Shown piece by piece: positions 1 through 64,000 of a stretch of 64,000 bases of DNA. This DNA comes from Halorubrum depositum (lineage in GTDB: Archaea > Halobacteriota > Halobacteria > Halobacteriales > Haloferacaceae), in NCBI RefSeq assembly GCF_007671725.1, contig NZ_VCNM01000004.1:1-64000 (forward strand), given 5' to 3'. Position 1 is the stretch's first letter, and each line of letters opens with the position of its first letter. Below the pieces are notes generated by a model, which saw only the letters and a list, made by a program, of their open reading frames with translations, had not been told where the DNA came from and did not search any database. The translations under genes were made by a program, and so were the position numbers.

Positions 1-75
1 GAGTACTTCGGCCTCTACTGGCACTTCGTCGACATCGTCTGGGTGTTCATCTTCCCGCTGTTCTACCTCTTCTGA
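1..75 (+). CDS. Heme-copper oxidase subunit III, C-terminal end (partial)
   Basis: The first 24 codons run in frame to a TGA at 73-75 and end in YWHFVDIVWVFIFPLFY, the typical last transmembrane helix of subunit III of aa3-type and related terminal oxidases. The protein would sit in the cell membrane beside the catalytic subunits I and II; the body of the gene lies left of the window. It marks a core-metabolism neighbourhood immediately next to an insertion element. Assignment rests on one short but very characteristic segment. Confidence 0.75.
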   Translation, partial: EYFGLYWHFVDIVWVFIFPLFYLF

Positions 76-102
76 GGACAGCGGCGGAGTCACCGTATTT
101 GA

Positions 103-114
103 CTGTGTTGAATC
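103..114 (+). repeat. Left terminal inverted repeat core of the IS5-like element
   Basis: CTGTGTTGAATC is the exact reverse complement of 1027-1038. Confidence 0.8.
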
Positions 115-171
115 ACCATACAGCAGCGGGGTAGGCCACTAAATCAAAGGAGTTGAAGCGGGAAGATCCGG

Positions 172-1008
172 TTGCCTGTGACACAAATCTCCCGCTTCAT
201 CGGGGAAGTTGTGCCGGTTGCTCAAAGAGTTACTGGCGATGGAGGCGAATCTGCCGCCCCGGAAGGCGGCGGCGGATTCGCCGACTATGCACTCGTTTCC
301 CTTCACTGTCTGCGGATTTACCTCGATTCATCGTACCGCATTACGATCGACCTGCTCAAAGAAATGCCACAAATAACCGGAGAGATCGGCCTCAACGCGG
401 CCGATCTCCCAGCGCCGTCCACGTTGTGTAAGGCGTTCGACCGGATCAGTATGAGCGTGTGTCGAGTGCTGCTGCGCCAGTCGGCGCAGCTGCACGATCT
501 CTCTGAACACGCCGCGATCGACGCCACGTTCTACGAACGCTCAGCAGCGAGCCGCCACTACTGCCAGCGAATTAGCTACCGCGTTCAAAAGCTCAAAGTC
601 ACGAAATTAGTCGATACAGCGTCTTAAGCCGTCCTTGACGTTCACTGCTCAACGAACCGGGAAGGAAGCGACGCAGACCTTGCTGAGCAGATCGCCCGCC
701 GGAACGCGGGCGATCTGCGGTCTCTTGCGGCCGATAAAGGCTATGACAAGCAATCGCTTCGTGAAGGATTACGCGACCTCGGGATCAGACCGCTGATCAA
801 GCACCGTATCTTCGCTCCGTACGACCACGCACACAACGCCAGAATTGACGATAACAGCTACAATCAGCGCTCTATGACCGAAACCGTGAACTCGGCTGTG
901 AAGCGCTCGCTCGGCTTCGCCGTGCGAGCGCAGACGTAGTTTCGTGAGTTCCGAGAAATCGCTCTGATGTGTGTCGTCTATAACATCAAGCGCTTCGTTA
1001 AACAGTGA
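172..1008 (+). pseudogene. IS5-family DDE transposase with two in-frame stops
   Basis: One reading frame of 278 codons is interrupted by TAA at 625-627 and TAG at 937-939, with no frameshift. The DDE features remain: an AIDAT segment (first Asp), LAADKGYD (second Asp) and YNQRSMTETVNSAVK, which fits the Y-(2)-R-(3)-E-(6)-K signature of the IS4/IS5 superfamily and supplies the Glu. The first stop is one base from a Gln codon (CAA) and the second one base from Trp (TGG), so both look like recent point mutations. The enzyme would cut and rejoin the element ends; as written it cannot be made whole. Confidence 0.85.
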
Positions 1009-1026
1009 ATCACTACGCCTTACAGC

Positions 1027-1038
1027 GATTCAACACAG
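1027..1038 (-). repeat. Right terminal inverted repeat core of the IS5-like element
   Basis: GATTCAACACAG, the exact complement of the left repeat at 103-114. Confidence 0.8.
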
Positions 1039-1044
1039 CCTGTC

Positions 1045-1455
1045 TAAGTTAACACGACCGTCATCTGCTGGGCGAACGTCACGTATCTGTCTGGCGCAGC
1101 CCCGCCAGCCGGCGTCCAACAGTGCGTCGAAGACTGCGTTCGTGAACACCCTGCCGTCGAAGGTGTCCACGACACTGCCGTCTACTATATGGGGGCTAAT
1201 CTCGAAGTTGAACTCCACGTCGAGGTTCCCGGAGACTACACACTTCGCACTGCCCACGAAATCGAAACAGTGCTTATCGACAGGCTTCGAGATCTCCCCG
1301 CCGTCGGCGACGCACACGTCCATCTTGATCCGGCAGGAACGGACGAGTGGAAGGACGCCGACGAGGACGGCTCACCCGTCGAGTCTGACGGATCCGGAGA
1401 CCAGCTCCACGACCAACGCACGAATACAGAGATACGCCACACTCCTGGTGTGTAA
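1045..1455 (+). pseudogene. Cation diffusion facilitator (CDF) exporter, C-terminal remnant
   Basis: The frame is open from just inside the IS edge (a stop at 1045-1047) to TAA at 1453-1455. Residues such as HDTAVYYMGANLEVELHVEV and the following HEIETVLIDRL segment match the cytosolic dimerisation domain of CDF zinc/cobalt/nickel antiporters; the His- and Asp-rich tail is also typical. The six transmembrane helices that would precede it are missing, so this is a truncated gene and not a functional transporter. An internal ATG at 1189 could start a soluble 88-residue piece. Its position beside nikR suggests it once belonged to the same metal-efflux cluster. Confidence 0.75.
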
Positions 1456-1866
1456 TCAGTCGGCCGTCTGATTATCGTGGTCCGGCTGAAGGAACATTAC
1501 GTTGACTCTCCCCACAGCGTCGAAATCGCGAAGCTGGTAGACGAGTTCGCGAATCCGTCCAGCTGACCCCTCACAGAAGATTGTTTCGAGACACCACTCG
1601 CCATGATGCATATGCTGAGTCGTCCCGATGATATCATCAAACTCGTGTTGGACAGTGTGGAGATCCCCGATGACGAGCGTGTGCTCGTAGTCGAAGGCGA
1701 GCGCAGCGACTGCGGTCCCGTCAAGCCCTTCGAGGGTGGTATGACGCTCTATATACTCTTGGATCGCCTCCCGAACAGCACGCGAGCGCGATTCGAGTCC
1801 TTCGTCTTGCCACGTTTCGTCGAACGACTCGAGAATTTCTCCGGGAATATTCAGGCTGGTTCGCAT
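1456..1866 (-). CDS. nikR: NikR-like nickel-responsive ribbon-helix-helix regulator
   Basis: 136 residues. The start, MRTSLNIPGEILESFDE followed by SRSRAVREAIQEYI, is a ribbon-helix-helix DNA-binding domain (residues 1-45). The rest is an ACT-like metal-sensing domain with a His-rich stretch (QHMHHGEWC) before CLETI, as in NikR. The His spacing before the Cys is not the exact HxH-x5-C of the E. coli protein, so metal preference could differ. It is divergent from the nickel exporter gene at 1969, which it most likely represses or derepresses according to Ni(II) or Co(II). Its stop directly abuts the end of the CDF remnant. Confidence 0.8.
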   Translation of the reverse strand: MRTSLNIPGEILESFDETWQDEGLESRSRAVREAIQEYIERHTTLEGLDGTAVAALAFDYEHTLVIGDLHTVQHEFDDIIGTTQHMHHGEWCLETIFCEGSAGRIRELVYQLRDFDAVGRVNVMFLQPDHDNQTAD

Positions 1867-1968
1867 TAAGGGAATGTTAGCCGGGGACGCCTATGAAACT
1901 CATTATTACGGGATCCCCGAATCGGCCATAACAACCCCTATCAGTCCGTCAGTCTCGTATTCTTCTAT
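1867..1968. promoter_or_regulatory. Divergent promoter region between nikR and the nickel exporter
   Basis: 102 bp separate the two start codons. No Shine-Dalgarno sequence precedes either ATG, which suggests leaderless transcripts, and an AT-rich patch near 1893-1905 could hold TATA elements. A NikR operator is expected here, but I could not identify a convincing dyad. Confidence 0.4.
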
Positions 1969-2748
1969 ATGGTGACTGGAGTACTTGGTCTTGCACTCGG
2001 GGCGAGTGTGCTCGGGCTCTCTCACGGGCTCGCCCCGGGCCACGGGTGGGCAATCGCGGCGAGCTATGCACTCGACAAACCGAACAAGTGGTTCTACGGC
2101 GCTGCATCGAGTCTCATCCTCGGGATCGGCCACCTCATCAGTAGTATAGCGATGGTGGTGGTCTACTTCTGGGCGCTTTCGTACTTCGGGCTCACACAAC
2201 TCAGCTGGATGAATTACGTGGCGGGCGCGCTACTTATCGGGCTCGGAATCTGGCAGTATTTCAACGGGCATGACCACGGTACTGGATTTAATCACGACGG
2301 AGAAGAAGAGGAAGATAAGCACGCCCATGATCACGCGGACGACCACGAGCACACACATCGCACTGAAGAGACGTCCACGTGGGGGGCTCGCATTCGACGC
2401 GCCCTCCCATTCGTCGGTGAGTCCAGCCACGACCACTCGCACGGTCGCGTCGACGAAACGCCCGAGCGTGGCCTCTACGGGATGGTTGCACTCGCGTTTG
2501 CGCTTGGCTTCACACACAACGAAGAGTTTGACATTATTGCCATCTGTACCGGCTCGGCATACTGTCTCGAGTTGATGCTTCTCTACTCGCTCGCCGTCAT
2601 CGTCTCCCTCGTCGGAGTGACTCTCCTGCTTGTGGCCGGCTATGAGCGGTACGAAGAGCGGCTCGAAGGATATGTCGAGTACCTCCCTACATTTACGGCA
2701 GCGATCCTCATCGTGATGGGGATCGGGTTCATCCTCGGGGTCTTTTGA
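1969..2748 (+). CDS. NicO/RcnA-type nickel-cobalt efflux permease
   Basis: 259 residues. Membrane helices are visible at about 2-30, 42-66, 76-92 and, after a long His/Asp/Glu-rich cytosolic loop (about 98-170), at 170-190, 200-222 and 236-258. The first helix carries LSHGLAPGHGWA, the HxxxPGHG-type motif of NicO transporters, and a second metal-site-like motif FTHNEEFD lies after the loop. The loop has many HDH and HTH groups, as in RcnA-like exporters that buffer Ni/Co. Pairing with NikR supports an export role in nickel homeostasis; import is less likely. The start ATG is preceded by a pyrimidine-rich leader without a ribosome binding site. Confidence 0.75.
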   Translation: MVTGVLGLALGASVLGLSHGLAPGHGWAIAASYALDKPNKWFYGAASSLILGIGHLISSIAMVVVYFWALSYFGLTQLSWMNYVAGALLIGLGIWQYFNGHDHGTGFNHDGEEEEDKHAHDHADDHEHTHRTEETSTWGARIRRALPFVGESSHDHSHGRVDETPERGLYGMVALAFALGFTHNEEFDIIAICTGSAYCLELMLLYSLAVIVSLVGVTLLLVAGYERYEERLEGYVEYLPTFTAAILIVMGIGFILGVF

Positions 2749-3214
2749 AAGGACTGAATCTATACTTCCACGATGCGCCTATCGCAGGGTTATGTAGACG
2801 GTCGGTCGGACACTGTCCACCAAAGAATTGGCAGTGAAATTCCGGAAAGTGATACGAAGAGTGGATGTCCGAAAGACACTTGAGAAAGCACAGGAGAGCT
2901 CCGGGGTTGCCCCTGAGTGGATCCTCCTAATACTGCGCGTGGTGATCGTCGCGAACAGAGCTGTAGACGTGACAGTACTCCTTTCGACGTTCCTCGCACC
3001 GACGTTTCTCATCCAGCTGGTTAGCCCTGTCTTCCATGATGAACCTGCCGAGATTACGGGTTCCTCGAAATCGCACGCCTCGAGGAGATAGCGACTGCTT
3101 CGAGTTAGATTTTCTGGAGCGCGAGGCAATACCCAAACCTGCGATGAAGCTCGGTATGTGCCCTATTTAGCTTAAGTGAATATAGGAAATTGTTTTTATA
3201 CAACATACGGTGAG
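2749..3214. other. Gene-poor stretch after the nickel exporter
   Basis: 466 bp with no gene I can support. A plus-strand frame at 2828-3091 would give 87 residues with a hydrophobic middle, but it has no start context or recognisable family, and both strands look like decayed sequence. The right part (3160-3210) is AT-rich and leads into transposase debris. Confidence 0.4.
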
Positions 3215-3325
3215 GTCAACCGTTGTCCGTCAACCATCCACAACTGGGTACTGAAGACAGATCTCCAGTCGCTCGATGGGGTAAATCCGGATCACGTTGC
3301 GGTCGACGAGACTGTGATCCACTGA
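3215..3325 (+). pseudogene. IS6-family transposase fragment
   Basis: 36 codons read STIHNWVLKTDLQ and then VNPDHVAVDETVI, which match the region around the first catalytic Asp (AVDET) of haloarchaeal IS6-type transposases. The frame stops at TGA 3323-3325, and nothing of the rest of the transposase follows. It is a short relic showing an earlier insertion or recombination here. Confidence 0.6.
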
Positions 3326-3442
3326 ATGATAACCGAGAAGGGCTTCGTTGAAACCAAAGACGTGGGGCGAAGGACGGACGTAGATCTTACCGAGGAGGGG
3401 AAAAATACACTCTCCGCGTTTAGGCATCTCATCGAAAAGTGA
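3326..3442 (+). pseudogene. Winged-helix regulator, C-terminal fragment
   Basis: The same frame continues after the stop for 38 codons from ATG 3326. GFVETKDVGRRTDVDLTEEG looks like the wing and last helix of an archaeal winged-helix transcription factor (type: GLV-x-DVGRRT-x-LTEEG). No DNA-recognition helix precedes it, so it is probably the tail of a lost regulator joined to the IS6 relic. A tiny independent protein cannot be excluded. Confidence 0.45.
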
Positions 3443-3451
3443 TTAGTATAG

Positions 3452-4690
3452 TTAGCGCTCAGTCGAATCGACCTCTTCCAGAGCTTCTGTAGCAACATCA
3501 CCTAACTCCCCTGCCTCGATATGTGAATACCGTTCTCGAACCATCTCTTCGGAGTTATCGAGATACCGGGCCGCCACCGTGTACCCAAACGCGCGGACAA
3601 GTACCTCGCCCATTCCACGTCGACCACCGTGGGGCGCGAGATAATCGTGTTTCGGGTGGTCGATATCGACCTCTGCGGCCTCCGAGAGCCGTTGGAGAAT
3701 CGTCCGTGCGCCGTCCGTCGTAATCGACGGCGGCCGAATGTCCTCATCGAGCGCCAGCAGTAGATCGCGAGCGTATTCTTCACGGCGCTCAGTAATTGCT
3801 TCCGGGAGTTCCCCTCGTTCGGCTAGCTCATCCTGGATGAGTCCTGCGAGCGTCCGTTGGTCGAACGTCGGGAACACCGGCCAGCGTTCCGTCGGTGGGT
3901 CCATCAGCCTTCGATAGCTCCGCAGTGGAGAGATTACTGGGTCGGGGAGACTGGCGGCGTCCCATTGCTGCTTCTTCCGGTAGACATCCATACTACCGTC
4001 GTCGAGCGAAATTTCCTCCCACCGGACGCCGCGCCGGCGTGGGTCGTTCGGATCCCGGAGCAGTTCCCCGACGCGGACAGCGGTGTACGCGAGAACGAAC
4101 ACCAGCGCCCGGTCACGAGCCGCCTTCAGCGCCGCGTAGCGCGCTCGCTGTCTGTCAAGAGGGTCAGTATCCCCCGGGAGTGTGGTGAACGTCTCGATGG
4201 CGTCACGGGCTCGCTCGTCGACGTACCGGGTCAGGGCGTGGCGCTGCTCGGACGTCCAGGCCTGCTGATCACCGGGCTTGCGACCGTCGTCCTCCGGCAG
4301 CGGCGCCATCGCACTCGCCCGCTGCGCGTAATGGGCTTCGAGATATCCCTCGTTGACGCACCACCCGCACCACGCGGAGATATAGCGATAATAGGTTTGT
4401 ACGGTATTCTGTTTGAGCCCGCGATCGCCGGCGAGATGCCGGGCGTACTCCCGGAAGACGCGTTCATCGAGGTCTTCGAAGGTGGGCTCCTGGTCGACGT
4501 CGTCGGATACGATCCCGGTCCAGTCGTCGGCGCCGCGGTCGCCGGCGGCCCACTCGGCGAACCGCTCGAGCTCGCGTGCAGCGTTACGTCGGTAGTTCCC
4601 GCCGTCGCCACCGCGGCCTTTCCCCTTATCCTGGAGGTAGCGCTCGAAGAAATTCTTGAGTGACTGATCGGCGCGTTCTCGGGGTGTCAT
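3452..4690 (-). CDS. Tyrosine recombinase / integrase
   Basis: 412 residues from ATG at 4690, which overlaps the stop of the upstream gene by 4 bp (ATGA), so I chose it over the much longer upstream opening of the frame. The N-terminal SAM-like core-binding domain spans about 10-130 (FFERYLQDKGKG, NTVQTYYRYISAW). The catalytic domain shows Arg in AYTAVRVGELL (about 202), a Lys in the beta-hairpin region, HGGRRG (about 355) as the H-x-x-R box, and the nucleophile Tyr in RERYSHIE (about 388). It would catalyse site-specific integration or excision. It is the last gene of a three-gene operon with the TumE-like and winged-helix genes. No tRNA or obvious att repeat is visible in the flanks. Confidence 0.85.
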   Translation of the reverse strand: MTPRERADQSLKNFFERYLQDKGKGRGGDGGNYRRNAARELERFAEWAAGDRGADDWTGIVSDDVDQEPTFEDLDERVFREYARHLAGDRGLKQNTVQTYYRYISAWCGWCVNEGYLEAHYAQRASAMAPLPEDDGRKPGDQQAWTSEQRHALTRYVDERARDAIETFTTLPGDTDPLDRQRARYAALKAARDRALVFVLAYTAVRVGELLRDPNDPRRRGVRWEEISLDDGSMDVYRKKQQWDAASLPDPVISPLRSYRRLMDPPTERWPVFPTFDQRTLAGLIQDELAERGELPEAITERREEYARDLLLALDEDIRPPSITTDGARTILQRLSEAAEVDIDHPKHDYLAPHGGRRGMGEVLVRAFGYTVAARYLDNSEEMVRERYSHIEAGELGDVATEALEEVDSTER

Positions 4691-5145
4691 GGTTCCTCGT
4701 TCGCGTACTGGTAGGTCGGACGGACGTCCTCGAGGAGCTCTTCGACGATTTCCCAGAGAACCAGGGAAGGGGTCTCGTGTTCGAATGTAATCTCCCAGCG
4801 ATCCTCCGTATCGGCGACTGAGTACTGGAAATGCGCCCGTCCGAGATCGGGATGGTCCTCGTCCTGGTGCCAGCCGGCGTGAAAGCCCGTGTTCGGGTCG
4901 GTGTAGTTGATACGGAACCAATCGTGAGGGTCCTGCCGATACCACTTGACGGTCAGCTCCGGCGAATCAGGGCCTGTCGGGGGATCCAGACGGGCCGGAT
5001 CGAAAATCGCCCGCAGCTGCTTGGCCTCGATATCGTCAGGAACGTACTCGACGGCCGTGATCTGGGGAACACGGTCGAGGACGTCCCGCTTCAATTGGGT
5101 GTAGAGGTTCGCGTTCGGATCACCACCTGGATGCGGGACCGACAT
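4687..5145 (-). CDS. TumE-like (DUF6516-type) protein, possible toxin
   Basis: 152 residues rich in aromatic and acidic residues, with the block WYRQDPHDWFRINYTDPNTG followed by GWHQDEDHPDLGRAHFQ. This fits, from memory, the haloarchaeal TumE/DUF6516 family, which is paired with a winged-helix antitoxin-like gene. Here the partner ends 3 bp upstream (5149) and the integrase follows with a 4-bp overlap, so the three genes form one transcript. The likely role is stabilisation of an integrating element; toxicity has not been inferred from any catalytic residue. Confidence 0.6.
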   Translation of the reverse strand: MSVPHPGGDPNANLYTQLKRDVLDRVPQITAVEYVPDDIEAKQLRAIFDPARLDPPTGPDSPELTVKWYRQDPHDWFRINYTDPNTGFHAGWHQDEDHPDLGRAHFQYSVADTEDRWEITFEHETPSLVLWEIVEELLEDVRPTYQYANEEP

Positions 5146-5148
5146 TCG

Positions 5149-5688
5149 TTAGCTGCTGGCCTCAGCGGGCTCTGTCGTCGGAGCGAGGAAGTCCCATTCG
5201 CGGATGGCGAAGCCAACGATCTGGATACGCCGCTGAAGGTGCTCCCACTCGCGGGCAATCTCACGGCGACGATCTTCCTCCTCAGCGTCAAGAGACTCGT
5301 CAGCGAGCGTCCCGCGAAGCTGGTTCGGTGACTCGACCTCGAATTCATTCTCCCAGTCGCGAATCTGCGTCTTCATATCGGCGAGACGGTCCGTGAGTTC
5401 CTCGACAGTGTGCCCGCTGTCTCGAAGCCGCATCGCCTCCTGCATTGCTTGGCGGCGGTAATCAGGGTAATACGTGGTGTGAGTCCCGCTTTCGTCACGG
5501 TGGAGGATGCCATCGTCGACGAGCCGATCGAGGACGCGTTTGGTCGGCTCGTGTGACCAGCCCGCTTCCGAGGCGATCCAGTTCGCCGTCTGAGGCTCCG
5601 AAAGCTGCCGGGCGGTCATCCTCACGCGGTCTTCACCCGTGGTCTGGCGTTCCATCAGGCCCTCGGAGTTCGATTCGTCTTCGGACAT
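5149..5688 (-). CDS. Winged-helix DNA-binding protein, partner of the TumE-like gene (DUF7342-type)
   Basis: 179 residues from ATG 5688 (an in-frame ATG at 5730 would add 14 residues, but 5688 gives the natural acidic start). A winged-helix segment lies at about 20-80 (RVRMTARQLSEPQTANWIAS, then RVLDRLVDDGILHRDESG, then TYYPDYRRQAM), followed by a helical or coiled region with many charged residues and a C-terminal IVGFAIREWDFL. The architecture suits an autoregulating antitoxin or regulator of the operon. It is the first gene of the TumE-integrase operon. Confidence 0.65.
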   Translation of the reverse strand: MSEDESNSEGLMERQTTGEDRVRMTARQLSEPQTANWIASEAGWSHEPTKRVLDRLVDDGILHRDESGTHTTYYPDYRRQAMQEAMRLRDSGHTVEELTDRLADMKTQIRDWENEFEVESPNQLRGTLADESLDAEEEDRRREIAREWEHLQRRIQIVGFAIREWDFLAPTTEPAEASS

Positions 5689-6157
5689 ACAACACCGTTC
5701 GCGCTTTATCTTAATATAGGTTGAGGTCATTAGTTCTATATCGAATGAGTTTCTTCGCCATCGCCTCGACCTCGGCTGAGGAGAGTCAGAGAAATCTCAA
5801 ACCCCGTTCTTGGCAGTTCTACCCCGGGGGAAGCGCCGTCGTGAGGCGGTTGCAGCATTCGTGCTTCACCGACGGCGGCGTGGTACTTCAAAGTGGTCGT
5901 GATTACCCACATAATCAGGACCACCAGTGACAGAAGTCTCATAACCATTTTTCCGATGATAGAGGAGTTCTATCGCCCGAAATTCGGAGTTGGCCAACGG
6001 TATAAATCATATACCGCTATACCAAAACCGCGACCGCCGTTCGGACCCGGTTCCGAGAATAATCGCGAGACTGCAAGCAGATGGCTTGCTACACAATCTG
6101 CATAATGTACAATGCGCACGAAATCTGAATGATGAGGGAAATCGCCCAAATCTAATG
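5689..6157. other. Intergenic stretch with possible TnpB-tail debris
   Basis: 469 bp without a convincing gene. A minus-strand frame at 5736-5948 ends in ASPGVELPRTGFEISLTLLS followed by RGRGDGEETHSI, which resembles the poorly conserved C-terminus of haloarchaeal IS200/IS605 TnpB proteins; the start of such a protein is absent. The part from 5950 to 6150 is AT-rich and shows no gene. Confidence 0.3.
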
Positions 6158-6643
6158 TTAGTCGTTCGTAGCTTGCTCGCTCAGCATCTCCACAACTTCC
6201 TGAACACGTTCCTCATCGGCTTCGATACCACGCTCCCGGAGGATCTGGAGGGCGACCTCATCACCGTGGTCTGCAATTACCCGGAGACACGCATCTTGAA
6301 ATTCTCTTCCCTCAAATTCGGGAACATCAAACATAGAGCACGCAGCAGTTACCGATGATCGCATCCGGGTGACGCCATTCCACGTGTCTTCCCGGACATA
6401 GAAGCCGTGCATATCGGTCTCATCAAAGGAGAAGGCCGGTCCACCGGTGGATTCGTCCACATCCTCCTCATCCTGCTCAGGAATGGACTCAGTCTCCGAC
6501 TCTGTGTCCTCAGGAATTATCTCTTCATCCGGTTGCGGTTCATCCTGGGTGTCAGTACGTTCGTCGTCATCCGATTCGGCTCCTTCCTCCGTTTGTTTGA
6601 GCTGTTCAGCGACGTCCCCGAAACGGTCGTCCTCATTAGGCAT
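6158..6643 (-). CDS. Probable partition partner of ParA
   Basis: 161 residues whose stop-proximal gene order (parA then this gene, 8-bp overlap) is that of a par operon. Residues 1-70 are extremely acidic and low in complexity (runs of D, E, Q, S, T). The C-terminal 90 residues form a compact part with FDVPEFEGREFQDACLRVIA and a helical ending. No ParB helix-turn-helix or nuclease motif is visible, so this would be an archaeal-type adaptor that links ParA to a DNA site. Role inferred from position. Confidence 0.55.
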   Translation of the reverse strand: MPNEDDRFGDVAEQLKQTEEGAESDDDERTDTQDEPQPDEEIIPEDTESETESIPEQDEEDVDESTGGPAFSFDETDMHGFYVREDTWNGVTRMRSSVTAACSMFDVPEFEGREFQDACLRVIADHGDEVALQILRERGIEADEERVQEVVEMLSEQATND

Positions 6644-7508
6644 GGCTGTGTTCCTCCACGAGGTCCGCTAAGTGGTCGAAATTCGGGATCTGGTCACAAT
6701 CTTCGTCGAACTCCGAGACCGGCATTCCTTGCTTGAACGCGCGGGAAATTGCGGTCCGTTCGCGAATCCCTGGCTTCGGAATACTATCGATGGTGCGTCC
6801 CGAATCATCGAGGGCATCGAAGATCTCCGGGTCCACACGAGCGTACTCGGGGACGAATGAACCGAACTCCCGGTTGAGATTTTCAACGAGAGTCCGATGC
6901 TCGTTGCGTTGTCCCATTGTTTCGCGAATCATATTCGGAGTGACTGCGAGGATATCCAACCCGATATTCTGCCGGATTGGGGAGATCTGGCGTTCAATCA
7001 TCTTATTGAGGCCGTTGATCGAGCCAGCACGCGGGATTAGCGGGATTATGACGCGCTGGACGGCGATGAGGGCGTTATCGGAGAGTTTCCCACGGCCGCC
7101 TGCGGCATCAATTATCACGTAGTCGTATCCGTTTTGTATGAGCGGATCGACAACGTTCCGTCGAAGCTTCACGTCTGCGAACCGTTCGTCCTTCAGCCTC
7201 GTCTCGACGTTCTCGAGTTCGTTACTCGACGGGAGTAGGTGAACGCCGAAGTCCGTCTCGATAAGCAGGTCTTCGGGGTCCTCACCATCGATAAGGGCGT
7301 CACCGAGGTTCGCATCTCGGTCGTACGCATCGTCGTATCCCAACTGGGTCGTCATGTGCCCGTCCTTATCCAGATCCAATAGTACCGTCTCATGGCCACG
7401 AGCAGCGAGTCGATCAGCGATGTTGAGCGCGATCGTGGATTTCCCTACCCCTCCCTTGAGCAACGAGACAGCTGCTCCGGGGAGCCCTTCAAACTCGTCA
7501 GCACTCAT
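6636..7508 (-). CDS. parA: ParA-family partition ATPase
   Basis: 290 residues with the deviant Walker A motif LKGGVGKSTIALN at about 17-29, the switch region DLDKDGHMTTQLGY (about 45-58) and Walker B-like DYVIIDAAGGRGK. The family uses ATP-dependent DNA binding to segregate low-copy replicons. The gene starts next to a 390-bp AT-rich field of short repeats, the expected partition site and autoregulatory region, and overlaps its downstream partner by 8 bp. This is one of two independent maintenance modules in the window (the other is Orc1 with the origin at 34 kb). Confidence 0.85.
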   Translation of the reverse strand: MSADEFEGLPGAAVSLLKGGVGKSTIALNIADRLAARGHETVLLDLDKDGHMTTQLGYDDAYDRDANLGDALIDGEDPEDLLIETDFGVHLLPSSNELENVETRLKDERFADVKLRRNVVDPLIQNGYDYVIIDAAGGRGKLSDNALIAVQRVIIPLIPRAGSINGLNKMIERQISPIRQNIGLDILAVTPNMIRETMGQRNEHRTLVENLNREFGSFVPEYARVDPEIFDALDDSGRTIDSIPKPGIRERTAISRAFKQGMPVSEFDEDCDQIPNFDHLADLVEEHSHA

Positions 7509-7900
7509 AGCTCAGCACCCCCATAAGAAGAGGATTTTGTACATTTTGTAGGTAATGTACATTGGGTAGATGTTGAAGGTTGCGCGAGTTTTGTCGATAA
7601 TGTAAGTTTCGCACTGGTCATACGCGGTTAGTGAAGCTCGTCCATCTTAATTCTGTGTCAGACAGATTGCGCACGCCATCTACACAATCTACATTTTGTA
7701 CATTACGTAGATTGTTGGCACAATCTTAATTGGCATAATCACCGTCGACCCTACGCAATCTACATAATTTAGATTATAAGCATTTCATACGTATTTATCG
7801 CAATCTTTGCCACCCACACGAACCAATTGAAGAAGTCCAATTTGCATTATCTACATTATCCACATTATGCAGATTGGCTATGAGATCTACATTCTTCGGT
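7509..7900. repeat. AT-rich repeat field upstream of parA (candidate partition site)
   Basis: The stretch repeats the words CAATCTACA, ACATTTTGTA, TGTACAT and their complements many times. Dyads include 7685-7714 (8-bp arms CAATCTAC/GTAGATTG) and 7757-7775 (arms AATCTA/TAGATT). The decamer ACATTTTGTA occurs at 7540-7549 and again at 7691-7700. Base composition is far more AT-rich than the flanking genes. Density and symmetry suit iterated binding sites of the ParA partner, also serving as the parA operator. An origin function cannot be excluded. Confidence 0.65.
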
Positions 7901-8001
7901 TATTCAATTGAAAGTCCTGAGTGATAGAACTCAGACAGAGCAGTTCTACCCCGTACTCTAGTAAGGCTTTTAACTGTTACCGGATTATTGGTAATCACCA
8001 G

Positions 8002-8676
8002 ATGTATGAGGTTCTCGACGACACCGCGGCGCAGGTCATCCTCACCATCGAGAGTGGTGACTCCATCCGCCGTGTCGCCCAACACCTCCACACGCCCTAC
8101 GAGACAGTGAGACAGGCCGTCAATCGGCTGGAAGAGGCAGGCTACGTTTCCTATGACGACGGCCTCACTGTAGTCGACGAGCGCGTATGCGACGCAGCGC
8201 TCGATCTCGTCGCTGCCAGCGCCGGCGTCAGTCCACCCTCCATCGAGGAAACGTACGTCATCCCACAGTTCAGTGACTGGCCGTTCGCGTTCACGCGGAT
8301 CGACGCCGTCTACGTGTGGACTCAGGGCGGCTACCAGGTCGGTCGCAAGCCCGACGACTATCCACTGTTCCTCGCTGTTCGTGAGCAGGACGTCGACGCC
8401 TGGGAGGCGTTTTTCGAGTCGTTCGGCCTCCCCACTGCATTTGAGCGACAGCCGGGAGGCGAACTGGACGGACCGCTGCAAATCGTCCTCGAGCCACGCC
8501 CCTCACTCGACATTGAACACATCGAGGGGTACCCGGTGATCCCGAGAGACGAGACGATCGAGTATATGTGCGAGAACTACGCCCAATTCCAGTCGGCACT
8601 GGCAATGCTCAACCGGATGTACGAAGACCTCGAACTCGGTATCACCGACAGGAAGACTGAGCGAGTGCAGTCATAA
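8002..8676 (+). CDS. Helix-turn-helix protein, possible orphan antitoxin-type regulator
   Basis: 224 residues from ATG 8002, chosen because MYEVLDDTAAQVILTIESG begins a complete winged-helix domain (residues 1-65: SIRRVAQHLHTPYETVRQAV as recognition region, then RLEEAGYVSYDDGL). The larger C-terminal part is a conserved haloarchaeal domain with DWPFAFTRIDAVYVWTQGGY and a Trp/Phe-rich middle. In related clusters such proteins are, as far as I recall, followed by a nucleotidyltransferase-like partner. None is present here: the next gene is convergent. It may be a solitary regulator or half of a broken pair. Confidence 0.5.
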   Translation: MYEVLDDTAAQVILTIESGDSIRRVAQHLHTPYETVRQAVNRLEEAGYVSYDDGLTVVDERVCDAALDLVAASAGVSPPSIEETYVIPQFSDWPFAFTRIDAVYVWTQGGYQVGRKPDDYPLFLAVREQDVDAWEAFFESFGLPTAFERQPGGELDGPLQIVLEPRPSLDIEHIEGYPVIPRDETIEYMCENYAQFQSALAMLNRMYEDLELGITDRKTERVQS

Positions 8677-8741
8677 GTTTCGGCAATCGGAGTGGCACCC
8701 ATCGAACTCCTACGGTTCACAGTGATTTCTAAGTCGGCCGT

Positions 8742-9926
8742 TCAGCCCCCAGAAGGGAACTGACCAATATCCTCGAACCGGACTGTCGGTCCCATCCAGT
8801 TCCCGTCTTCGTCGTAATGGAGGTTGACGTTCCAGCCGAGTTCCTGCCAGATCTCCGTGAGCGGGTTGCGTAGCGAGTCGGTGACGTCGGCCTCGGCCAG
8901 CGGGATTTCAGCCAGGTCGGTCGTGTACCGGTCCGTCCGCAATGGCTGCTGCACCGCCGGTCCCGATATCCGGGTTTCGTATGCGATGGTCGCGCCCTTG
9001 GCGTCCAGCAGGCTGATAAAGCAGAACACGGTTCCGGTCACACCCATCTCCTTCAATGCGCGGATCCCGTCCTGCACCGCGATGCCCGCCTTGCAGTCCA
9101 GCGACTTGTCGGTGTCCCGGGCGTTATTCAACAGGAGACCGTCCTGCTCGTCCTCACGGAACACCCACGTATCCACCGCCTCGTACAACCCGTCTTTCTG
9201 CAGGTACGTGTAGGACTTGTACGGCTGTCCCATCCGTCCGCCCGCGTTCAGCTTCCCCTTCCCCACGGTCTCGGTGCCGGGATGGACGTTCAGCTTGCCC
9301 ATCCGGGGAAGTCCGGGGAGACCGTCGGATTGTTGGACGTAGTTCCCGCTGAAAACGCCGTTCGGAATCAGGTGGACGACCGCTGTCGGGCCTTCCTCCA
9401 AGTCGCTGGCCACGCCTTCCCGGTTGGAAATCAGGTCAAGGCGTTCGTCCCGTAGATCGATGATCTGGTCCAGATGGTCGTCGTTCCGCTTCGGGTTGAA
9501 TCCGAAGTGCCGCTCCGCGAGGTCCGGTCGTTCATGACCGGTAATCCCGATGATATGCCGCCGGTGCAGGATTTTCAGATCCCATCCATACGCTTCTTCG
9601 ATCTCTGCCTCCATATCCAGTTCCTGCTGTCCGGTGACGCGCTGGTTCGTCACGAACACCAGGAGGTCGAAGGACTCGCTCTGCGCCTCCTCGAGTTCCT
9701 CCACGCTTTCGGCGTCGTCGCGGAGCTTCCCTCTCCAGTTGTTGTCGACGCTGGCATGGCCGATTCCCTTTCGGCCGTTGATCTCGATGCGAGCATCCCA
9801 GCCGCCGTCGGTTCCGATCACACCGCTTTCGTGAACGTCGTAACCTTCGTTCCGCAGTACCTCGCCGGCGATCTTCTCGAAGGTTGTTCCGTCGACGGTG
9901 TCGACGGCCCACTCGAGTTTATCCAT
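8742..9926 (-). CDS. Restriction endonuclease-like (PD-(D/E)XK-like) protein
   Basis: 394 residues. The N-terminal ~110 residues look like a restriction-endonuclease fold: FEKIAGEVLRNEGYDV helix, then GTDGGWDARIEINGRKGIGH, where the usual acidic ExK strand is altered (the Asp of GGWDARIE is retained), then a strand FDLLVFVTNQRVTG. The remaining 280 residues have no family I recognise; they contain a beta-rich middle (YKSYTYLQKDGLYEAVDTWV). It is divergent from the two HEPN genes at 10053 and 10585, sharing a 126-bp control region. A defence function is inferred from the fold hint and neighbours only. Confidence 0.5.
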   Translation of the reverse strand: MDKLEWAVDTVDGTTFEKIAGEVLRNEGYDVHESGVIGTDGGWDARIEINGRKGIGHASVDNNWRGKLRDDAESVEELEEAQSESFDLLVFVTNQRVTGQQELDMEAEIEEAYGWDLKILHRRHIIGITGHERPDLAERHFGFNPKRNDDHLDQIIDLRDERLDLISNREGVASDLEEGPTAVVHLIPNGVFSGNYVQQSDGLPGLPRMGKLNVHPGTETVGKGKLNAGGRMGQPYKSYTYLQKDGLYEAVDTWVFREDEQDGLLLNNARDTDKSLDCKAGIAVQDGIRALKEMGVTGTVFCFISLLDAKGATIAYETRISGPAVQQPLRTDRYTTDLAEIPLAEADVTDSLRNPLTEIWQELGWNVNLHYDEDGNWMGPTVRFEDIGQFPSGG

Positions 9927-10052
9927 GCCCTGTTTTCACTGCGGTTGATAAATAACCGTTTGCTCAACCAGCACCGCTGTTTTAGAGGAAGATGATTGTA
10001 TTCTTCGCTATCACTTAACTAGCAGGAGGTCCGAGGTTCGGTCATTCAACGG

Positions 10053-10598
10053 ATGACCGGGGAAGACGACAAGTTCACGGAGTGGATTGACGAGTTCCAC
10101 GAGAAGGACCGAGAACATCAGATTGAGCGGATGGAGTGGATCGATAAACACCACCCAAACACGGATGGGTACCGGGCCTTTCACGGCGGCTTCTCATCCT
10201 CCAATCTCTACGAAGAAGCACAGCAGGCCTACCTCTTCGGCCTGTTCCAAACCAGTATGATCAGCGCTCTCTCAGTGGTCGAACAGGAACTGATCGGCAT
10301 CCTATATGGGGCGGGAGATGACGAGATCAAGGAGAAGGGTGCTGCCGCAGCGATCGACGAAGCCGCATCGCGCCACCTCATAACACCGGAACAGAAACAG
10401 GTCCTACATCGGGTGCGGAAGGTCCGGAACCCGACTGCCCATTTCCGTCTGGGCGTGGACGATGATTCACTGGAGGCTCGCGCAATCAACCAAGATACCG
10501 CGCCATTCGATTTGATGAAGGAAGAGGCCCAGACAGCTTTGAAGGCCATGTTCAGTGTGATCGGGAACGGCGATGAGGGACTGAATGGATATCTCTGA
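10053..10598 (+). CDS. HEPN-like protein, first of a two-gene operon
   Basis: 181 residues, largely helical. The segment KVRNPTAHFRLG carries the Rx4H HEPN ribonuclease motif (Arg-Asn-x3-His) at about residue 130, following a long helix bundle (AYLFGLFQTSMISALSVVEQ), which is the order seen in HEPN/DUF4145-like proteins. The N-terminus is highly charged. A purine-rich AGGAGGT sits about 24 bases before the ATG. The gene overlaps the next HEPN gene by 14 bp, so translation is probably coupled. Proposed role: RNA cleavage or abortive defence; not proven by sequence alone. Confidence 0.55.
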   Translation: MTGEDDKFTEWIDEFHEKDREHQIERMEWIDKHHPNTDGYRAFHGGFSSSNLYEEAQQAYLFGLFQTSMISALSVVEQELIGILYGAGDDEIKEKGAAAAIDEAASRHLITPEQKQVLHRVRKVRNPTAHFRLGVDDDSLEARAINQDTAPFDLMKEEAQTALKAMFSVIGNGDEGLNGYL

Positions 10599-11955
10599 CT
10601 TCGCCGATGTGGCGGATTCTGACGACCAGCTTGAGGAACTGGTGCACGACCTGCTCGACGCGACTGCGGACATCCTCGTCGACGTCGACCTGCCGCGGAC
10701 GCAGGTTTCCGAACTACAGGGAACGGGCGGCGAAGCCAAGCACGTCCGGATCGAACGCCCCAGCCTCGGCCCGGTTGTTCGAGACGTTGAGTGGTTAGAC
10801 GACGTTGATGAAGCCATCGACTTTGCGGACCATCTTAGCGAGGAGTACGACTATTCCATCGACCAGCATTACCTGACTAACCTGTTCAAAGACTCGTTCG
10901 GCCGAGCCGGACAGCACCTCGATTCGTACCAGGAGCAAGAAGACCGGATAACCAAGAACATCATCGCAGACGTCCACGGCCAGGGGAAGGCTGAGCTGAT
11001 CGCCCCCTTGGAAGGATTGGACATCGAAACCGACCGGGTGCGCATTCGGGACGGGGTCGAGGTCCGCGACTACGAGGACGGCGTGGTCCTGGGCGAGGAC
11101 TCCCTCCCACTTGTGTCCGATACGTTCGGCGGCCGGCACCGTGTGTACAACGACTCCTACCTCCGCATTGAGTTCACAGAGAATGACTTACTGGCAAAGG
11201 TGCCGATGCAGGCGATCAACCTATACACGTTAGCGATCAGCCTATCGCTCGGCGGGTTGGTGCGCGACCTTCGTACCTACATCAGTCCTGTAACGTACAG
11301 CATGCACAAGTGGGGGCGGAAGATGTCATCCGGCCAGCCCACCGGGTTCGGAGTTGAAATCACCGAGAAGAACGGTCCGCAGATACAGGCCACCTTGGAC
11401 CTGCTGGAACCGTACTTCGAGTTGTCCTCGGAACCGTACGAGACGCCGTACGCAGCCTTCTACAATTTCAGTGGTCCAGGAAACCTCGCTATCAGCCACT
11501 ACGGCAGGGCGATCAACACGTGGAGCATCCCGGATAACACGGTCACGTTCACGATTCTCGGCCTAGAATCACTGTTCATTCAGCACACCGCTGGCGAAAC
11601 CCCGAGCAGAGACGTACCACGATACGCCGGTTTTCTCATCGGGAACGCCGTAGACATGTTCGACCCGATCACCGTCGCCGACTACATCAGCAGCGGTTAC
11701 GAACTCCGGAACCAGTGGGCTCACGGCGGGAAGCCCGACCGTGAACCAAGCGAACTGGAGGCGTGGTTGTGGGCGATTCTCCGCGCCGCGATATACGTCT
11801 TCTACTGGCTCGACACCTACACGTCACTGCTTGACCAAGGACTTCCGCTGGGTGACGCATTGATCGACGGAGAAACCAGAGAGTCGGTGAAAGCGGAGCT
11901 GGACACGTTCGATGTCACAGAGTACATGGAAGTCGAGTATCTGAAAGCCGACTGA
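10585..11955 (+). CDS. Large HEPN-like protein, second of the operon
   Basis: 456 residues. The C-terminal third has ESLFIQHTAGETPSRDVPRY and then SGYELRNQWAHGGKP at about 372-386, an RNxxxH (Rx4H) motif like that of ApeA/DUF-type HEPN proteins. The N-terminal 300 residues are of unknown fold, with a beta-rich middle (VYNDSYLRIEFTENDLLAKV). Two HEPN proteins encoded in overlapping frames could act as an asymmetric pair. The small gene may alternatively regulate the large one. Confidence 0.55.
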   Translation: MDISDFADVADSDDQLEELVHDLLDATADILVDVDLPRTQVSELQGTGGEAKHVRIERPSLGPVVRDVEWLDDVDEAIDFADHLSEEYDYSIDQHYLTNLFKDSFGRAGQHLDSYQEQEDRITKNIIADVHGQGKAELIAPLEGLDIETDRVRIRDGVEVRDYEDGVVLGEDSLPLVSDTFGGRHRVYNDSYLRIEFTENDLLAKVPMQAINLYTLAISLSLGGLVRDLRTYISPVTYSMHKWGRKMSSGQPTGFGVEITEKNGPQIQATLDLLEPYFELSSEPYETPYAAFYNFSGPGNLAISHYGRAINTWSIPDNTVTFTILGLESLFIQHTAGETPSRDVPRYAGFLIGNAVDMFDPITVADYISSGYELRNQWAHGGKPDREPSELEAWLWAILRAAIYVFYWLDTYTSLLDQGLPLGDALIDGETRESVKAELDTFDVTEYMEVEYLKAD

Positions 11956-11973
11956 CGACGAATAATCGCTGGT

Positions 11974-12448
11974 CTACAGTTCGTTCGGCAGGAGGGCAGT
12001 GATTGACGCCTTGAACGCTTGCTCATCGTCGACGGCTCCGCGCACCACGAGGCCGTCAGATCCGTACTCGGCCAGTAACTGCGGCATGCGCCGCACACCG
12101 ATATCTCTCCTTCTTCGGCGTGCACGGTCGCGGCTACGACCTGATCCACACCGTCCGCAACGCCATGAACACGACCAACTCGACCGTCGCTAATACGCGG
12201 ATGTCCGTTGCTGAATGTCGTTCCCGTTCAGTACGGGCACCGTGCTCGTGGAAGAACTTATCAATACGATCAGTAAGGGAATCCGCATTCTCTCCATCGA
12301 CGTGAACGACCAACGTCGGATGCTCCGCGTCGCTATTTTCAATGACGAGGGAGACATCTTTGAACTAGTCCGGCTGTCTGTACGCCTAAAACTCATCGGC
12401 GACTTGGTCGGCTAGGTCGTCAAGCACCTCGATCGGTTCCTTTGTCAT
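11974..12448 (-). pseudogene. Frameshifted remnant of an unidentified protein
   Basis: On the minus strand an ATG at 12448 opens MTKEPIEVLDDLADQVADEF and stops. The frame then continues past a second stop with DVSLVIENSDAEHPTLVVHV and a charged helix, stops again, and in another frame ends with LLAEYGSDGLVVRGAVDDEQ and ALLPNEL at 11974. These pieces are good protein-like text in order on one strand but broken by at least two stops and a frame change. I do not recognise the family. Length before decay would have been about 150 residues. Confidence 0.5.
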
Positions 12449-12604
12449 AGATTGAAGTTCGGCCTTGGAAGGTTGTGCCATCGCGAACGGGCGGAGAAAG
12501 CGTGAATTGCCTTTCAGAACCACCTCCATCAAACCAGCTCGAATGGAGCTTTCTCACACCGATGATTTACCGAGGAGAAGACCGAGCCACAGAAGTACAG
12601 CGGG

Positions 12605-13039
12605 TTAGAGCGCTCGCGGGTCGCTATCGATGATCCTCGCAAACGCGACGTTCTCCTGAACTTGTTCGATTTCGACTGTTGGCTCGTCGCCGGGTTGAGC
12701 GCCAGGAACGATCACGACGTACCCACGTTCGACTTTCGCAATACCGTCGCCCTGATCGCCGACTGTCTCAATGGTCACATCACGTACTTCGCCTTCCTCA
12801 ACGGGGGGTCCAGAGGGAGAATGGCCCGCAGTCTCCCGAGAGGGGGTTCTCCGTGACTCCCGTTGTACTGACGACTCCGTCGAGTCAGGAGATTCCAGAA
12901 TCGCTACGCGATACGTCTCGTCAGCCGACAACGCTTCAGAACCGACTTCTCTGGAAGGAACCTCTACTATGTATGTCCCATCTTGTTCTTCGATTGGAGC
13001 ACTGAACAGAGAGCGAAGGGAGTTGGGGATTTCAATCAT
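12605..13039 (-). CDS. TRAM-domain protein
   Basis: 144 residues. Residues 80-140 form a TRAM domain (GEVRDVTIETVGDQGDGIAK, then GYVVIVPGAQPGDEPTVEI, then ENVAFARII), a small beta-barrel that binds tRNA or other RNA. The front part carries a short beta segment (YIVEVPSREV) and a Ser/Thr/Glu-rich linker. Haloarchaea encode several such stand-alone TRAM proteins, proposed as RNA chaperones. It lies just downstream of the seven-gene defence-like operon, on the same strand but 74 bp away, and may be carried with it. Confidence 0.8.
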   Translation of the reverse strand: MIEIPNSLRSLFSAPIEEQDGTYIVEVPSREVGSEALSADETYRVAILESPDSTESSVQRESRRTPSRETAGHSPSGPPVEEGEVRDVTIETVGDQGDGIAKVERGYVVIVPGAQPGDEPTVEIEQVQENVAFARIIDSDPRAL

Positions 13040-13113
13040 TTCTAACTATATGAACACACGGTGATAATTAGCTTCTGTGATGACCACCGACTTCTGGTCC
13101 AGATCGGGAGACA

Positions 13114-13575
13114 TTAGGGAAGTAAATCAGCGAGAGCGGTCTCTTCGACCTGCTCACCGTCAGTAATGTGTATGATCACTTCATCTTCAGATGAATAATC
13201 TCTGAGAACCTGAAGACAGCGTCCACAGGGGGGCGACAACTCGTCACTCGCGACTGCGACATCTACAATTTGTTGCTTAGTGCTGTCAAACCCTTTCCAA
13301 ACTGCAAGTTCGAGAGGATGTACATCATGAGACATCCCTTTCGTTAGTCGAGTTCCAGCCCAGACGGAACCATCCTCAGTTCGGACTGCTACCCCAACAT
13401 CTGACTCATCTTTGGCCTCAAACGCTTTTTCCCGCAGAGACTCCCAGCGTGTTTCTTCATCTTGTTCATCCCCACTTGAAGGGATACCGAGCTGATCAGG
13501 GGTTAGTCGTCGTATTTTAGTCGGTGTACGGTGGGTGTTTCTAATTCCCAGCTGTGTTTGGGTGTGCTCAGTCAT
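13114..13575 (-). CDS. Cytidine deaminase-like protein at the end of the defence-like operon
   Basis: 153 residues. SPPCGRCLQVLRDY (about 115-128) is the PCxxC zinc half-site of the cytidine deaminase fold, and VHPLELAVWKGF (about 81-92) occupies the place of the catalytic H/C-A-E box. Here the spacing is HxxE instead of HxE, so either the His lies outside the usual site or catalysis is altered. The first 45 residues are a charged extension with RLTPDQLGIP. It overlaps the preceding gene by 8 bp and closes an operon with a DNA methyltransferase and a DndD-like ATPase. It may act on nucleotides or DNA cytosines during defence, or be a housekeeping passenger. Confidence 0.65.
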   Translation of the reverse strand: MTEHTQTQLGIRNTHRTPTKIRRLTPDQLGIPSSGDEQDEETRWESLREKAFEAKDESDVGVAVRTEDGSVWAGTRLTKGMSHDVHPLELAVWKGFDSTKQQIVDVAVASDELSPPCGRCLQVLRDYSSEDEVIIHITDGEQVEETALADLLP

Positions 13576-14176
13576 AGGTGACGAATGACTCCTCCGTTAT
13601 TTCTGAATCACTAGTTCTGTACAAGTGGGAGAAAGCTTCTCCACCAAACTCGTAGCCAAATTCCTCAATGAATGTCTCAACAAGAGTATAAGCAGAAGGA
13701 TCGTCCACCTCAAATCCATAGTCGCGGAACAGATACGCAGACAAAGATTCTGCGGGAATTTGATTGTCATCACAAAGATGGTGTCGGGCAAGCTGCCAAT
13801 GACGATCTTCAATTCCCCATTTCGAATTATGTCCTCCTTCCTCAACTTCGGCTATTTGCATAAGTGGGGCAGTTGATCGAAGGGAGGAAGGAGCATATGT
13901 ACCGGCGACGTTCTTATTATACCAGAGAGAACTCAGCGACGGATTTGTTGATTGATTGAAGGGGACAAAATAGGGCTTGGCCGAATCATCCTCCCCGACA
14001 CGGAGGTAATCGTCGAAAAATTCGTTATAGGGAAAGGAGAGTCCAGTGTTCCGATTATCGAGTCCGGATTGTTGCTGGAGACAAAGATATCCAGGAAACA
14101 TCCGGTGGATAGGGGCATCGATTAACCGGTGGAGACAATCTCGTACGACTTCAGGTTTCAGGACGTATCTCGTCAT
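13568..14176 (-). CDS. Unknown protein coupled to the DNA methyltransferase
   Basis: 202 residues I cannot assign. It is rich in aromatic residues, with NEFFDDYLRVGEDDSAKPYF in the front half, NVAGTYAPSSLRSTAPL in the middle, and KWGIEDRHWQLARHHLC followed by AYLFRDYGFEVDD in the back half. There is no signal peptide or membrane helix. It overlaps the methyltransferase by 4 bp and the deaminase-like gene by 8 bp, so it is certainly part of the operon. A specificity or effector subunit is possible; I see no PD-(D/E)XK or HNH motif. Confidence 0.65.
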   Translation of the reverse strand: MTRYVLKPEVVRDCLHRLIDAPIHRMFPGYLCLQQQSGLDNRNTGLSFPYNEFFDDYLRVGEDDSAKPYFVPFNQSTNPSLSSLWYNKNVAGTYAPSSLRSTAPLMQIAEVEEGGHNSKWGIEDRHWQLARHHLCDDNQIPAESLSAYLFRDYGFEVDDPSAYTLVETFIEEFGYEFGGEAFSHLYRTSDSEITEESFVTYD

Positions 14177-15537
14177 TTGTATGTGGACAGTGCTTGGTCC
14201 TGTTGGAAGTTGGAAGTATCTAAGTCTGTCCCAAACCCATTATATCCGAGACTGTTCGCCACTTGGATGGTGGTTCCAGAGCCAGCAAATGGGTCAAAGA
14301 CAGTTCCCCTAGTCCAATCAGGATCCTCACACTCACAGCTGGTCCACCCGACAGTAGTCCACTCAGGGAAAGTGAATTCACGGAAGTAACCACCTAGAAT
14401 TTCTTTTGCCTTCTTAGCACGACGCTGAACATCTTCATCGTTTGCTCCAGCACCAACTTGGAATTCCTCTGCTTTCCCCACGTCAGAAATCCCGACGGCC
14501 TGAATGGCTCGGATATGGTCCTCTGTCAACTCGTCGTGATTATGGTAAATTTCCAATGCCCGCTCTGCCTGCGGACGATCCGTATTGAGCTCTGTTAATC
14601 CTCGCTTCGTATCCCGACGTCTAGGCTCATTACACTCGGAACAGATTGAAGGGGGACATGCAAGCGTGATTGCCCTCCGCACTAGGTCTCGTGGGAACGG
14701 AGCAAGGTGATCTCCAGTATTCCGATCATGAGAGATGCGCCATACGTCTCCCGGGTTCGATCCATTTCCGTATAACTCTGAGTAGCCGTGCAAGTCGTAG
14801 AAATAATTATCTTTGTCTTGGACTAGATGGAATATTGGCTCATGCCGTGGAACAAGCCGGTCTTGGGCTGAAGACGGGATTCCATTATCCTTAGCCCACT
14901 GAATTTCGTTCCGGATAGTCCATCCCGCCTCTTGAGCAGCTCTTGCAAACCGACCAGGGATTCCCTGAAGGCTTTTATTATGGTATGTGTCGCCGATGTT
15001 AAGGAACACAGACCCAGTAGGCCGAAGAAACACTTTCCAGTGCTCTAGTGCATCGATCAGGTTCTCGATATAGGTATCCGGATCAGGCTCCTGTCCCAGC
15101 TGGTCTTCGGTCCCATAGTCCCTCTTTTGCCAATAAGGGGGAGAGGTGACGATGAGATCTACTGAATTCTTACAGAGATCGATCGCATTCTCTTGGTTTT
15201 CACTGCCACCGTCTTTGGGATGGATTTTCGCTGCGTCGGCCTCAACGACATTCCACCAAGGCTCAGTATCAGCGGGGAATTCCCCTTGTCCTTCTTTCAG
15301 TTTCTCCAAGTCAGGAGCAGGGTGATCGAAGTACTCCTCTAGATCACCGACTAGATTGACCGCAGCTTTCGGGTTGTCAAGGAGGTAATCATATAGGTCA
15401 TCAATATTACGAGCCTCCCCGACTTCGTCCACGAAGTCCGTAAGAGAGGTAGAATTGTTTTGATGACTGATGTGCTGAGCTATAATTTCTATTACACCTC
15501 GAACTTCCTCGTCAACCTCAGATAGATTCTCATCCAT
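14173..15537 (-). CDS. Beta-class (N4-cytosine/N6-adenine) DNA methyltransferase
   Basis: 454 residues. Motif IV TSPPYW lies at about 133-138 and motif I FDPFAGSGTT at about 416-425, the order of beta-class amino-methyltransferases; TSPPY favours N4-cytosine but does not exclude N6-adenine. Between them are four Cys (CSECNEP and SCECEDP) that could hold a zinc. The N-terminal 90 residues are a helical acidic extension (DLYDYLLDNPKAAVNLVGDL). It heads the three-gene tail of the operon, 96 bp after the Dnd-associated-like gene, and would mark self DNA for the ATPase/helicase genes upstream. No dedicated restriction enzyme gene is adjacent. Confidence 0.85.
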   Translation of the reverse strand: MDENLSEVDEEVRGVIEIIAQHISHQNNSTSLTDFVDEVGEARNIDDLYDYLLDNPKAAVNLVGDLEEYFDHPAPDLEKLKEGQGEFPADTEPWWNVVEADAAKIHPKDGGSENQENAIDLCKNSVDLIVTSPPYWQKRDYGTEDQLGQEPDPDTYIENLIDALEHWKVFLRPTGSVFLNIGDTYHNKSLQGIPGRFARAAQEAGWTIRNEIQWAKDNGIPSSAQDRLVPRHEPIFHLVQDKDNYFYDLHGYSELYGNGSNPGDVWRISHDRNTGDHLAPFPRDLVRRAITLACPPSICSECNEPRRRDTKRGLTELNTDRPQAERALEIYHNHDELTEDHIRAIQAVGISDVGKAEEFQVGAGANDEDVQRRAKKAKEILGGYFREFTFPEWTTVGWTSCECEDPDWTRGTVFDPFAGSGTTIQVANSLGYNGFGTDLDTSNFQQDQALSTYK

Positions 15538-15633
15538 GAATCAGATCCCTCCGACAGAGTGGGGGTTGCATCGTTGTTACGCTTGTTTCTCGGGGTGCTA
15601 CTAGTGGACTTCGCAATAATATTCGACGACGAC

Positions 15634-16092
15634 TCACGGTTCGTCGTCCTCCTCCGGCTGATACTGCTCCTTGACCTCGAGAGCCAGTTCCCGCCGTGGT
15701 TCGTCATCTGCCGGACCAAATACTCGACCGTGTAGCAATTCGATCCCCGCATTAGCGTACTCTTCGGCGATCTCATAGACCATCCGCTGGTCACGAAGAA
15801 CTCGAACATCTCTCTCTTCACTCACTGCCACAGCCTCGATAACAGCCTGCTGGCGTTCCGAGAGACTCGCACGCCCGAAAAACGCACCCTTTTCGTTCTT
15901 TATCGTTTCAGGCATTGTGTTCTCTCTCCCATATCCAAGTGCAAACATGAACAGATCGTGATTCTCAGCCTGATAGAAGGGAGAATCCTCAGATTCCTGC
16001 AACGCCTCAAACATTTCTCGCCGTTCGCTATCTATATGAACGTCACGCCGGGGTTCACGCTCCTCGTAGCTGTCTTCGGTATCTTGACTCAT
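15634..16092 (-). CDS. Small protein resembling Dnd system-associated proteins
   Basis: 152 residues, starting with a charged tail and then RREMFEALQESEDSPFYQAE, DLFMFALGYGRENTMP and AFFGRASLSERQQAVIEAVA. The pattern of a short segment followed by a hydrophobic FMFALGYG and a C-terminal helical half resembles, from memory, the small dnd system-associated protein family. This is a family-level impression, not a motif match. It overlaps the DndD-like ATPase by 4 bp (ATGA), so the two are coupled and probably interact. Confidence 0.5.
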   Translation of the reverse strand: MSQDTEDSYEEREPRRDVHIDSERREMFEALQESEDSPFYQAENHDLFMFALGYGRENTMPETIKNEKGAFFGRASLSERQQAVIEAVAVSEERDVRVLRDQRMVYEIAEEYANAGIELLHGRVFGPADDEPRRELALEVKEQYQPEEDDEP

Positions 16093-18089
16093 CGGTCGGT
16101 CACCTGTGTTACACCGTTTTGGAATTCAAGATGGTACTCATTCGCAACCTCGTTGGAAATGTACGCCCTGACGTCTTCACTATACTCGACGTCAGTCATG
16201 AGGAACGTGACCTGGGTATCATTCAGGTAGTCAGGTACATTCTGCGCGATAAGCTGTTTCGGCTCGCTAGATATCCGTCCCAAGGGTGTATCGATGACAA
16301 CAGGGGCGGAGAATCCGCTGATTTTGGAAAGTGCAGCCATGAACGAGAGAGCAAGCACTTGTCGTTCGCCAGCAGAAAGTGAACCCAGATTCTTCCGACC
16401 GTCCGGACCGTAGAGGCGCACCTCATACTCTTCAGTGAGGACTACCTCATAGTCTTCATCTTTCCAAATAAGATCGTTATAGTATCGTTCGAGCCGTTGT
16501 TCAGTTTCCGTTCGAACCTGCTCCAGAATCTCTCCTTTGATCTCAGAGAGCTTGTCAGTAGCACTGTCGATGAATTCACTCTGTCTCACAAGCAGGTCAT
16601 GTTCGTCCTGCTCTCGCATTGCCTGTTTCCACTCCTCTCGGCGCTCATCAACGACATCTTCCTGTTGTTCAATTTTCCCGTTCAGCTCCCCAACTTCACG
16701 TTCCATCTTACTGATCCGGCCTTGGATATCCCGACGGCGTTGCTCTAGTTCCTGGGCGCGTTCATTATCGATGATATCTTCGTCTTCAAGCTGGGCAGAG
16801 ATGTTGGCCAGTTCTGTCTCGTTCTCGTCGATAGCTGTCCGTGTATCCTCTAGCTCGCTGAGGTCAGCCAGGAGATCCTCAATAAGCGATTCGCCATCGC
16901 GGAGTGCTCGCTCCATCCGGAGTCGACCCTCAATTGCGTCTTGGCTTTCACTAGTTTGCTCTTCCAACAGGTCCTCAATGTGTTCTCGTGAAGAGTCACA
17001 TTCGGCCAAGTCAGTCCCACAAACACACGTATCCCGAGAAAGAATCCCTCGTAGTAATTCCTCTGTTAGCCCAGGGACACCGTTTTGTGACGATTCGTAC
17101 TCTTCCAGTTCAGAAACAGCATATCGGAGGGCATCAGCGTTGTATGCAATCCCGCCCGATCGGGCGAGTGATGCCCCTACAGCCTCTTTCGCATCTACAA
17201 GCTCCTCTTCCTGTTCATCCAAGCGTTCTTCCAGATAGACACGGCGCTGCTGCATCTCCCGAACGTCGTCGTCTGCACTGCCCGCAAGCTCATCGTAGAT
17301 GTCATCTATTTTGCCCTCAGCAGTGTCGATCTCGTCCTCTAAGTTATCCCGCTTTTGTTTGAGCCGTTCTAGCTCTTGTGAGGCTTCCTCCTTCCGTTCT
17401 TGGAGTTCTTGTATATCACCGCCGAGCTCGGAGGATTCACTCTCAAAGTCCCGCTGTACCTTCCCTAAATGACTAACAGCACTATTCAGAAGTTCAATAT
17501 GAGATACATCGAGCACCGCTGCCCGTACGTGGTCGGTATATCCAGTTTGGAAGAACTCATCTAGCTGCTCACCATCGAACAAGAAATATTCGTGGACGTG
17601 GGTTGGGAGAATCTCGCGAAGAATATTTTCAGGGTTCGGGTTCGGTCGCCAGTCATTCCCCCCAAACCGCTGGCGTAGCCGAAGGTCACCTATAGAGCTG
17701 TTAAATTGTCGTTCCTCGCGGTCTCCTTCTGTATCATCTTCTTGACGAGCTGTCGAGAAAGTTCGTCGGAAGGCGTACTCGGGTTCGCCTTTACCCAGCT
17801 TGATCTCGATGTGCCCCTGAATCGATTCACCAGGTTCCAATTCCTTCAGCCGTTTCTTGTTGACAAGCGGGTCCGACTCGAGGCCCTCGTCATCGTTCGA
17901 ATCAGTATGGGTTTCTTCCCCATAGAAACACAGTGTAATCGCGTTCAGAATGTTTGACTTGCCAGATCCATTCTGCCCCTCAATCACGTTGATGTGCTTC
18001 TCTGCTGTGGTCTCTAAGGGGATAGTTTGATTTCCTTCATATTGCCGGTAATCCTCTATTTCGAGTTCGAATATCTGAACGTTATTCAT
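16089..18089 (-). CDS. DndD-like SMC/Rad50-type ATPase
   Basis: 666 residues from ATG 18089, which overlaps the upstream stop by 8 bp; an ATG further upstream would add 11 residues. Walker A GQNGSGKS is at 38-45, and the YFLFDGEQLDEFF block has the FDGE element typical of DndD. A long coiled coil (about 205-520) contains a Cys cluster CVCGTDLAEC near its middle, like a zinc hook. The ABC signature LSAGERQVLALS and Walker B APVVIDTPLG follow near the end. DndD family members work with DNA phosphorothioation and defence complexes. No DndC sulfurtransferase or DndA is nearby, so this is a DndD-like ATPase used in another setting. Confidence 0.8.
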   Translation of the reverse strand: MNNVQIFELEIEDYRQYEGNQTIPLETTAEKHINVIEGQNGSGKSNILNAITLCFYGEETHTDSNDDEGLESDPLVNKKRLKELEPGESIQGHIEIKLGKGEPEYAFRRTFSTARQEDDTEGDREERQFNSSIGDLRLRQRFGGNDWRPNPNPENILREILPTHVHEYFLFDGEQLDEFFQTGYTDHVRAAVLDVSHIELLNSAVSHLGKVQRDFESESSELGGDIQELQERKEEASQELERLKQKRDNLEDEIDTAEGKIDDIYDELAGSADDDVREMQQRRVYLEERLDEQEEELVDAKEAVGASLARSGGIAYNADALRYAVSELEEYESSQNGVPGLTEELLRGILSRDTCVCGTDLAECDSSREHIEDLLEEQTSESQDAIEGRLRMERALRDGESLIEDLLADLSELEDTRTAIDENETELANISAQLEDEDIIDNERAQELEQRRRDIQGRISKMEREVGELNGKIEQQEDVVDERREEWKQAMREQDEHDLLVRQSEFIDSATDKLSEIKGEILEQVRTETEQRLERYYNDLIWKDEDYEVVLTEEYEVRLYGPDGRKNLGSLSAGERQVLALSFMAALSKISGFSAPVVIDTPLGRISSEPKQLIAQNVPDYLNDTQVTFLMTDVEYSEDVRAYISNEVANEYHLEFQNGVTQVTDR

Positions 18090-18285
18090 TGTCGAATTCT
18101 TGCAGTGATTCGTTCCCGACAAAGTTGTCCACGAGTTCTTTATACTGCTCAGCGTACTCGGCTCGCGGCTCTTTCAGAATGTCCCGTTCATGCTCCAAAA
18201 CCCCGCGTAAGAAGGCCCGAAGATCGTCATCCTCAACCCCGTCAACACGGTCAAGGATTAACGAATGTACCTCGGAGTCGTTCAT
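18082..18285 (-). CDS. Small helical protein upstream of the DndD-like gene
   Basis: 67 residues from ATG 18285 (a TTG at 18297 could add four). It is charged and helical throughout: LILDRVDGVEDDDLRAFLRG, then HERDILKEPRAEYAEQYKEL. The gene sits between the helicase (44 bp gap) and the ATPase (8-bp overlap), so translation is coupled to the latter. No family recognised; it may be a small adaptor or antitoxin-like subunit of the system. Confidence 0.65.
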   Translation of the reverse strand: MNDSEVHSLILDRVDGVEDDDLRAFLRGVLEHERDILKEPRAEYAEQYKELVDNFVGNESLQEFDNE

Positions 18286-18329
18286 GCGATACTGCAACCA
18301 TATCTACAAACGCATATCAATGTATCTTC

Positions 18330-20351
18330 TCAGATACCATATGCGATACGAACGTCTTCGATCTTGTTGCGGGCTTCATATTCATTTTCAGCTGTTTCAG
18401 CAAATTCCTCGAACCGACGGAGTTCCTTCTCTAGAATGTATTGTTCAGACGTCGCAATATCTTCATCTGGCTCAAGAGTGGGAACAACAAGTAAGTCATA
18501 GATATCCGCACGATCCTTACCGGGGGCTTGCCGAAGAACCCTACCTCGACGCTGGATAAATTGCATCGGGTTCCCAGTATTAGCCATCAAGATTGCTGTC
18601 CTAGTAGCTGGAACGTCAACACCTTCGTCTAGACACCGCATTGCCACAAGCGCTTCGTATTCACCCTCCCCAAACCGGGTGAGCAACTCCTCACGCAAGT
18701 CATCACCCTCCTCATGAGTAAACCGGTGATGCATAACCCCAAATTCGTTCAGAATCGACCCGACTGTGTCTATCTGTTCTGGATTCGTATAGACTAGAAG
18801 GTGCTTGATATCATCTAAACCTCGAAGGATGTCTCGGAGGACATCGTACTTATTGATCGCTTCTTTAACGATTTCTGCGCGTTGTGATTGGAGAATATTT
18901 GTTGTCTCCTCATCCGCATCTTCAGAATATCTTGATGCGACTACAGACTGAGTCATTTGACGATAGTCCTCCAGCTCGTCTTCATCCATTTCAACAACAA
19001 TGGGATGATACCGATATGGGGTCAGATACTGCGGAATGGCGTCTTCTAACGGGTATTCGTATATGACCCCGTCAAAATAGTCAAGCAGATGGTTAGAACC
19101 TTCTTCATCATAATAGCGCTCCGGTGTTGCTGATAGCCCAATCCTCGCATCATAGGAATCAAGAAGCCCTTTTCGCCTACCCTCAGAACCAAGGCCGTGT
19201 ACTTCGTCCCCGATGAGGATTGTATCCCGAGAAAGCTGACTCACTTTCTCTCGAAAGTGCTCTCCAGAGAATGTTTGATGAGTTGTAATCAGGCATTCGT
19301 AATTCTTGATTCCGAGTTCTAAATTAGAAACCGCTCGGGAGAGATCGTTTTTCCAGTCGGGATTAGCTGAGTGATAGACAAATTTTGGTTGGTCAAGCCC
19401 GAACGTATCCATCTCCTGGGCCCACTGCCGCGCAAGGTGTTTCTGAGGGACAGCAATTACACAAAGAAGTGGATCATCTACGGTATCTGTGTATTCATCA
19501 AGCGCCGCTAGAGCTGTGAACGTCTTGCCTGTTCCAGTTGCCATCTGGAATAGGCCTCTGTTGTCATTCTCGAACCAAGCATCGACAGCGTTCCGTTGAT
19601 AATCTCGGAGAACAATTTCAGATTCGGTTGTAGGGACTGGTTCTGGCGGTTCATAAGGTCGATTGTTATTATCTCGGAGTTCAGCGATTCCCTCCTTAAC
19701 CCCCTCAGGGATTGTATGGACCCCGACATTCTCATCTCGGTCTTTCCAAAGATTCTCAAACCGCTTTTCTTGCATATTCACCCCCTCATTATCGCGGTCG
19801 CTTATCCAATCGCAGTCGATGGTATATGCTTCGTAATTCCGGAGAGCCTGTTCGCTATCGTTCTGGGAGCCATGGAAGGCGACTCTATTCCCATTCCAGT
19901 CATAAAATACGCCAAATTTATCGTGGAAATCCCCAGAGAGGTTCTTTGAGGGGACAGCCAGCTTAATTTCGAGTAGACCATCGGCGATCATCCACGCGAT
20001 CGCATTACGAGTTTCATACTCGAGGTCATACCGGAGATCAGAAATCGTGCTATCTAACGATTCCCGGAGTACCTCATCTGTTTTAGCACGATTCCCCTTC
20101 TTTAGAGCCTCCCAGTCATCTTCTTCTAAAATAGGGCTCATTATCCACTGCGCAGTGCCACCATTTTCGGCAAGCTCTGCTATTCCGCGAGCTGCAGATC
20201 GAACCCAATTCGTAGTGAAATATCCGACACCACGTCGATAGATCTTAGCTCGTGAGAGAAGGGGGACATAGAAATCCTCCATTAGGTCATCAGAAGAAGT
20301 ATCGATGACCCGGGGGAGTTCCAAATCTGTGAAATCGCTCTCGGGATCCAT
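18330..20351 (-). CDS. Superfamily 2 helicase with N-terminal PLD-like nuclease domain
   Basis: 673 residues from ATG 20351. The N-terminal 240 residues are PLD-like: FHDKFGVFYDWNGNRVAFHG at 142-160 followed by SQNDS contains the HxK and GSxN parts of a phospholipase D/nuclease half-site, with KIYRRGVGYFT earlier. The helicase core shows Q-like RDYQRNAV, Walker A ATGTGKT (271-277), DEVH (383-386), LSATPERY, and motif VI FIQRRGRVLRQ near the end. Such fusions are common in defence loci. It is the first gene of the seven-gene minus-strand operon, with a short AT-rich leader before it. Confidence 0.85.
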   Translation of the reverse strand: MDPESDFTDLELPRVIDTSSDDLMEDFYVPLLSRAKIYRRGVGYFTTNWVRSAARGIAELAENGGTAQWIMSPILEEDDWEALKKGNRAKTDEVLRESLDSTISDLRYDLEYETRNAIAWMIADGLLEIKLAVPSKNLSGDFHDKFGVFYDWNGNRVAFHGSQNDSEQALRNYEAYTIDCDWISDRDNEGVNMQEKRFENLWKDRDENVGVHTIPEGVKEGIAELRDNNNRPYEPPEPVPTTESEIVLRDYQRNAVDAWFENDNRGLFQMATGTGKTFTALAALDEYTDTVDDPLLCVIAVPQKHLARQWAQEMDTFGLDQPKFVYHSANPDWKNDLSRAVSNLELGIKNYECLITTHQTFSGEHFREKVSQLSRDTILIGDEVHGLGSEGRRKGLLDSYDARIGLSATPERYYDEEGSNHLLDYFDGVIYEYPLEDAIPQYLTPYRYHPIVVEMDEDELEDYRQMTQSVVASRYSEDADEETTNILQSQRAEIVKEAINKYDVLRDILRGLDDIKHLLVYTNPEQIDTVGSILNEFGVMHHRFTHEEGDDLREELLTRFGEGEYEALVAMRCLDEGVDVPATRTAILMANTGNPMQFIQRRGRVLRQAPGKDRADIYDLLVVPTLEPDEDIATSEQYILEKELRRFEEFAETAENEYEARNKIEDVRIAYGI

Positions 20352-20446
20352 CTTAAAACAAATAATGAGGCAGAGGGTCAAAAGCGTATACGCTCTTCCG
20401 TAGGAGATTGTTGATACAGCCTCTCGTTACGTATATCATTCAGTAG

Positions 20447-20880
20447 CTGACAGTCAAAACTGCTGAGTCGTGTGTTCTCACTCTGCTCGATTCACCACGG
20501 GATCACTGGACGGCTCTCCATCAACAATATGCTACACAAGAGCGTACGTCGATAGAGGATATGGACATTAACGAATAGTTGGCTGAGGTATCGGACAATA
20601 TCGGTTCGGCACTCGACGGCCGAGAGGGAGAAGTCTGGATCCTGGTCGGCAAGTCCCACCTGAATGCCGAGAACGCGGACGGGTACAGCCTACGCCGTAC
20701 GCTCAATAAGCAGGAGGATATCACGGTCCGATACCCGTTCCACCAGACAGCGGGGTAGGTGAACAGCAAGGGTGGCTGAACAAGGCCGTGAAGAGTGACC
20801 GGCCGAAGATGCCGTACGCCATACTCGATGACGGCCAACAATCTCTGAATCGGTATGAAGACGACGCCCTCCCGGATTAA
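20447..20880 (+). pseudogene. Remnant of an unidentified protein between two defence-like genes
   Basis: On the plus strand the frame reads LTLLDSPRDHWTALHQQYAT and ERTSIEDMDINE, then a TAG at 20576-20578, then LAEVSDNIGSALDGREGEVW and SLRRTLNKQEDITVRYPFHQ. It stops again, and one base out of frame continues WLNKAVKSDRPKMPYAILDD to a TAA at 20880. The text is clearly protein-like but has two stops and a frameshift and lacks a start. I do not recognise it. Its end overlaps the convergent GHKL gene by 4 bp. Confidence 0.55.
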
Positions 20881-23507
20881 TCGCCGCCGTCGTCCGCCGG
20901 CCCCTTCATCGACTCGAGAATCTGATCAGGCAACTGGTGGACCGAGAACGTACCGTCATCTGGGTCGAAACTGACCATACCCGTGCTGGCCTCGGCAACG
21001 ACCAGGACGCTACGGATCTTATCCTTCGTGATCGAGTTCTTCCCCTCTGCGCGGAGGGTTGCACGGACCATCCCGACGTCCGGTTTATCGTCCGTCTCGC
21101 TCATGTACTGGTTCCGCGCCTCTTCCAATACCGTGCGGACGATCCCCGTTTCTTCGGGCATCTTGCTCCATTCCTCATCGATCACCTCCAGCAATCGCTC
21201 GTTCCGCGGCTCGGCGTCCGTCGTCATGATTTCCTTGATGTGCTGGTGGCTGAATCCTTGGGCCGCGTGCCTGTCGAGGATCTCCTTCACGGCGTCGACG
21301 GTCAGCAAGGTGAGCTCGTCGTGCATCTTGAACTGCTTCAACAATTTGCTCTCGTCCTCTCCCGGCGGCCCGTTCAGCTGGAACTCGCGTGCGACGAACA
21401 GTGTATGGTCGCATTCGTCGGTCTCCATGTGCTCAAGTGCGGTCGCGAACTCTGCGTCGGAGTGGTCGACCGGGCCCTTGTCCTCTCCTTTCCCCTTCGC
21501 TTCCATCGAGACCTTGAACGGGTCGTCCGCCTGCACGCCGAACGTGATGATAGCGTCGGAGTCTCCGGACGCCCCGAAGTGCTCGGCCTCCAGTCCGATG
21601 TGGTTGCAGGCGTCGACGATGGCCTGCTCGAAGTCGTCGTCGCCCTCGTAGGACATCTTCTCGATCTGTTCCTTGTGGTACTCCATCGGGTCTTCGAGGA
21701 ACCGTGAGGCCGTCCGCAGCGCGTCCTCCGAAATGTCGATACTGCTGTCCACCAGGTCGTCGCGGACGTTCTTGTATGAGAGAAATCCCGAGGAGATTAG
21801 GTTCCCGGCTAACGCCTCGCCTATCACCTTCACCAGATCGTTCGGCAGGTCCTTCGCCTTCAGAGACTGGAACAACGGGTGGTCCTCGTTCACGTAGATG
21901 GTTCCGTCGTGGTAGTCCACCGCGTTCCCTTTCCGCCCGTGCTCCGCGAGATGGACATCAACGTCCTTCCACCCGCTAGCCGGGTAGTCGGTGTCATCCC
22001 GGTTCGCAAGACCTTCCAGTGCTTGCGGCGCCATGTGCGGCGAGATCGAGTGGAGACGGTGGCCGAACTCTTCGGGGTCGTACTCGTCTTTCTCCTCGGC
22101 GTCGACGGCACGGCCACGGAGGACGCTGAAGAAGCTCTCCATCAACGCACGGCTGAGTTCGGGGCGCAGTCCTTCGCGGACGGAGTCGCGCTGGACGAGG
22201 ATGTCCTCGTCGAGTTCCGGGATTTCGAACTCGCCGGCGAACCGGTAGAACCACTTGTACACCTTGTCCGCGGTTCCGAAGTGCGGGTCACCACGGTTTA
22301 ACAACTTGCCGCGGACGGTGACCTTGAACCCGTAGTCGTGGAGGTTCCTGTCCTGGAGTTTGTCGCTGGTCAGCAGTTCCTTGTAGATCGAACCCTGGGC
22401 GATGACCGGGCCGAGTTCGTCGACTTCGACTGCTGCTATCTCGTTCGACGATTCGTCTTCCGATTCTTCCTCCTCGTCGATGTCCGCTTCCTCGTCTCCC
22501 TCTTCCGATGCTGATTCTACTTCCTCGTCCTCTTCTGGTTCGTCGCTGGTTTCCTCGTACGGGTTGAGATAGACCGTTTCGAGCTTGTACTTCTCTTCCG
22601 GGACGTCGTCACCGTCGTCGTAATCGTCGCTCCAGCCGACCCAGAATTCCTTCAACGCCTGCTGAACCTTTTCGCGGGCGTCCTCGTCGTCCGCAAGGTT
22701 GTCAATCGAGGCGTAGGTCTCGTCCGGGTAATCGCGTTGATCGATCTCTCGCCCGTTCTTGTGGATGATGAAGTTCGCGGATCGGGGAATGGCGGTTCTG
22801 ATCATCCGGTCCAGGTACTCCGGTTTCAAGTCGCGGCCTGTGCTTTCCTCGTCGATGTCGTCAACAACGGCCAAGGTCCAGCTGTCCCAGTCTTTGTCCC
22901 ACGGGTCCGGAACGTCCTTCAGGTAGGATCCGAGGTATTCGCGGGCCTCGTCTTCATCCATCCGATAAACCTCTGCATTGGGCGGGTCGGACATGTCGTG
23001 GCCCTCGATCTCCTGCTGCGACACGGAGACGATGCGCGTGACGCCGTCCTTCGTTGCGACGTGGGTGAGCTGGTTCCCAAGCGCGAATGCCGCGAGCTTG
23101 CCGACGCCGAAACGGCCGATCTGTCGCCGGCCCTTGACGTCGTCGGCGTCGATCTTCCGATCCTCGCCCTGTTCGGCAAGTTTCTTTTTTGAACCTCCCG
23201 CGACTTCCCACAGGATCTCGAGCTCGTCCTTGTCCATCGAGACGCCGTTATCGAGGACTTGGAGCACGTCGTCGGACTTCTTCGGTGTGGAGACGTAGCA
23301 CTCCGTTGCCGCGGCGTCGTAGCTGTTGCATACGAGTTCCTCGATGGCGCGTCGCGGATTCGTGTAGAGCTGGGACGAGACCTGGCGGAGGATGTCGTAG
23401 CTGATCTGAATGGAGAACTCGTGTTCCTGGGTGGCGTCAGAAAAGAAATCGTCGAGACCGCGGTGATCCCCGTCCGCGTCGGATGAGGAGGGATCTGTTT
23501 GGGCCAT
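20877..23507 (-). CDS. GHKL (HSP90/MutL-type) ATPase fused to a PD-(D/E)XK-like domain
   Basis: 876 residues. The N-terminal ATPase shows the N box EELVCNSYDA (57-66), DNGVSM (86-91) and IGRFGVGKLAAFALG (about 130-145), the three Bergerat-fold motifs. A very acidic low-complexity insert sits near 305-355 (runs of E and D). At about 650-672, SDAIITFGVQADDPFKVSME followed by AKGKG fits the D-(n)-ExK core of PD-(D/E)XK nucleases. The C-terminus is a helical region with an IVRTVLEEARNQY segment. The family is that of ATP-driven clamp proteins with an effector nuclease; a role in phage or plasmid defence is inferred. It stands alone, not overlapping any neighbour on its strand. Confidence 0.75.
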   Translation of the reverse strand: MAQTDPSSSDADGDHRGLDDFFSDATQEHEFSIQISYDILRQVSSQLYTNPRRAIEELVCNSYDAAATECYVSTPKKSDDVLQVLDNGVSMDKDELEILWEVAGGSKKKLAEQGEDRKIDADDVKGRRQIGRFGVGKLAAFALGNQLTHVATKDGVTRIVSVSQQEIEGHDMSDPPNAEVYRMDEDEAREYLGSYLKDVPDPWDKDWDSWTLAVVDDIDEESTGRDLKPEYLDRMIRTAIPRSANFIIHKNGREIDQRDYPDETYASIDNLADDEDAREKVQQALKEFWVGWSDDYDDGDDVPEEKYKLETVYLNPYEETSDEPEEDEEVESASEEGDEEADIDEEEESEDESSNEIAAVEVDELGPVIAQGSIYKELLTSDKLQDRNLHDYGFKVTVRGKLLNRGDPHFGTADKVYKWFYRFAGEFEIPELDEDILVQRDSVREGLRPELSRALMESFFSVLRGRAVDAEEKDEYDPEEFGHRLHSISPHMAPQALEGLANRDDTDYPASGWKDVDVHLAEHGRKGNAVDYHDGTIYVNEDHPLFQSLKAKDLPNDLVKVIGEALAGNLISSGFLSYKNVRDDLVDSSIDISEDALRTASRFLEDPMEYHKEQIEKMSYEGDDDFEQAIVDACNHIGLEAEHFGASGDSDAIITFGVQADDPFKVSMEAKGKGEDKGPVDHSDAEFATALEHMETDECDHTLFVAREFQLNGPPGEDESKLLKQFKMHDELTLLTVDAVKEILDRHAAQGFSHQHIKEIMTTDAEPRNERLLEVIDEEWSKMPEETGIVRTVLEEARNQYMSETDDKPDVGMVRATLRAEGKNSITKDKIRSVLVVAEASTGMVSFDPDDGTFSVHQLPDQILESMKGPADDGGD

Positions 23508-23750
23508 AGTTGACTCGACGATGTTGGCGGGTTGCCTTAAAACTCGCCCGTCTGTTCCTCATCCGAACCGAAAGAGTCTCTGATAGATATTTTAATTATA
23601 TCATGATTCCGGAAGTAGGCGGTTTCCGAGAACAGGAATCAACTGACAGCGCTCGGTCGAAAACAGCTCTCGGTACCATAATAACGTCTTCCCGGAAGCG
23701 ACCCGGATACGCTTTTATGACTTGCCCGAAAATCAGACTGTCAGAAACAA

Positions 23751-24779
23751 ATGATTCGCGATGCTCGCGTTCTCCGCGCCGGGTTCGTCCCTCGGGAAGT
23801 TGAGCATCGCGACGCCGAAGTCAACCACCTCTCCAGCGTTCTTGAGCCCCTCACGAACGGTGAACCCGCCGACACGGCCATCGTCACTGGACCCAGCGGC
23901 GCCGGCAAGACCTGCATCTCGAAGTTCGTCACCGAACGGCTCCGCGAAGAGGTCCTCGACGTCGAGACCACCTACGTCAACTGCTGGCGCAACTACACCC
24001 GATTCCGGACGCTCTACTAGATCCTCGACGACCTCGGCGCCACCATCGACATCCACCGGCAGTCGACGCCGCACGACGAACTCGTCGACCGCCTCCAGCA
24101 GCATGACGGCCCCCGAACGGTCGTCATCCTCGACGAGGTCGACCAGCTCGAAGACCCCAGCGTCATCTACGACCTCCACAGCCTCGCGCAGTATGCGATC
24201 ATCTGCATCGCGAACACGGAAGAGGAACTGTTCAGCCGCGTCGACGACCGCCTCGTGAGTCGGCTCCGTTCGAGCGAACACGTCCGGATGGACAAGTACC
24301 ACGACGAGCAGCTGTACGACATCCTGAGTGCTCGCGCGAAGTGGGGGCTCGACGAGGACGGCATCACCGACAACCAGCTCTACCGGATCGCCGACGCCGC
24401 CGCTGGCGACGCCCGCCTCGCAATCGGCATCCTCCGAACAGCCGCCGGCAAAGCCGATCGTGAGAACCACGAGCGCATCACCGACGATATCCTCCTGGAC
24501 GCCGCCGAGGATGCCCGGGCCCAGATTAAACAGAAGAGCATCGATTCACTCACCCCTCACCAGCGGGTCGTCTACGACATCGTTCGCGAACACGGACCGC
24601 TCGGACCCAGCGAGATTCACGAACGCTATTCGCAGGACGTCGATGATCCACGGACCAAGCGAACCGTTCGGGCGTATCTGTCAAAGATGACTCAATACAA
24701 TCTCCTCAAAGCAGACGGATCCAGCCGAGATCGTGAATACACAGCCATCGACCAACCATCTCCTACGCTCGCTGAGTAG
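23751..24779 (+). pseudogene. Orc1/Cdc6 replication initiator interrupted by one amber codon
   Basis: 342 codons in one frame, broken only by TAG at 24018-24020 in RTLY-stop-ILDDLG. Related proteins have Gln there, so CAG to TAG is a single-base change. Walker A VTGPSGAGKT (about 44-53), Walker B VVILDEVDQL, sensor region ICIANTEEELFSRVDDRL and the C-terminal winged helix (RVVYDIVREHGPLGPSEIHE) are otherwise intact. It would be an origin-binding AAA+ initiator of a second replicon. As written only 89 residues are made from the first start, which includes Walker A but not Walker B. A sequencing error would restore it. Confidence 0.85.
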
Positions 24780-24866
24780 GTGGCTAAGGAACTGATCGGT
24801 CTTGTTTTGTTGACCGAGAGAATGCACCCCCGTGATTTATTACTGCAGGAGCGATTATGTCCTACT

Positions 24867-24989
24867 ATGAGCGCAAAGGGCCAGCTCCGTCGGTTCGAGA
24901 ACAGGGCGCAGTTGCTGCGCCATATCTCTGAGGAGACCGGCACGGACATCGACACGCTTTGGGACGAGTACGAAGCCCAGGTCGAATAG
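24867..24989 (+). CDS. Small haloarchaeal protein, 40 residues
   Basis: The reading frame is open from 24780, but ATG 24867 gives MSAKGQLRRFENRAQLLRHI and a C-terminal acidic helix TLWDEYEAQ, a self-contained short protein. It is compatible with a small DNA- or RNA-binding helix pair. It follows the broken orc1 gene on the same strand by 87 bp and precedes the HEPN gene by 21 bp. Function unknown. Confidence 0.55.
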   Translation: MSAKGQLRRFENRAQLLRHISEETGTDIDTLWDEYEAQVE

Positions 24990-25010
24990 AGCCCTTTGCA
25001 GTTTTGACGC

Positions 25011-26411
25011 GTGGGCGACGACACTGATCTCGACGTATCGTTCGAAATAGACGCAGAGACAGTCTCTCTGAGCCCTATCGGTGAATATCAGGTTCTCGAT
25101 CTGGAAGGGCCGGTCGTCATCGTTGGAGATGCGTCGTACCGCGTTGTTCCGGTCGGTGAAGACTCAGAGGCGTCAGAAGATGTTCGGGAACTTAGTGTCG
25201 ACGAGATACGTGCTGCACTCAGCGAGCTCGCTGACAACGACGACTTTCAGTCAATCGTAGACAATTGCCCGACGAATACGCCGCTCGTCTACGACGACAT
25301 CGATTATTTGACTCGCCATCTCCCCACAAGTTCGCTCCAGAAGTGCCAGAAGCTGAGTGAGAGCACCCCTTTCGAGAAGGAATTACTCCTCCAAGTTGCC
25401 TACGTAGAACGCCAAAACTCTCTCGTCGGGCACGCAGACAACGTCCTCGAGTATTATCTCGAACAGCGTGCTGAAATCGCTGAAAAACTCCGGTCCACCG
25501 ACGAGATCGACAGCGACGTTGAGCGGTCATTCTTTTCGTATCTCCTCCTCGCCTCGGCACTCATCGAAGAGCTGACGACAGAAACGGTCCTCAACGAACT
25601 CTTTCGCGAGGAAGCTCGTCTCGACAGCATCACCGAGCACGTTCGGAGTATGGGGCACGCGAAGCGATTAGAGAAACTCTGTGATATCCAAATACTGACC
25701 GGAGGTGACCACGGATCGCTTGTCGAGGTCAAAGAACGCAGAAACAACCTCGTCCACGACGCGCAGAAACGTGCAGGCCTTGACGAACTCGAATCGCGTC
25801 GTGAAGTCGCACAGATCCTCGAACAGACTGATCGATGTGCGTCCGTCCTACTGACGATCTCGGGAAAGAACATCGAGTCAGTCATCGCGAAGCGAGGGTG
25901 TGAGCCCTATATCGAACACGCTCAATCTGAAGCAGTAGCCGACACAATCACAACCTGGGAACAGGAGAATCCAGAGCGCCTATCGAGACTTCACGACTGT
26001 GAAAGAGCAACCCTCGAAGAAATTCGCTGGGATACCGAAGAGAGTGACCCTAGGAACAACATCACGGAGGGATTCACATTTGATGGATTTGATGACGAAG
26101 AGCGGTATGAGATACTGATGGAGTTCGTCGGTGATGCCTCAAAGGCGTTCCTCGACCGGATTGATGCTGATGCAAACGAGAGCAATCTCGATCGCTTCGA
26201 TTTCGCGTTGATGGTGCTGCTCTGTGCTGGTCACAGGTACGAGGAGATTGCCCGGTGGCTGGATACCGACGAAAAGTACGTCCAGCGGAAGGAGAACGTG
26301 ATAGCCTGGAGAGCTTCGCAGTTCGAGAAGGATTTGGTAGATGAGATCCCCCGCCCAGAGGGCCCAACATGGCCATCGGACACGGAATCAGATGAACAGG
26401 ATGGGTGCTAG
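25011..26411 (+). CDS. HEPN-motif protein, 466 residues
   Basis: It starts at GTG 25011. The first 110 residues include a beta-rich part (LSPIGEYQVLDLEGPVVIVG) and a helical section. In the middle, SLVEVKERRNNLVHDAQKRA carries the HEPN Rx4H motif (RNNLVH) after a long alpha bundle (SFFSYLLLASALIEELTTET). The C-terminal 120 residues contain a helix-turn-helix-like segment (RYEEIARWLDTDEKYVQRKE). This could combine an RNase domain with a DNA-binding tail, but the fold is inferred from one motif. It is downstream of the small protein and the Orc1 pseudogene. Confidence 0.55.
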   Translation: MGDDTDLDVSFEIDAETVSLSPIGEYQVLDLEGPVVIVGDASYRVVPVGEDSEASEDVRELSVDEIRAALSELADNDDFQSIVDNCPTNTPLVYDDIDYLTRHLPTSSLQKCQKLSESTPFEKELLLQVAYVERQNSLVGHADNVLEYYLEQRAEIAEKLRSTDEIDSDVERSFFSYLLLASALIEELTTETVLNELFREEARLDSITEHVRSMGHAKRLEKLCDIQILTGGDHGSLVEVKERRNNLVHDAQKRAGLDELESRREVAQILEQTDRCASVLLTISGKNIESVIAKRGCEPYIEHAQSEAVADTITTWEQENPERLSRLHDCERATLEEIRWDTEESDPRNNITEGFTFDGFDDEERYEILMEFVGDASKAFLDRIDADANESNLDRFDFALMVLLCAGHRYEEIARWLDTDEKYVQRKENVIAWRASQFEKDLVDEIPRPEGPTWPSDTESDEQDGC

Positions 26412-26446
26412 CCCGATAACAGACGGGTCATCCTCGCATAGTACGT

Positions 26447-26587
26447 ATGCTCTCTCAGCGGAAGGCACACTCGGATAAGACCGAGCGTAAGCATCTCGAA
26501 GACCGCCTCACGGCAGAAGGTACCATCCGGGATCGAGAGTACTCGCTCGTCGATTCGGTAGCTACGTCGCCGATGCAGCGACCGTGA
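26447..26587 (+). pseudogene. Fragment resembling the end of an Orc1/Cdc6 winged helix
   Basis: 46 codons from ATG 26447: KTERKHLEDRLTAEGTIRDR followed by EYSLVDSVA. The GTIRDREYSLVD part matches the end of the Orc1 pseudogene upstream (GSSRDREYTAID), so this is probably a displaced scrap of another initiator gene. There is no start domain and no family support otherwise. Confidence 0.35.
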
Positions 26588-26660
26588 CGCCGCCACCAAT
26601 CAGGCACTGAACTCGCCGAGGCCCGATTGCTCGTGCTCCAGTGGCTCAGCCGTACTATGC

Positions 26661-27887
26661 CTATTCCCGGACATCGAATGCTTTCACCGCGACACGGACC
26701 GGATACCCACTCTCCGACTCCAGTCGATATACGCCGTGATCTGCAATCTCCGGCACCTCAGAAACGTACCGGTCGTGCGCCATCGTCGCCTCCCGTATCC
26801 GGTCTTCAACCGTCCCGAAGTCCTGGCGCCGTGAGAAGATCAAGAGTGCAGCGTGTGAATCCCGGACAGTCAGGTTGTTTAGGAGCTGGTCAACCGCGTC
26901 CGTATACACAGATGGTCCATCCCAGAATTTGCACTCCGCGATGAACAGGTTCTCGTTATCATACCGGAGCAGGATATCCGTCTTCCCACCGCGGTTGAAC
27001 GTTTCTCCGGTCGCGAACCCGGAGTAATGCGAATTAATCCCCATCAGGAAAATATCCCGTAGCGACTCCTCATCCAGACCCCGGACCGGCGTGGCGGATC
27101 GTTCCAGATCACGTCCTAAGTCGTCAAGCAGATCCAAGACCTCGATAAAGGTCCGGTCCTGGAGCACCTCGTCATCACTGTCCGCAGCCGGTGACGGTAG
27201 CTCAATCTCTCGCTTTTTCTCCGGCACTACATATCCAGGTTCCGCGGTGTCACCGGTGTCGACACCCAGTTCGGCCATCACCGCATGGTTTGTATCAACG
27301 ATCTCCCGCCGTTCCTCAATCGAGCGGCGGGCGGTTCGCCGCAGCTGCTCCTCCATCTCCGCGATATCATCCTCAAGCTGTTCCACGAACCACGCCACCT
27401 TATCCACCCATTCGTCAACCTCTGACTGAATTTCGGCTTGGACCTGTTCCGCATCCTTATTCCCGATTGTGTAGTCAACGTGGTAGACGACCTCGTTCCG
27501 GTTCAATTCATTGTAGCGCGGTTTGTTCAGCTTTGAGGAGCTAGGATTGATCTGCAGGAGGTCGCTGTCGCCGTCGAACGGCAGCTTCACACGGATCCGC
27601 TGGTACGTTTTAGTAGGCCGACCGCGCTGATTGAGGCCGGGCAGGCCTTGGCCACGCGGGACCTCTTTCTCGACCTCGCCGACCTGTTCCAAATCGTAGT
27701 CGTTGAGCTGGATCGGGGACGGTATGTATCTTGACGTGAATATCAGGGTCAGGAGGTCGGTGCTGTCCTGCAGCTCGTCGTTGGACAGTCCCTTGATTTC
27801 GTCCTTCAGCGCTGTCTCTTGCTCCCGCCTGTACTCGTGGATTGATTGGTCGGAGAAGAGATGGTCAACTGATTGTCGCCGTCTCAT
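26661..27887 (-). CDS. PD-(D/E)XK restriction endonuclease-like protein
   Basis: 408 residues from ATG 27887 (a GTG two codons upstream is also possible). The C-terminal part shows GGKTDILLRYDNENLFIAEC followed by KFWDG, the D-(n)-E-x-K active site of a PD-(D/E)XK nuclease at about 308-331, followed by helices (DAVDQLLNNLTVRDSHAALL). The middle is a coiled coil with EEQLRRTARRSIEERRE, and the front half carries a positively charged LPGLNQRGRPTKTYQRIR. It is divergent from the HEPN-motif gene and is probably transcribed with the membrane zinc-ribbon gene lying 69 bp upstream. Confidence 0.7.
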   Translation of the reverse strand: MRRRQSVDHLFSDQSIHEYRREQETALKDEIKGLSNDELQDSTDLLTLIFTSRYIPSPIQLNDYDLEQVGEVEKEVPRGQGLPGLNQRGRPTKTYQRIRVKLPFDGDSDLLQINPSSSKLNKPRYNELNRNEVVYHVDYTIGNKDAEQVQAEIQSEVDEWVDKVAWFVEQLEDDIAEMEEQLRRTARRSIEERREIVDTNHAVMAELGVDTGDTAEPGYVVPEKKREIELPSPAADSDDEVLQDRTFIEVLDLLDDLGRDLERSATPVRGLDEESLRDIFLMGINSHYSGFATGETFNRGGKTDILLRYDNENLFIAECKFWDGPSVYTDAVDQLLNNLTVRDSHAALLIFSRRQDFGTVEDRIREATMAHDRYVSEVPEIADHGVYRLESESGYPVRVAVKAFDVRE

Positions 27888-27956
27888 TACCACGTAGTTG
27901 GGCCGTGATCTGTCATAAAATACCGGATCAACTAGTAGACCGGTTGTATCACAGGA

Positions 27957-28505
27957 TCACGAACTACGGGCTTCCCGTTCGACCTCGCGCTCTACCGCAT
28001 CCGACTCCTCATACAAGAACCGTGATGGCCGCCCCTGCGTGAACCCGCAGCCGGGACACTTCCAGATCGGCTTGTCATCCCGGAATCGCCGCGATTTCGT
28101 GTCTGTCATCAGATCGGTACCGCACTCCGGACAGACCGGTGAGTCAGCATACGCGTAGGCGTCACCAAGACTGCGCTGGCGGCCGTGCAGCACTCGCCAT
28201 TTCACGCCGAACTTATCGACCTCCCACTCGGAGACATCGCGCCGAGGCTTCCCTCGAGCCGTGGCGACGAATGCGGCGGACCGGCCACTACTACCACTGT
28301 TACCGAACGTGTTCCGGGCCCAGGACAGGAGCCACCAGAGCAGAGCGAACGCAATTATGGCGATCAGCACGACCCGGAGATACGGGTTGTTCAGGAAAGT
28401 GAGAGGGTCGATATCAGTAATGGTCTTTGGGAGAAGTGGCTGGAGTAGGGAGGCGATGAGGATTGCGGCCGCCGCGGTTACGATTTCGTCGACCGAAATT
28501 TCCAT
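27957..28505 (-). CDS. Membrane-anchored zinc-ribbon protein
   Basis: 182 residues. Two hydrophobic segments (about 8-25 and 43-62: ILIASLLQPLLP and VVLIAIIAFALLWWLLSW) place the N-terminus in the membrane. The cytosolic C-terminal half has CPECGTD and KCPGCGF as a zinc ribbon and a charged end with EREVEREARSS. It is upstream of the PD-(D/E)XK gene by 69 bp on the same strand and could anchor that nuclease at the membrane, but no direct evidence shows it. No catalytic motif. Confidence 0.55.
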   Translation of the reverse strand: MEISVDEIVTAAAAILIASLLQPLLPKTITDIDPLTFLNNPYLRVVLIAIIAFALLWWLLSWARNTFGNSGSSGRSAAFVATARGKPRRDVSEWEVDKFGVKWRVLHGRQRSLGDAYAYADSPVCPECGTDLMTDTKSRRFRDDKPIWKCPGCGFTQGRPSRFLYEESDAVEREVEREARSS

Positions 28506-28783
28506 TTGATAACTGATTACATACCAGTATGGTTAGATGTGTCGAATTACCGGAACATGTTGATCTCATCCATCAATATTCGAGATGCGCGCTGTGTATT
28601 CAGTACAGCCAAAGGTCGATCACTACTTGAGGGTTGAAAGACCGTTCTGGAAACATTCCCAGAAACAGACGAAACATAGTAGAAATCCGGTGACGGAGCC
28701 GGTTCTAAATTTGTCCCAAACCTTCCCGGAAACGCGGAAGCGACACGCCGCAGCTTATCGGGAATATGGCCATCTAGTCGAGT

Positions 28784-29728
28784 ATGCCCAAGCACTCTAC
28801 ATCGATATCAAACCAATTAGCGGTGGATCAACCGACCCGGGACGCTAACCGCAATCGAACCCTTGCCGATCAAGCCGACCCAACCACGGAGAAGATGCTG
28901 TTGCCGTCACTTGAGGACGGCATCACGCTGCTCGACGTCGAGGGAGGCCGCGGCGTCCCAATCTTGCAATCGCTCGTGCTCGACCATCTCCTTTTGCACG
29001 ACGGGCCCGCCTTCTGGGTCGACGCGAACGGCCACGCGACGACGACCACGCTCGCCCAAATCGCCCCCAGCCAGCGGTTGCTCAACCGGATCCACGTCGC
29101 GCGCGGGTTCACCGCCTACCAGCACTACGGCACCGTCTGCGATCTCCCGACGGCGGTGAACCAATCTATCCGGAGATCTACCGCAGACACCGGGACGAGC
29201 AGTCGACAGTCGACGGCTCGCAACGAGGACGCGTCCTCGCACACCCCGTCGCTCATCGTCGCCCCGGCAGTCGATGCGCAGTACCGCACTGACGACACGC
29301 TCGGAGACGCCCACGCCGGGACACTCCAAGCGCGAACGCTCGCTCGACTGGCGACCTACGCGGATGGGTACGAGGTGCCGGTGCTCGTTACTCGCAGCAA
29401 AGCGGACGAGTTCGCGGCGCCGGTCGCGACAGCCGCTGATCGCCGTCTCGAGTGCGAGCAGACCCGGATGGGGCCACGGTTCACGGGTGAGGAGTTCGAG
29501 ACGCTCGTCTATCCCGTCGACGATGGGGCATACTACCAGACGACGTTTACCTACTGGCGTCAGGTACTCGGCGCACGTGCCGAACAGGTCGGGCTGGAAC
29601 CGGCCTTGCCCTCCACCCCGACCACGACCTCCGACGGCGTCGGAACGGGGATGACGGCCAACGGAACGACCGCATCACTCACTGCGAACCCACTACTCGA
29701 TGCCTGGACGAGTGCTGGAGGGCGATAG
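28784..29728 (+). CDS. RadA/RecA-superfamily-like protein without a Walker A motif
   Basis: 314 residues. LLPSLEDGITLLDVEGGRGV occupies the place of a RecA core, but the P-loop Lys is absent (GGRGVP), so ATP binding is unlikely. Conserved blocks follow: DGPAFWVDANGHATTTTLAQ and RIHVARGFTAYQHYGTV, which resemble Walker B-side RadA segments. The C-terminal half has ADGYEVPVLVTRSKADEFAA. It is the first of a plus-strand group leading to polB2 (next gene at 29731, 2-bp gap). It may act with the polymerase in repair or replication. The start at ATG 28784 is the most upstream; an ATG near 28893 is an alternative. Confidence 0.55.
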   Translation: MPKHSTSISNQLAVDQPTRDANRNRTLADQADPTTEKMLLPSLEDGITLLDVEGGRGVPILQSLVLDHLLLHDGPAFWVDANGHATTTTLAQIAPSQRLLNRIHVARGFTAYQHYGTVCDLPTAVNQSIRRSTADTGTSSRQSTARNEDASSHTPSLIVAPAVDAQYRTDDTLGDAHAGTLQARTLARLATYADGYEVPVLVTRSKADEFAAPVATAADRRLECEQTRMGPRFTGEEFETLVYPVDDGAYYQTTFTYWRQVLGARAEQVGLEPALPSTPTTTSDGVGTGMTANGTTASLTANPLLDAWTSAGGR

Positions 29729-29730
29729 TA

Positions 29731-30051
29731 ATGGGGCGCACCAATCCGACGTATCGGGATGCGCTGCGAACTATCGAGGAGCGATGGACGGATTTCCGTC
29801 GGGCGCTCCGTCGTCGCGACCAACCGCGCTTCGACCAGCTGTTCGAGTACGCTCGCGAGCACGCCGACGCGAGTGGCCTGTTGAACCACCAAAACCCGCT
29901 GTTGCCGGCGCTGATCAGCATCGATCTCGAACAGGAAGCCCGACTCGATGAACACGAAGACCGCCTCGCTGAACTCGAAAACGCACTCAACGAGGCGGAC
30001 GATCGGCAACAACACTCCGAGGCAGGTACAACGGAGGACGGATTGTACTGA
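29731..30051 (+). CDS. Small coiled-coil protein of the polB2 cluster (DUF8156-type)
   Basis: 106 residues. TIEERWTDFRRALRRRDQPR and FDQLFEYAREHADASG form an N-terminal helical bundle; the C-terminus is a coiled coil with a Glu/Asp-rich end (RLDEHEDRLAELENALNEAD). It is two bases after the RadA-like gene. Such a protein is found beside PolB2 in haloarchaea, from memory, and may be a DNA or polymerase accessory. Function unproven. Confidence 0.65.
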   Translation: MGRTNPTYRDALRTIEERWTDFRRALRRRDQPRFDQLFEYAREHADASGLLNHQNPLLPALISIDLEQEARLDEHEDRLAELENALNEADDRQQHSEAGTTEDGLY

Positions 30052-30083
30052 TGGTTTTTAGTACGGGGTACTAGACCGTTCGT

Positions 30084-30461
30084 ATGGCAACGGATCGTTT
30101 TCAGAGAATCAACGACTTGGAATCAGGTGATCGAATTCGAATCCACCTTACCGGAGACGGTCCGGTTGAGGCTGGCGGTGTGACGTTTCAGAATCCGTGG
30201 GAGACCTCCGTCGGAAGCGTACACGAAGAGAGAAAGGACCCCCGGAAGGGAGATGAGGTCCGACATATCGAATTTCATCGGACAATGCGTCTCGATGCAC
30301 CTGACGAGATCGTGCCGCCTGATCGCATCGTGTTGAAAACTGCACATCGGATGGAGCAGGAGAACACACTTCGGCTGACATTCAAACAGCTGATCGAAGA
30401 TAGTCCCGGTCACTATACTCTCCATGCCCTGGGACTCGAGGATCTCGAGGTTCTCGAATGA
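30084..30461 (+). CDS. Hypothetical protein, 125 residues
   Basis: A beta-rich acidic protein (GDRIRIHLTGDGPVEAGGV, then LKTAHRMEQENTLRLTFKQL). I do not recognise it. It begins 32 bp after the coiled-coil gene, with the AT-rich tract ATGGTTTTTAGTACGGGG in between, so it may have its own promoter. No membrane segment, no metal motif. Its end is followed by the first TTAACCAACA inverted repeat. Confidence 0.55.
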   Translation: MATDRFQRINDLESGDRIRIHLTGDGPVEAGGVTFQNPWETSVGSVHEERKDPRKGDEVRHIEFHRTMRLDAPDEIVPPDRIVLKTAHRMEQENTLRLTFKQLIEDSPGHYTLHALGLEDLEVLE

Positions 30462-30502
30462 ATTTGTATCGAATACAGCGCCTCAGTACCGTAATTAGTA
30501 GA

Positions 30503-30545
30503 CTTAACCAACATCCCGTAGCAAGCGTGGGTTTTGTTGGTTAAG
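30503..30545. promoter_or_regulatory. Dispersed inverted repeat P1 (TTAACCAACA element), upstream of polB2
   Basis: Arms CTTAACCAACA (30503-30513) and TGTTGGTTAAG (30535-30545) with a 21-base spacer. It lies 185 bp before the PolB2 start. Probable operator; one of six copies. Confidence 0.75.
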
Positions 30546-30730
30546 ATGGACGGAGAAGGGGATCAGCGCCCCGGAAGTGTTTGTGGAAAATGGATGGAAA
30601 GCCCCAAATTCGCGTTCCACGCCCTTCGCAGCCGTGTCACACAGATTCCCTGAACTCCGGAAGCAACACACTGCCGATTATCGGGTGAGCGTACGTTGGC
30701 GTGCCTATGCTGGAGGACGATAGATAGAAA

Positions 30731-32899
30731 ATGCCATTCACATTCGATTTCCTTGATGATGGCCGTGTCCTCGAATGGGAGACGACGGCTGACGGCGCCG
30801 TCGCGACCGAACGCGAAGACTACTCGCCGCGCTTCTACGTCGCATCCCGCGCACCAGATGACGAGATCGACCTCACGAGACTCCGCAGCGTGTACGAACG
30901 GCACCCGGACGTCGTCGCGACCGATATCGTCGCCCGGCGGCCAGGCTTCCGTCGCGACGACGAGGACGTCCTCGCCGTCGACGTTGTCCACATCGATCGG
31001 ATCACCTCGCTGGCTCGACAGGCACGCCAGCTGTCCGAGTACCCTGTGGGGGATCTCGCCTGCTTCAATGTCGATCTCTCGCGGGAGTTTCGGTACTGTC
31101 TCGAGAACGATGTAGATCCGACGCCAACGAGCGATCTCTCGACGCTGCGACTCGACGTCCCACTCACAGAGACAACAGGCGATGCGTATACCGAACTTGC
31201 CGTCGGCGGCGAGACGGTCACGGGCCCGCCAGCAGATATCCTGACGACAGTCCAAGCTGCGCTTGACGACCACGATCCGGACGTCCTCGTCTGCTCGACG
31301 AGCGAGATCGTCCCGACCCTGTACGAGATGGCTGCCAGCAATGGCGCCGACAATTTCTCGTTGAGCCGGACCCCAGAGGGCGATTTCCAGCAGCTCGCGA
31401 GCCGCTCGACCTACGCGAGCTACGGCCGCGTCGGGCACTCGCCGGCGCGCTACAACGTGCCCGGAAGAGCAATCATCGACCGATCGAACACGTTCTTCTT
31501 TGGCGAGACCAACATCGACGGCGTCCTCGACCTGGTCTCGCGGTCGCGCAAGCCGATACAGGAGGCAGCCTGGGCGTCGATCGGCAACATCCTCACAGCC
31601 ATCCAGATCTGTGAAGCCCACGAACGCGGCGTCCTCGTCCCGTGGCACTCCTGGCGCCACGAGAAATTCAAATCAACAGGGGTGCTCCACGATGCCGATC
31701 GTGGTGGGTTCATCTTCGCACCTGAGGTCGGACTCCACGAGGATGTCCACGAACTCGATTTCTCCTCGTTGTATCCGAACATCATCTGCACGCACAACGT
31801 CTCGCCGGACGTGATTCGCTGCGAGTGCCATCGCGACCGCGAGGACGTCCCCGGACTCGGGTACTCGATCTGTGACGACCGGGGCTACCTCGTCGACGTC
31901 CTCCAGCCGATCATCGATGCGCGCGACGAGATCAAAGCCGCCATCCGTCGCGAACAAGAGCGTGACGAGCCTGATGAGGAGCGCCTCGACGAACTCGAAG
32001 GGCGGTCGGGGGCGCTGAAGTGGATCCTCGTCGCCTGCTTCGGCTATCAAGGGTTCAGCAACGCGAAATTCGGCCGCATCGAGTGTCACGAGGCGATTAA
32101 TGCATTCGCTCGTGAGATTCTGCTGACGGCGAAACAGCGGCTGGAAGCTGGCGGCTGGCGCGTCGTCCACGGAATCGTCGACTCCATCTGGGTGACGCCC
32201 GACCCCGACGTCGACGACGATGACCGAGAGGACCTCGGGACGCTCGCGACGGCAATCACGGAAGAGGTCGAGATTCGGTTCGAACACGAAGCCCACTACG
32301 ACTGGGTGGCGTTCGTCCCGCAGCGCGAGAGCGACGCTGGTGCGTTGACGAAATACTTCGGGAAGGTCGCCGGCGGCGACGACTTCAAAATCAGAGGTAT
32401 CGAAGCCCGACAGCGTTCGACTCCGCCGTTCATCGTGGACGTCCAGCGGGACTGTCTTGACCGGCTCGATGCTACGCGGTCACCGGACGCGGTGCTCGGC
32501 CGGCTCGAACGAGCAATCGACGAACTGCAGGCGGGCAACGTAGCAGTAGAGCGGCTCGTCGAGCGGAACCGTGTCTCCAAGCCCCTGGAAAGCTACTCAC
32601 AGAATACCCAGAACGTGGCCGCCTTGAAACGGGCCCGCGAGCAGGACCTGGCAGTCCACCCGGGCCAAGATATCGAGTACGTGGTCGTCGACGAGGAGAA
32701 ATCCTCGCGAGACCGGGTCGCCCTCGCCCACGAGGAGATCGAGACCTACGACGCCTCGTACTACGAGACGCAGCTGATCAGAGCGGTCGAAAGCGTGCTT
32801 TCACCGCTCAGGTGGGACCGAACCAATATTCGCCGAGAGCTCTCCGGTGAGAGGGACGCCGTTTTGAGCTCGTTCGGAGCCTCCAACGAACTGTCGTAG
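30731..32899 (+). CDS. polB2: Family B DNA polymerase, PolB2-type
   Basis: 722 residues. Motif A DFSSLYPN (about 340-347) and motif B KWILVACFGYQGFSN (about 430-444) are clear. The site of motif C reads HGIVDSIWV (about 479-487), so the usual first Asp of YGDTDS is replaced and only one Asp is left. This is the divergent PolB2 lineage of haloarchaeal plasmids, in which catalytic competence is uncertain. It lies next to the Orc1 origin module, after the RadA-like, coiled-coil and hypothetical genes. A role in replication, translesion synthesis or repair of the replicon is inferred. Confidence 0.85.
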   Translation: MPFTFDFLDDGRVLEWETTADGAVATEREDYSPRFYVASRAPDDEIDLTRLRSVYERHPDVVATDIVARRPGFRRDDEDVLAVDVVHIDRITSLARQARQLSEYPVGDLACFNVDLSREFRYCLENDVDPTPTSDLSTLRLDVPLTETTGDAYTELAVGGETVTGPPADILTTVQAALDDHDPDVLVCSTSEIVPTLYEMAASNGADNFSLSRTPEGDFQQLASRSTYASYGRVGHSPARYNVPGRAIIDRSNTFFFGETNIDGVLDLVSRSRKPIQEAAWASIGNILTAIQICEAHERGVLVPWHSWRHEKFKSTGVLHDADRGGFIFAPEVGLHEDVHELDFSSLYPNIICTHNVSPDVIRCECHRDREDVPGLGYSICDDRGYLVDVLQPIIDARDEIKAAIRREQERDEPDEERLDELEGRSGALKWILVACFGYQGFSNAKFGRIECHEAINAFAREILLTAKQRLEAGGWRVVHGIVDSIWVTPDPDVDDDDREDLGTLATAITEEVEIRFEHEAHYDWVAFVPQRESDAGALTKYFGKVAGGDDFKIRGIEARQRSTPPFIVDVQRDCLDRLDATRSPDAVLGRLERAIDELQAGNVAVERLVERNRVSKPLESYSQNTQNVAALKRAREQDLAVHPGQDIEYVVVDEEKSSRDRVALAHEEIETYDASYYETQLIRAVESVLSPLRWDRTNIRRELSGERDAVLSSFGASNELS

Positions 32900-32904
32900 T
32901 GGAC

Positions 32905-33010
32905 CCCACCCCTGGTTTCCGTCGTTTCGATCCAACCCCACGTTTCCGACGTAATTTTCGACCCCCTCGTTTCCGTCGTTTCCTCACGCCCCACCCCGGA
33001 TTTCCGTCGT
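32905..33010. repeat. ORB-like repeats 3' of orc1 (four copies)
   Basis: Four copies of a (C)CCC-n-GTTTCCGTCGT / GTTTCCGACGT element occur in one orientation at about 32910-32925, 32936-32952, 32962-32979 and 32992-33010, each preceded by a C-run. They match the repeats on the other side of orc1 and are taken as origin recognition boxes of the Orc1 at 33038-34270. They also lie between the convergent ends of polB2 and orc1. Confidence 0.75.
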
Positions 33011-33037
33011 CCGCACTCACTCAGTAGTAGGGGGTCA

Positions 33038-34270
33038 CTACTCGCGAGTCCAGTCCTGCATCCGGCTGTCCTCGAGGATCGTTTCGCGGACGACCTGGGG
33101 ATCTTCGATGAGTCGGTTCTGGAGGTGGATGCCGCCCGCACTCCCCTTGTTGATCTTCTCGATTTCGACAACCCCGAGGAAGGCTTGCTCTTTCAGGATG
33201 TCGCGAAACCGGCGGACGGAGAGGATATCCATATCGAGATGGTTGCAGATGCGTTCGTACTGGTCGTACACCCGACTCGTGAGGAACGCATCGTCGTTGC
33301 TGTTGACACTCAGCTCCGTGAGCGCCAGCAACGCCGCCTTCGCCTGCGTGGGTGCGCCGTTCACGAGTTCTCTGAACCGGTCCTTTTCGGCGTGCTGCTG
33401 TGCCTGGCGGACGTGTTCCTCCGTCACCTGCTCTGCTCCGGCCTCGTAGGCGACCTCCCCGGCGTGGCGAAGAATGTCGATCGCCTTCCGAGCGTCACCG
33501 TGCTCCTGCGCGGCGAAGGCCGCCGAGAGCGGAATCACGTCCTCGGAAAGGACGCCGTCCTGGAAGGCGTCCTCACGGTTGAACATAATCTCCCGTAACT
33601 GGTTGGCGTCGTATGGCTTGAAGAACAGCTCCTTGTGCTGGAAGCTGCTTTTCACGCGCTCGTTCACGTTGTCGACGTACTGGATCTTGTTGCTGATCGC
33701 GATGACACCGACGCTACAGTCGATTTTTCCCGCCTCCTCAGCGCGCGAGAGCTTCATCAGCACGCTGTCGTCGTTCATCAGATCGATCTCGTCGAGGATG
33801 ATGATCACAGAATCGAATTGAGCGTCGAGCGTCTTCCAGAGGAGTTTGTAGTATTTCGACGTACTGAGGCCGGTATGGGGGACGGAGATTCCAGTCGAAG
33901 ATTCATCGTTCAGCTTCGCGGCCAGTGAGGAGATTGCTTGAGTCTCCGTGTTGTCTTCAGCACAGTCGATATACGCGGTTCCAATCTCGACGCCATCCTG
34001 AGCGGCATTCTGAGCTCGTTGGCAGACGTGTTTCGAAACGAGAGATTTACCAGTCCCCGTTTTCCCGTAGATCATCACGTTTTCTGGGGAGTACCCGTGG
34101 ACAGCACCGTTGAGACGTTTCGCGAGCTTCGAGATTTCCTCGTCGCGACCGACGATCCGGTCAGCCTCCGGAACGTGGCCGATTTTCAGGAGATCCTTGT
34201 TCGCGAAGATGCGATGCCCGGATTCAAAGAGTGGATCGTCGACAGAACTGGGTGAAGAGTCGGGCGTCAT
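33038..34270 (-). CDS. cdc6: Orc1/Cdc6 replication initiator
   Basis: 410 residues. Walker A GKTGTGKS at 69-76 and Walker B VIIILDEIDLM at about 155-165. Sensor I is SVGVIAISNKIQYVDNVNER, sensor II the ARKAID segment, and the C-terminal winged helix DAFLTSRVYDQYERICNHLD binds origin DNA. Its promoter lies at the edge of a 630-bp origin with ORB-like repeats on both sides, and more repeats lie beyond its stop. It is the only intact initiator in the window and should fire this origin. Confidence 0.9.
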   Translation of the reverse strand: MTPDSSPSSVDDPLFESGHRIFANKDLLKIGHVPEADRIVGRDEEISKLAKRLNGAVHGYSPENVMIYGKTGTGKSLVSKHVCQRAQNAAQDGVEIGTAYIDCAEDNTETQAISSLAAKLNDESSTGISVPHTGLSTSKYYKLLWKTLDAQFDSVIIILDEIDLMNDDSVLMKLSRAEEAGKIDCSVGVIAISNKIQYVDNVNERVKSSFQHKELFFKPYDANQLREIMFNREDAFQDGVLSEDVIPLSAAFAAQEHGDARKAIDILRHAGEVAYEAGAEQVTEEHVRQAQQHAEKDRFRELVNGAPTQAKAALLALTELSVNSNDDAFLTSRVYDQYERICNHLDMDILSVRRFRDILKEQAFLGVVEIEKINKGSAGGIHLQNRLIEDPQVVRETILEDSRMQDWTRE

Positions 34271-34320
34271 TGAATATCACACGGTGTGGGCGGGGGGAGT
34301 ATAAATCTAGTGGAGAACGC

Positions 34321-34492
34321 CACCCCACGTTTCCGACGTTCCTTGTCCGATATCAGCGGGAAAATGCCGTTATTCGGTGGAATTGGATTGCTGACAATAT
34401 AGCCGCGTTTCCGACGTGAGAGAGGAAACCCGTAGACGGAAGCGGCGCGTTGTTGTCGAATCCCGAACCCACACACCCCACGTTTCCGTCGT
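34321..34492. repeat. ORB-like repeats, left cluster (three copies)
   Basis: Elements near 34323-34339 (CCCCACGTTTCCGACGT), 34401-34417 (GCGTTTCCGACGT) and 34476-34492 (CCCCACGTTTCCGTCGT), all in the same orientation. The first one lies near the orc1 start and could also regulate it. Confidence 0.75.
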
Positions 34493-34618
34493 AATCACCG
34501 AACAGGTGGGGAGGGGACTCGAAGAAGACATCCACGACGGGATACCAAAGACGAGAGCGGCCTAGCCGTCCAATACTGGCCGCCTACAGAAGCAGCTGGA
34601 AAGGATCGTTTCATCTGA

Positions 34619-34640
34619 GGGGGCGAAGTACTTCGCCCCC
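34619..34640. repeat. 22-bp perfect palindrome in the origin
   Basis: GGGGGCGAAGT followed directly by its complement ACTTCGCCCCC, no loop. It could extrude a cruciform, bind a dimeric protein or terminate transcription from one side. It borders the AT-rich part of the origin. Confidence 0.7.
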
Positions 34641-34794
34641 TCCTTGGTTGAAGTACACTTAATGAGCGTTTCTCAGCTATACTACTTTAATCTATGTGTT
34701 GGAGAAGTTAGTTCTTCTCTAGATTGGTTCTAGGTCAACAGAATTAGTGGCTGCATAGCGCTATCGTAGCCTCTCCCTATGCCGTCGTGGAGAA

Positions 34795-34880
34795 ACGACG
34801 GAAACGCGGGGGGTGTGGTCCCTTCGAAATCAGCGCCACCCCCTCCACCAACATCCAGTTACGACGGAAACGTGGGGTGG
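34795..34880. repeat. ORB-like repeats, right cluster (two copies, reverse orientation)
   Basis: ACGACGGAAACGCGGGGGG at about 34795-34813 and TTACGACGGAAACGTGGGGT from 34859, reverse complements of the left cluster. Confidence 0.75.
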
Positions 34881-34900
34881 GTGTCCTCCATCATCGAGTT

Positions 34901-35224
34901 TTACTCGTCCGGGTTGACCGGACCCTTGTACTGAGAACGAATCTTCTCTCCCTCCCGCCACTGCCAGTAGTAGTAGCGATTGTCGTTGATTTCCTTGATC
35001 GTGATCGTTGCTTTGGCCGGGACGTCGTCCGGAAGATCGTCTGGCCGTTCTTCGACCTCTTCTTGATCTGCCGACTCCTCGAGACGGGCCTCTCGTTCCT
35101 TGTGCTCGGCGAGCGCCTCAGCGTACGTCGCAACGTCTCGGAGCTGCTCCGGGTCCGACTCGTTGAGCGTGTTGACGATCTCCGTCGGGAGGTTCGCCGG
35201 TGGGGTCGGGGGTTCGTAGGACAT
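34901..35224 (-). CDS. Small haloarchaeal plasmid protein (DUF6788-type)
   Basis: 107 residues with a helical front (IVNTLNESDPEQLRDVATYA), an acidic linker, and a beta hairpin at the end, NDNRYYYWQWREGEKIRSQY followed by KGPVN. This is a common haloarchaeal plasmid family; its role is unknown but it may contact nucleic acid through the aromatic hairpin. It faces the origin, with the inverted repeat P2 just upstream and the HTH-nucleotidyltransferase pair divergent from it. Confidence 0.6.
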   Translation of the reverse strand: MSYEPPTPPANLPTEIVNTLNESDPEQLRDVATYAEALAEHKEREARLEESADQEEVEERPDDLPDDVPAKATITIKEINDNRYYYWQWREGEKIRSQYKGPVNPDE

Positions 35225-35238
35225 CGGCGACTCTCGTG

Positions 35239-35279
35239 TTAACCAACACGGCCCACGAATCCATAGTTTTGTTGGTTAA
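35239..35279. promoter_or_regulatory. Dispersed inverted repeat P2 (TTAACCAACA element)
   Basis: TTAACCAACA (35239-35248), 21-base spacer, TGTTGGTTAA (35270-35279). It sits 14 bp upstream of the DUF6788-type start. Confidence 0.75.
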
Positions 35280-35310
35280 GACGATGGAGACGGCTCCCGT
35301 GCTTGCTGGA

Positions 35311-35360
35311 TGTAACACTACTCGAAACTTCTTTATATGGCAGTTTCGTACTATGTTACA
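35311..35360. promoter_or_regulatory. Dyad operator around the TATA box of the HTH-nucleotidyltransferase operon
   Basis: Two 18-base half-sites (35311-35328 and 35343-35360) are inverted: outer parts TGTAACA/TGTTACA and inner parts CGAAAC/GTTTCG match. The 14-base centre contains TTTATATG (35332-35339), a TATA box 24-31 bases before the GTG start. The transcript would therefore be leaderless or nearly so. The operon's own helix-turn-helix protein is the obvious candidate to bind here and block the promoter. Confidence 0.65.
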
Positions 35361-35362
35361 CC

Positions 35363-36289
35363 GTGCTCCGGCGTATCGAACTCGAGGTCCTCGCCACGGT
35401 CGACCGCGGCGACACGATCTCCGAACTCGCGACGAAGCTCAACCACAGCGAGAGCTACCTCTCTCGTGCCGTCGCCGACCTCGTCGAAAAGGGACTCGTC
35501 TTCACGGAACGCGACGGGCGGCGAAAACGAGTCGTTCCGTCGGATGCTCGCGCCGTCGAACTCTACCGGGACCTCGTCCGCCAGCACTCCCATATCGACT
35601 TCCCCGAACTGCTGACGGGCAAGGCACTCGAAGTGCTGTACTACCTCGACCAGCCGCGAACCGTCTCCGAAATCGCCGACCGGAGCGACAACTACCGCAA
35701 CACGGTTAACCGCGTCCTCAAGCGGTTTCGTGACCGTGGTCTCGTCGGGACGGCCGACGGCCACTACGAGTTCAACGCTGACTTCGACCGCCTCCACGAG
35801 TTCGCCCGGGAACTCGTACATCATCTACATCGCCAGCGTCTCGAAGCCGTTGCCCCGAAGGGGACGATTCTCTGGGAGGACTACGACGAATTCCTCGCGC
35901 AGGCAGAGACGGAGATCGACGCGGCGGCGTTCCACGAAACCGGCCTCGCTCGGTTCGCAGCCTTCGACCTCCAGTTCCTGCTCACCGGCCACCGCTACTA
36001 CGTCTACTCCGAGGATCTCGACGCAGTCTCGCCGGCGGAACTTTGCTGTCACACGCTGCTGATCGACGACGGCAGCCGCCACCGCTCGTACTGTCTCCTC
36101 CTGCTCAGCCACGTCGACGTCGACGAGGCGGCCCTCCGAGAGCAGGCGGCGAAGTATGGCCTCGAAGACGATATCGACGCCTTGCTCCGCTACCTCGAGA
36201 CGCACGGCGAGGTAGACGACGACCGACTCCCGGAGTGGGACGAGTTCCAGGAGCTGGCGGCTGACTACGAGGTGCCATTACCAAAATGA
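35363..36289 (+). CDS. Winged-helix regulator paired with a nucleotidyltransferase
   Basis: 308 residues from GTG 35363, chosen because the TATA box lies 24-31 bases upstream and LRRIELEVLATVDRGDTISE starts a full helix-turn-helix domain (KLNHSESYLSRAVADLVEKG as the recognition part). A second winged helix follows at about 80-130 (QPRTVSEIADRSDNYRNTVN). The C-terminal 150 residues are a conserved sensor-like domain. It overlaps the nucleotidyltransferase gene by 4 bp. The pair looks like a toxin-antitoxin or defence module where this protein is the repressor or antitoxin. Confidence 0.7.
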   Translation: MLRRIELEVLATVDRGDTISELATKLNHSESYLSRAVADLVEKGLVFTERDGRRKRVVPSDARAVELYRDLVRQHSHIDFPELLTGKALEVLYYLDQPRTVSEIADRSDNYRNTVNRVLKRFRDRGLVGTADGHYEFNADFDRLHEFARELVHHLHRQRLEAVAPKGTILWEDYDEFLAQAETEIDAAAFHETGLARFAAFDLQFLLTGHRYYVYSEDLDAVSPAELCCHTLLIDDGSRHRSYCLLLLSHVDVDEAALREQAAKYGLEDDIDALLRYLETHGEVDDDRLPEWDEFQELAADYEVPLPK

Positions 36290-37089
36290 GACCAACATTC
36301 GGACGCGAGTACATCGAGAACGAATTCCAGCGGATCGTGGATGGCCTCTCAGCCCCGCTCGCGGTCTACCTGATCGGTGGTGGCGCGATGTCGCTGCGCG
36401 ACCTCAAGGGGGCGACGAAAGATATCGACCTGGTCGTCCCGGATGGCGACGCGTACGGTCAGCTGTGGGCCGTCTTGATGGACCTCGGGTATGCGGAGGT
36501 TCAATCGCTGGATCCAGATTATCGGGCGCTGGGGGCAACGAGCTGCGTTGAGAACGACGACGGGTGTCGCCTTGACATCTTCAACCAGCAGGTCGCGAAC
36601 AAGCTCGTGCTCACCGACGGGATGCAAGAGCGCAGCGAGCCGTTCCTCGACACAGATCAACTGACGGTCCGGCTGGTCAGCAACGAAGATATCTTCCTGT
36701 TCAAGGCGATCGCAGGCCGCGACGACGACATCGAGGACATGAATATGCTCGTACAGGCCGGTCTCGATTACGACGTCGTCCGGACTGAACTCGAAGCCCA
36801 GATCGAACGCCTGGGGGACGATCAGTTCGCCACGTTCGCGAACGAGGCCCTGGTCGAACTCGAGGAGCGGTACGGAGTAACCACGCCGATCGAGGGGCGC
36901 GTTCAGGAACTGACGAATAGGTACTACCGGGGGCTCGAAGTCCTCCAGGCACTCGATGAACCGATGACCGTCGACGAACTGGCCGCGGAACTGGAGCTGG
37001 ATGACGAGGAGGTTCACGACCGGATCGCGTATCTCTCAACGTTCGACCGGGTCCGTCGGGATGGCGACACAGTCCGTCCCGTGGAGTAG
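36286..37089 (+). CDS. Nucleotidyltransferase-fold protein with C-terminal winged helix
   Basis: 267 residues. YLIGGGAMSLRDLKGATKDI at about 28-47 followed by DLVV gives the nucleotidyltransferase GG-x(n)-DxD pattern (KDIDLVV), and CRLDIFN supplies a third Asp. The C-terminus holds a short helix-turn-helix (DEPMTVDELAAELELDDEEV). The fold is that of DUF6036/AbiEii-like toxins that add nucleotides to tRNA or proteins. The ATGA overlap with the HTH gene marks a coupled pair, which would stabilise the plasmid. Confidence 0.7.
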   Translation: MRPTFGREYIENEFQRIVDGLSAPLAVYLIGGGAMSLRDLKGATKDIDLVVPDGDAYGQLWAVLMDLGYAEVQSLDPDYRALGATSCVENDDGCRLDIFNQQVANKLVLTDGMQERSEPFLDTDQLTVRLVSNEDIFLFKAIAGRDDDIEDMNMLVQAGLDYDVVRTELEAQIERLGDDQFATFANEALVELEERYGVTTPIEGRVQELTNRYYRGLEVLQALDEPMTVDELAAELELDDEEVHDRIAYLSTFDRVRRDGDTVRPVE

Positions 37090-37100
37090 TCTGGCCACGA

Positions 37101-37919
37101 CTACGGGGAGGGAAGGCGGCCGTCTGGTCGGGGAACGCGGCCCCGTTTAATCTCGTGATCGACGCGGCGCAGGTGCTTGCAGCCGCCCTCGGGTGAACGT
37201 TGCTGCCAGTCGGGACAGGTACACGATTCGTCGATGACGTCGACTTCGTACCGGTTCCCTGACGCAGACTGTACCTCGTAGCGGCCACCCTTCGAGAGGA
37301 GTGAGACGTCCATCGCTTCGGCGACGGCACGCTTCGTGCGGGGCTCAAGATCGTCCTCCGACTGTGCGTTCTCGTCGACGACCAGTCGGTCGCGAACGTC
37401 GCCTGTTCGGCCACCGTCGGGAGCGACGGCTTCCGCAGGGCCACTGAGCCGCTCGTGAAGCACTTCCTCCACCGGATGGCCTTCCGGCCAGAGGTAGTGG
37501 ACCTCGCGACGCTCGCGATGGTCGTAGGAGCCGCACGCGGCTGCGCTCCCAGTCCAGACGCGCCAGGCACCGAGCGCGGCCATCACGTCGACAATGGCGC
37601 GAGGAACTGCCTGGTGGTCGTCCGGGAAGAACACCCGGAAGCGGGTACACGCTTCTCGCGGCGGGACGGTCTCCCACCAGTCTTCGCTGGAGCCCCAGCT
37701 ATCGAACATCGCCTCATCGCTCCCGTAGCCGACGGTCACGCCGTCGGTCGGCGTCCAGTCTGCTGGGAGGTGGTCCGCCTCGCCTTCAAGCACCCGAAGA
37801 ACGGCGTATCGGAGGTACTCGTGGGCTTGGTTGTCTGTCGTACGAGCGACCTGGTCGTGCTGCTCGGCAACGTGCTCGGCTTCCTCGAGGACCGTCGTGA
37901 GATTGGGTTCAGTCATCAT
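37101..37919 (-). CDS. SWIM zinc-finger protein
   Basis: 272 residues from ATG 37919 (the next codon is also ATG). The C-terminal part shows CTCPDWQQRSPEGGCKHLRR, a CxC-x(n)-CxH SWIM finger that binds DNA or proteins. The rest, with DEAMFDSWGSSEDWWETVPP and TRFRVFFPDDHQAVPRAIVD, is a conserved haloarchaeal domain without known function. It begins 17 bp after hairpin leader H1 and is headed by inverted repeat P3. It converges with the nucleotidyltransferase gene. Confidence 0.75.
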   Translation of the reverse strand: MMTEPNLTTVLEEAEHVAEQHDQVARTTDNQAHEYLRYAVLRVLEGEADHLPADWTPTDGVTVGYGSDEAMFDSWGSSEDWWETVPPREACTRFRVFFPDDHQAVPRAIVDVMAALGAWRVWTGSAAACGSYDHRERREVHYLWPEGHPVEEVLHERLSGPAEAVAPDGGRTGDVRDRLVVDENAQSEDDLEPRTKRAVAEAMDVSLLSKGGRYEVQSASGNRYEVDVIDESCTCPDWQQRSPEGGCKHLRRVDHEIKRGRVPRPDGRLPSP

Positions 37920-37936
37920 TCGACGGAGGTCTGAAT

Positions 37937-37968
37937 GCGCCTCCGCCCCTCGGCGGGCGCTGAAAAAC
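37937..37968 (-). promoter_or_regulatory. Hairpin leader H1, before the SWIM gene
   Basis: On the minus strand a T-run (AGTTTTTC) is followed by GCGCC, a loop with GAGGGGCG and GGCGC. Start codon 17 bases further. Confidence 0.55.
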
Positions 37969-38010
37969 TTAACCAACAGAACGGAAGGAATCCATCACTC
38001 TGTTGGTTAA
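37969..38010. promoter_or_regulatory. Dispersed inverted repeat P3 (TTAACCAACA element)
   Basis: TTAACCAACA (37969-37978), 22-base spacer, TGTTGGTTAA (38001-38010). The right arm also supplies the TAA stop of the ArdC-like gene, and the left arm abuts hairpin H1. Confidence 0.75.
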
Positions 38011-38954
38011 CTATGTTGGGACGAGGAGTCTCCTTCGAGCACGTCGATGAGCTCTTCTGCTGTAGAACTGATCCGTCCGAGCCGCTCGCGAACGACCTCG
38101 GGATCGTCCGACTCCCACGCAGCGAGGTAGAACGCCGACCCGCTAGTGTCCAACCCACAGTACCGCCCGACGACATATGCGACGGCTTCGGCCTCGACCT
38201 CGCGTTTCGCCCGCTCGGTGTCGTCGTCGACGTCGAAGTGGAGCAGAGCGTGGGCGTACTCGTGAATTAGCGTCCGCGCGAGGTCGGCCTCGTTCTCCCG
38301 ATCACGCACCTCGACGAGCGGCTGAACGTCGACGAGGCTCAGCTGCTCGCAGATGCCCTTTGCCTCGCCGTGGGTCCACTCCTCGGCTGGAACGATCTGC
38401 ACCGTCACGCCGAGGTCGTCAGCGGCGCCAGTCAACTGTTCGACGAGGTCGCCGGCGTCGCCGGTCGCTTCCGTGTCCAGGTCGGGAAGCGGCTCGCCCT
38501 CGGTCTGGGAGATGTCGAACACCGGTGCGGGTTTGAACCCGACCAGGCCCTCGGACCACTCCTCGGGCGGCGTCTCGTCGTACTCACAATCACTGTCCTC
38601 GTGGTAGCTCGGCGAATTCTCGCACTCCGGGCACTGCTTGGTGATGATCGGCGCCCAGATCCAGATGGCCGACTCACCCTCCTTGACGTGGCGGTCGAAC
38701 TCCTCCTGCCACGTCCGGTAGCCCGCCACCCGGCTCGCCTCGGGACACTGCCGCTTGATGAGGAGCGTGTTCCGGTAGGAGTAGTCGTGGAAGCGACTCT
38801 GGACGTCGAGCCACTCTTGGAACTCCACGCTGGCCTGCGCGTTGTCGACGCCGGCGACGAGGTCGTCGATCCACTGTTCGATGGTACTGTTCATCTCGTC
38901 GGATCGTGTGTCGGTCTGGTCGAAGGAGACCGACGAGTCTCTGATCGTGGACAT
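38007..38954 (-). CDS. ArdC/M78-type protein with zinc peptidase motif
   Basis: 315 residues from ATG 38954. The front part (QWIDDLVAGVDNAQASVEFQ, then YSYRNTLLIKRQCPEASRVA and GYRTW) is the ArdC N-terminal single-stranded-DNA-binding domain. A CPECENS zinc-like insert follows, and the C-terminal half has LIHEYAHALLHF (about 232-243), the HExxH metal site of M78/ImmA-like peptidases, with AEAVAYVVGRYCG as the third ligand region. ArdC proteins protect incoming plasmid DNA from host restriction during conjugation; the same is inferred here. Leader hairpin H2 precedes it. Confidence 0.75.
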   Translation of the reverse strand: MSTIRDSSVSFDQTDTRSDEMNSTIEQWIDDLVAGVDNAQASVEFQEWLDVQSRFHDYSYRNTLLIKRQCPEASRVAGYRTWQEEFDRHVKEGESAIWIWAPIITKQCPECENSPSYHEDSDCEYDETPPEEWSEGLVGFKPAPVFDISQTEGEPLPDLDTEATGDAGDLVEQLTGAADDLGVTVQIVPAEEWTHGEAKGICEQLSLVDVQPLVEVRDRENEADLARTLIHEYAHALLHFDVDDDTERAKREVEAEAVAYVVGRYCGLDTSGSAFYLAAWESDDPEVVRERLGRISSTAEELIDVLEGDSSSQHS

Positions 38955-38997
38955 CGTGTTCACCGAATCAAGTTCACGGCGACTGCGTCTGTTCAGA

Positions 38998-39030
38998 CCG
39001 CGCCGCACCCCTCAGGGGCGTTCAAAAAAC
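38998..39030 (-). promoter_or_regulatory. Hairpin leader H2, before the ArdC-like gene
   Basis: Minus strand: GTTTTTTGAACGCCCC, loop TGAGGGGTGC, GGCGCG. Start codon about 43 bases downstream. Confidence 0.55.
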
Positions 39031-39041
39031 CGCTCTGTCGG

Positions 39042-39389
39042 TCAGCGGAGCTCGTGGCGTTCGTCCGCAAAGCCGACCGTGACGAGGTACTCGAGGAACT
39101 CGTCGAACCGCTCGACGTCACTGGGCGTGTCGGTCGCAAGATGACGCGCCCACTCGATGGCCCACTGGAAGGCGGGATCCGTGCCGCCCTTGCCGTGAAT
39201 GTACCACCACCGGGCCGCCTTGAGAACCACTATGGGATTCGTCGGCGGCTGCTCACCGGCGAGCCCACGGGTGATGGACTCGATTTCGTCGGGGACATCG
39301 GCGGAATCGACCTCCGCTGATTGCGTGTTGTCGATGTCGACCGGGATCTCGTCGATCGAGACGTTGTCAGGACGCTGTTGTTGACTCAC
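39042..39389 (-). CDS. Hypothetical protein upstream of the ArdC-like gene
   Basis: 115 residues. The N-terminal 40 are disordered and acidic; the remainder is compact and helical, with NPIVVLKAARWWYIHGKGGT and AIEWARHLATDTPSDVERFD. No family recognised. Its stop lies 87 bp before the start of the ArdC-like gene, with leader H2 in the gap. A role in plasmid transfer is only a guess from position. Confidence 0.55.
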   Translation of the reverse strand: MSQQQRPDNVSIDEIPVDIDNTQSAEVDSADVPDEIESITRGLAGEQPPTNPIVVLKAARWWYIHGKGGTDPAFQWAIEWARHLATDTPSDVERFDEFLEYLVTVGFADERHELR

Positions 39390-39419
39390 TGGAAGTCACC
39401 TCTGAGGGCTCTCGAAGGA

Positions 39420-39449
39420 GCCCTCGCCCTCTCTGGGGGCACGAAAAAC
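39420..39449 (-). promoter_or_regulatory. Hairpin leader H3, before the 115-residue gene
   Basis: Minus strand: TGTTTTTCGTGCCCCC, loop AGAGAGGGC, GAGGGC. A second inverted repeat GAGGGCTC-TCGAAG-GAGCCCTC (39404-39425) overlaps its end. Start codon 30 bases downstream. Confidence 0.5.
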
Positions 39450-39528
39450 AGGTCGCGAAGTCACGCCGGCGGGAGGTAGACGCTCTGCTCGCCGGCAGAC
39501 TATCGTGCTGAACGTGGAACTTCGCTTG

Positions 39529-40746
39529 TTAGTCAACCACTGGTTGGACTGGAAGCCGTTCGAGGCGGCGGTGGCACGGGATACAGAGAGTCAACAGGTT
39601 ACTCGGTACATCTGCATCGTCGACCGACCGGTCTGGGTCGTTGTAGAACCGGCGTCGAGGGATCCTATGATGAACCGGGAGATCACGTCCGAATTTATCG
39701 CGGTGAGCTTCGCGGCCCATACCGCAGCGCAGACAGGATTCATTGTCACGGGTAATGATTTCCTCACGAATCTGTGGCCAGTTCGAGCCGAACGGTACTG
39801 TCTCGGTATTTGACTGGCGGTAGTCGTCTAAATAGTCTGGATCGGCCGCCTGTAGGGCTGTTCGCCATGATCCGAATACGCGCCGATACGGCTGGGTCGT
39901 GAATTCCCCGTGTTTAATCATCTCACCCGTTGTCGGCGGATGACCCAACTCTTCGGCGAGCTCTCGCAATTCGGTCAATAAACCCTCACGTGGAATTCGC
40001 CACCGGGTATTTGGCTCGAAGCCAGCGGCTGTAAGCGCCTCGTTCCAAGAACCGAACCGCTTCTGGTAGACCGATCCGCTCCATTTTCCCTGGTCCTGCA
40101 TCTCCTCTTTGCGCGGAATGTGTCCCAACTCTTCGCTGAGTCTCTTGAGTTCAGACAGCAGAGTGTCTTCACTCACGTTTCGTGTATAGTTTATTTCTAA
40201 GCCAGCCCTCTGAAGAGCCTGATTCCAATTTCCGAAGGCCCGTTTGTACGGATCCGAGGTGTACGGACCATCTTGATCCATCTCGTCTGTCGTGGGTGGG
40301 CGGCCAAGTTCCTCAGCGAACTCCTGTAGAGCAGCAATAAGTGCTTCTTCGGAGAGATTCAGTTCAACGTTGGGCTCCAACCCAGCTGCCCGTAGAGCTG
40401 AGTTCCACCCGCCGAATCGCTTGCAGTACGTTTTCACCGAGTACTTCCCGTAACTTCTGTAGGTTCGCTCTGAAGGTGCCTCTCCTACGATTTCAGCGAC
40501 TGATTTGAGGTCCACAAGAAGATCGGCTTTCGGTGTCGCTGGTCTTCCGTTTGGTTCGTTTGTTCCCGTCTCAAGGTCGGCAGTCTTGAGCGCTTCATTC
40601 CACGACCCGAAACGGTCCGCGTAGGTCTTTGCGGCATGAGTGCCGGACTCGTTCATCTCATTCTGCGACGGGGGCCGCCCGAGTTCCGACGCGAATTCCC
40701 GGAGACGATTGAGGAGTTCTTCGTCTGAGTACAGCTTCTTGCCCAT
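39529..40746 (-). CDS. Five homing-endonuclease-associated repeats plus HNH nuclease
   Basis: 405 residues from ATG 40746 (MGKKLYSDEELLNRLREFAS). Five ~55-residue repeats follow, each with an LLxxLRELAEELGxPP part and an FGSWNEALxAAGLE ending (about 5-60, 70-125, 132-190, 190-245, 248-303), a module known from homing endonucleases and from HNH proteins. The C-terminus has CLRCGMG, VHHRIPRRRF and NLLTLCIPCHRRLE, a zinc-stapled HNH active site. Five modules could read a long DNA site. This may be a free-standing homing or restriction nuclease. The gene is headed by P4 and hairpin H4. Confidence 0.75.
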   Translation of the reverse strand: MGKKLYSDEELLNRLREFASELGRPPSQNEMNESGTHAAKTYADRFGSWNEALKTADLETGTNEPNGRPATPKADLLVDLKSVAEIVGEAPSERTYRSYGKYSVKTYCKRFGGWNSALRAAGLEPNVELNLSEEALIAALQEFAEELGRPPTTDEMDQDGPYTSDPYKRAFGNWNQALQRAGLEINYTRNVSEDTLLSELKRLSEELGHIPRKEEMQDQGKWSGSVYQKRFGSWNEALTAAGFEPNTRWRIPREGLLTELRELAEELGHPPTTGEMIKHGEFTTQPYRRVFGSWRTALQAADPDYLDDYRQSNTETVPFGSNWPQIREEIITRDNESCLRCGMGREAHRDKFGRDLPVHHRIPRRRFYNDPDRSVDDADVPSNLLTLCIPCHRRLERLPVQPVVD

Positions 40747-40873
40747 GATTTGTGATGTGATTGAATCACTCAGTTTGGTCCCGGCTTGGTATTTGAATGT
40801 CAGTTCTCGTGTTTGTGAGTCGTTACCTGTTGATGCTGACTGAGCTTCTATTCGATCCCGCGAGGCCGCTGCT

Positions 40874-40909
40874 GGCTGCCTCGCACCCATCGAGGGGGCC
40901 GAAAAACTG
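40874..40909 (-). promoter_or_regulatory. Hairpin leader H4, upstream of the HNH gene
   Basis: Minus strand: AGTTTTTCGGCCCCC, loop TCGATGGGTGC, GAGGCAGCC. It is about 127 bases before the chosen start, the longest distance in the set; the true start may be nearer. Confidence 0.45.
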
Positions 40910-40921
40910 AGGCACACCCTG

Positions 40922-40963
40922 TTAACCAACAATGGGGAAACCCACGTGGAGTGTGTTGGTTAA
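40922..40963. promoter_or_regulatory. Dispersed inverted repeat P4 (TTAACCAACA element)
   Basis: TTAACCAACA (40922-40931), 22-base spacer, TGTTGGTTAA (40954-40963), just upstream of H4. Confidence 0.75.
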
Positions 40964-40972
40964 GGATAGAGC

Positions 40973-41188
40973 TTACTCTTCGCCCTCACGTAGCTCTTCA
41001 GCCTTCCACTTGAGCCGGCGCAGGATCTGCGTTCGATTCTGGTTGGCGTTCTCGTAGGCAACACACTCTTGGAGGGTTTCCATATCCGGAATCGTCGCGA
41101 TTCCTGCCTTGATCAGGCGCGTGTTCGATGCTTCAAGCCGCTTCTCTGGCGAGAATTCGTTACTCTCTTGCTCGTCAGTGGACCCCAT
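40973..41188 (-). CDS. Small plasmid protein, paralogue of the gene at 52097
   Basis: 71 residues from ATG 41188. RLEASNTRLIKAGIATIPDM followed by ETLQECVAYENANQNRTQIL forms two helices ending in RRLKWKAEELREGEE. The gene at 52097-52318 is a clear paralogue (ETLRACVAYENANQQRVQIL). The family is common in haloarchaeal plasmids, but I know no function; the helical pair could bind nucleic acid. Leader H5 precedes it by 6 bp. Confidence 0.65.
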   Translation of the reverse strand: MGSTDEQESNEFSPEKRLEASNTRLIKAGIATIPDMETLQECVAYENANQNRTQILRRLKWKAEELREGEE

Positions 41189-41194
41189 CTCAAA

Positions 41195-41226
41195 GAGCCT
41201 CCACCCCCGTTGGGGCCGACACAAAC
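41195..41226 (-). promoter_or_regulatory. Hairpin leader H5, before the 71-residue gene
   Basis: Minus strand: GTTTGTGTCGGCCCC, AAC, GGGGGTGGAGGCTC. The GGAGG can serve as a Shine-Dalgarno sequence, with the ATG close behind. Confidence 0.5.
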
Positions 41227-41320
41227 AACTCTCCGGACGATAACGCCCCACCTCTCATAGGGTAAAACCGATACAACAGTTACCGTAATGGCCATCCCCC
41301 GCGAGTGTTTACAGTCCCGT

Positions 41321-41527
41321 ATGGAGCGAAAGACGATCTCAGTCACCGGGATGTCGTGCAACGGGTGCGAACAGAACGTGGAGACCGCCCTGCGAAACCT
41401 CGATAGTGTGACTCGGGTCGAGGCCGACCACAAAGCTGACACGGTCGACGTGGTCCTCGAGGATGAGGTCTCAGATGACGATGTGAACGCGGCAATCGAA
41501 CAGGCTGGCTACGACGTCGTGGCCTAA
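41321..41527 (+). CDS. copZ: Heavy-metal-associated (HMA) copper chaperone
   Basis: 68 residues from ATG 41321. TISVTGMSCNGCEQNVETAL at the start holds the MxCxxC copper-binding loop (MSCNGC), and the rest completes the ferredoxin-like HMA fold (SVTRVEADHKADTVDVVLED). It would hand Cu(I) to the P-type ATPase whose gene ends next to it (4-bp convergent overlap). Co-location with the ATPase and an ArsR-type regulator fits a copper-export cassette. Confidence 0.85.
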   Translation: MERKTISVTGMSCNGCEQNVETALRNLDSVTRVEADHKADTVDVVLEDEVSDDDVNAAIEQAGYDVVA

Positions 41528-43800
41528 TCGGCCGCCGCTCGGCCGTCGCTCACGTTATCGTCCGTGCGTTCGTCGAGGGCGAACTCGGTGTTGACACCCT
41601 CGCCCGAGAGGAGTTGACCAGCGAAGCTGTTGGCGAGGACGGCCGAGACCGACAGCACCATCGCGAGCATCGCGAACACCGGGTGAACGAGCCCGGTGGT
41701 CGCAGCGGCGACGCCGATGCCGTTGAAGGCGAACGCCGTCGCGAGATTCTGGCGGGTCTTCCGGTAGCTTTCGGTCCCGATGTCGTAGGCGTCCATCACG
41801 CCGCCGAGCCGGTCACCCATCAGGACGATGTCCGCCGATTCGATGGCGATGTCGGTCCCTGCGCCGATCGCGATCCCGATGTCCGCCTGCGTGAGTGCGG
41901 GGGCGTCGTTGATGCCGTCGCCGACCATCGCTACGCGGTGGCCGGCTTCCTGCAGGTGACCGATCTCTTCACGTTTCTCGTCGGGCAGGACGTCGGCCAT
42001 AACGCGATCGATGCCGACCTCCTCGGCGACAGCCTGCGCGGTGCGTTCGTTGTCGCCGGTGAGCATCATGGGTGTGATACCGGCGTCGCGCATCCGCCGG
42101 ATGGTCTCCGCGGCGTCGGCTTTGATTTCGTCGCCGATGCAGATCAAGCCGATCAGGTCACCGTCACGGACAACGCCGGCGACGGTGAGGCCGCGGCCCT
42201 GAAGTCGTTCAATGTCGTCGCTCTCCTTCGACAGGTCGATCCCCTCGTCGCTGAGCCATCCCGTTTTCCCGACCAGCACGTCGTCGCTGGCCACGGTCGC
42301 TCGGACGCCCTTGCCGGTCACCGAGTCAAAGGCGTCAGGATCCGCGTACTCGCCGCCCTGCTCGTCGGCGGCCTCGAGGATCGCATCAGCGAGCGGGTGT
42401 TCGGAGAAGGCCTCCGCACTGGCCGCAGTCGTGAGTACATCCACCTCGTCGGCACCGAACGCGACGACCTCACTAACGGCGGGTTCGCCGACGGTGATGG
42501 TGCCGGTCTTGTCCAACACGATGTGGTCGACGTCGGGAAATATCTGGAAGGCGTCACCGGAGCGCATCAGGATGCCACGGTTCGCGGCCTTCCCGCCGCC
42601 CCGGATCAGGGCCAGCGGTGTCGCCATCCCGAGCGCACACGGATAGCCGAGCACGAGGACCGCCAGCGCCGCGAACGCCCCGCGCTGGACGTTTGGGGCT
42701 GCTCCCCACGCGAGGGGGGCGACCACCCAGAAGAGGAACGACAACCCAGCGATCGTCAAGACGCCGGGGACGAAATACTTGAGCACGCGGTCGGCGAGCT
42801 GGATGATGCCGGGCTTCATCGCCCGCGCCTCCTCGATCTCGCGGGCGATCTGGTTTAGGAACGCGTCCTCCCCGGTTGCAGTTACCTCGATGAGCAGCGC
42901 CCCGGTCTCGTTGACGCTGCCACCGATCACCGTGTCGCCGCCCGTTTTCTCCTCGGGAATGGACTCCCCGGTGGCGACCGATTCGTCGACTGTAGACTCA
43001 CCCTCGACGACTTCGCCGTCGACGGGGATGTTCTCGCCGGGCTTGACCCGGACGCGATCACCGATGTCGAGGTCGTCGACAGGAACCTCCTCGACATCAC
43101 CGTCATCACTGACGCGGCGTGCCGTGTCGGGCTGGAGGTCGAGAAGGCCTTGGACGGCTTGGGAAGCTCGCGTGCGGACGATGAGGCTGGTGTACTCCGA
43201 AAGGATGTGATAGGTGGTGATGAACACGGAAACGGCGAAGAAGTGGACGGTCGGGAAGCCAGGGAACACGAACAGGCCGAGCAGCCCACCAAGTAACCCT
43301 GCGAATGCACCTGCTTCCAAGAGAACGTGCTGATTGAAGATCCCCCGGCGCAGGCTCTGGTAGGCTTTCTCTTTGATGTACCGTCCAGAACCGAACATCG
43401 TCCCGAGCGCCAGCCCCAGTGTCACCAGATCCATCACAAGAGATGATGACTCGAAGCGTCCCATCACGAGAATCATCCACCCCATCAGGGCAGCGACCAC
43501 GATAGATGCGCCACCTGCGAGGAGGAGGCGGCGCTTGCCGTCGGCGAGTTCGGCCTGCTGTTGCTCGTACCGCTTCGCTTTGTCCGGGTCGCGGATGGTG
43601 TACCCGAGATCCCGGAGCGTGTCCTTCACCTCGACCTCACTCAGCAGGTCGTTGTCGTATTCGACGAGAACTTCCTCGTGGGCGAGACTCACGTCGACGT
43701 CCTCGACACCATCGGTTCGGCTGTAGGCCTTCTTGATGCTCTCGGCACAGAACGAGCAGGACATTCCCCCGACGTTGAATTGTTCGTGTGTCGTTCCCAT
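41524..43800 (-). CDS. Copper-type heavy-metal P1B ATPase with an unusual YPC motif
   Basis: 758 residues. An N-terminal HMA domain (GGMSCSFCAES) precedes eight predicted membrane helices. The actuator TGES is at about 277, the transmembrane metal site reads GYPCALGMATP at about 384-394, and the phosphorylation loop DKTGTITVGEP is near 428. HP of the nucleotide domain (EHPLADAI) and GDGINDAPAL follow. The canonical CPC is thus YPC, which loses one metal ligand, and may alter metal specificity toward another ion. It pairs with CopZ and an ArsR-like regulator. A role in copper, silver or related ion export is likely. Confidence 0.8.
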   Translation of the reverse strand: MGTTHEQFNVGGMSCSFCAESIKKAYSRTDGVEDVDVSLAHEEVLVEYDNDLLSEVEVKDTLRDLGYTIRDPDKAKRYEQQQAELADGKRRLLLAGGASIVVAALMGWMILVMGRFESSSLVMDLVTLGLALGTMFGSGRYIKEKAYQSLRRGIFNQHVLLEAGAFAGLLGGLLGLFVFPGFPTVHFFAVSVFITTYHILSEYTSLIVRTRASQAVQGLLDLQPDTARRVSDDGDVEEVPVDDLDIGDRVRVKPGENIPVDGEVVEGESTVDESVATGESIPEEKTGGDTVIGGSVNETGALLIEVTATGEDAFLNQIAREIEEARAMKPGIIQLADRVLKYFVPGVLTIAGLSFLFWVVAPLAWGAAPNVQRGAFAALAVLVLGYPCALGMATPLALIRGGGKAANRGILMRSGDAFQIFPDVDHIVLDKTGTITVGEPAVSEVVAFGADEVDVLTTAASAEAFSEHPLADAILEAADEQGGEYADPDAFDSVTGKGVRATVASDDVLVGKTGWLSDEGIDLSKESDDIERLQGRGLTVAGVVRDGDLIGLICIGDEIKADAAETIRRMRDAGITPMMLTGDNERTAQAVAEEVGIDRVMADVLPDEKREEIGHLQEAGHRVAMVGDGINDAPALTQADIGIAIGAGTDIAIESADIVLMGDRLGGVMDAYDIGTESYRKTRQNLATAFAFNGIGVAAATTGLVHPVFAMLAMVLSVSAVLANSFAGQLLSGEGVNTEFALDERTDDNVSDGRAAAD

Positions 43801-43931
43801 CGTGGATGGTGGTTACCGTGCGACGCGGATAACCATTACGACGATAGTTATAGCGGTCTCGATGTTATACTACCACTGTGGGGTGAGTGGCGTTACTCTT
43901 ACTGTCGTTGTCCGTCTACCTCCTCACAAGA
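43801..43931. promoter_or_regulatory. Divergent promoter between the P-type ATPase and the ArsR-type gene
   Basis: 131 bp separate the start codons. It contains AT-rich TTATAGCGG and ATGTTATACTACC words that could be TATA boxes on both strands. An ArsR operator is expected; I saw no perfect long dyad. Confidence 0.4.
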
Positions 43932-44486
43932 ATGGCGCTCCTTGAATCTGACGTACCGATCCGGGAAGTCGTAACCACCGACCCGGAGAAAGCGAAGGCG
44001 CTGGAGAACGATGTCCGGGCGAAGATCCTCGATATGCTCGCGACCGAGGAGATGACGATCGAGGAGATTCACGACGAACTGCATCGTCGCGGCGAGGAGA
44101 AGGCGGAAACAACGGTCCGCCACCATGTGAACGTCCTAAAGGACGCCGGGATGGTCGAAATCGCGCGGCTCGAGGAAGCTGGTGGTGGGACACGGAAGTA
44201 CTACAAGTCGAACACACGGGTCTTCTCGTACGACCTTCCAGAAAGCAGCGGAGAGCAACTTGCTCCGGCGCAGGACACGACTCGTGAAGAGCTAGCTGCG
44301 CTGATCGAGACCCTCGCCGAGCAACACGGCGACGAGATCGAGGCCGTAGCCAAGGAGATGAAACCGTGTGAATACTGCGAATCCCAGCACTACAAGGAGT
44401 TCGTCGTTCGAGAACTGCTCAATCGCGCGCTCATCGACCTCGGCGAAACTGGGGAGCTCGACGAACTCTTATCGACAGCTGAGTGA
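43932..44486 (+). CDS. ArsR-like regulator with a C-terminal CxxC
   Basis: 184 residues from ATG 43932. Winged helix at about 15-90: ALENDVRAKILDMLATEEMT, then IEEIHDELHRRGEE, then ETTVRHHVNVLKDAGMVEIA. The C-terminal part contains KPCEYCESQHY, a CxxC-x3-H group that could sense a thiophilic metal. Its divergence from the P-type ATPase makes it the probable copper or silver sensor of the operon. It is followed by convergent flavoprotein genes. Confidence 0.7.
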   Translation: MALLESDVPIREVVTTDPEKAKALENDVRAKILDMLATEEMTIEEIHDELHRRGEEKAETTVRHHVNVLKDAGMVEIARLEEAGGGTRKYYKSNTRVFSYDLPESSGEQLAPAQDTTREELAALIETLAEQHGDEIEAVAKEMKPCEYCESQHYKEFVVRELLNRALIDLGETGELDELLSTAE

Positions 44487-44544
44487 CCGATTCCGCGGTG
44501 AAATATCGCCTGCTCTGTGACGTAATAACTCGCTTCAAGACGCG

Positions 44545-45921
44545 TTACGAGGGTTTGTGAACACCTCCGGCGGCTGAGTTGATGCTCTCGGGGAGCGTGG
44601 GGTGGATGTGCATCGTGTCGGCGATCTGGTCGGCGGTCGCGCCGAGTTCGATGGCGAGGATGAGTTCGTGGACGATTTCAGCCCCTTGTTCGCCGACGAC
44701 GTGGGCACCAAGGAGTTCGTCGGTGTCGGCGTCGGTGACCAGTTTGACGAATCCCTCGGTCTCACCGAGTGCCTTCGGCTTGCCCTGGTCGGCGAAGTCC
44801 TGGCGGCCGATGCCCACCTCGTACCCTTCGTCTCGTGCTTCCTGTTCGGTCAGTCCGACGTGGCCGACCTGCGGGTCGGTGAACACAGCCCACGGGACGG
44901 TTCGGTCCTCGGTGCTGATCGTTTCGTCTTTCGCGAGGTGTCGATACAGGAGGTCGGCGTCGTCGCGCGCGGAGTGAGTGAACATCGGTGGCCCGCTCAC
45001 GTCGCCGATGGCGTAGATACCGTCGGCAGTCGTTTCGAAGCTGTCGTCGGTCTCGACGAATCCTCGCTCATCGAGCGACACGTCGACATCTTCGAGGCGG
45101 AGACCGTCCGTATTCGGCGTCCGCCCGGCGGCGAGCGCGACGTCTGAGACGGTGACGGCGCCGGCACCATCGGCATCGACTCGGATGCCGGAATCAGTCT
45201 CCGACAGTGCCGTCACGGGCGCGTCTGCCTGGACGGTGATTCCTTCGTCTTCGAAGGCGCTCTCGATAACCTCGCTCACCTCGGGGTCCTCGTTCGGGAG
45301 GAGGTGGTCACCGCGCTGGAAGACGGTGACATCAGCGCCGAATCGGCTGTACATCTGGGCATACTCGCAGCCGACGTACCCCCCGCCGATGACGGCAAGC
45401 GAATCGGGAACTGCGTCAAGCTCGAGCAAATCTGTACTGTCGTGGACCTCGACGGCGTCGAGACCGTCGATCGGCGGCTTCGCCGGGCGTGCCCCCGTAT
45501 TGATAATGACCCGGTCGGCCGAGAGTGTCTGGTCGTCGACCTGGACTTCGTCTTGTGACGTGAAGACGCCGTGGCCTTCGATGAAATCGATGTTCTCGTT
45601 TTCCTCGACATTTTCATAGGCGCCCTCACGGATGCTCTCGACGATGTCGTCTTTGCGATCGAGAATCGCTTCCATGTCGGCCTCGATTGCGCTGTCGATG
45701 TCGATGCCGAACTCCTCGCTGCGGCGGGCGAGATTCGCGACCTCCGCGCTCCGGAGCATAGTCTTTGTTGGGATACACCCGCGATTGAGACACGTTCCAC
45801 CGAGGAGATCCTCCTCGACAAGGGCCGTCTCCATGCCCGAATAGGCACACTTCATCGCGACGGGGAGGCCGGCCATCCCACCCCCGAGCACGAGCAGATC
45901 GTAGTCGTATCCGTTACTCAT
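44545..45921 (-). CDS. FAD-dependent disulfide oxidoreductase (dihydrolipoamide dehydrogenase/MerA family)
   Basis: 458 residues. The FAD Rossmann motif LLVLGGGMAGLPVA (9-22) and the redox-active GGTCLNRGCIPTK (about 41-53) open the protein. NAD-binding GGGYVGCEYAQMY, a C-terminal FAD motif YAIGDVSG and the dimerisation domain with HIHPTLPES follow. The C-terminal end (SAAGGVHKPS) lacks the Cys pair of mercuric reductases, so it is a paralogue with disulfide reductase function. It lies 117 bp after merA on the same strand and could support thiol or mercury chemistry. Confidence 0.75.
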   Translation of the reverse strand: MSNGYDYDLLVLGGGMAGLPVAMKCAYSGMETALVEEDLLGGTCLNRGCIPTKTMLRSAEVANLARRSEEFGIDIDSAIEADMEAILDRKDDIVESIREGAYENVEENENIDFIEGHGVFTSQDEVQVDDQTLSADRVIINTGARPAKPPIDGLDAVEVHDSTDLLELDAVPDSLAVIGGGYVGCEYAQMYSRFGADVTVFQRGDHLLPNEDPEVSEVIESAFEDEGITVQADAPVTALSETDSGIRVDADGAGAVTVSDVALAAGRTPNTDGLRLEDVDVSLDERGFVETDDSFETTADGIYAIGDVSGPPMFTHSARDDADLLYRHLAKDETISTEDRTVPWAVFTDPQVGHVGLTEQEARDEGYEVGIGRQDFADQGKPKALGETEGFVKLVTDADTDELLGAHVVGEQGAEIVHELILAIELGATADQIADTMHIHPTLPESINSAAGGVHKPS

Positions 45922-46038
45922 CGCTCTGGCTCCCGATCTGGATTGTATTGTGGTCTGCCGTTGCTTCTCGGGTGGTACATTGAACGAGAATCACTGTATT
46001 CTTGGATACGGTCATAATTCGGATAATGCTGGTGGGGA

Positions 46039-47493
46039 TTACTCAACGCAGCAGCTCATCGTCGACGTGTCCCGCCGAAACGCCTGACAGGCCTGTTTGA
46101 ACGCCTCGGAGAACGTCGGGAACGGGTGGACGGTGTCGATGATGTCATCGACGGTGAGGCTGAACTTCACCGCCAGCGTCGCTTCCATGATCATGTCAGC
46201 GGCACGGGGGCCGACCATGTGGACGCCGACGATCTCGTCAGTCTCGTGGTGTTTGACGACCTGGACGAGGCCATCTGTGTTCTTGACTGCCTTCGCCCGC
46301 GGGACATCCTCCATCTGGACGGTTCGGCACGAGCAGGTGCCGTGCTCGTCCATGTACTCCAGTTCGGTCGTGCCGACTGCGGCGACTTCGGGACTGGTGA
46401 AGACGACTGCCGGGACTGCGTCGTAGTCGATGCTGACGCCCTCGTCGCCGAAGGCGTTCTTGACGGCTTGATTGCCTTCCTTGGCGGCGACCGTCTCCAG
46501 TTCGGGTTCGCCGATCACGTCGCCCGCCGCGTAGATGTCGGGATTGGTCGTCTGGAAATGTTCGTCGACACGAATCGTCCCGTCGTCGTTTGTTTCGACC
46601 CCTACCGTTTCCAGGCCGATGCCCTCGCTGTTCGGCTGGATGCCGGTCGCGACGAACAGCGCGTCCCTTGTAACTGTCCGCTCGGTGCCGTCGACGACTG
46701 TTTCGACGGCGACGATTGACTGAACCGCTTCGGTTCCACCGTCGGCTGCTCGCCTGCGGACGCGCTGGAAGTCGTTGCCGGTCATTACCTCGATGCCGTC
46801 CTCCTCGAACGTGCGCTGCATCTCGCGACCCAGTTGGCTTTCCATGTCCGAGAGGACGTGGTCGGAGCGCTGGAGGATGGTCACGTCGACGCCGACGCGG
46901 TGGAGGATCTGGCCCCACTCCAGCGCGATGTATCCGCCACCAAGCATCACGATGCTCTCGGGGAGGTCGCGCTCCTCGAGGATGGTCTCGCTCGTGTAGT
47001 AGTCAACGCCGCCGAGGCCGTCGATGGGCGGCGCCCAGGGCGAACTTCCGGTCGCGACGAGCGCCTTCTGCCCAGTGATGCGCGCGCCCTCGTCAGCGCC
47101 GTCGACGACCTCGATAGTCGTGTCGCCGACCAGCTGGCCGTAGCCCTCGTAGATGTCGGTCTCGAAGTGCTCGGCGATATCGACGTAGTTCTCCTGCCGG
47201 AACCGTTCGACGAGTTCGTCGGTGCCGTCGAGTGCGTCGGCCCAGTCGACGGTCGGCTCCTCGGAGTATCGAACGGCGTCGAAGGGATTCTCCGACGCTG
47301 CAGCGCCGCTCTCGGCGACGGCGAGAAGATGCTTACTCGGGACACAGCCGACGTTCACGCAGGTCCCGCCAATCGGCAAGCCTGTGTTCACCATCGCAGT
47401 CGAGAGGTCCCGCCGGCTCGCTTCAGTGATCGCGGCGAACGCTGCGGCGCCACCGCCGAGAATCACGAGATCATAGTCGGAGGTGTGGGTCAT
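46039..47493 (-). CDS. merA: Mercuric reductase
   Basis: 484 residues. FAD motif ILGGGAAAFAAITEASR (11-27), active site GGTCVNVGCVPSKHLL (42-57), NAD motif MLGGGYIALEWGQILHR, then YAAGDVIG, and the tail MSCCVE with the vicinal Cys pair (481-482) that delivers Hg(II). No N-terminal HMA domain is present. It would reduce Hg(II) to Hg(0) with NADPH in the cytosol. It is divergent from a Cys-containing HxlR-type regulator, the likely mercury sensor. No merB, merP or merT in the window. Confidence 0.9.
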   Translation of the reverse strand: MTHTSDYDLVILGGGAAAFAAITEASRRDLSTAMVNTGLPIGGTCVNVGCVPSKHLLAVAESGAAASENPFDAVRYSEEPTVDWADALDGTDELVERFRQENYVDIAEHFETDIYEGYGQLVGDTTIEVVDGADEGARITGQKALVATGSSPWAPPIDGLGGVDYYTSETILEERDLPESIVMLGGGYIALEWGQILHRVGVDVTILQRSDHVLSDMESQLGREMQRTFEEDGIEVMTGNDFQRVRRRAADGGTEAVQSIVAVETVVDGTERTVTRDALFVATGIQPNSEGIGLETVGVETNDDGTIRVDEHFQTTNPDIYAAGDVIGEPELETVAAKEGNQAVKNAFGDEGVSIDYDAVPAVVFTSPEVAAVGTTELEYMDEHGTCSCRTVQMEDVPRAKAVKNTDGLVQVVKHHETDEIVGVHMVGPRAADMIMEATLAVKFSLTVDDIIDTVHPFPTFSEAFKQACQAFRRDTSTMSCCVE

Positions 47494-47571
47494 CAGTGCC
47501 TATACTTTACGACGGGAAGTTCTTATGCTCCAGAGTCCGAAGCTATAGAGTAGGTTGGAGGCTACGAAGCT
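47494..47571. promoter_or_regulatory. merA divergent promoter with direct repeats
   Basis: A minus-strand AAAGTATA lies about 20 bases before the merA ATG, a likely TATA box. On the plus side the nonamer CGAAGCTAT occurs at 47538-47546 and again at 47565-47573, the second copy running into the regulator's ATG. The pair is a possible operator. Confidence 0.5.
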
Positions 47572-47925
47572 ATGGCAGATACTACTTCACCGGCGCCAAC
47601 GTGCGATGTTGAGGGGACGTGCTACTGTCCGCTCACAGGAGTTATCGACACGTTGAGCCGAAAATACGCGATGCAACTCGTTAGCATCATCGGCGCACAT
47701 GACTCACTGCGGTTCGCGGAGATCGAAGACCACCTCCCGACAGCGAGCACGTCGACAATCTCGAAACGCCTGAACGAATTCGAGGAGGCAGGGCTCGTCT
47801 CACGGACGCAGTACAACGAAATCCCACCGCGTGTCGAATATGCGTTGACAGAGGATGGCGACGAGGTTCGAACACGACTGGAACCGTTACTCGAGTGGGC
47901 GACAGAAAATAGCGGAAATGCGTAA
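47572..47925 (+). CDS. HxlR-type regulator with Cys-rich N-terminus, probable mercury sensor
   Basis: 117 residues. CDVEGTCYCPLTGVIDTLSR at about 11-30 carries three cysteines followed by the HxlR helix (KYAMQLVSIIGAHDSLRFAE). A winged helix follows (LPTASTSTISKRLNEFEEAG, LVSRTQYNEIPPRVEYALTE). The Cys set and its divergence from merA make an organomercury or Hg(II) sensor plausible; other thiol signals remain possible. The start is overlapped by a direct repeat. Confidence 0.7.
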   Translation: MADTTSPAPTCDVEGTCYCPLTGVIDTLSRKYAMQLVSIIGAHDSLRFAEIEDHLPTASTSTISKRLNEFEEAGLVSRTQYNEIPPRVEYALTEDGDEVRTRLEPLLEWATENSGNA

Positions 47926-47979
47926 ACCGAGCCATTCCAAAAGAGAAACCAATTCTCCACGGACTCCCCTCAAGTCTGG

Positions 47980-48291
47980 TTAGGCCTCTGGGGATTCGAG
48001 TACTGTGAGATTCTGGACTGGGAAGGGATTGCTTTCTCCGGCGAACTCGTCCTCAGGGACGTAATGCCAGAGGTGGCCGTTTACCTGGTAGAGAAACGAC
48101 TCGCTGCCTTCTGCTTCTACTCTCACCCGCTTCCCGACATTATCGTCTTCTTCCCAGCCGATGACGGTCAACGGCTCGACGGGCCATTCAAAGAATTTGA
48201 CCGAGTCACCAGGCTCCAACTCTTCAAAGGTCTCTATATCCCCCTGCTGTGGCTCTCGCGCGTCGAGAGTCGGATTATGCTCAATAGACAT
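47980..48291 (-). CDS. Hypothetical protein, 103 residues
   Basis: Acidic, beta-rich protein: EELEPGDSVKFFEWPVEPLT followed by VIGWEEDDNVGKRVRVEAEG and LYQVNGHLWHYVPEDEF. No family recognised, although it could be a small beta-barrel or SH3-like domain. It ends 54 bp from the regulator. No leader hairpin precedes it. Confidence 0.5.
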   Translation of the reverse strand: MSIEHNPTLDAREPQQGDIETFEELEPGDSVKFFEWPVEPLTVIGWEEDDNVGKRVRVEAEGSESFLYQVNGHLWHYVPEDEFAGESNPFPVQNLTVLESPEA

Positions 48292-48388
48292 GGTCTCTGG
48301 GTGCGCCCCTACTCACTTAATACTGTCAGCAGTGGATTCCAGCCGCTAGAACGGAAGCACGCCTGGCGAATCTTCTCTCCGATTGCTC

Positions 48389-49558
48389 TTAGCCCATTGC
48401 CTCTTGGAACCGCTCACGCAGCGCGTCCTCGCGTTCTTCGAACTGCTCGACTTTCTCCTGCAGGTCGTCGCTGACCCGTTCGATGCTCGCCAGCGCTCGT
48501 TCGCCGGCCAATGAGGCCTGTGACCCGTCGTCACCGTCTGCCTCTAGCTGCTGCTCGTAGGCCTGCTCGACGCGCTCGATCGTGCTTTCCGGGTTGAACA
48601 GGATGTCGTTGGCAATCCGAACGTACTGATCGAGGGACGCCCCCTCTTTCCCCTGGAAGAAGTGGGTGAGCGCGTACGTCGCGCCGGAATGCAGCGTCCA
48701 CATATCGATCTCGAAGGGGGACGCCGCATTGGCTTCTGCATCGCCGGCGGCACGCTTGGCCAGGTAGTCCGGGAAGCCCAGCAGGGTGTAGAACTCCGTG
48801 ACGGTGAACGGGAGCTCCGAGAAGTCGAGGTCGATATCCTGGGCGTCTCGGATGAACTCGAAGAGGTCGGCGGCGACGAGTTCGACCTGTGCGAGGAGTT
48901 CCTCCCACCAGGTGCGGAAGTTCCTCCCGTCGCCGACGTGCTTGATAACCTCCTTGTCGGTGAGCGAGCGCATCGTGTTCGAGCAGTAGCCATCCTGGGC
49001 GAACCCCTCCACGTAGACGGCGTGCTCGCCGAAGAAGTCGTAGCCCGACGTGACGCCCATCGTAATCGGGTCCGACCGACCGGGCAGGCGCACCTCAAGG
49101 CCGTCGAACATCACGTCCATGTGGACCTCGCCGCCGCCCCGGTAGCGTCGAATCTCGCCGAACATCACCTCGCCCAGCGGCGTCCCGTCGATGGTCTCCT
49201 CCCGGAGGACCTCCTCCAGCGGCCCGTAGATGTCGACCGGGTTGATGATCGCGTAACTGTCTGTGGGAACGTGGAACAACGGGTCCGTCTCCGCGTCCTC
49301 ATCTCGGGCCTGCTCCCGAGCTTGACTCGGCTCGACGAGCGCATTGAACCGCTCCGTCTCGACCCACTCGTCGGTGTACGGATTTTGGTACGCCACGGTC
49401 GTCTCGACGGCCTGCGGAAGATCGCGGACCGCCTCGGCGAATGTCACGGGGTCTGCATCCCCGTGACGCTCTCGGTACCACTCGGGCAGTTCGGTGTCGG
49501 TACGTCCATCGACGCCAGCGAAGATGGTTCTGGACTCTGGATCTTTCATCTCAGTCAC
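48389..49558 (-). CDS. DUF932-like plasmid protein
   Basis: 389 residues from GTG 49558; ATG 49549 would drop three residues. SYAIINPVDIYGPLEEVLRE and MDVMFDGLEVRLPGRSDPI with GYDFFGEHAVYVEGFAQDGY match the phage/plasmid-like DUF932 family (TIGR03299-type). The C-terminal region ends in a coiled coil (DLQEKVEQFEEREDALRERF). The family is frequent in mobile DNA next to restriction-evading proteins, but the function is unknown. It is headed by inverted repeat P5 and hairpin H6. Confidence 0.65.
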   Translation of the reverse strand: MTEMKDPESRTIFAGVDGRTDTELPEWYRERHGDADPVTFAEAVRDLPQAVETTVAYQNPYTDEWVETERFNALVEPSQAREQARDEDAETDPLFHVPTDSYAIINPVDIYGPLEEVLREETIDGTPLGEVMFGEIRRYRGGGEVHMDVMFDGLEVRLPGRSDPITMGVTSGYDFFGEHAVYVEGFAQDGYCSNTMRSLTDKEVIKHVGDGRNFRTWWEELLAQVELVAADLFEFIRDAQDIDLDFSELPFTVTEFYTLLGFPDYLAKRAAGDAEANAASPFEIDMWTLHSGATYALTHFFQGKEGASLDQYVRIANDILFNPESTIERVEQAYEQQLEADGDDGSQASLAGERALASIERVSDDLQEKVEQFEEREDALRERFQEAMG

Positions 49559-49600
49559 CTCACTTCAGGAATCCTCGTCGACGGACGCCTGCATCGTCTC

Positions 49601-49633
49601 GCGCCCTGCGCCCCTCTCCCGGGCGCAACAACA
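49601..49633 (-). promoter_or_regulatory. Hairpin leader H6, before the DUF932-like gene
   Basis: Minus strand: GTTGTTGTTGCGCCC, loop GGGAGAGGGGCGCA, GGGCGC. A perfect 6-bp stem; start codon about 42-51 bases downstream. Confidence 0.55.
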
Positions 49634-49641
49634 ACACCACG

Positions 49642-49682
49642 TTAACCAACACTGACCTCGATCGCCGGAACTAGTTGGTTAA
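49642..49682. promoter_or_regulatory. Dispersed inverted repeat P5 (TTAACCAACA element)
   Basis: TTAACCAACA (49642-49651), 21-base spacer, AGTTGGTTAA (49673-49682, one mismatch). Confidence 0.7.
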
Positions 49683-49746
49683 TCAGGTTTTGCTGATGGA
49701 CGAGAAGTACCTTTCAAAAGGCGGTAGGATGGCCTTCTGACCGCGA

Positions 49747-50160
49747 CTATTCCCGTTCTTCGAGGACGATCCGCCTTGCTTCAGCTACAAGCCCGTGGGC
49801 ATCAACCATCGCTTCCGCATCAAGTGCGACTGCGGCTCCAATCCCGTCTTCGAGAACGAAATTCATCTCGATAACGTTCTCGAAGCACTGAACCAGGCAC
49901 GTGAGCTGTCCGTGGTCTTCTGAGAAGGTGTTTTCGTAGATTGGTGCCGTTAACGACTCCATTCGGGATTCGTCGATTGCAGATTCGAGCTCATCTGTCG
50001 TATATTGCTCAGCGACGTCATCCCTGAGATGGACGATTTCGTACGTGCCTTCCTCGTATTTCACGATACTCCGGAGATTCCCGTCAGTTCGTTGTTCGAA
50101 GAAGTTCTCGAGCCGAGTGGCCATCCTTGTCGCCATATTAGCAACTCGTGTCTCTTTCAT
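49747..50160 (-). CDS. Haloarchaeal DUF7522-type protein
   Basis: 137 residues from ATG 50160 (ATG 50163 is adjacent). TRMATRLENFFEQRTDGNLR, then KYEEGTYEIVHLRDDVAEQY, then the beta-rich DHGQLTCLVQCFENVIEMNF, make the pattern of a conserved haloarchaeal family, where a similar protein often regulates or senses. No DNA-binding motif can be read. It is the first gene after the inverted repeat P5 in the upstream direction and ends 64 bp from it. Confidence 0.55.
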   Translation of the reverse strand: MKETRVANMATRMATRLENFFEQRTDGNLRSIVKYEEGTYEIVHLRDDVAEQYTTDELESAIDESRMESLTAPIYENTFSEDHGQLTCLVQCFENVIEMNFVLEDGIGAAVALDAEAMVDAHGLVAEARRIVLEERE

Positions 50161-50217
50161 CATAGGTGTAGGGCAAAGAAATAACATCGCCGTATCGATT
50201 ATTGTCCCTTCTGTCCT

Positions 50218-50748
50218 TCAATCTCTCCGCCTACGGCGCACCTGCTCAGGATTCGGTACCCACGGATGGGCGTCCCAGCAGTGAAGGGCGTGCTCTCGTG
50301 GCGTGTCGAACAGCGCCTCACACGACCCACACTCGTAGGCGGTCTCGGGCCAGCGTTCCGTGACGAACATCGCTGTCACCGTCGACCTGACTGGATCTGG
50401 TGCAGCCGACCGCTGAACGTAATCATAGCCGATCACTGTCCGTCGACGAAGCGCCGACTGCGCCAGCCGTTCGGGCCGGTCTGCTGGGAGATACACCCAC
50501 CGGACGAACGCCTTCTCTGAGTCCTTCGCCGAGGGTTGAAGGATGAACCACCGGTCATGATCGTCGCGGAAGAGATACCGTTCTGCTCCCTGATTTTGGA
50601 GATAGAGCGGATCGCCGCGTCCGGCAATCACCCGCAGACCGATGGACCGGGAGATGGGTGAGAGGAGTCGCTCTTCCAGCGTGAGCGAGCGGGACTCTCC
50701 GGCCGAATCCTCGATCTCGAAATCGTCAAGCGTCGCTTCGTCAGTCAT
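50218..50748 (-). CDS. Zinc-finger protein with a C2H2-like tail
   Basis: 176 residues from ATG 50748, which overlaps the preceding small gene by 4 bp (ATGA). The front half is acidic and basic by turns (LTLEERLLSPISRSIGLRVI), the middle is beta-rich (RYLFRDDHDRWFILQPSAKD), and the tail has YECGSCEALFDTPREHALHC followed by WDAH, a CxxC-(n)-H/C-H zinc finger. The end RRRRRD is basic. It would bind nucleic acid or protein. It is the last gene of a group of at least three minus-strand genes. Confidence 0.6.
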   Translation of the reverse strand: MTDEATLDDFEIEDSAGESRSLTLEERLLSPISRSIGLRVIAGRGDPLYLQNQGAERYLFRDDHDRWFILQPSAKDSEKAFVRWVYLPADRPERLAQSALRRRTVIGYDYVQRSAAPDPVRSTVTAMFVTERWPETAYECGSCEALFDTPREHALHCWDAHPWVPNPEQVRRRRRD

Positions 50749-50900
50749 GATTCGCTGGGATTCGTCTCGTCTGTGTCTTTCCCATCTGTTCGCTCGTGCC
50801 GGTCGTTGTATCGCTCGAGTTCTCGGCCGATGCACTCCAGCGCCGTGACGGCGCGTTCGATGAGTTGGTATGTGGCCCGCGAGAGTCGGATGTTTTCCAT
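50745..50900 (-). CDS. Small protein, 51 residues, between two plasmid genes
   Basis: ATG 50900 to TGA 50745. The sequence reads MENIRLSRATYQLIERAVTA and then ELERYNDRHERTDGKDTDET, an N-terminal amphipathic helix with a hydrophilic tail. Its ATG overlaps the stop of the DUF6166-type gene by one base, and its stop overlaps the ATG of the zinc-finger gene by 4 bp, so it is certainly in the operon. No family known. Confidence 0.65.
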   Translation of the reverse strand: MENIRLSRATYQLIERAVTALECIGRELERYNDRHERTDGKDTDETNPSES

Positions 50901-51595
50901 TAGGTCTCCTCCTCTGGCTCGACGAGGTCGTTACTCTCAGCGACGAGTGCCTGAACGGCTGAAGCAGGATCGTTCTCGACCGGAAGCGTTCGATGGTCAA
51001 GCGGGGTGGGATACGCCCGATCCCCCTGCGCACAAAGTATGATCAACCACTCTTCGCTCCCTTCGGCGAGGACGACGTAGTGGTCGATCTCCCGACGTTG
51101 GAAGACTGTCCGATCTGTCCGGCTCACCGCACTCCAGTTTGCCGGCAGTGACGATGACGGCGTCCCACCATCTGGCGTGAGTACTCGGTACTCTTCGAAT
51201 TCGGCGAGTGCCGCCTCGATATCCTTCCCGGTGAGGTGCCAGCAGTCGGCCGGGCCATCACACACCAACTGACTGACTACGTCGTTGCGGAACTGGATGT
51301 AGTGTTGCTGGGCGACGGTTTCGTTGTCGGTGTAATCGAGGAGGAGCGCACAGGCGAGCTGTGCCGGTCCGCTCCCAACGTAGCCCCAGTCGAATCCCGC
51401 CGGGCTATGCCGCACGAGACCGAGACTTCGATTGGGGGAGAGGCGTTCGTGTGCGGTGAGGTTCAGGACAACTGGCGTTCCGTCGACACGCATCCCGACG
51501 TACTCGACGCGGTCTGTACTCGCCTGACATCGCTCATCCGTATCCTGTACGACTGCTCGTGGGTCGGTAGTCGAATTCATCTCCATCGGTTGCAT
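50900..51595 (-). CDS. DUF6166-type plasmid protein, long form
   Basis: 231 residues. EYVGMRVDGTPVVLNLTAHE, then SPAGFDWGYVGSGPAQLACA and LLLDYTDNETVAQQHY, the core of DUF6166 at about 28-115. The C-terminal 100 residues are an extra part with a beta hairpin (HYVVLAEGSEEWLIILCAQG). The paralogue at 52670 has the core only. Such proteins are typical of haloarchaeal plasmids; the function is unknown. Leader H7 precedes the start by 15 bp. Confidence 0.65.
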   Translation of the reverse strand: MQPMEMNSTTDPRAVVQDTDERCQASTDRVEYVGMRVDGTPVVLNLTAHERLSPNRSLGLVRHSPAGFDWGYVGSGPAQLACALLLDYTDNETVAQQHYIQFRNDVVSQLVCDGPADCWHLTGKDIEAALAEFEEYRVLTPDGGTPSSSLPANWSAVSRTDRTVFQRREIDHYVVLAEGSEEWLIILCAQGDRAYPTPLDHRTLPVENDPASAVQALVAESNDLVEPEEET

Positions 51596-51610
51596 GCGGG
51601 CGTTCGGATT

Positions 51611-51641
51611 CCCCGCGCCCCTGCTGGGGGTCGAAAAACCA
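51611..51641 (-). promoter_or_regulatory. Hairpin leader H7, before the long DUF6166-type gene
   Basis: Minus strand: GTTTTTCGACCCCC, loop AGCAGGGGCGC, GGGGAATCC. Start codon 15 bases downstream. Confidence 0.5.
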
Positions 51642-51743
51642 CCACCGGCTATTAGTCCCTCAGCGTCGCTTCAAAATTAGAATTCAGACTATTATAGTCC
51701 AGACTACAACAATTCATCAGACAATCAATCGATAGAGGCAAGT

Positions 51744-52043
51744 CTATTCTTCGAAGAGACAGCGAGCGGCTGCATCGTCGCCAGTGAGGGTCTGCTGATC
51801 CTCGTCCGTATCAGCGAAGAGTGTTGACTGATCTCCCTCGGATGTTTGCTCAACTTCGGGTCGATCGTCGACGCCGAACTCACTCGCCTCGGGGTGATCA
51901 AGACGCGAATCCCGGTCACGATGATCCACGTCAGCGCCGAAGTCCTCAAGCGAGGTCTCAACGCTTGTTTCGGTTACTTCGAGTTGGCCATCGTCACGGA
52001 ATGCGGTCTGTCGTTGAATCTCGATCTCTGGTCGATCGCTCAT
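51744..52043 (-). CDS. Acidic hypothetical protein, 99 residues
   Basis: From ATG 52043: MSDRPEIEIQRQTAFRDDGQ, then very acidic, low-complexity sequence (EVTETSVETSLEDFGADVDH, then DTDEDQQTLTGDDAAARCLF). It has no family. Such disordered acidic proteins are frequent among haloarchaeal plasmid genes. Leader H8 is 7 bp upstream. Confidence 0.55.
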   Translation of the reverse strand: MSDRPEIEIQRQTAFRDDGQLEVTETSVETSLEDFGADVDHRDRDSRLDHPEASEFGVDDRPEVEQTSEGDQSTLFADTDEDQQTLTGDDAAARCLFEE

Positions 52044-52050
52044 CTGGATT

Positions 52051-52080
52051 GAGCCTCCACCCACCGAGGCTCCGACAGAC
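52051..52080 (-). promoter_or_regulatory. Hairpin leader H8, before the 99-residue acidic gene
   Basis: Stem arms GAGCCTC and GAGGCTC (52066-52072 and 52051-52057 on the plus strand), perfect 7 bp, loop GGTGGGTG, with GGAGG at the start of the 3' arm. Start codon 7 bases downstream. Confidence 0.65.
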
Positions 52081-52096
52081 ACCTCCGGGCGTTGGG

Positions 52097-52318
52097 TCAA
52101 TCGTCTTGTGCGCGGATTTCGCTGGCCCGCTGTTCAAGCCGGCGGAGGATTTGGACCCGTTGCTGATTCGCGTTCTCGTAGGCGACGCAGGCTCGCAGCG
52201 TCTCCATATCGTTGATCGTCACGATACCAGCGTTGATGAGTCGCGTATTCGATGGCTCGAGCCGTTGTTCTGGCGAAAGCTCGCCTTCGTCTGTTGTTTG
52301 ACCGTCTGGATTGCTCAC
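52097..52318 (-). CDS. Small plasmid protein, paralogue of the gene at 40973
   Basis: 73 residues from GTG 52318, which follows hairpin H9 by 6 bp. RLEPSNTRLINAGIVTINDM followed by ETLRACVAYENANQQRVQIL RRLEQRASE gives the same two-helix fold as its paralogue; only the tails differ. Two copies on one replicon suggest duplication of an operon. Confidence 0.65.
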   Translation of the reverse strand: MSNPDGQTTDEGELSPEQRLEPSNTRLINAGIVTINDMETLRACVAYENANQQRVQILRRLEQRASEIRAQDD

Positions 52319-52324
52319 TGATAA

Positions 52325-52357
52325 TCGCCTCCGCCACTGCTGAGGCGACAAAAAACT
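52325..52357 (-). promoter_or_regulatory. Hairpin leader H9, before the 73-residue gene
   Basis: Perfect 7-bp stem TCGCCTC/GAGGCGA, loop AGCAGTGGCG, preceded by a T-run (AGTTTTTTG). Start codon 6 bases downstream. Confidence 0.65.
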
Positions 52358-52367
52358 CCCCTCGCCG

Positions 52368-52646
52368 TTACCCGTCTTCTTCCTCGGGTTGGATCTGGCG
52401 AGCGTCCTCCGCGAGATCGTGGATGTATTCTCTGAGGGTTTCCATGTCCTCGCGAGCGTCTTCGAGGGTCTTGCCTTTCGCTTTCGCGATTACCTCGTCC
52501 TGATCTCTGGTACCGGTTCCACGCTTGAGCTTTACGGTGAGGGAGACGCCGACGTCACTTCGTTCGACGTACTCCGTTCGTGTCGTCTGTTCGCTCGATT
52601 CAGCCGATTCGCCATCCGTACGAGATGGTTGGGTATGTTCTGACAT
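52368..52646 (-). CDS. Small haloarchaeal protein (DUF7389-type)
   Basis: 92 residues. A disordered acidic front, then TEYVERSDVGVSLTVKLKRG and RDQDEVIAKAKGKTLEDARE with DMETLREYIHDLAEDARQI, a beta strand followed by helices. It resembles the small haloarchaeal family DUF7389 that often occurs between plasmid genes. Possibly a DNA-binding or chaperone-like subunit. No leader hairpin. Confidence 0.55.
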   Translation of the reverse strand: MSEHTQPSRTDGESAESSEQTTRTEYVERSDVGVSLTVKLKRGTGTRDQDEVIAKAKGKTLEDAREDMETLREYIHDLAEDARQIQPEEEDG

Positions 52647-52669
52647 GGATTTCTTTCGGTGATTGGTAT

Positions 52670-53071
52670 TTAGATGGACGGTGCGGCCGGCTCGCCGGGT
52701 GTTTCGTGAAGGACTGCGTCGATCTCGGGCCCGGTGAGTCGCCAGCGTCCAGCAGACCCAGCACAGTCCAGTTGGCTCACGACCTCGGTTTTGAATGCCT
52801 GGTAGTGGTCGAGGGCGAACGCCTCGTCTCCCGTGTAGTCGAGGAGGAGTGCGAGCGCGAGTTGTGCCGGACCACTACCACCATATCCCCATTCGAATCC
52901 CGAGGGACTGTGATTCACCAGCGCGAGACTCCGTTCTGGTGTGAGCCGTTCTTGGCCGGGACGTTTCTCAACGATAGCCTGCCCGCTCTGCCGATACCCG
53001 ACGTAGACGATGTCGCAGCCGCTCGCTGGGCGTGTCTGTTCAATCGAGTGTGTGTCGCTAGGTCTACTCAT
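52670..53071 (-). CDS. DUF6166-type plasmid protein, short form
   Basis: 133 residues. IVYVGYRQSGQAIVEKRPGQ, then SPSGFEWGYGGSGPAQLALA and LLLDYTGDEAFALDHYQAF, the same core as the gene at 50900. It lacks the C-terminal extension. The two copies probably diverged after duplication. Leader H10 precedes it by 28 bp. Confidence 0.65.
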   Translation of the reverse strand: MSRPSDTHSIEQTRPASGCDIVYVGYRQSGQAIVEKRPGQERLTPERSLALVNHSPSGFEWGYGGSGPAQLALALLLDYTGDEAFALDHYQAFKTEVVSQLDCAGSAGRWRLTGPEIDAVLHETPGEPAAPSI

Positions 53072-53099
53072 CGGTCTGTTCGGGAGCTACTCGTTCGAG

Positions 53100-53130
53100 C
53101 ACCCCCGCACCGCTCAGGGGGTGAAAAACA
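53100..53130 (-). promoter_or_regulatory. Hairpin leader H10, before the short DUF6166-type gene
   Basis: Perfect 7-bp stem CACCCCC/GGGGGTG, loop TGAGCGGTGC, T-run CTGTTTTTC before it. Start codon 28 bases downstream. Confidence 0.65.
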
Positions 53131-53150
53131 GTCACAGGGACTGCTTGCCC

Positions 53151-53546
53151 CTACGCGAGATGGGAGATATCGGCTGGTTCCTCCACGTCGTCGAATTCAC
53201 CACGCTCGACCGGCTCCCAATCCTCCCCAGGTGCTGGACTCCACCAGTCGACTTTGTAGGCCCCCGGTGCGCCGAGGATTTTCACCCGTGCCGATCCATC
53301 GGGTAGGTCACGACGGAACTTCTCGTCGACGTGAAGGTTCCACGTCGAGTCGGTGTCGAAGCACGCGAGCACAGCCTCCTCGTAGCCACGGTCTTCTCTG
53401 GATTCCCGGAGGATGACCTGCGTGTTGCAGTTCTTGCAGAACACTCCCTCGAAGGGAATGTGACTGAATATCTCGTGCCCGCAGACCGGACACCAGAGGA
53501 ACTCGAACAGTGCTTCGCTGTGGCGGTCGATGACTTCCAGACTCAT
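53151..53546 (-). CDS. Zinc-ribbon protein (DUF7567-type)
   Basis: 131 residues from ATG 53546. LWCPVCGHEIFSHIPFEGVF followed by CKNCN is a CPxC-(n)-CxxC zinc ribbon at about 16-40. The rest has ESREDRGYEEAVLACFDTDS and an aromatic KVDWWSPAPGEDWEPVERGE. It matches the haloarchaeal DUF7567 type of plasmid protein. Transcriptional or RNA-binding roles are guesses. Leader H15 lies 22 bp upstream. Confidence 0.6.
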   Translation of the reverse strand: MSLEVIDRHSEALFEFLWCPVCGHEIFSHIPFEGVFCKNCNTQVILRESREDRGYEEAVLACFDTDSTWNLHVDEKFRRDLPDGSARVKILGAPGAYKVDWWSPAPGEDWEPVERGEFDDVEEPADISHLA

Positions 53547-53568
53547 CTGTGGATCTGGCCCGCTTGAG

Positions 53569-53598
53569 ACGGGCCACCCATCCCGGCCCACAAATAAA
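53569..53598 (-). promoter_or_regulatory. Hairpin leader H15, before the DUF7567-type gene
   Basis: Minus strand GTTTATTTGTGGGCC, loop GGGATGGGT, GGCCCGT: five Watson-Crick pairs and two wobbles. Start codon 22 bases downstream. Confidence 0.55.
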
Positions 53599-53677
53599 CG
53601 TCATTCGCCGTGAGGGATGTCGATTGGTGCTGTACTGCTGGCAAAGGTTTATCAGACCACACTGTGTATGGTTTTGT

Positions 53678-53800
53678 ATGTCCGCTCCCACGGCCGGAGA
53701 AGCCGGAGACGAAGCCGATAATGAGTCTCCTGAAGCTGTTTCTCCTGAGGAGGCACTTGAGATGCTGCCTGACGAAGACGAGTTTGAGGCCGAATTCTAA
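53678..53800 (+). CDS. Acidic 40-residue protein, possible antitoxin
   Basis: ATG 53678 to TAA. MSAPTAGEAGDEADNESPEA followed by a helix PEEALEMLPDEDEFEAEF. Highly acidic. It is 41 bp before the next plus-strand gene and stands alone on this strand among minus-strand genes. It may be a small acidic antitoxin that neutralises the basic following protein. No motif confirms it. Confidence 0.45.
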   Translation: MSAPTAGEAGDEADNESPEAVSPEEALEMLPDEDEFEAEF

Positions 53801-53841
53801 CACTCGCCTTTATTACTCCTGTTTGCTTGCTGTTCGTATAG

Positions 53842-54267
53842 ATGGGCCGACGATACGTCGTGTTCTTTGAGCCAGCTCTGACGAATCTTGATGCGATGGG
53901 GAATCATATGGCGACACGGCTGGAAAACCAAATCACGGATTTTCTTGATGCTTGGCGCCCTGAGGCCGCTTTTGCAAAACCGCTGCAGAGTGATTTATGG
54001 CAGTTCAAATGGTCTCCTAGAAATGGTAGCGGTGCGAGAGCGTTTTCTGGGTACTTTGCCGGTGACGAACACAACATCGCGCTTGTGCTGGTAACGTTCA
54101 AAAAGAATAACGAGGACAAGTTCAATCTCCAACAGAAGGCATTCAATTCTCGTGCAAAGTCATTAAATAGAACACTTGATAGTAAGTCTCCTTCAGATAT
54201 CGGCACTTGGCTGGAAGACCAGCGGAACAATTCCGATAGAAAAGTTCTCGACGAAACCGATATTTAG
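53842..54267 (+). CDS. RelE/HigB-like protein, possible toxin
   Basis: 141 residues. RAFSGYFAGDEHNIALVLVT followed by FKKNNEDKFN at about 68-97 resembles the middle strand-turn-strand of RelE-like mRNA interferases; the N-terminal MGRRYVVFFEPAL and a basic helix TRLENQITDFLDAW complete the picture. It is basic, unlike the neighbours, as toxins are. Together with the acidic 40-residue gene it could form a toxin-antitoxin pair. Confidence is limited because catalytic residues of RelE are not conserved. Confidence 0.4.
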   Translation: MGRRYVVFFEPALTNLDAMGNHMATRLENQITDFLDAWRPEAAFAKPLQSDLWQFKWSPRNGSGARAFSGYFAGDEHNIALVLVTFKKNNEDKFNLQQKAFNSRAKSLNRTLDSKSPSDIGTWLEDQRNNSDRKVLDETDI

Positions 54268-54291
54268 CACGGTAAAGGCGGGGATGTCCCC

Positions 54292-54657
54292 TCAGCGCTC
54301 GGCGCCGTACACGATCCTTGAGGGCGCTTCGTACCCACAGTTCCGACACTCGAACCAGCGCTGGACCTTCGCACCGTCAGCCGATTTATCACCGACGACC
54401 ACGTCACCGTCCAGACACTCCCGACAACTCATCTCGGGAGCAGGTTGGTCGCGGAGAACGTTCCTGAACGCGTTCGCGTCTTTCGTCTCGTACCCCCGCG
54501 ACCACACTGGGTAGCCGTCGACGAGGATTGCGCCACGCCACTTGTAGCGGTACGAGTCCGGGGCTCGGTGTAGGACAGCCCGAGCGCCGGTCTCGGTATT
54601 CCGGTATGCGAGTGTGGGTGTGCGGCTCTCGCGCTTCCAATTTGTGATCCGGGACAT
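54292..54657 (-). CDS. Zinc-finger protein (DUF7568-type)
   Basis: 121 residues. The beginning is basic (MSRITNWKRESRTPTLAYRN), followed by HRAPDSYRYKWRGAILVDGY. The C-terminus shows SCRECLDGDVVVGDKSADG and FECRNCGYEAPSR, a zinc ribbon (CxxC-(n)-CxxC) that could bind DNA or RNA. It follows the 172-residue gene with a 3-bp gap in the same operon. The function is unknown. Confidence 0.55.
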   Translation of the reverse strand: MSRITNWKRESRTPTLAYRNTETGARAVLHRAPDSYRYKWRGAILVDGYPVWSRGYETKDANAFRNVLRDQPAPEMSCRECLDGDVVVGDKSADGAKVQRWFECRNCGYEAPSRIVYGAER

Positions 54658-54660
54658 CTG

Positions 54661-55179
54661 TTAGAAGTGGACGTCGGCGGGCACGATCCAGAGCTCCTCG
54701 CTCTCCTCCAGCACTCGATCCAGGTGGTCACGGTGACGGATACCGTTCCCATATTCGTTGTACAGGAATATCGTTGGCCCGTCGTAGGCACCGACCTGGT
54801 GGAACGCGTGCCGAGCGAGATCTTCGTCGCGCATGATCTCCTCGTTGGAGAGCTCCTCGATGGCCTCTTTCACCCGGTCGAGATTACGCTCGAATTCCTC
54901 CTTCGTCGCCTCCCAGCCACGCTCGAGCAGGTCTTCGCCGTCATCGGAGTCGACGGGGGCTGCCGTCGGCAACTCCCCCCATCGTGCCTTCCCCGCAACG
55001 GACGTGTCCTCCTCGTCGAAGGTCACATAGTAGTCGAAGACGGCGCCGGCATGTGGGTCCGCGCCGACCAGGCGATCGAACACCGTCTTTCCGGTGACCA
55101 GCGCGTCGTCGTGCGTCGATGCCTCTACCAGTGCGTAAATCACCATATGCATCTCGAACACCTCGAAACGCCGACGCAT
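54661..55179 (-). CDS. Hypothetical protein, 172 residues, paralogous to the gene at the right edge
   Basis: From ATG 55179. RRRFEVFEMHMVIYALVEAS, then ADPHAGAVFDYYVTFDEEDT, then a helical middle, and at the end YDGPTIFLYNEYGNGIRHRD followed by ELWIVPADVHF. The end is clearly similar to the partial gene at 63650-64000 (FLYEETGSGVRSEDRL, LWLVPAISL). Both belong to one family of plasmid proteins with unknown role. Leader H11 precedes it by 27 bp. Confidence 0.55.
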   Translation of the reverse strand: MRRRFEVFEMHMVIYALVEASTHDDALVTGKTVFDRLVGADPHAGAVFDYYVTFDEEDTSVAGKARWGELPTAAPVDSDDGEDLLERGWEATKEEFERNLDRVKEAIEELSNEEIMRDEDLARHAFHQVGAYDGPTIFLYNEYGNGIRHRDHLDRVLEESEELWIVPADVHF

Positions 55180-55206
55180 CGGGAGTGATTGCTCGCTCGC
55201 TCCTGC

Positions 55207-55240
55207 TGCGCCGGCACCCATCGCCGGTGCAATAACAAAC
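55207..55240 (-). promoter_or_regulatory. Hairpin leader H11, before the 172-residue gene
   Basis: Stem TGCACCGGC / GCCGGCGCA, 8 of 9 pairs, loop GATGGGT, T-rich 5' part GTTTGTTAT. Start codon 27 bases downstream. Confidence 0.6.
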
Positions 55241-55512
55241 ACGGCTCTCATGAGAACTCATAACTGATGATTGGCATCTGAGGCTGTGTGAATGGCTGAA
55301 CGTAGTATGAGTGGCTTGAGCTATATTGGGTGTGTGATTGATTAGAACAGAAGGGAACTTTTACGGCTGAATGTGTTTGGAATGAAATGAGGATCGCAAC
55401 CAAATCGGACTTCTCCTCAACACAGTACTGCTGTTTTCGATTCTAAGTAGTTCCAAATACAAAACCAGATACCTGAAAGCAGTCGATCCTACGCGATTTC
55501 ACCCGGAACGCG
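55241..55512. other. Junction between plasmid-type genes and aconitase
   Basis: 272 bp, AT-rich, no gene found. The right end lies 3' of the aconitase gene and the left end 5' of the hairpin leader. Such a junction is a place where a plasmid-type block meets a metabolic block; no att or IS end visible. Confidence 0.4.
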
Positions 55513-58329
55513 TCACGAGTCGGTCAGAAGTTGCCGAAGCACGTAGTGCAGGATACCGCCGTGTTCAACATATCGCACACCGGCGGGCGTCCCGACCTGG
55601 GCCGTCACCGGGAACTCGACCGACGACCCGTCCGACCGCTCCGCAGTCACCGTCAACTCGGCCATCGGCTCCAGCCCGTCGTCCAACCCGTAGATAGCGA
55701 AGACTTCTGACCCGTCTAGTCCGAGCGCTTCACACGAGTCGCCGTCCTGGAACTGCAACGGCAGCACGCCCATCCCGACGAGATTGTCCCGGTAGATGCG
55801 CTCGTAGCTCTCGGCGATGGTTGCGCGAACGCCGAGGAGGTCGGTTCCCTTCGCCGCCCAGTCACGACTCGAGCCGGTTCCGAACTCCTCGCCCGCCATC
55901 ACGACGAGGGGCGTCCCCTCCTCGTGGTAGCGCTGGCTGGCCTCGAACACGGTCGTCTGCTCGTCCGTCGGCTGGTGAATCGTGTAGCCGCCTTCGACGT
56001 CGTCGAGCATCTGGTTCTCGATGCGGACGTTGGCGAACGTCCCCCGCATCATCACCTCGTGGTTGCCCCGGCGGGCACCGTACGTGTTGAACTCGTGAGG
56101 CTCGACACCGTGGTCCATCAGCCACTGCCCGGCGGGGAGGTCCGAGCCGAACGGTCCTGCGGGGCTGATGTGGTCGGTCGTCACCGTATCACCCAGTGTC
56201 AACAGACACCGTGCATCCTCGACGTTGGAGACGCTAGGTTTCTCCAGTGGGAAGTCCTTGAAAAACGGCGGTTCCCGGATGTACGTCGAGTCCTCGTCCC
56301 ACTCGTAGACCTCGCCAGTCGGCGCATCCAACGCCTCCCATCGTTCGTCGCCCTCGAACACGGAGGCGTACTTCTCCTCGAACATCGACGGGTCGACGAA
56401 GTCGTGGACGGCTTCGTGGATCTCGTCGCTGTCCGGCCAGAGGTCCGACAGATAGACCGGGTTGCCGTCCTCGTCGTACCCCAGCGGGTCGTGCTCCAGA
56501 TCGATGTCCATCCGACCGGCCAGCCCGTATGCCACCACCAGCGGTGGGCTGGCGAGGTAGTTCGCCCGCACTTTTGGATGGATGCGTGCCTCGAAGTTCC
56601 GATTCCCGGAGAGTACGCTCGTCGTCCAGAGGTCGTGTTCGTCGATCGCGGTCTCAATCGGTTCGGGGAGTGGCCCTGCGTTTCCGATGCAGGTCGTACA
56701 GCCGTAGCCCACGACGTTGTAACCCAGGTCTTCGAGGTACGGCAAGAGTCCCGATGCTTCGAGGTACTGGGTGACGACGCGGCTGCCGGGTGCGAGGCTG
56801 GTCTTGACGTAGTCCGGGACGTCGAGGCCGCGCTCGACGGCGTTCTTCGCCAGGAGCCCGGCTGCCAGCATCACGGACGGATTTGACGTGTTCGTACAGC
56901 TGGTGATGGCGCTAACGACGACGCTCCCGTGCCCGATCTCGATTTCGTTGCCGTCGAGGTTCACTGTAGCGCGCTTCGTGAGGGGTCCCAGATTCTGTTT
57001 TTCAGTGTCGCCCGCTTGTTGAACGCCGCCGTCAGTTCGTTCGGCGTCGGTTGGTTCTCCGGTCAACTCGGCCTGGGTGTTGCCGCCCTCTCCGAGCCAC
57101 CGGGCCAGCGCCTCCTCATCGATTTCATCGAGGGCTTCTTCGAACTCGCCGTGGAGTAACTCCCGGAAGTGGCCCCGCATGTCACCCATCTCGACGCGGG
57201 ACTGGGGCTTCTTGGGGCCGGCGAGGCTTGGAGTGACTGTCGAGAGGTCCAGTTCGACTGTCTCGGTGTATTCGGGATTCTGCTCGCCGAACAACCCCTG
57301 GGCGTCCAGGTAGTTCCGGACGAGTTCGATGTGTTTCTCGTCGCGGCCCGTCAGTTCGAGGTAGTCGAGGGTGGCCTCGTCGACGGGGAACATGCTGATG
57401 GTCGAGCCCTGCTCGGGGGCCATATTGGCGATGGTCGCCCGGTCAGGGACGGTCAGCGTCTCCACGGCGGGGCCGTAGAACTCGACGAATCGGTCGACGA
57501 CGCCGACGTCCCGGAGCAGTTCGGTGACGTGCAGTACGAGGTCGGTCGCTGTCGCACCCTCGGGGAGTTCACCCGTAAGTTTGACGCCGACGACTTCGGG
57601 GAGGTTCATCGTGATGGGCTGGCCGAGCATCGCGGCTTCGGCCTCGATGCCACCGACGCCCCAGCCGACGACGCCGATGCCGCCGATCATCGGCGTGTGA
57701 CTGTCCGTGCCGACGAGCGTGTCCGGAAGCAGCCAGTTCTCGCCGTTCTGCTCGCGTTCGTGGACGACCTGCCCGAGATACTCTAGGTTCACCTGGTGAA
57801 CAATTCCCGTTCCAGGTGGGACGACGCTGAAGTCGTCGAAGGCGTTTTGCGCCCACTTCAGTGCCCGGTACCGTTCGCTGTTGCGCTCGTACTCCAGTTC
57901 GACGTTCTTCTCGTAGGCGTCCTCGCTACCGAAGTAGTCCACTTGGACGCTGTGGTCGATCACGAGGTCGATGGGCACCTCGGGTTCGACGAGAGTTGGG
58001 TCGCGGTCCTTGCGGTCGACGGCCGACCGGAGCGCCGCGAGGTCTACGACGGCAGGGACGCCTGTGAGGTCCTGGAGGATGACCCGGGACGGCTGGAACG
58101 GAATGTCGGCGTCGGAAACGTCCGGTTGCCAGCCAGCGAGGTCACGGATGTCGTCCTCGGTAATGTCCTCCCCATCGGCGTTTCGGAGGACGGATTCGAG
58201 CATGACACGGATGCTAACCGGGAGTTTATCAAGTTCACAGAGGCCTTCCTCTTCGAGGACGGTGAGGTCGGCCATCTTGTAGGTCGTTCCATCGGCTTCG
58301 AACTCGCGGATCGCATTGAAGGGGTTCAT
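55513..58329 (-). CDS. acnA: Aconitate hydratase (AcnA type)
   Basis: 938 residues from ATG 58329; an in-frame ATG at 58347 would add six. Cluster ligands: ITSCTNTSNPSVMLAAG (first Cys), GYGCTTCIGNAGPL (CxxC) bind the [4Fe-4S] centre, and the swivel domain GEEFGTGSSRDWAAKG with GVRATIAESYERIYRDNLVG completes the active site. The length fits AcnA. The enzyme interconverts citrate and isocitrate in the citric acid cycle, in the cytosol. Its place in an accessory block with metal exporters is unusual: it may be the only copy or an iron-stress-tolerant spare. Confidence 0.9.
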   Translation of the reverse strand: MNPFNAIREFEADGTTYKMADLTVLEEEGLCELDKLPVSIRVMLESVLRNADGEDITEDDIRDLAGWQPDVSDADIPFQPSRVILQDLTGVPAVVDLAALRSAVDRKDRDPTLVEPEVPIDLVIDHSVQVDYFGSEDAYEKNVELEYERNSERYRALKWAQNAFDDFSVVPPGTGIVHQVNLEYLGQVVHEREQNGENWLLPDTLVGTDSHTPMIGGIGVVGWGVGGIEAEAAMLGQPITMNLPEVVGVKLTGELPEGATATDLVLHVTELLRDVGVVDRFVEFYGPAVETLTVPDRATIANMAPEQGSTISMFPVDEATLDYLELTGRDEKHIELVRNYLDAQGLFGEQNPEYTETVELDLSTVTPSLAGPKKPQSRVEMGDMRGHFRELLHGEFEEALDEIDEEALARWLGEGGNTQAELTGEPTDAERTDGGVQQAGDTEKQNLGPLTKRATVNLDGNEIEIGHGSVVVSAITSCTNTSNPSVMLAAGLLAKNAVERGLDVPDYVKTSLAPGSRVVTQYLEASGLLPYLEDLGYNVVGYGCTTCIGNAGPLPEPIETAIDEHDLWTTSVLSGNRNFEARIHPKVRANYLASPPLVVAYGLAGRMDIDLEHDPLGYDEDGNPVYLSDLWPDSDEIHEAVHDFVDPSMFEEKYASVFEGDERWEALDAPTGEVYEWDEDSTYIREPPFFKDFPLEKPSVSNVEDARCLLTLGDTVTTDHISPAGPFGSDLPAGQWLMDHGVEPHEFNTYGARRGNHEVMMRGTFANVRIENQMLDDVEGGYTIHQPTDEQTTVFEASQRYHEEGTPLVVMAGEEFGTGSSRDWAAKGTDLLGVRATIAESYERIYRDNLVGMGVLPLQFQDGDSCEALGLDGSEVFAIYGLDDGLEPMAELTVTAERSDGSSVEFPVTAQVGTPAGVRYVEHGGILHYVLRQLLTDS

Positions 58330-58503
58330 TATTGTGGAATACTTCAAACGGAGTAACGGTTATTCTTGTCCCCGTTCTCGGGAGACGGGATTCGAGCAGT
58401 TGGACCTGCCCGAAGGGGTTCAGAGAGCTCGTTGCTCTCGCGTTCGACGAGTGGTACAGTTCTGCATAAGGTGGCACTGCCTTCCTCGCTAGTGTTCATG
58501 GGT

Positions 58504-60909
58504 TCAGGCACCCGTTTCTTGGCCAGTCTTACTGTCCATGCGTTCAGGCGCGATTCGTGACAACCGCATCGCGTTCCCGGTGACGCCGAGGCTCATCCCC
58601 ATGTCGCCGACGATGACCGCGACCGCGACGCTCACCAGTCCCAGCGGGACGCCGAGTGCAAGCAGGGCCTTCACGCCGAGGCTCGACCAGATGTTCTGGC
58701 GGATCACGCCGTTCGCCGTGTGCGACAGCCCGTAGAGATACGGCAGCTTGCTGATGTCGTCGCCCATCAGCGCGATGTCGGCGGTCTCGATTGCGGTGTC
58801 CGTTCCGGCCGCGCCCATCGCGATGCCGACCTCAGCGGTCGCCAGCGCGGGCGCGTCGTTGATGCCGTCGCCGACCATCGCCACGTCGCCGTACTCCGCC
58901 TGTAACGCCTCCACGGCATCGACCTTCTCGTCGGGCAATAGTTCTGCGCGATACTCGTCGACGCCGACCTGTTCGGCGATCGCACGGGCCGTCCCCTCGT
59001 TGTCGCCGGTCAGCATCACGACGTGCGCGACGCCGAGTTCGTGCAGCCGTGCGACCGCCCGTTCGGCGGCCGGCCGCACCTCGTCGGCAATGGCGATAAT
59101 GCCGATCAATTCGGTATCCGTGCCGACGAGGACGACCGTCTTCCCCTCATTCTCGAACCGCGAGATCGCGCCGTCCTCGAGGTCGGCACAGTCCTCGCGT
59201 TCGCACTGCTCGTGGGCCACTTCGGCGACTGCGCCGCCGTCGGCACGGAGGTGGGCGTGCGACAGGTCGAAACCCAACTCCTCGAAGAGGGCGGGCTTGC
59301 CTGCATAGTACGTCTCGCCGTCGATGTCTGCGCTGATCCCCTTTCCGGTGATGCTCTCGAATTTCTCGATACTCGGCACGTCATCGCCGGCATCCTTTTC
59401 GGCGCGTTCGAGTATCGCCTCGGCGATTGGGTGTTCGCTTCGCTGCTCGAGTGCAGCCGCGTGCTGGAGTACCGTCTCGTCGTTCGTACCGCCAAGCGCT
59501 ACGACGTCCGTGACCGCGAGTTCGCCCTTGGTGAGGGTACCAGTCTTGTCGAGGGCGATGGCGTCCACCTCGCCCATCGCTTCGAGGTGGTTGCCGCCTT
59601 TGATGAGGACACCGTTCTTCGCGGCACTGGTGATCCCCGACACCACGGAGACTGGGGTCGAGATGACAAACGCACACGGGCAGGCGATCACCAGCAGAGT
59701 AAGCCCCCGAATGAACCACGCCTGCCAGTCGCCCGCGAAGGTGAACCCGTAACCGGCTAGGTCCACCGACACCGGATCAGCGATAACCAGCGGCGGGATA
59801 GCGGCGGTCAGGATTGCCAGCACGACGACGAGGGGTGTGTAGTAGCCGGCGAACTGGTCGACGAACTGCTCGGACTCGGTCTTCTTCGCCTGTGCGCCCT
59901 GCACCATCTCGATGATCTGCGAGAGCGTCGACTCCGAGGCGGCCGAAGTGGCCTCGAACTCGAGGTATCCTTCCTCGTTGATGCTGCCCGCGTACACTTC
60001 GTCGCCGGCAGCCTTGTCGACGGGGACGCTCTCGCCCGTGATCGGCGACTGGTCGACTGCACTCTCGCCTTCGATGACCGTCCCGTCGAGCGGAATCTTG
60101 TCACCGGGGCGAACAACCACGGTCTCGCCCACCTCCACCTCCTCGGCGGGCACCGTGACTTCCTCACCATCGCGAAGGACGGTCGCCTCGTCGGGCGAGA
60201 GTTCCATCAGCTCGCGCAGGGAGTCCCGTGCCCTGTCCATCGCATAGTCCTCGAGCAGCTCGGCGATGCTGAATAGGACGGCCAGCGTCGCCGCCTCGAC
60301 GAAGTAGCCGATACCGGTCGCGGCGATGATGGCCGTCCCCATTAGCAGGTCGATGTCCAGACTCCGGTTCTTCGCGGAGTAGTACCCGCTACGGACGACC
60401 GGGATGCCACTGGCCGCGACGGCGCCGAGGAACAGGACATCTGCGATGTGGAGCGGGTACTCGAGGACACTTGCGATGGCGATGTTCTGTCCTGCGAGGA
60501 AGAACTCGAAGAGGAGCCCGACGGTGAGGAACGCCGCGCCGAGCCACGTCTTCTTCGCGCGAGGACTCGTCCAGACCTCCGATGGTGGTGCGATGTCGAC
60601 GCCATCGGCCGCCTGGTTGTCCTCATCATCGCCCTCGGCGTCCGAGCCCCCGACGACCTCGTAGCCGGCGCCTTCAATCGCCTTGACGACGTCGGCTTCG
60701 CTAGTCCGATCAGGGTCGTACGTGACGTTGGCTGTGCCGGTGGTCGGCTGGAGCGTGACGTCAGTAATGCCGTCGACACGCTGGAGGCTCTTGTTCACCT
60801 TTTGGGCGCAAGAGGGACAGTCCATCTCGGGAACGGCGAGGCGGGCGGTCAGCTCACGTCGCTGTCCGCCGCCGCTCGTTCCTCCTGCTGCGTCCGGATT
60901 CTCTGTCAT
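58504..60909 (-). CDS. Zinc/cadmium/lead-type P1B ATPase
   Basis: 801 residues from ATG 60909 (the frame opens further upstream to 60960). The N-terminal HMA domain has AVPEMDCPSCAQKVNKSLQR, followed by TM helices. The metal site reads ACPCAFVISTPVSVVSG at about 408-424, the CPC of the P1B-2 class, with TGES in DQSPITGESVPVDKA, DKTGTLTKGEL near 455 and GDGINDAPAL later. This supports export of Zn2+, Cd2+ or Pb2+ (ZntA-like). It is flanked by a HTH regulator 60 bp upstream on the same strand. It lies next to aconitase. Confidence 0.85.
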   Translation of the reverse strand: MTENPDAAGGTSGGGQRRELTARLAVPEMDCPSCAQKVNKSLQRVDGITDVTLQPTTGTANVTYDPDRTSEADVVKAIEGAGYEVVGGSDAEGDDEDNQAADGVDIAPPSEVWTSPRAKKTWLGAAFLTVGLLFEFFLAGQNIAIASVLEYPLHIADVLFLGAVAASGIPVVRSGYYSAKNRSLDIDLLMGTAIIAATGIGYFVEAATLAVLFSIAELLEDYAMDRARDSLRELMELSPDEATVLRDGEEVTVPAEEVEVGETVVVRPGDKIPLDGTVIEGESAVDQSPITGESVPVDKAAGDEVYAGSINEEGYLEFEATSAASESTLSQIIEMVQGAQAKKTESEQFVDQFAGYYTPLVVVLAILTAAIPPLVIADPVSVDLAGYGFTFAGDWQAWFIRGLTLLVIACPCAFVISTPVSVVSGITSAAKNGVLIKGGNHLEAMGEVDAIALDKTGTLTKGELAVTDVVALGGTNDETVLQHAAALEQRSEHPIAEAILERAEKDAGDDVPSIEKFESITGKGISADIDGETYYAGKPALFEELGFDLSHAHLRADGGAVAEVAHEQCEREDCADLEDGAISRFENEGKTVVLVGTDTELIGIIAIADEVRPAAERAVARLHELGVAHVVMLTGDNEGTARAIAEQVGVDEYRAELLPDEKVDAVEALQAEYGDVAMVGDGINDAPALATAEVGIAMGAAGTDTAIETADIALMGDDISKLPYLYGLSHTANGVIRQNIWSSLGVKALLALGVPLGLVSVAVAVIVGDMGMSLGVTGNAMRLSRIAPERMDSKTGQETGA

Positions 60910-60969
60910 CACGTCACGGTAGGAGCGGGAGTTCGATATGTCTTTGTTGGAATATTCCAACTACGGCCC

Positions 60970-61716
60970 TCAGTGGGATGCCAGCCGTTCTTCCGCTACC
61001 CGCTCGCCGGCGACATGTTGCTTCGCCAAATGTTCTTCCGCCCGACGGAGTCGGTAGGTGAGTGTTGACCGTGGCACGTCGAGATGCTCTGCGAGTTCTC
61101 CAACATCGACCTCGCGGGGTGATTCGTAGTAGCCGTGTTCGACGGCGGCCTGGAGAGCAGCCTCTTGGGCTGGAGGCAATCCACTTGGTGTTCCGTCGCT
61201 TCCCCTAGCTGATGTTGTGTCCGCTGTGCGGAGCATCTCCATCTGGGCGCACTCCCCGACGGCGACTTTGAGAGCGTCGAAGAACGCCGCCACGTCGCCA
61301 TCGCCGGAGTGGATGAGTCGCCACGTGTAGTGGCGGCCCTCGTGACGAGTCTCGAACAGCACGCCGTCGCCGAGGTGGTCGCGAGCGATGTGGGGGACTG
61401 AGGCGCAGGTCGGAGTGCGCTCCCAATCTGAGTAGAGGATGAGCGCGTTGTCCGTGCGGTCGAGGACGCGGGTGGTCTGTGTGGCGTTGCAGTCCTCGGT
61501 GGCGAGACAGTCAGCGTAGTAGTCGCCGTTGAGAAAGGCGTCCTCGATGGCGTTGAGCGCCTCAGGCGTACCGGTGGCATGGGCGACCCGCCAGAGACGC
61601 TCGGCAGTGGCGTGCAGCGAGAGCGAGCGAACGCGAGCGTCGGGGTGGTCGGCGAGGGCGTCCGCCACCCTGTTGCAGCCGGGCTCGTATTCGAGAGCGA
61701 AGACGAGTTCGCGCAT
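60970..61716 (-). CDS. Bacterioopsin-activator-type (HTH_10) regulator
   Basis: 248 residues from ATG 61716. The C-terminal helix-turn-helix VDVGELAEHLDVPRSTLTYR followed by LRRAEEHL is the HTH_10 domain that ends haloarchaeal Bat-like proteins. The first half, with YEPGCNRVADALADHPDARV, includes CLATEDCNATQTTR, where Cys residues may sense metal. It is upstream of the Zn/Cd ATPase by 60 bp in the same direction and is the likely regulator of it. A redox or light role is possible in this family. Confidence 0.75.
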   Translation of the reverse strand: MRELVFALEYEPGCNRVADALADHPDARVRSLSLHATAERLWRVAHATGTPEALNAIEDAFLNGDYYADCLATEDCNATQTTRVLDRTDNALILYSDWERTPTCASVPHIARDHLGDGVLFETRHEGRHYTWRLIHSGDGDVAAFFDALKVAVGECAQMEMLRTADTTSARGSDGTPSGLPPAQEAALQAAVEHGYYESPREVDVGELAEHLDVPRSTLTYRLRRAEEHLAKQHVAGERVAEERLASH

Positions 61717-61777
61717 ACCCCGTCTAAGGCCTGCTACGACATAACCCATGGCCTGCAGCGTTATCGACCAGTAGATC

Positions 61778-62062
61778 TCAGATTACGTCGTCAGGGTCGT
61801 GAACTTCCTGCATTCGCTGTGCTTCGGCCGCGTATTGCTCCTGGAGGTCGGGGTCATCGACCATGCCAAGATTGCCGGGTTCAGCATCGACTGCTGCTGT
61901 CGTATCTCGGACGTCGGTGAAGGACGTGAGTGCGCGTTCCTTCCGATAGTACTGTTCTCCATCGGGTGTTGCGTAGGTGAGGATGATCAGGTTCTGCTCG
62001 TCATCGGAGTACGTCCGTTCGACAAGCCAAACACGAACGTCATCTTCAGACTGATTTGACAT
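61778..62062 (-). CDS. Small acidic hypothetical protein
   Basis: 94 residues from ATG 62062. EDDVRVWLVERTYSDDEQNL, then IILTYATPDGEQYYRKERAL, then an acidic helical end (LQEQYAAEAQRMQEVHDPDD). A beta-rich front suggests a small single-domain protein. No family known. It lies between the Bat-like gene and the DUF6735-type gene on the same strand. Confidence 0.5.
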   Translation of the reverse strand: MSNQSEDDVRVWLVERTYSDDEQNLIILTYATPDGEQYYRKERALTSFTDVRDTTAAVDAEPGNLGMVDDPDLQEQYAAEAQRMQEVHDPDDVI

Positions 62063-62099
62063 ACTTAGACATCCCCCGATATCCACTAAGGGATTGGTG

Positions 62100-62762
62100 T
62101 TACGGCTTGCCGAGACTCGCTGTCTCGAAGGGTGATTCTCCGGTCGGAATGAGCAGCTCCTGTCGGTCTCCGACTCGCTCGGCCAGCTTCCGTTTCAGAT
62201 ACTGTCTCGCCGTCGACGGCGTGAAGACGCCCTTGTCGAGCATATCGCCGATGACGTCTTTGAGGGCCGCGAACTGGCCCTGCAGGTGGCCGTCGCCGAC
62301 CGGCTCGCCGTCGTACCAACGCACCGTCGCGAGCGCACCGTTCCCGACCGTCTCTCCCTGTTCGACTGTCTCCGAATCGTACTGCAGGCCGAACCACAGC
62401 GTCCGATAGGCGGTCACCTCGAACGTCGTCGACACCACGAAGAACGCCTCGTGGTGGAGATAGTCGAGATGGTCCGCGACGATCTCGTCGAGCGTGAGCC
62501 CGGTGGCGCGGGGCTTCAGCTCCACGACCGTCGACGGCCGATCTTCGCCAGCGAGGTAGCCGTCGACCGCATCTGTCTCGAGGCCATCGGCTAACTCCGC
62601 CAGCAGCTGTTTCGCCCACTTGGAGTCGGTGTCTTCGCCACCGAACGGTGTTTCGGCCGATATTCGGTGTTTGAGCTTGAGATTCGCAGCACCCCAATGA
62701 GAGTAGTGGAGCGTGTACTGTCCGTCTGTCCGTTCGTACGCAACGAGTGCGCGGTGACCCAT
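62100..62762 (-). CDS. DUF6735-type haloarchaeal protein
   Basis: 220 residues. MGHRALVAYERTDGQYTLHY followed by SHWGAANLKLKHRI at the start, AEDRP-type linker, EIVADHLDYLHHEAFFVVST in the middle and FAALKDVIGDMLDKGVFTPS near the end are typical of DUF6735, a family with many haloarchaeal plasmid copies. Function unknown; it may be a phage- or plasmid-maintenance protein. Leader H12 stands 34 bp upstream. Confidence 0.65.
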   Translation of the reverse strand: MGHRALVAYERTDGQYTLHYSHWGAANLKLKHRISAETPFGGEDTDSKWAKQLLAELADGLETDAVDGYLAGEDRPSTVVELKPRATGLTLDEIVADHLDYLHHEAFFVVSTTFEVTAYRTLWFGLQYDSETVEQGETVGNGALATVRWYDGEPVGDGHLQGQFAALKDVIGDMLDKGVFTPSTARQYLKRKLAERVGDRQELLIPTGESPFETASLGKP

Positions 62763-62796
62763 CGAGCAATCACCTCACGGGGCGACCGCGACTGGA

Positions 62797-62829
62797 TCGC
62801 CCCGCACCCCTCCCGGGGGACGAACAAAG
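62797..62829 (-). promoter_or_regulatory. Hairpin leader H12, before the DUF6735-type gene
   Basis: Minus strand CTTTGTTCGTCCCC, loop with GGGAGGGGTGC, GGGGCGA; a bulge near the base. Start codon 34 bases downstream. Confidence 0.55.
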
Positions 62830-63210
62830 CTACTCGTCGATCGGGTCGGGTGAACTGAGGTCCGCGTGGAGGACTTCGCCGTCGCGAACGACGTACCGCT
62901 TGGCCAGGACTGGGAAGCGGCACTTGGTAAATCCGGCTGTCTGGATGTCGAATTCTTCGTTCGGTTCGAGATACTCCGCGAGCGACCGGAGGAACTCGTG
63001 GGTGACGATGCCACCGTCGTAGTCAGGAAGTCCGTTCTCACGAGCCTCGTACACTTCGAAGCTGTCGTAGCCCCAGATGATCAGTTCGCCGTCGTCGTCC
63101 ACCTCCCAGTTGAGCGTCCCGAAGCAGTGGTTCTCACAGAGTTCGCGGACTGCCTGTGGGTCTGTTACGAGCGCGCCGGTCGATGTCGTTGCGGCTTGGA
63201 GTATTGCCAT
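62830..63210 (-). CDS. Hypothetical protein, 126 residues
   Basis: From ATG 63210: MAILQAATTSTGALVTDPQA, then ELCENHCFGTLNWEVDDDGE, then a beta-rich part LIIWGYDSFEVYEARENGLP and RFPVLAKRYVVRDGEVLHAD. No family recognised. It lies between hairpins H13 and H12 and belongs to the same plasmid gene string. The role is unknown. Confidence 0.55.
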   Translation of the reverse strand: MAILQAATTSTGALVTDPQAVRELCENHCFGTLNWEVDDDGELIIWGYDSFEVYEARENGLPDYDGGIVTHEFLRSLAEYLEPNEEFDIQTAGFTKCRFPVLAKRYVVRDGEVLHADLSSPDPIDE

Positions 63211-63234
63211 GGATTGTTCTCGGGAGCTGTCTCG

Positions 63235-63265
63235 CGCCCCCGCACCCCTTCAGGGGGCGAACAAC
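63235..63265 (-). promoter_or_regulatory. Hairpin leader H13, before the 126-residue gene
   Basis: Perfect 7-bp stem CGCCCCC/GGGGGCG, loop TGAAGGGGTGC, 5' GTTGTT. Start codon 24 bases downstream. Confidence 0.65.
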
Positions 63266-63316
63266 CGTTCACGCTGTGACGGCCACAGGACGCTGAGCTG
63301 CCGACGCGTCGAGCTG

Positions 63317-63505
63317 TCAGGATTCTCTGTTGACGTCACCGTCCCCTGTCGTATTCGGTTGGGTGAGAACATCCACCTGCTCGAGGAGCGTCGTCGCGGT
63401 GCTAATTCGCTCTCGATCAGCGGGCCCCAATTGGTCGGCGTCGATACTGGAGAGGCTGCTAAGCGCGCGGTGGAGTCGATAGCCAGGGGTGTCTCGTGGG
63501 TCCAT
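63317..63505 (-). CDS. Small helical protein, 62 residues
   Basis: ATG 63505 to TGA 63317. GYRLHRALSSLSSIDADQLG followed by PADRERISTATTLLEQVDVL, a helical pair, with a short polar tail. It looks like one of the short plasmid helical proteins that accompany DUF6166-type genes. The longer alternative frame over the same DNA (63250-63522) lacks natural sequence, so this one is preferred. Leader H14 is 4 bp upstream, the closest of the set. Confidence 0.55.
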   Translation of the reverse strand: MDPRDTPGYRLHRALSSLSSIDADQLGPADRERISTATTLLEQVDVLTQPNTTGDGDVNRES

Positions 63506-63509
63506 GTGT

Positions 63510-63540
63510 GCGCCTCCGCCAATTCTCGGCGCCGAAAAAC
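63510..63540 (-). promoter_or_regulatory. Hairpin leader H14, before the 62-residue gene
   Basis: Minus strand GTGTTTTTCGGCGCC, loop GAGAATTGGCG, GAGGCGC with GGAGG 7 bases before the ATG. Five to six pairs. Confidence 0.55.
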
Positions 63541-63595
63541 ACCGGCGGGCAGTCAGCAGGTGTGGTATCGTCGGGTGGTCGCGAGCTGGCTTCTG

Positions 63596-63636
63596 TTAAC
63601 CAACAACTCCGAGCCGACACCAGGATTGTTGGTTAA
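63596..63636. promoter_or_regulatory. Dispersed inverted repeat P6 (TTAACCAACA element)
   Basis: TTAACCAACA (63596-63605), 21-base spacer, TGTTGGTTAA (63627-63636), about 56 bp from hairpin H14 and 13 bp after the end of the partial gene. Confidence 0.75.
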
Positions 63637-63649
63637 TTTGACGTTGTCT

Positions 63650-64000
63650 TTACTGACCGGCTTCGGGTTCGGGCCCGTAGCGTGGCGTGCCGCACCGCTG
63701 ACAGCCCCACATTGGCTGCCCGGTCCACTCGTCATCGGGGACCGCCTCGAATTCGCGAAAACGATGCTTAGTCTCCCGACCACACTCCCGACACTCGAGG
63801 TGAATTCTGTTTGGGCGCTCGCGTCGTGACTGTTCGGTATCAGTTTTGTCAACGGATTCCTGGAGCGAAATCGCTGGCACCAGCCAGAGGTCGTCGTCTG
63901 CGTCCTCACGGAGGCTTACAAGACGATCTTCGGAGCGAACCCCACTCCCGGTTTCCTCATAGAGAAACGTCGTGTGCTCGCCGTCGTGACGGGGCTGCGT
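63650..64000 (-). CDS. Zinc-ribbon plasmid protein, partial at the right edge
   Basis: 117 codons open to the window edge; the start lies outside. HDGEHTTFLYEETGSGVRSE, then LWLVPAISL, resemble the C-terminus of the gene at 54661. A C-terminal extension has LECRECGRETKHRFREFEAV and GCQRCGTPRYGPEP, a zinc ribbon that the 54661 copy lacks. This may be a fusion of the two-gene arrangement seen at 54292-55179, where a separate zinc protein follows. A shorter reading from GTG 63880 is possible but loses the conserved part. Confidence 0.6.
   Translation of the reverse strand, partial: TQPRHDGEHTTFLYEETGSGVRSEDRLVSLREDADDDLWLVPAISLQESVDKTDTEQSRRERPNRIHLECRECGRETKHRFREFEAVPDDEWTGQPMWGCQRCGTPRYGPEPEAGQ

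Follow-up and report, generated by a model that had tools for sequence, protein, structure and literature searches.

A five-unit HNH_repeat endonuclease gene in an exchangeable slot of haloarchaeal plasmids: a candidate free-standing homing-type endonuclease

The stretch of Halorubrum depositum DNA analyzed here (64,000 nucleotides, referred to as the window), which sits on a 127.7-kb contig, carries a gene for a protein with five tandem HNH_repeat units followed by an HNH nuclease domain (Table 1). On balance, we favor the view that it encodes a free-standing HNH homing-type endonuclease of haloarchaeal plasmids, which would read DNA through a tandem array of helix-turn-helix (HTH) units and spread, driven by repair, over a resident DUF6610 gene. 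The repeat is a known Pfam family; the new aspects are the joining of an HNH nuclease to a predicted reader of five HTH units and its mobility as one of the alleles found in a slot of archaeal plasmids.

Table 1. Features of the nuclease gene, its upstream region and the surrounding plasmid slot (window positions).
Feature	Position	Strand	Remarks
Gene for 405-aa five-unit HNH_repeat HNH endonuclease	39529-40746	-	
HNH_repeat unit 1	40570-40731	-	85.2 bits
HNH_repeat unit 2	40375-40533	-	64.9 bits
HNH_repeat unit 3	40195-40353	-	82.7 bits
HNH_repeat unit 4	40015-40173	-	81 bits; modelled alone
HNH_repeat unit 5	39841-39996	-	73.6 bits
HNH nuclease domain, residues 338-395	39562-39735	-	CxxC, HH, N, CxxCH residues
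Segment present where sister plasmids have the DUF6610 ORF	39497-40858	-	
3' remnant of displaced DUF6610 gene	39461-39496	-	12 codons including the stop (AGEQSVYLPPA*)
Slot flank: conserved 73-aa ORF	40973-41194	-	
Slot flank: conserved 115-aa ORF	39042-39389	-	
Slot flank: ArdC-like gene	38007-39008	-	Anti-restriction ArdC N-terminal domain and peptidase-like domain
Palindrome TTAACCAACA-N22-TGTTGGTTAA, taken as P4	40922-40963		Plasmid-wide, slot-owned
Leader hairpin region	about 40859-40906	-	Next after palindrome; shared with DUF6610-type slots
36-bp promoter block GACATTCAAATACCAAGCCGGGACCAAACTGAGTGA, TATA-like TTCAAATA	40766-40801	-	Travels with the gene

Protein architecture and distribution

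The original prediction described five modules preceding a complete HNH site, and both parts of this description held. The whole 405-aa protein matched the Pfam family HNH_repeat (PF18780, homing endonuclease associated repeat) with 357.9 bits (E=2.6e-109), all five units scored well above the cut-off of 26 bits (64.9-85.2), and their spacing, measured at the FGxW anchor, was 65, 60, 60 and 60 residues. As in other members of the family, the HNH domain is C-terminal. Its signature was complete (C338-x2-C341, H359-H360, N383 and C388-x2-C391-H392) and invariant in 11 aligned proteins; HNH residues with flanking CxxC pairs, as found here, define the HNH nuclease superfamily. The Pfam HNH model scored 20.5 bits on the nuclease C-terminus, slightly below its cut-off of 21.4, and the HNH part matched the PHROG HNH family phrog_8446 (E=1.4e-16). 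The gene product is probably a DNA-cutting enzyme. No relative was found among solved structures searched by sequence, the HNH domain was poorly modelled in structure prediction, and a fold search with the whole protein was dismissed as meaningless (model pTM 0.28).

The nuclease is the sole HNH_repeat gene of the genome (five contigs). Full-length orthologs, 75-100% identical, were detected in 22 of 391 sampled haloarchaeal genomes, representing 16 genera, and broken copies of the gene were found in G146, G316 and L172, a patchy distribution with broken copies of the kind that characterizes homing-type genes. No close relative was found on viral contigs, and phage records yielded distant partial matches only. 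The 19 distinct orthologs that were aligned all had 405 residues and five units, with zero indels. In comparisons of up to 166 ortholog pairs, the whole gene had a median dN/dS of 0.14 and the HNH part one of 0.085, values that indicate purifying selection on the nuclease gene.

The expectation that most proteins with this module carry fewer units was borne out by a census of 197 genomes of the phylum, in which 47 array genes were counted by clustering matches and unit counts vary with the score threshold: 39 of the 47 had fewer than five units (one unit in 13 genes, two in 16, three in 5, four in 5, five in 6, six in 1 and eight in 1). Thus, the five units found here contrast with one to three in most array genes; arrays of 6-10 units also exist among the relatives that were fetched.

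The plasmid slot and the exchange with DUF6610

The flanks of the gene matched 87-102 plasmid records, most of which have a DUF6610 gene at the intervening position. The slot thus has alternative occupants, and here the nuclease gene has taken the place that DUF6610 holds in many related plasmids. Junctions were compared with 14 sister slots, either of DUF6610 type (13) or empty (L149). In all 13 DUF6610-type slots homology stopped and resumed within 2 bp of positions 40859 and 39496, while the empty slot differed from this junction pattern; directly downstream of the nuclease segment, the 3' end of the former DUF6610 gene persists. Among Halorubrum slots, 14 contained DUF6610 (one broken), 4 the nuclease gene, 1 neither and 2 other content, so that the same conserved neighbours enclose the nuclease gene in some plasmids and lack it in others, a presence/absence pattern typical of free-standing homing endonucleases. 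In two of the four nuclease slots (L138 and L142), a PAS-type histidine kinase gene (domain read by eye) was located upstream of the nuclease gene, between it and the slot palindrome. In most other slot carriers the gene shared 78-82% DNA identity with the one studied here, compared to mostly 92-97% for the downstream flanks; the nuclease gene being more diverged than these flanks, the slot has a history of its own.

This combination of sharp replacement, patchy spread, broken copies, purifying selection and greater divergence in the gene than in the flanks downstream of it is the reason why the homing-type reading is favored, and gene-for-gene replacement would be the expected behavior of a selfish "homing" endonuclease. 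In the proposed mechanism, the five tandem HTH units would bind along the DNA and position the single C-terminal HNH domain, which would cut or nick a site in plasmids carrying another slot allele. Recombinational repair through the conserved flanks (the 73-aa ORF on one side, the 115-aa ORF and ardC on the other) would then overwrite the resident DUF6610 gene with a copy of the nuclease gene. A target site for the nuclease was looked for and not found. DUF6610 genes were present in 12 of the 22 genomes with the nuclease and in 16 of 28 without it, and one genome (G343) holds a slot-type DUF6610 plasmid alongside its nuclease plasmid; therefore, elimination of the DUF6610 ORF does not appear to be reliable, and its exclusion was not supported as a sign of cutting.

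Sharp slot replacement could also come from ordinary recombination between plasmids. An ordinary plasmid gene, passively exchanged by homologous recombination through shared flanks, would have junctions that simply mark the ends of homology; the flanks are indeed highly similar across plasmids, and a whole region has moved unchanged between Halorubrum and Natrinema (L090). However, passive exchange leaves unexplained why a nuclease fused to a predicted DNA-reading array is kept under purifying selection, and we consider it very unlikely. The content of the slot bears on a different alternative, according to which the gene is a plasmid-borne exclusion or defence nuclease whose array recognizes competing plasmids or viruses for destruction by the HNH domain, with the ardC-side slot acting as a cargo site and no homing involved. 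In line with this, the slot adjoins an ArdC-like anti-restriction gene, its cargo varies (DUF6610, the nuclease, or in two cases the nuclease with the upstream histidine kinase gene) and the HNH part is weakly similar to ZorE effectors. On the other hand, PADLOC matches were marginal (best E 0.0037), the common form of the locus has no co-travelling partner, modification or immunity gene, and broken copies together with gene-for-gene replacement better suit a selfish gene, which makes a defence function unlikely.

Part of the 73-aa slot ORF is duplicated 11 kb away, as a 147-bp repeat (41013-41159 and 52137-52283) with 74% identity.

Upstream region of the nuclease gene

The original prediction credited the gene with "P4", a label left unexplained that we equate here with the palindrome preceding it, and with a leader hairpin. 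Both elements are present; however, they are also found in the DUF6610-type slots of other plasmids, and therefore belong to the slot and not to the gene. The palindrome has 10-bp arms (TTAACCAACA-N21/22-TGTTGGTTAA) and occurs in the window at 30504-30544, 35239-35279, 37969-38010, 40922-40963, 49642-49682 and 63596-63636, one copy having one mismatch. Nine copies were counted genome-wide, eight on the 127.7-kb contig and one on contig C1 (at 381257), and it was also found in many sister plasmids; it might be an operator or a partition site. A leader of the form TTTTTCG-CCCC-N-GGGG-TGnGAGG recurs on the minus strand at 37966, 39448, 40906 and 51638, preceding several same-strand genes, in some cases directly after the palindrome, and looks like a shared regulatory leader.

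What does travel with the gene is the 36-bp block GACATTCAAATACCAAGCCGGGACCAAACTGAGTGA, which stands 19 bp before the ATG and is conserved with or without an adjacent P4. Its mean pairwise identity was 0.923, a value matched by only 1% of coding-sequence windows of equal length. Since the gene has its own promoter block, conserved in several contexts, a promoter-less insertion relying on P4 and the leader was rejected. The block is a candidate autoregulatory operator of the nuclease; as a precedent, the I-TevI endonuclease represses its own promoter (PMC2988022). Conservation of the stretch that separates the TATA-like box from the start codon would also fit a DNA-binding regulator, in which the array serves as a repressor and the HNH domain is either inactive or of secondary importance, as would the predicted HTH-like nature of the units and the nuclease-free arrays that are common among relatives. 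Nevertheless, every HNH residue is invariant and dN/dS of the HNH part lies below that of the array, so that such a regulatory role seems quite improbable.

Two further candidates were discarded. A 34-bp stretch of the promoter (40777-40810) that resembles one inside the gene (39794-39827) was rejected as a binding site, as the coding copy is not motif-conserved in orthologs. The 16-mer GGGACCAAACTGAGTG was rejected as a probe for other targets, because 20 of its 21 matches in 382 genomes were the nuclease gene or its remnants; the one exception, in L174, looks like chance, and the match in L163 lies at a contig end.

Predicted fold and variable surface of the repeat

An AlphaFold2 model of a single HNH_repeat unit, built on a 35-row alignment of units, showed four helices with a mean pLDDT of 84. 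The top Foldseek matches were DsrC chains and TetR-family N-terminal domains (query TM-score 0.59-0.71), the TetR N-terminal HTH domains reaching TM values of 0.59-0.68 with E-values that were not significant. The DsrC chain 2xsj_C, to which HNH_repeat had been matched in a structure-prediction survey (PMC8078820), recurred among them. As Foldseek E-values were above 0.5, the assignment of the unit as a four-helix, TetR-like HTH is suggestive only; in the model, H2-turn-H3 would be the HTH and H3 the recognition helix.

The five units are approximately 36-48% identical to each other. The original prediction held that the number of modules could encode a long recognition site, as in programmable arrays, and named identical surface residues as the outcome that would count against it. 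This was not the case, since the predicted recognition helices differ across the five units (HAAKTYADRF, YSVKTYCKRF, YTSDPYKRAF, WSGSVYQKRF and FTTQPYRRVF) and the variable positions lie on the predicted DNA-facing surface. Alignment of the modules combined with prediction of DNA contacts, the check it had suggested, clustered the variable residues on that surface: in a set of 168 non-redundant units taken from all loci and many proteins, the eight most variable positions (-3, -17, -18, -6, -7, -10, -14 and -2, counted from the F of FGxW) fell without exception within the predicted H2-turn-H3. Exposed HTH positions, picked by hand from the helix prediction, averaged 3.38 bits, compared to 2.74 and 2.71 for helices H1 and H4, respectively (permutation p=0.0002). 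Within orthologs the hypervariable positions were mostly unit-specific, though -7 and -6 drift. This unit-to-unit variation fits a predicted DNA-reading surface, and it is possible that the array reads DNA along a one-unit-one-word code.

A broader proposal is that every TetR-like HTH unit recognizes one short DNA word by means of its H2/turn/H3 hypervariable positions, the arrays constituting a natural modular scaffold that haloarchaea couple, in numbers of 1-10 units, to HNH nucleases, to T7-endonuclease-I-like nucleases and possibly to recombinases; we regard it as doubtful at present. If the array did read DNA unit by unit, it would represent a compact scaffold for DNA binding, of haloarchaeal origin, in which the number and order of units would predict the target site and permit redesign. 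Such reading is directly testable, because orthologs of 75-100% identity and alternative slot alleles exist. No experimental study of HNH_repeat was found in the literature searched, where one paper (PMC8078820) names the repeat.

Comparison with known systems

The endonucleases of I-HmuI/I-HmuII type, encoded in Bacillus phage introns, combine an HNH catalytic domain with DNA-binding modules. The nuclease described here likewise consists of an HNH domain and predicted DNA-binding modules, but it is not associated with an intron: no Rfam match was present in the window, and the gene stands by itself with a start, a stop and a promoter block of its own, which sets it apart from the intron- or intein-encoded class. 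Nicking by I-HmuI/I-HmuII-type enzymes is cited in PMC2988022. According to the same source, free-standing T4 endonucleases sit between genes conserved in related phages and spread via flanking homology, and several of their genes are promoter-less cassettes. The free-standing HNH homing endonucleases of T-even phages (MobA and MobE) and intronless homing of SegF type share with the present case a self-contained gene flanked by conserved ones, alleles with and without that gene, and an HNH nuclease with a separate, here predicted, DNA-binding part. Unlike them, the present gene resides on an archaeal plasmid, has a predicted tandem HTH array and its own promoter, and encodes a putative nuclease.

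With TALE and other programmable arrays, the protein has in common tandem units whose variability is concentrated on DNA-facing positions (here predicted ones). In contrast to the near-identical TALE repeats and their code of one unit to base(s), the units are whole HTH domains of 36-48% identity, without a known base code.

No described case of intronless homing on archaeal plasmids was found in the literature searched. The slot would offer a natural system for it, at a plasmid position where the nuclease displaces a widespread DUF6610 gene beside an anti-restriction gene.

Other arrays and their partner domains

Related arrays ended in HNH (L059, L076 and L085) or in other domains, one was found near a helix-hairpin-helix (L071) and some lacked any recognized partner; given this variety of partners, the module looks like a general DNA-binding part. 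The array of L083 ends in a T7-endonuclease-I-like domain (phrog_29037 "endonuclease", E=5e-13; Holliday-resolvase family, 2.8e-7). In both L083 (1205-2971) and L062, seven HNH_repeat units lie between a C2H2-like N-terminus and a T7-endonuclease-I-like PD-(D/E)XK C-terminus, so that this kind of array appears to be joined to a second type of nuclease as well. In L072 (737-2941) and L074 (891-3008, minus strand), 8-9 units precede a C-terminal domain with recombinase-like motifs, which is possibly tyrosine-recombinase-like; as Pfam support is weak (15.2 bits to Phage_integrase for L074, under the cut-off), this is taken as a lead only. Finally, residues 7-78 of P0001, within the repeat, matched TIGR04096, a DNA-phosphorothioation-associated putative methyltransferase, weakly (26.1 bits, far under the cut-off).
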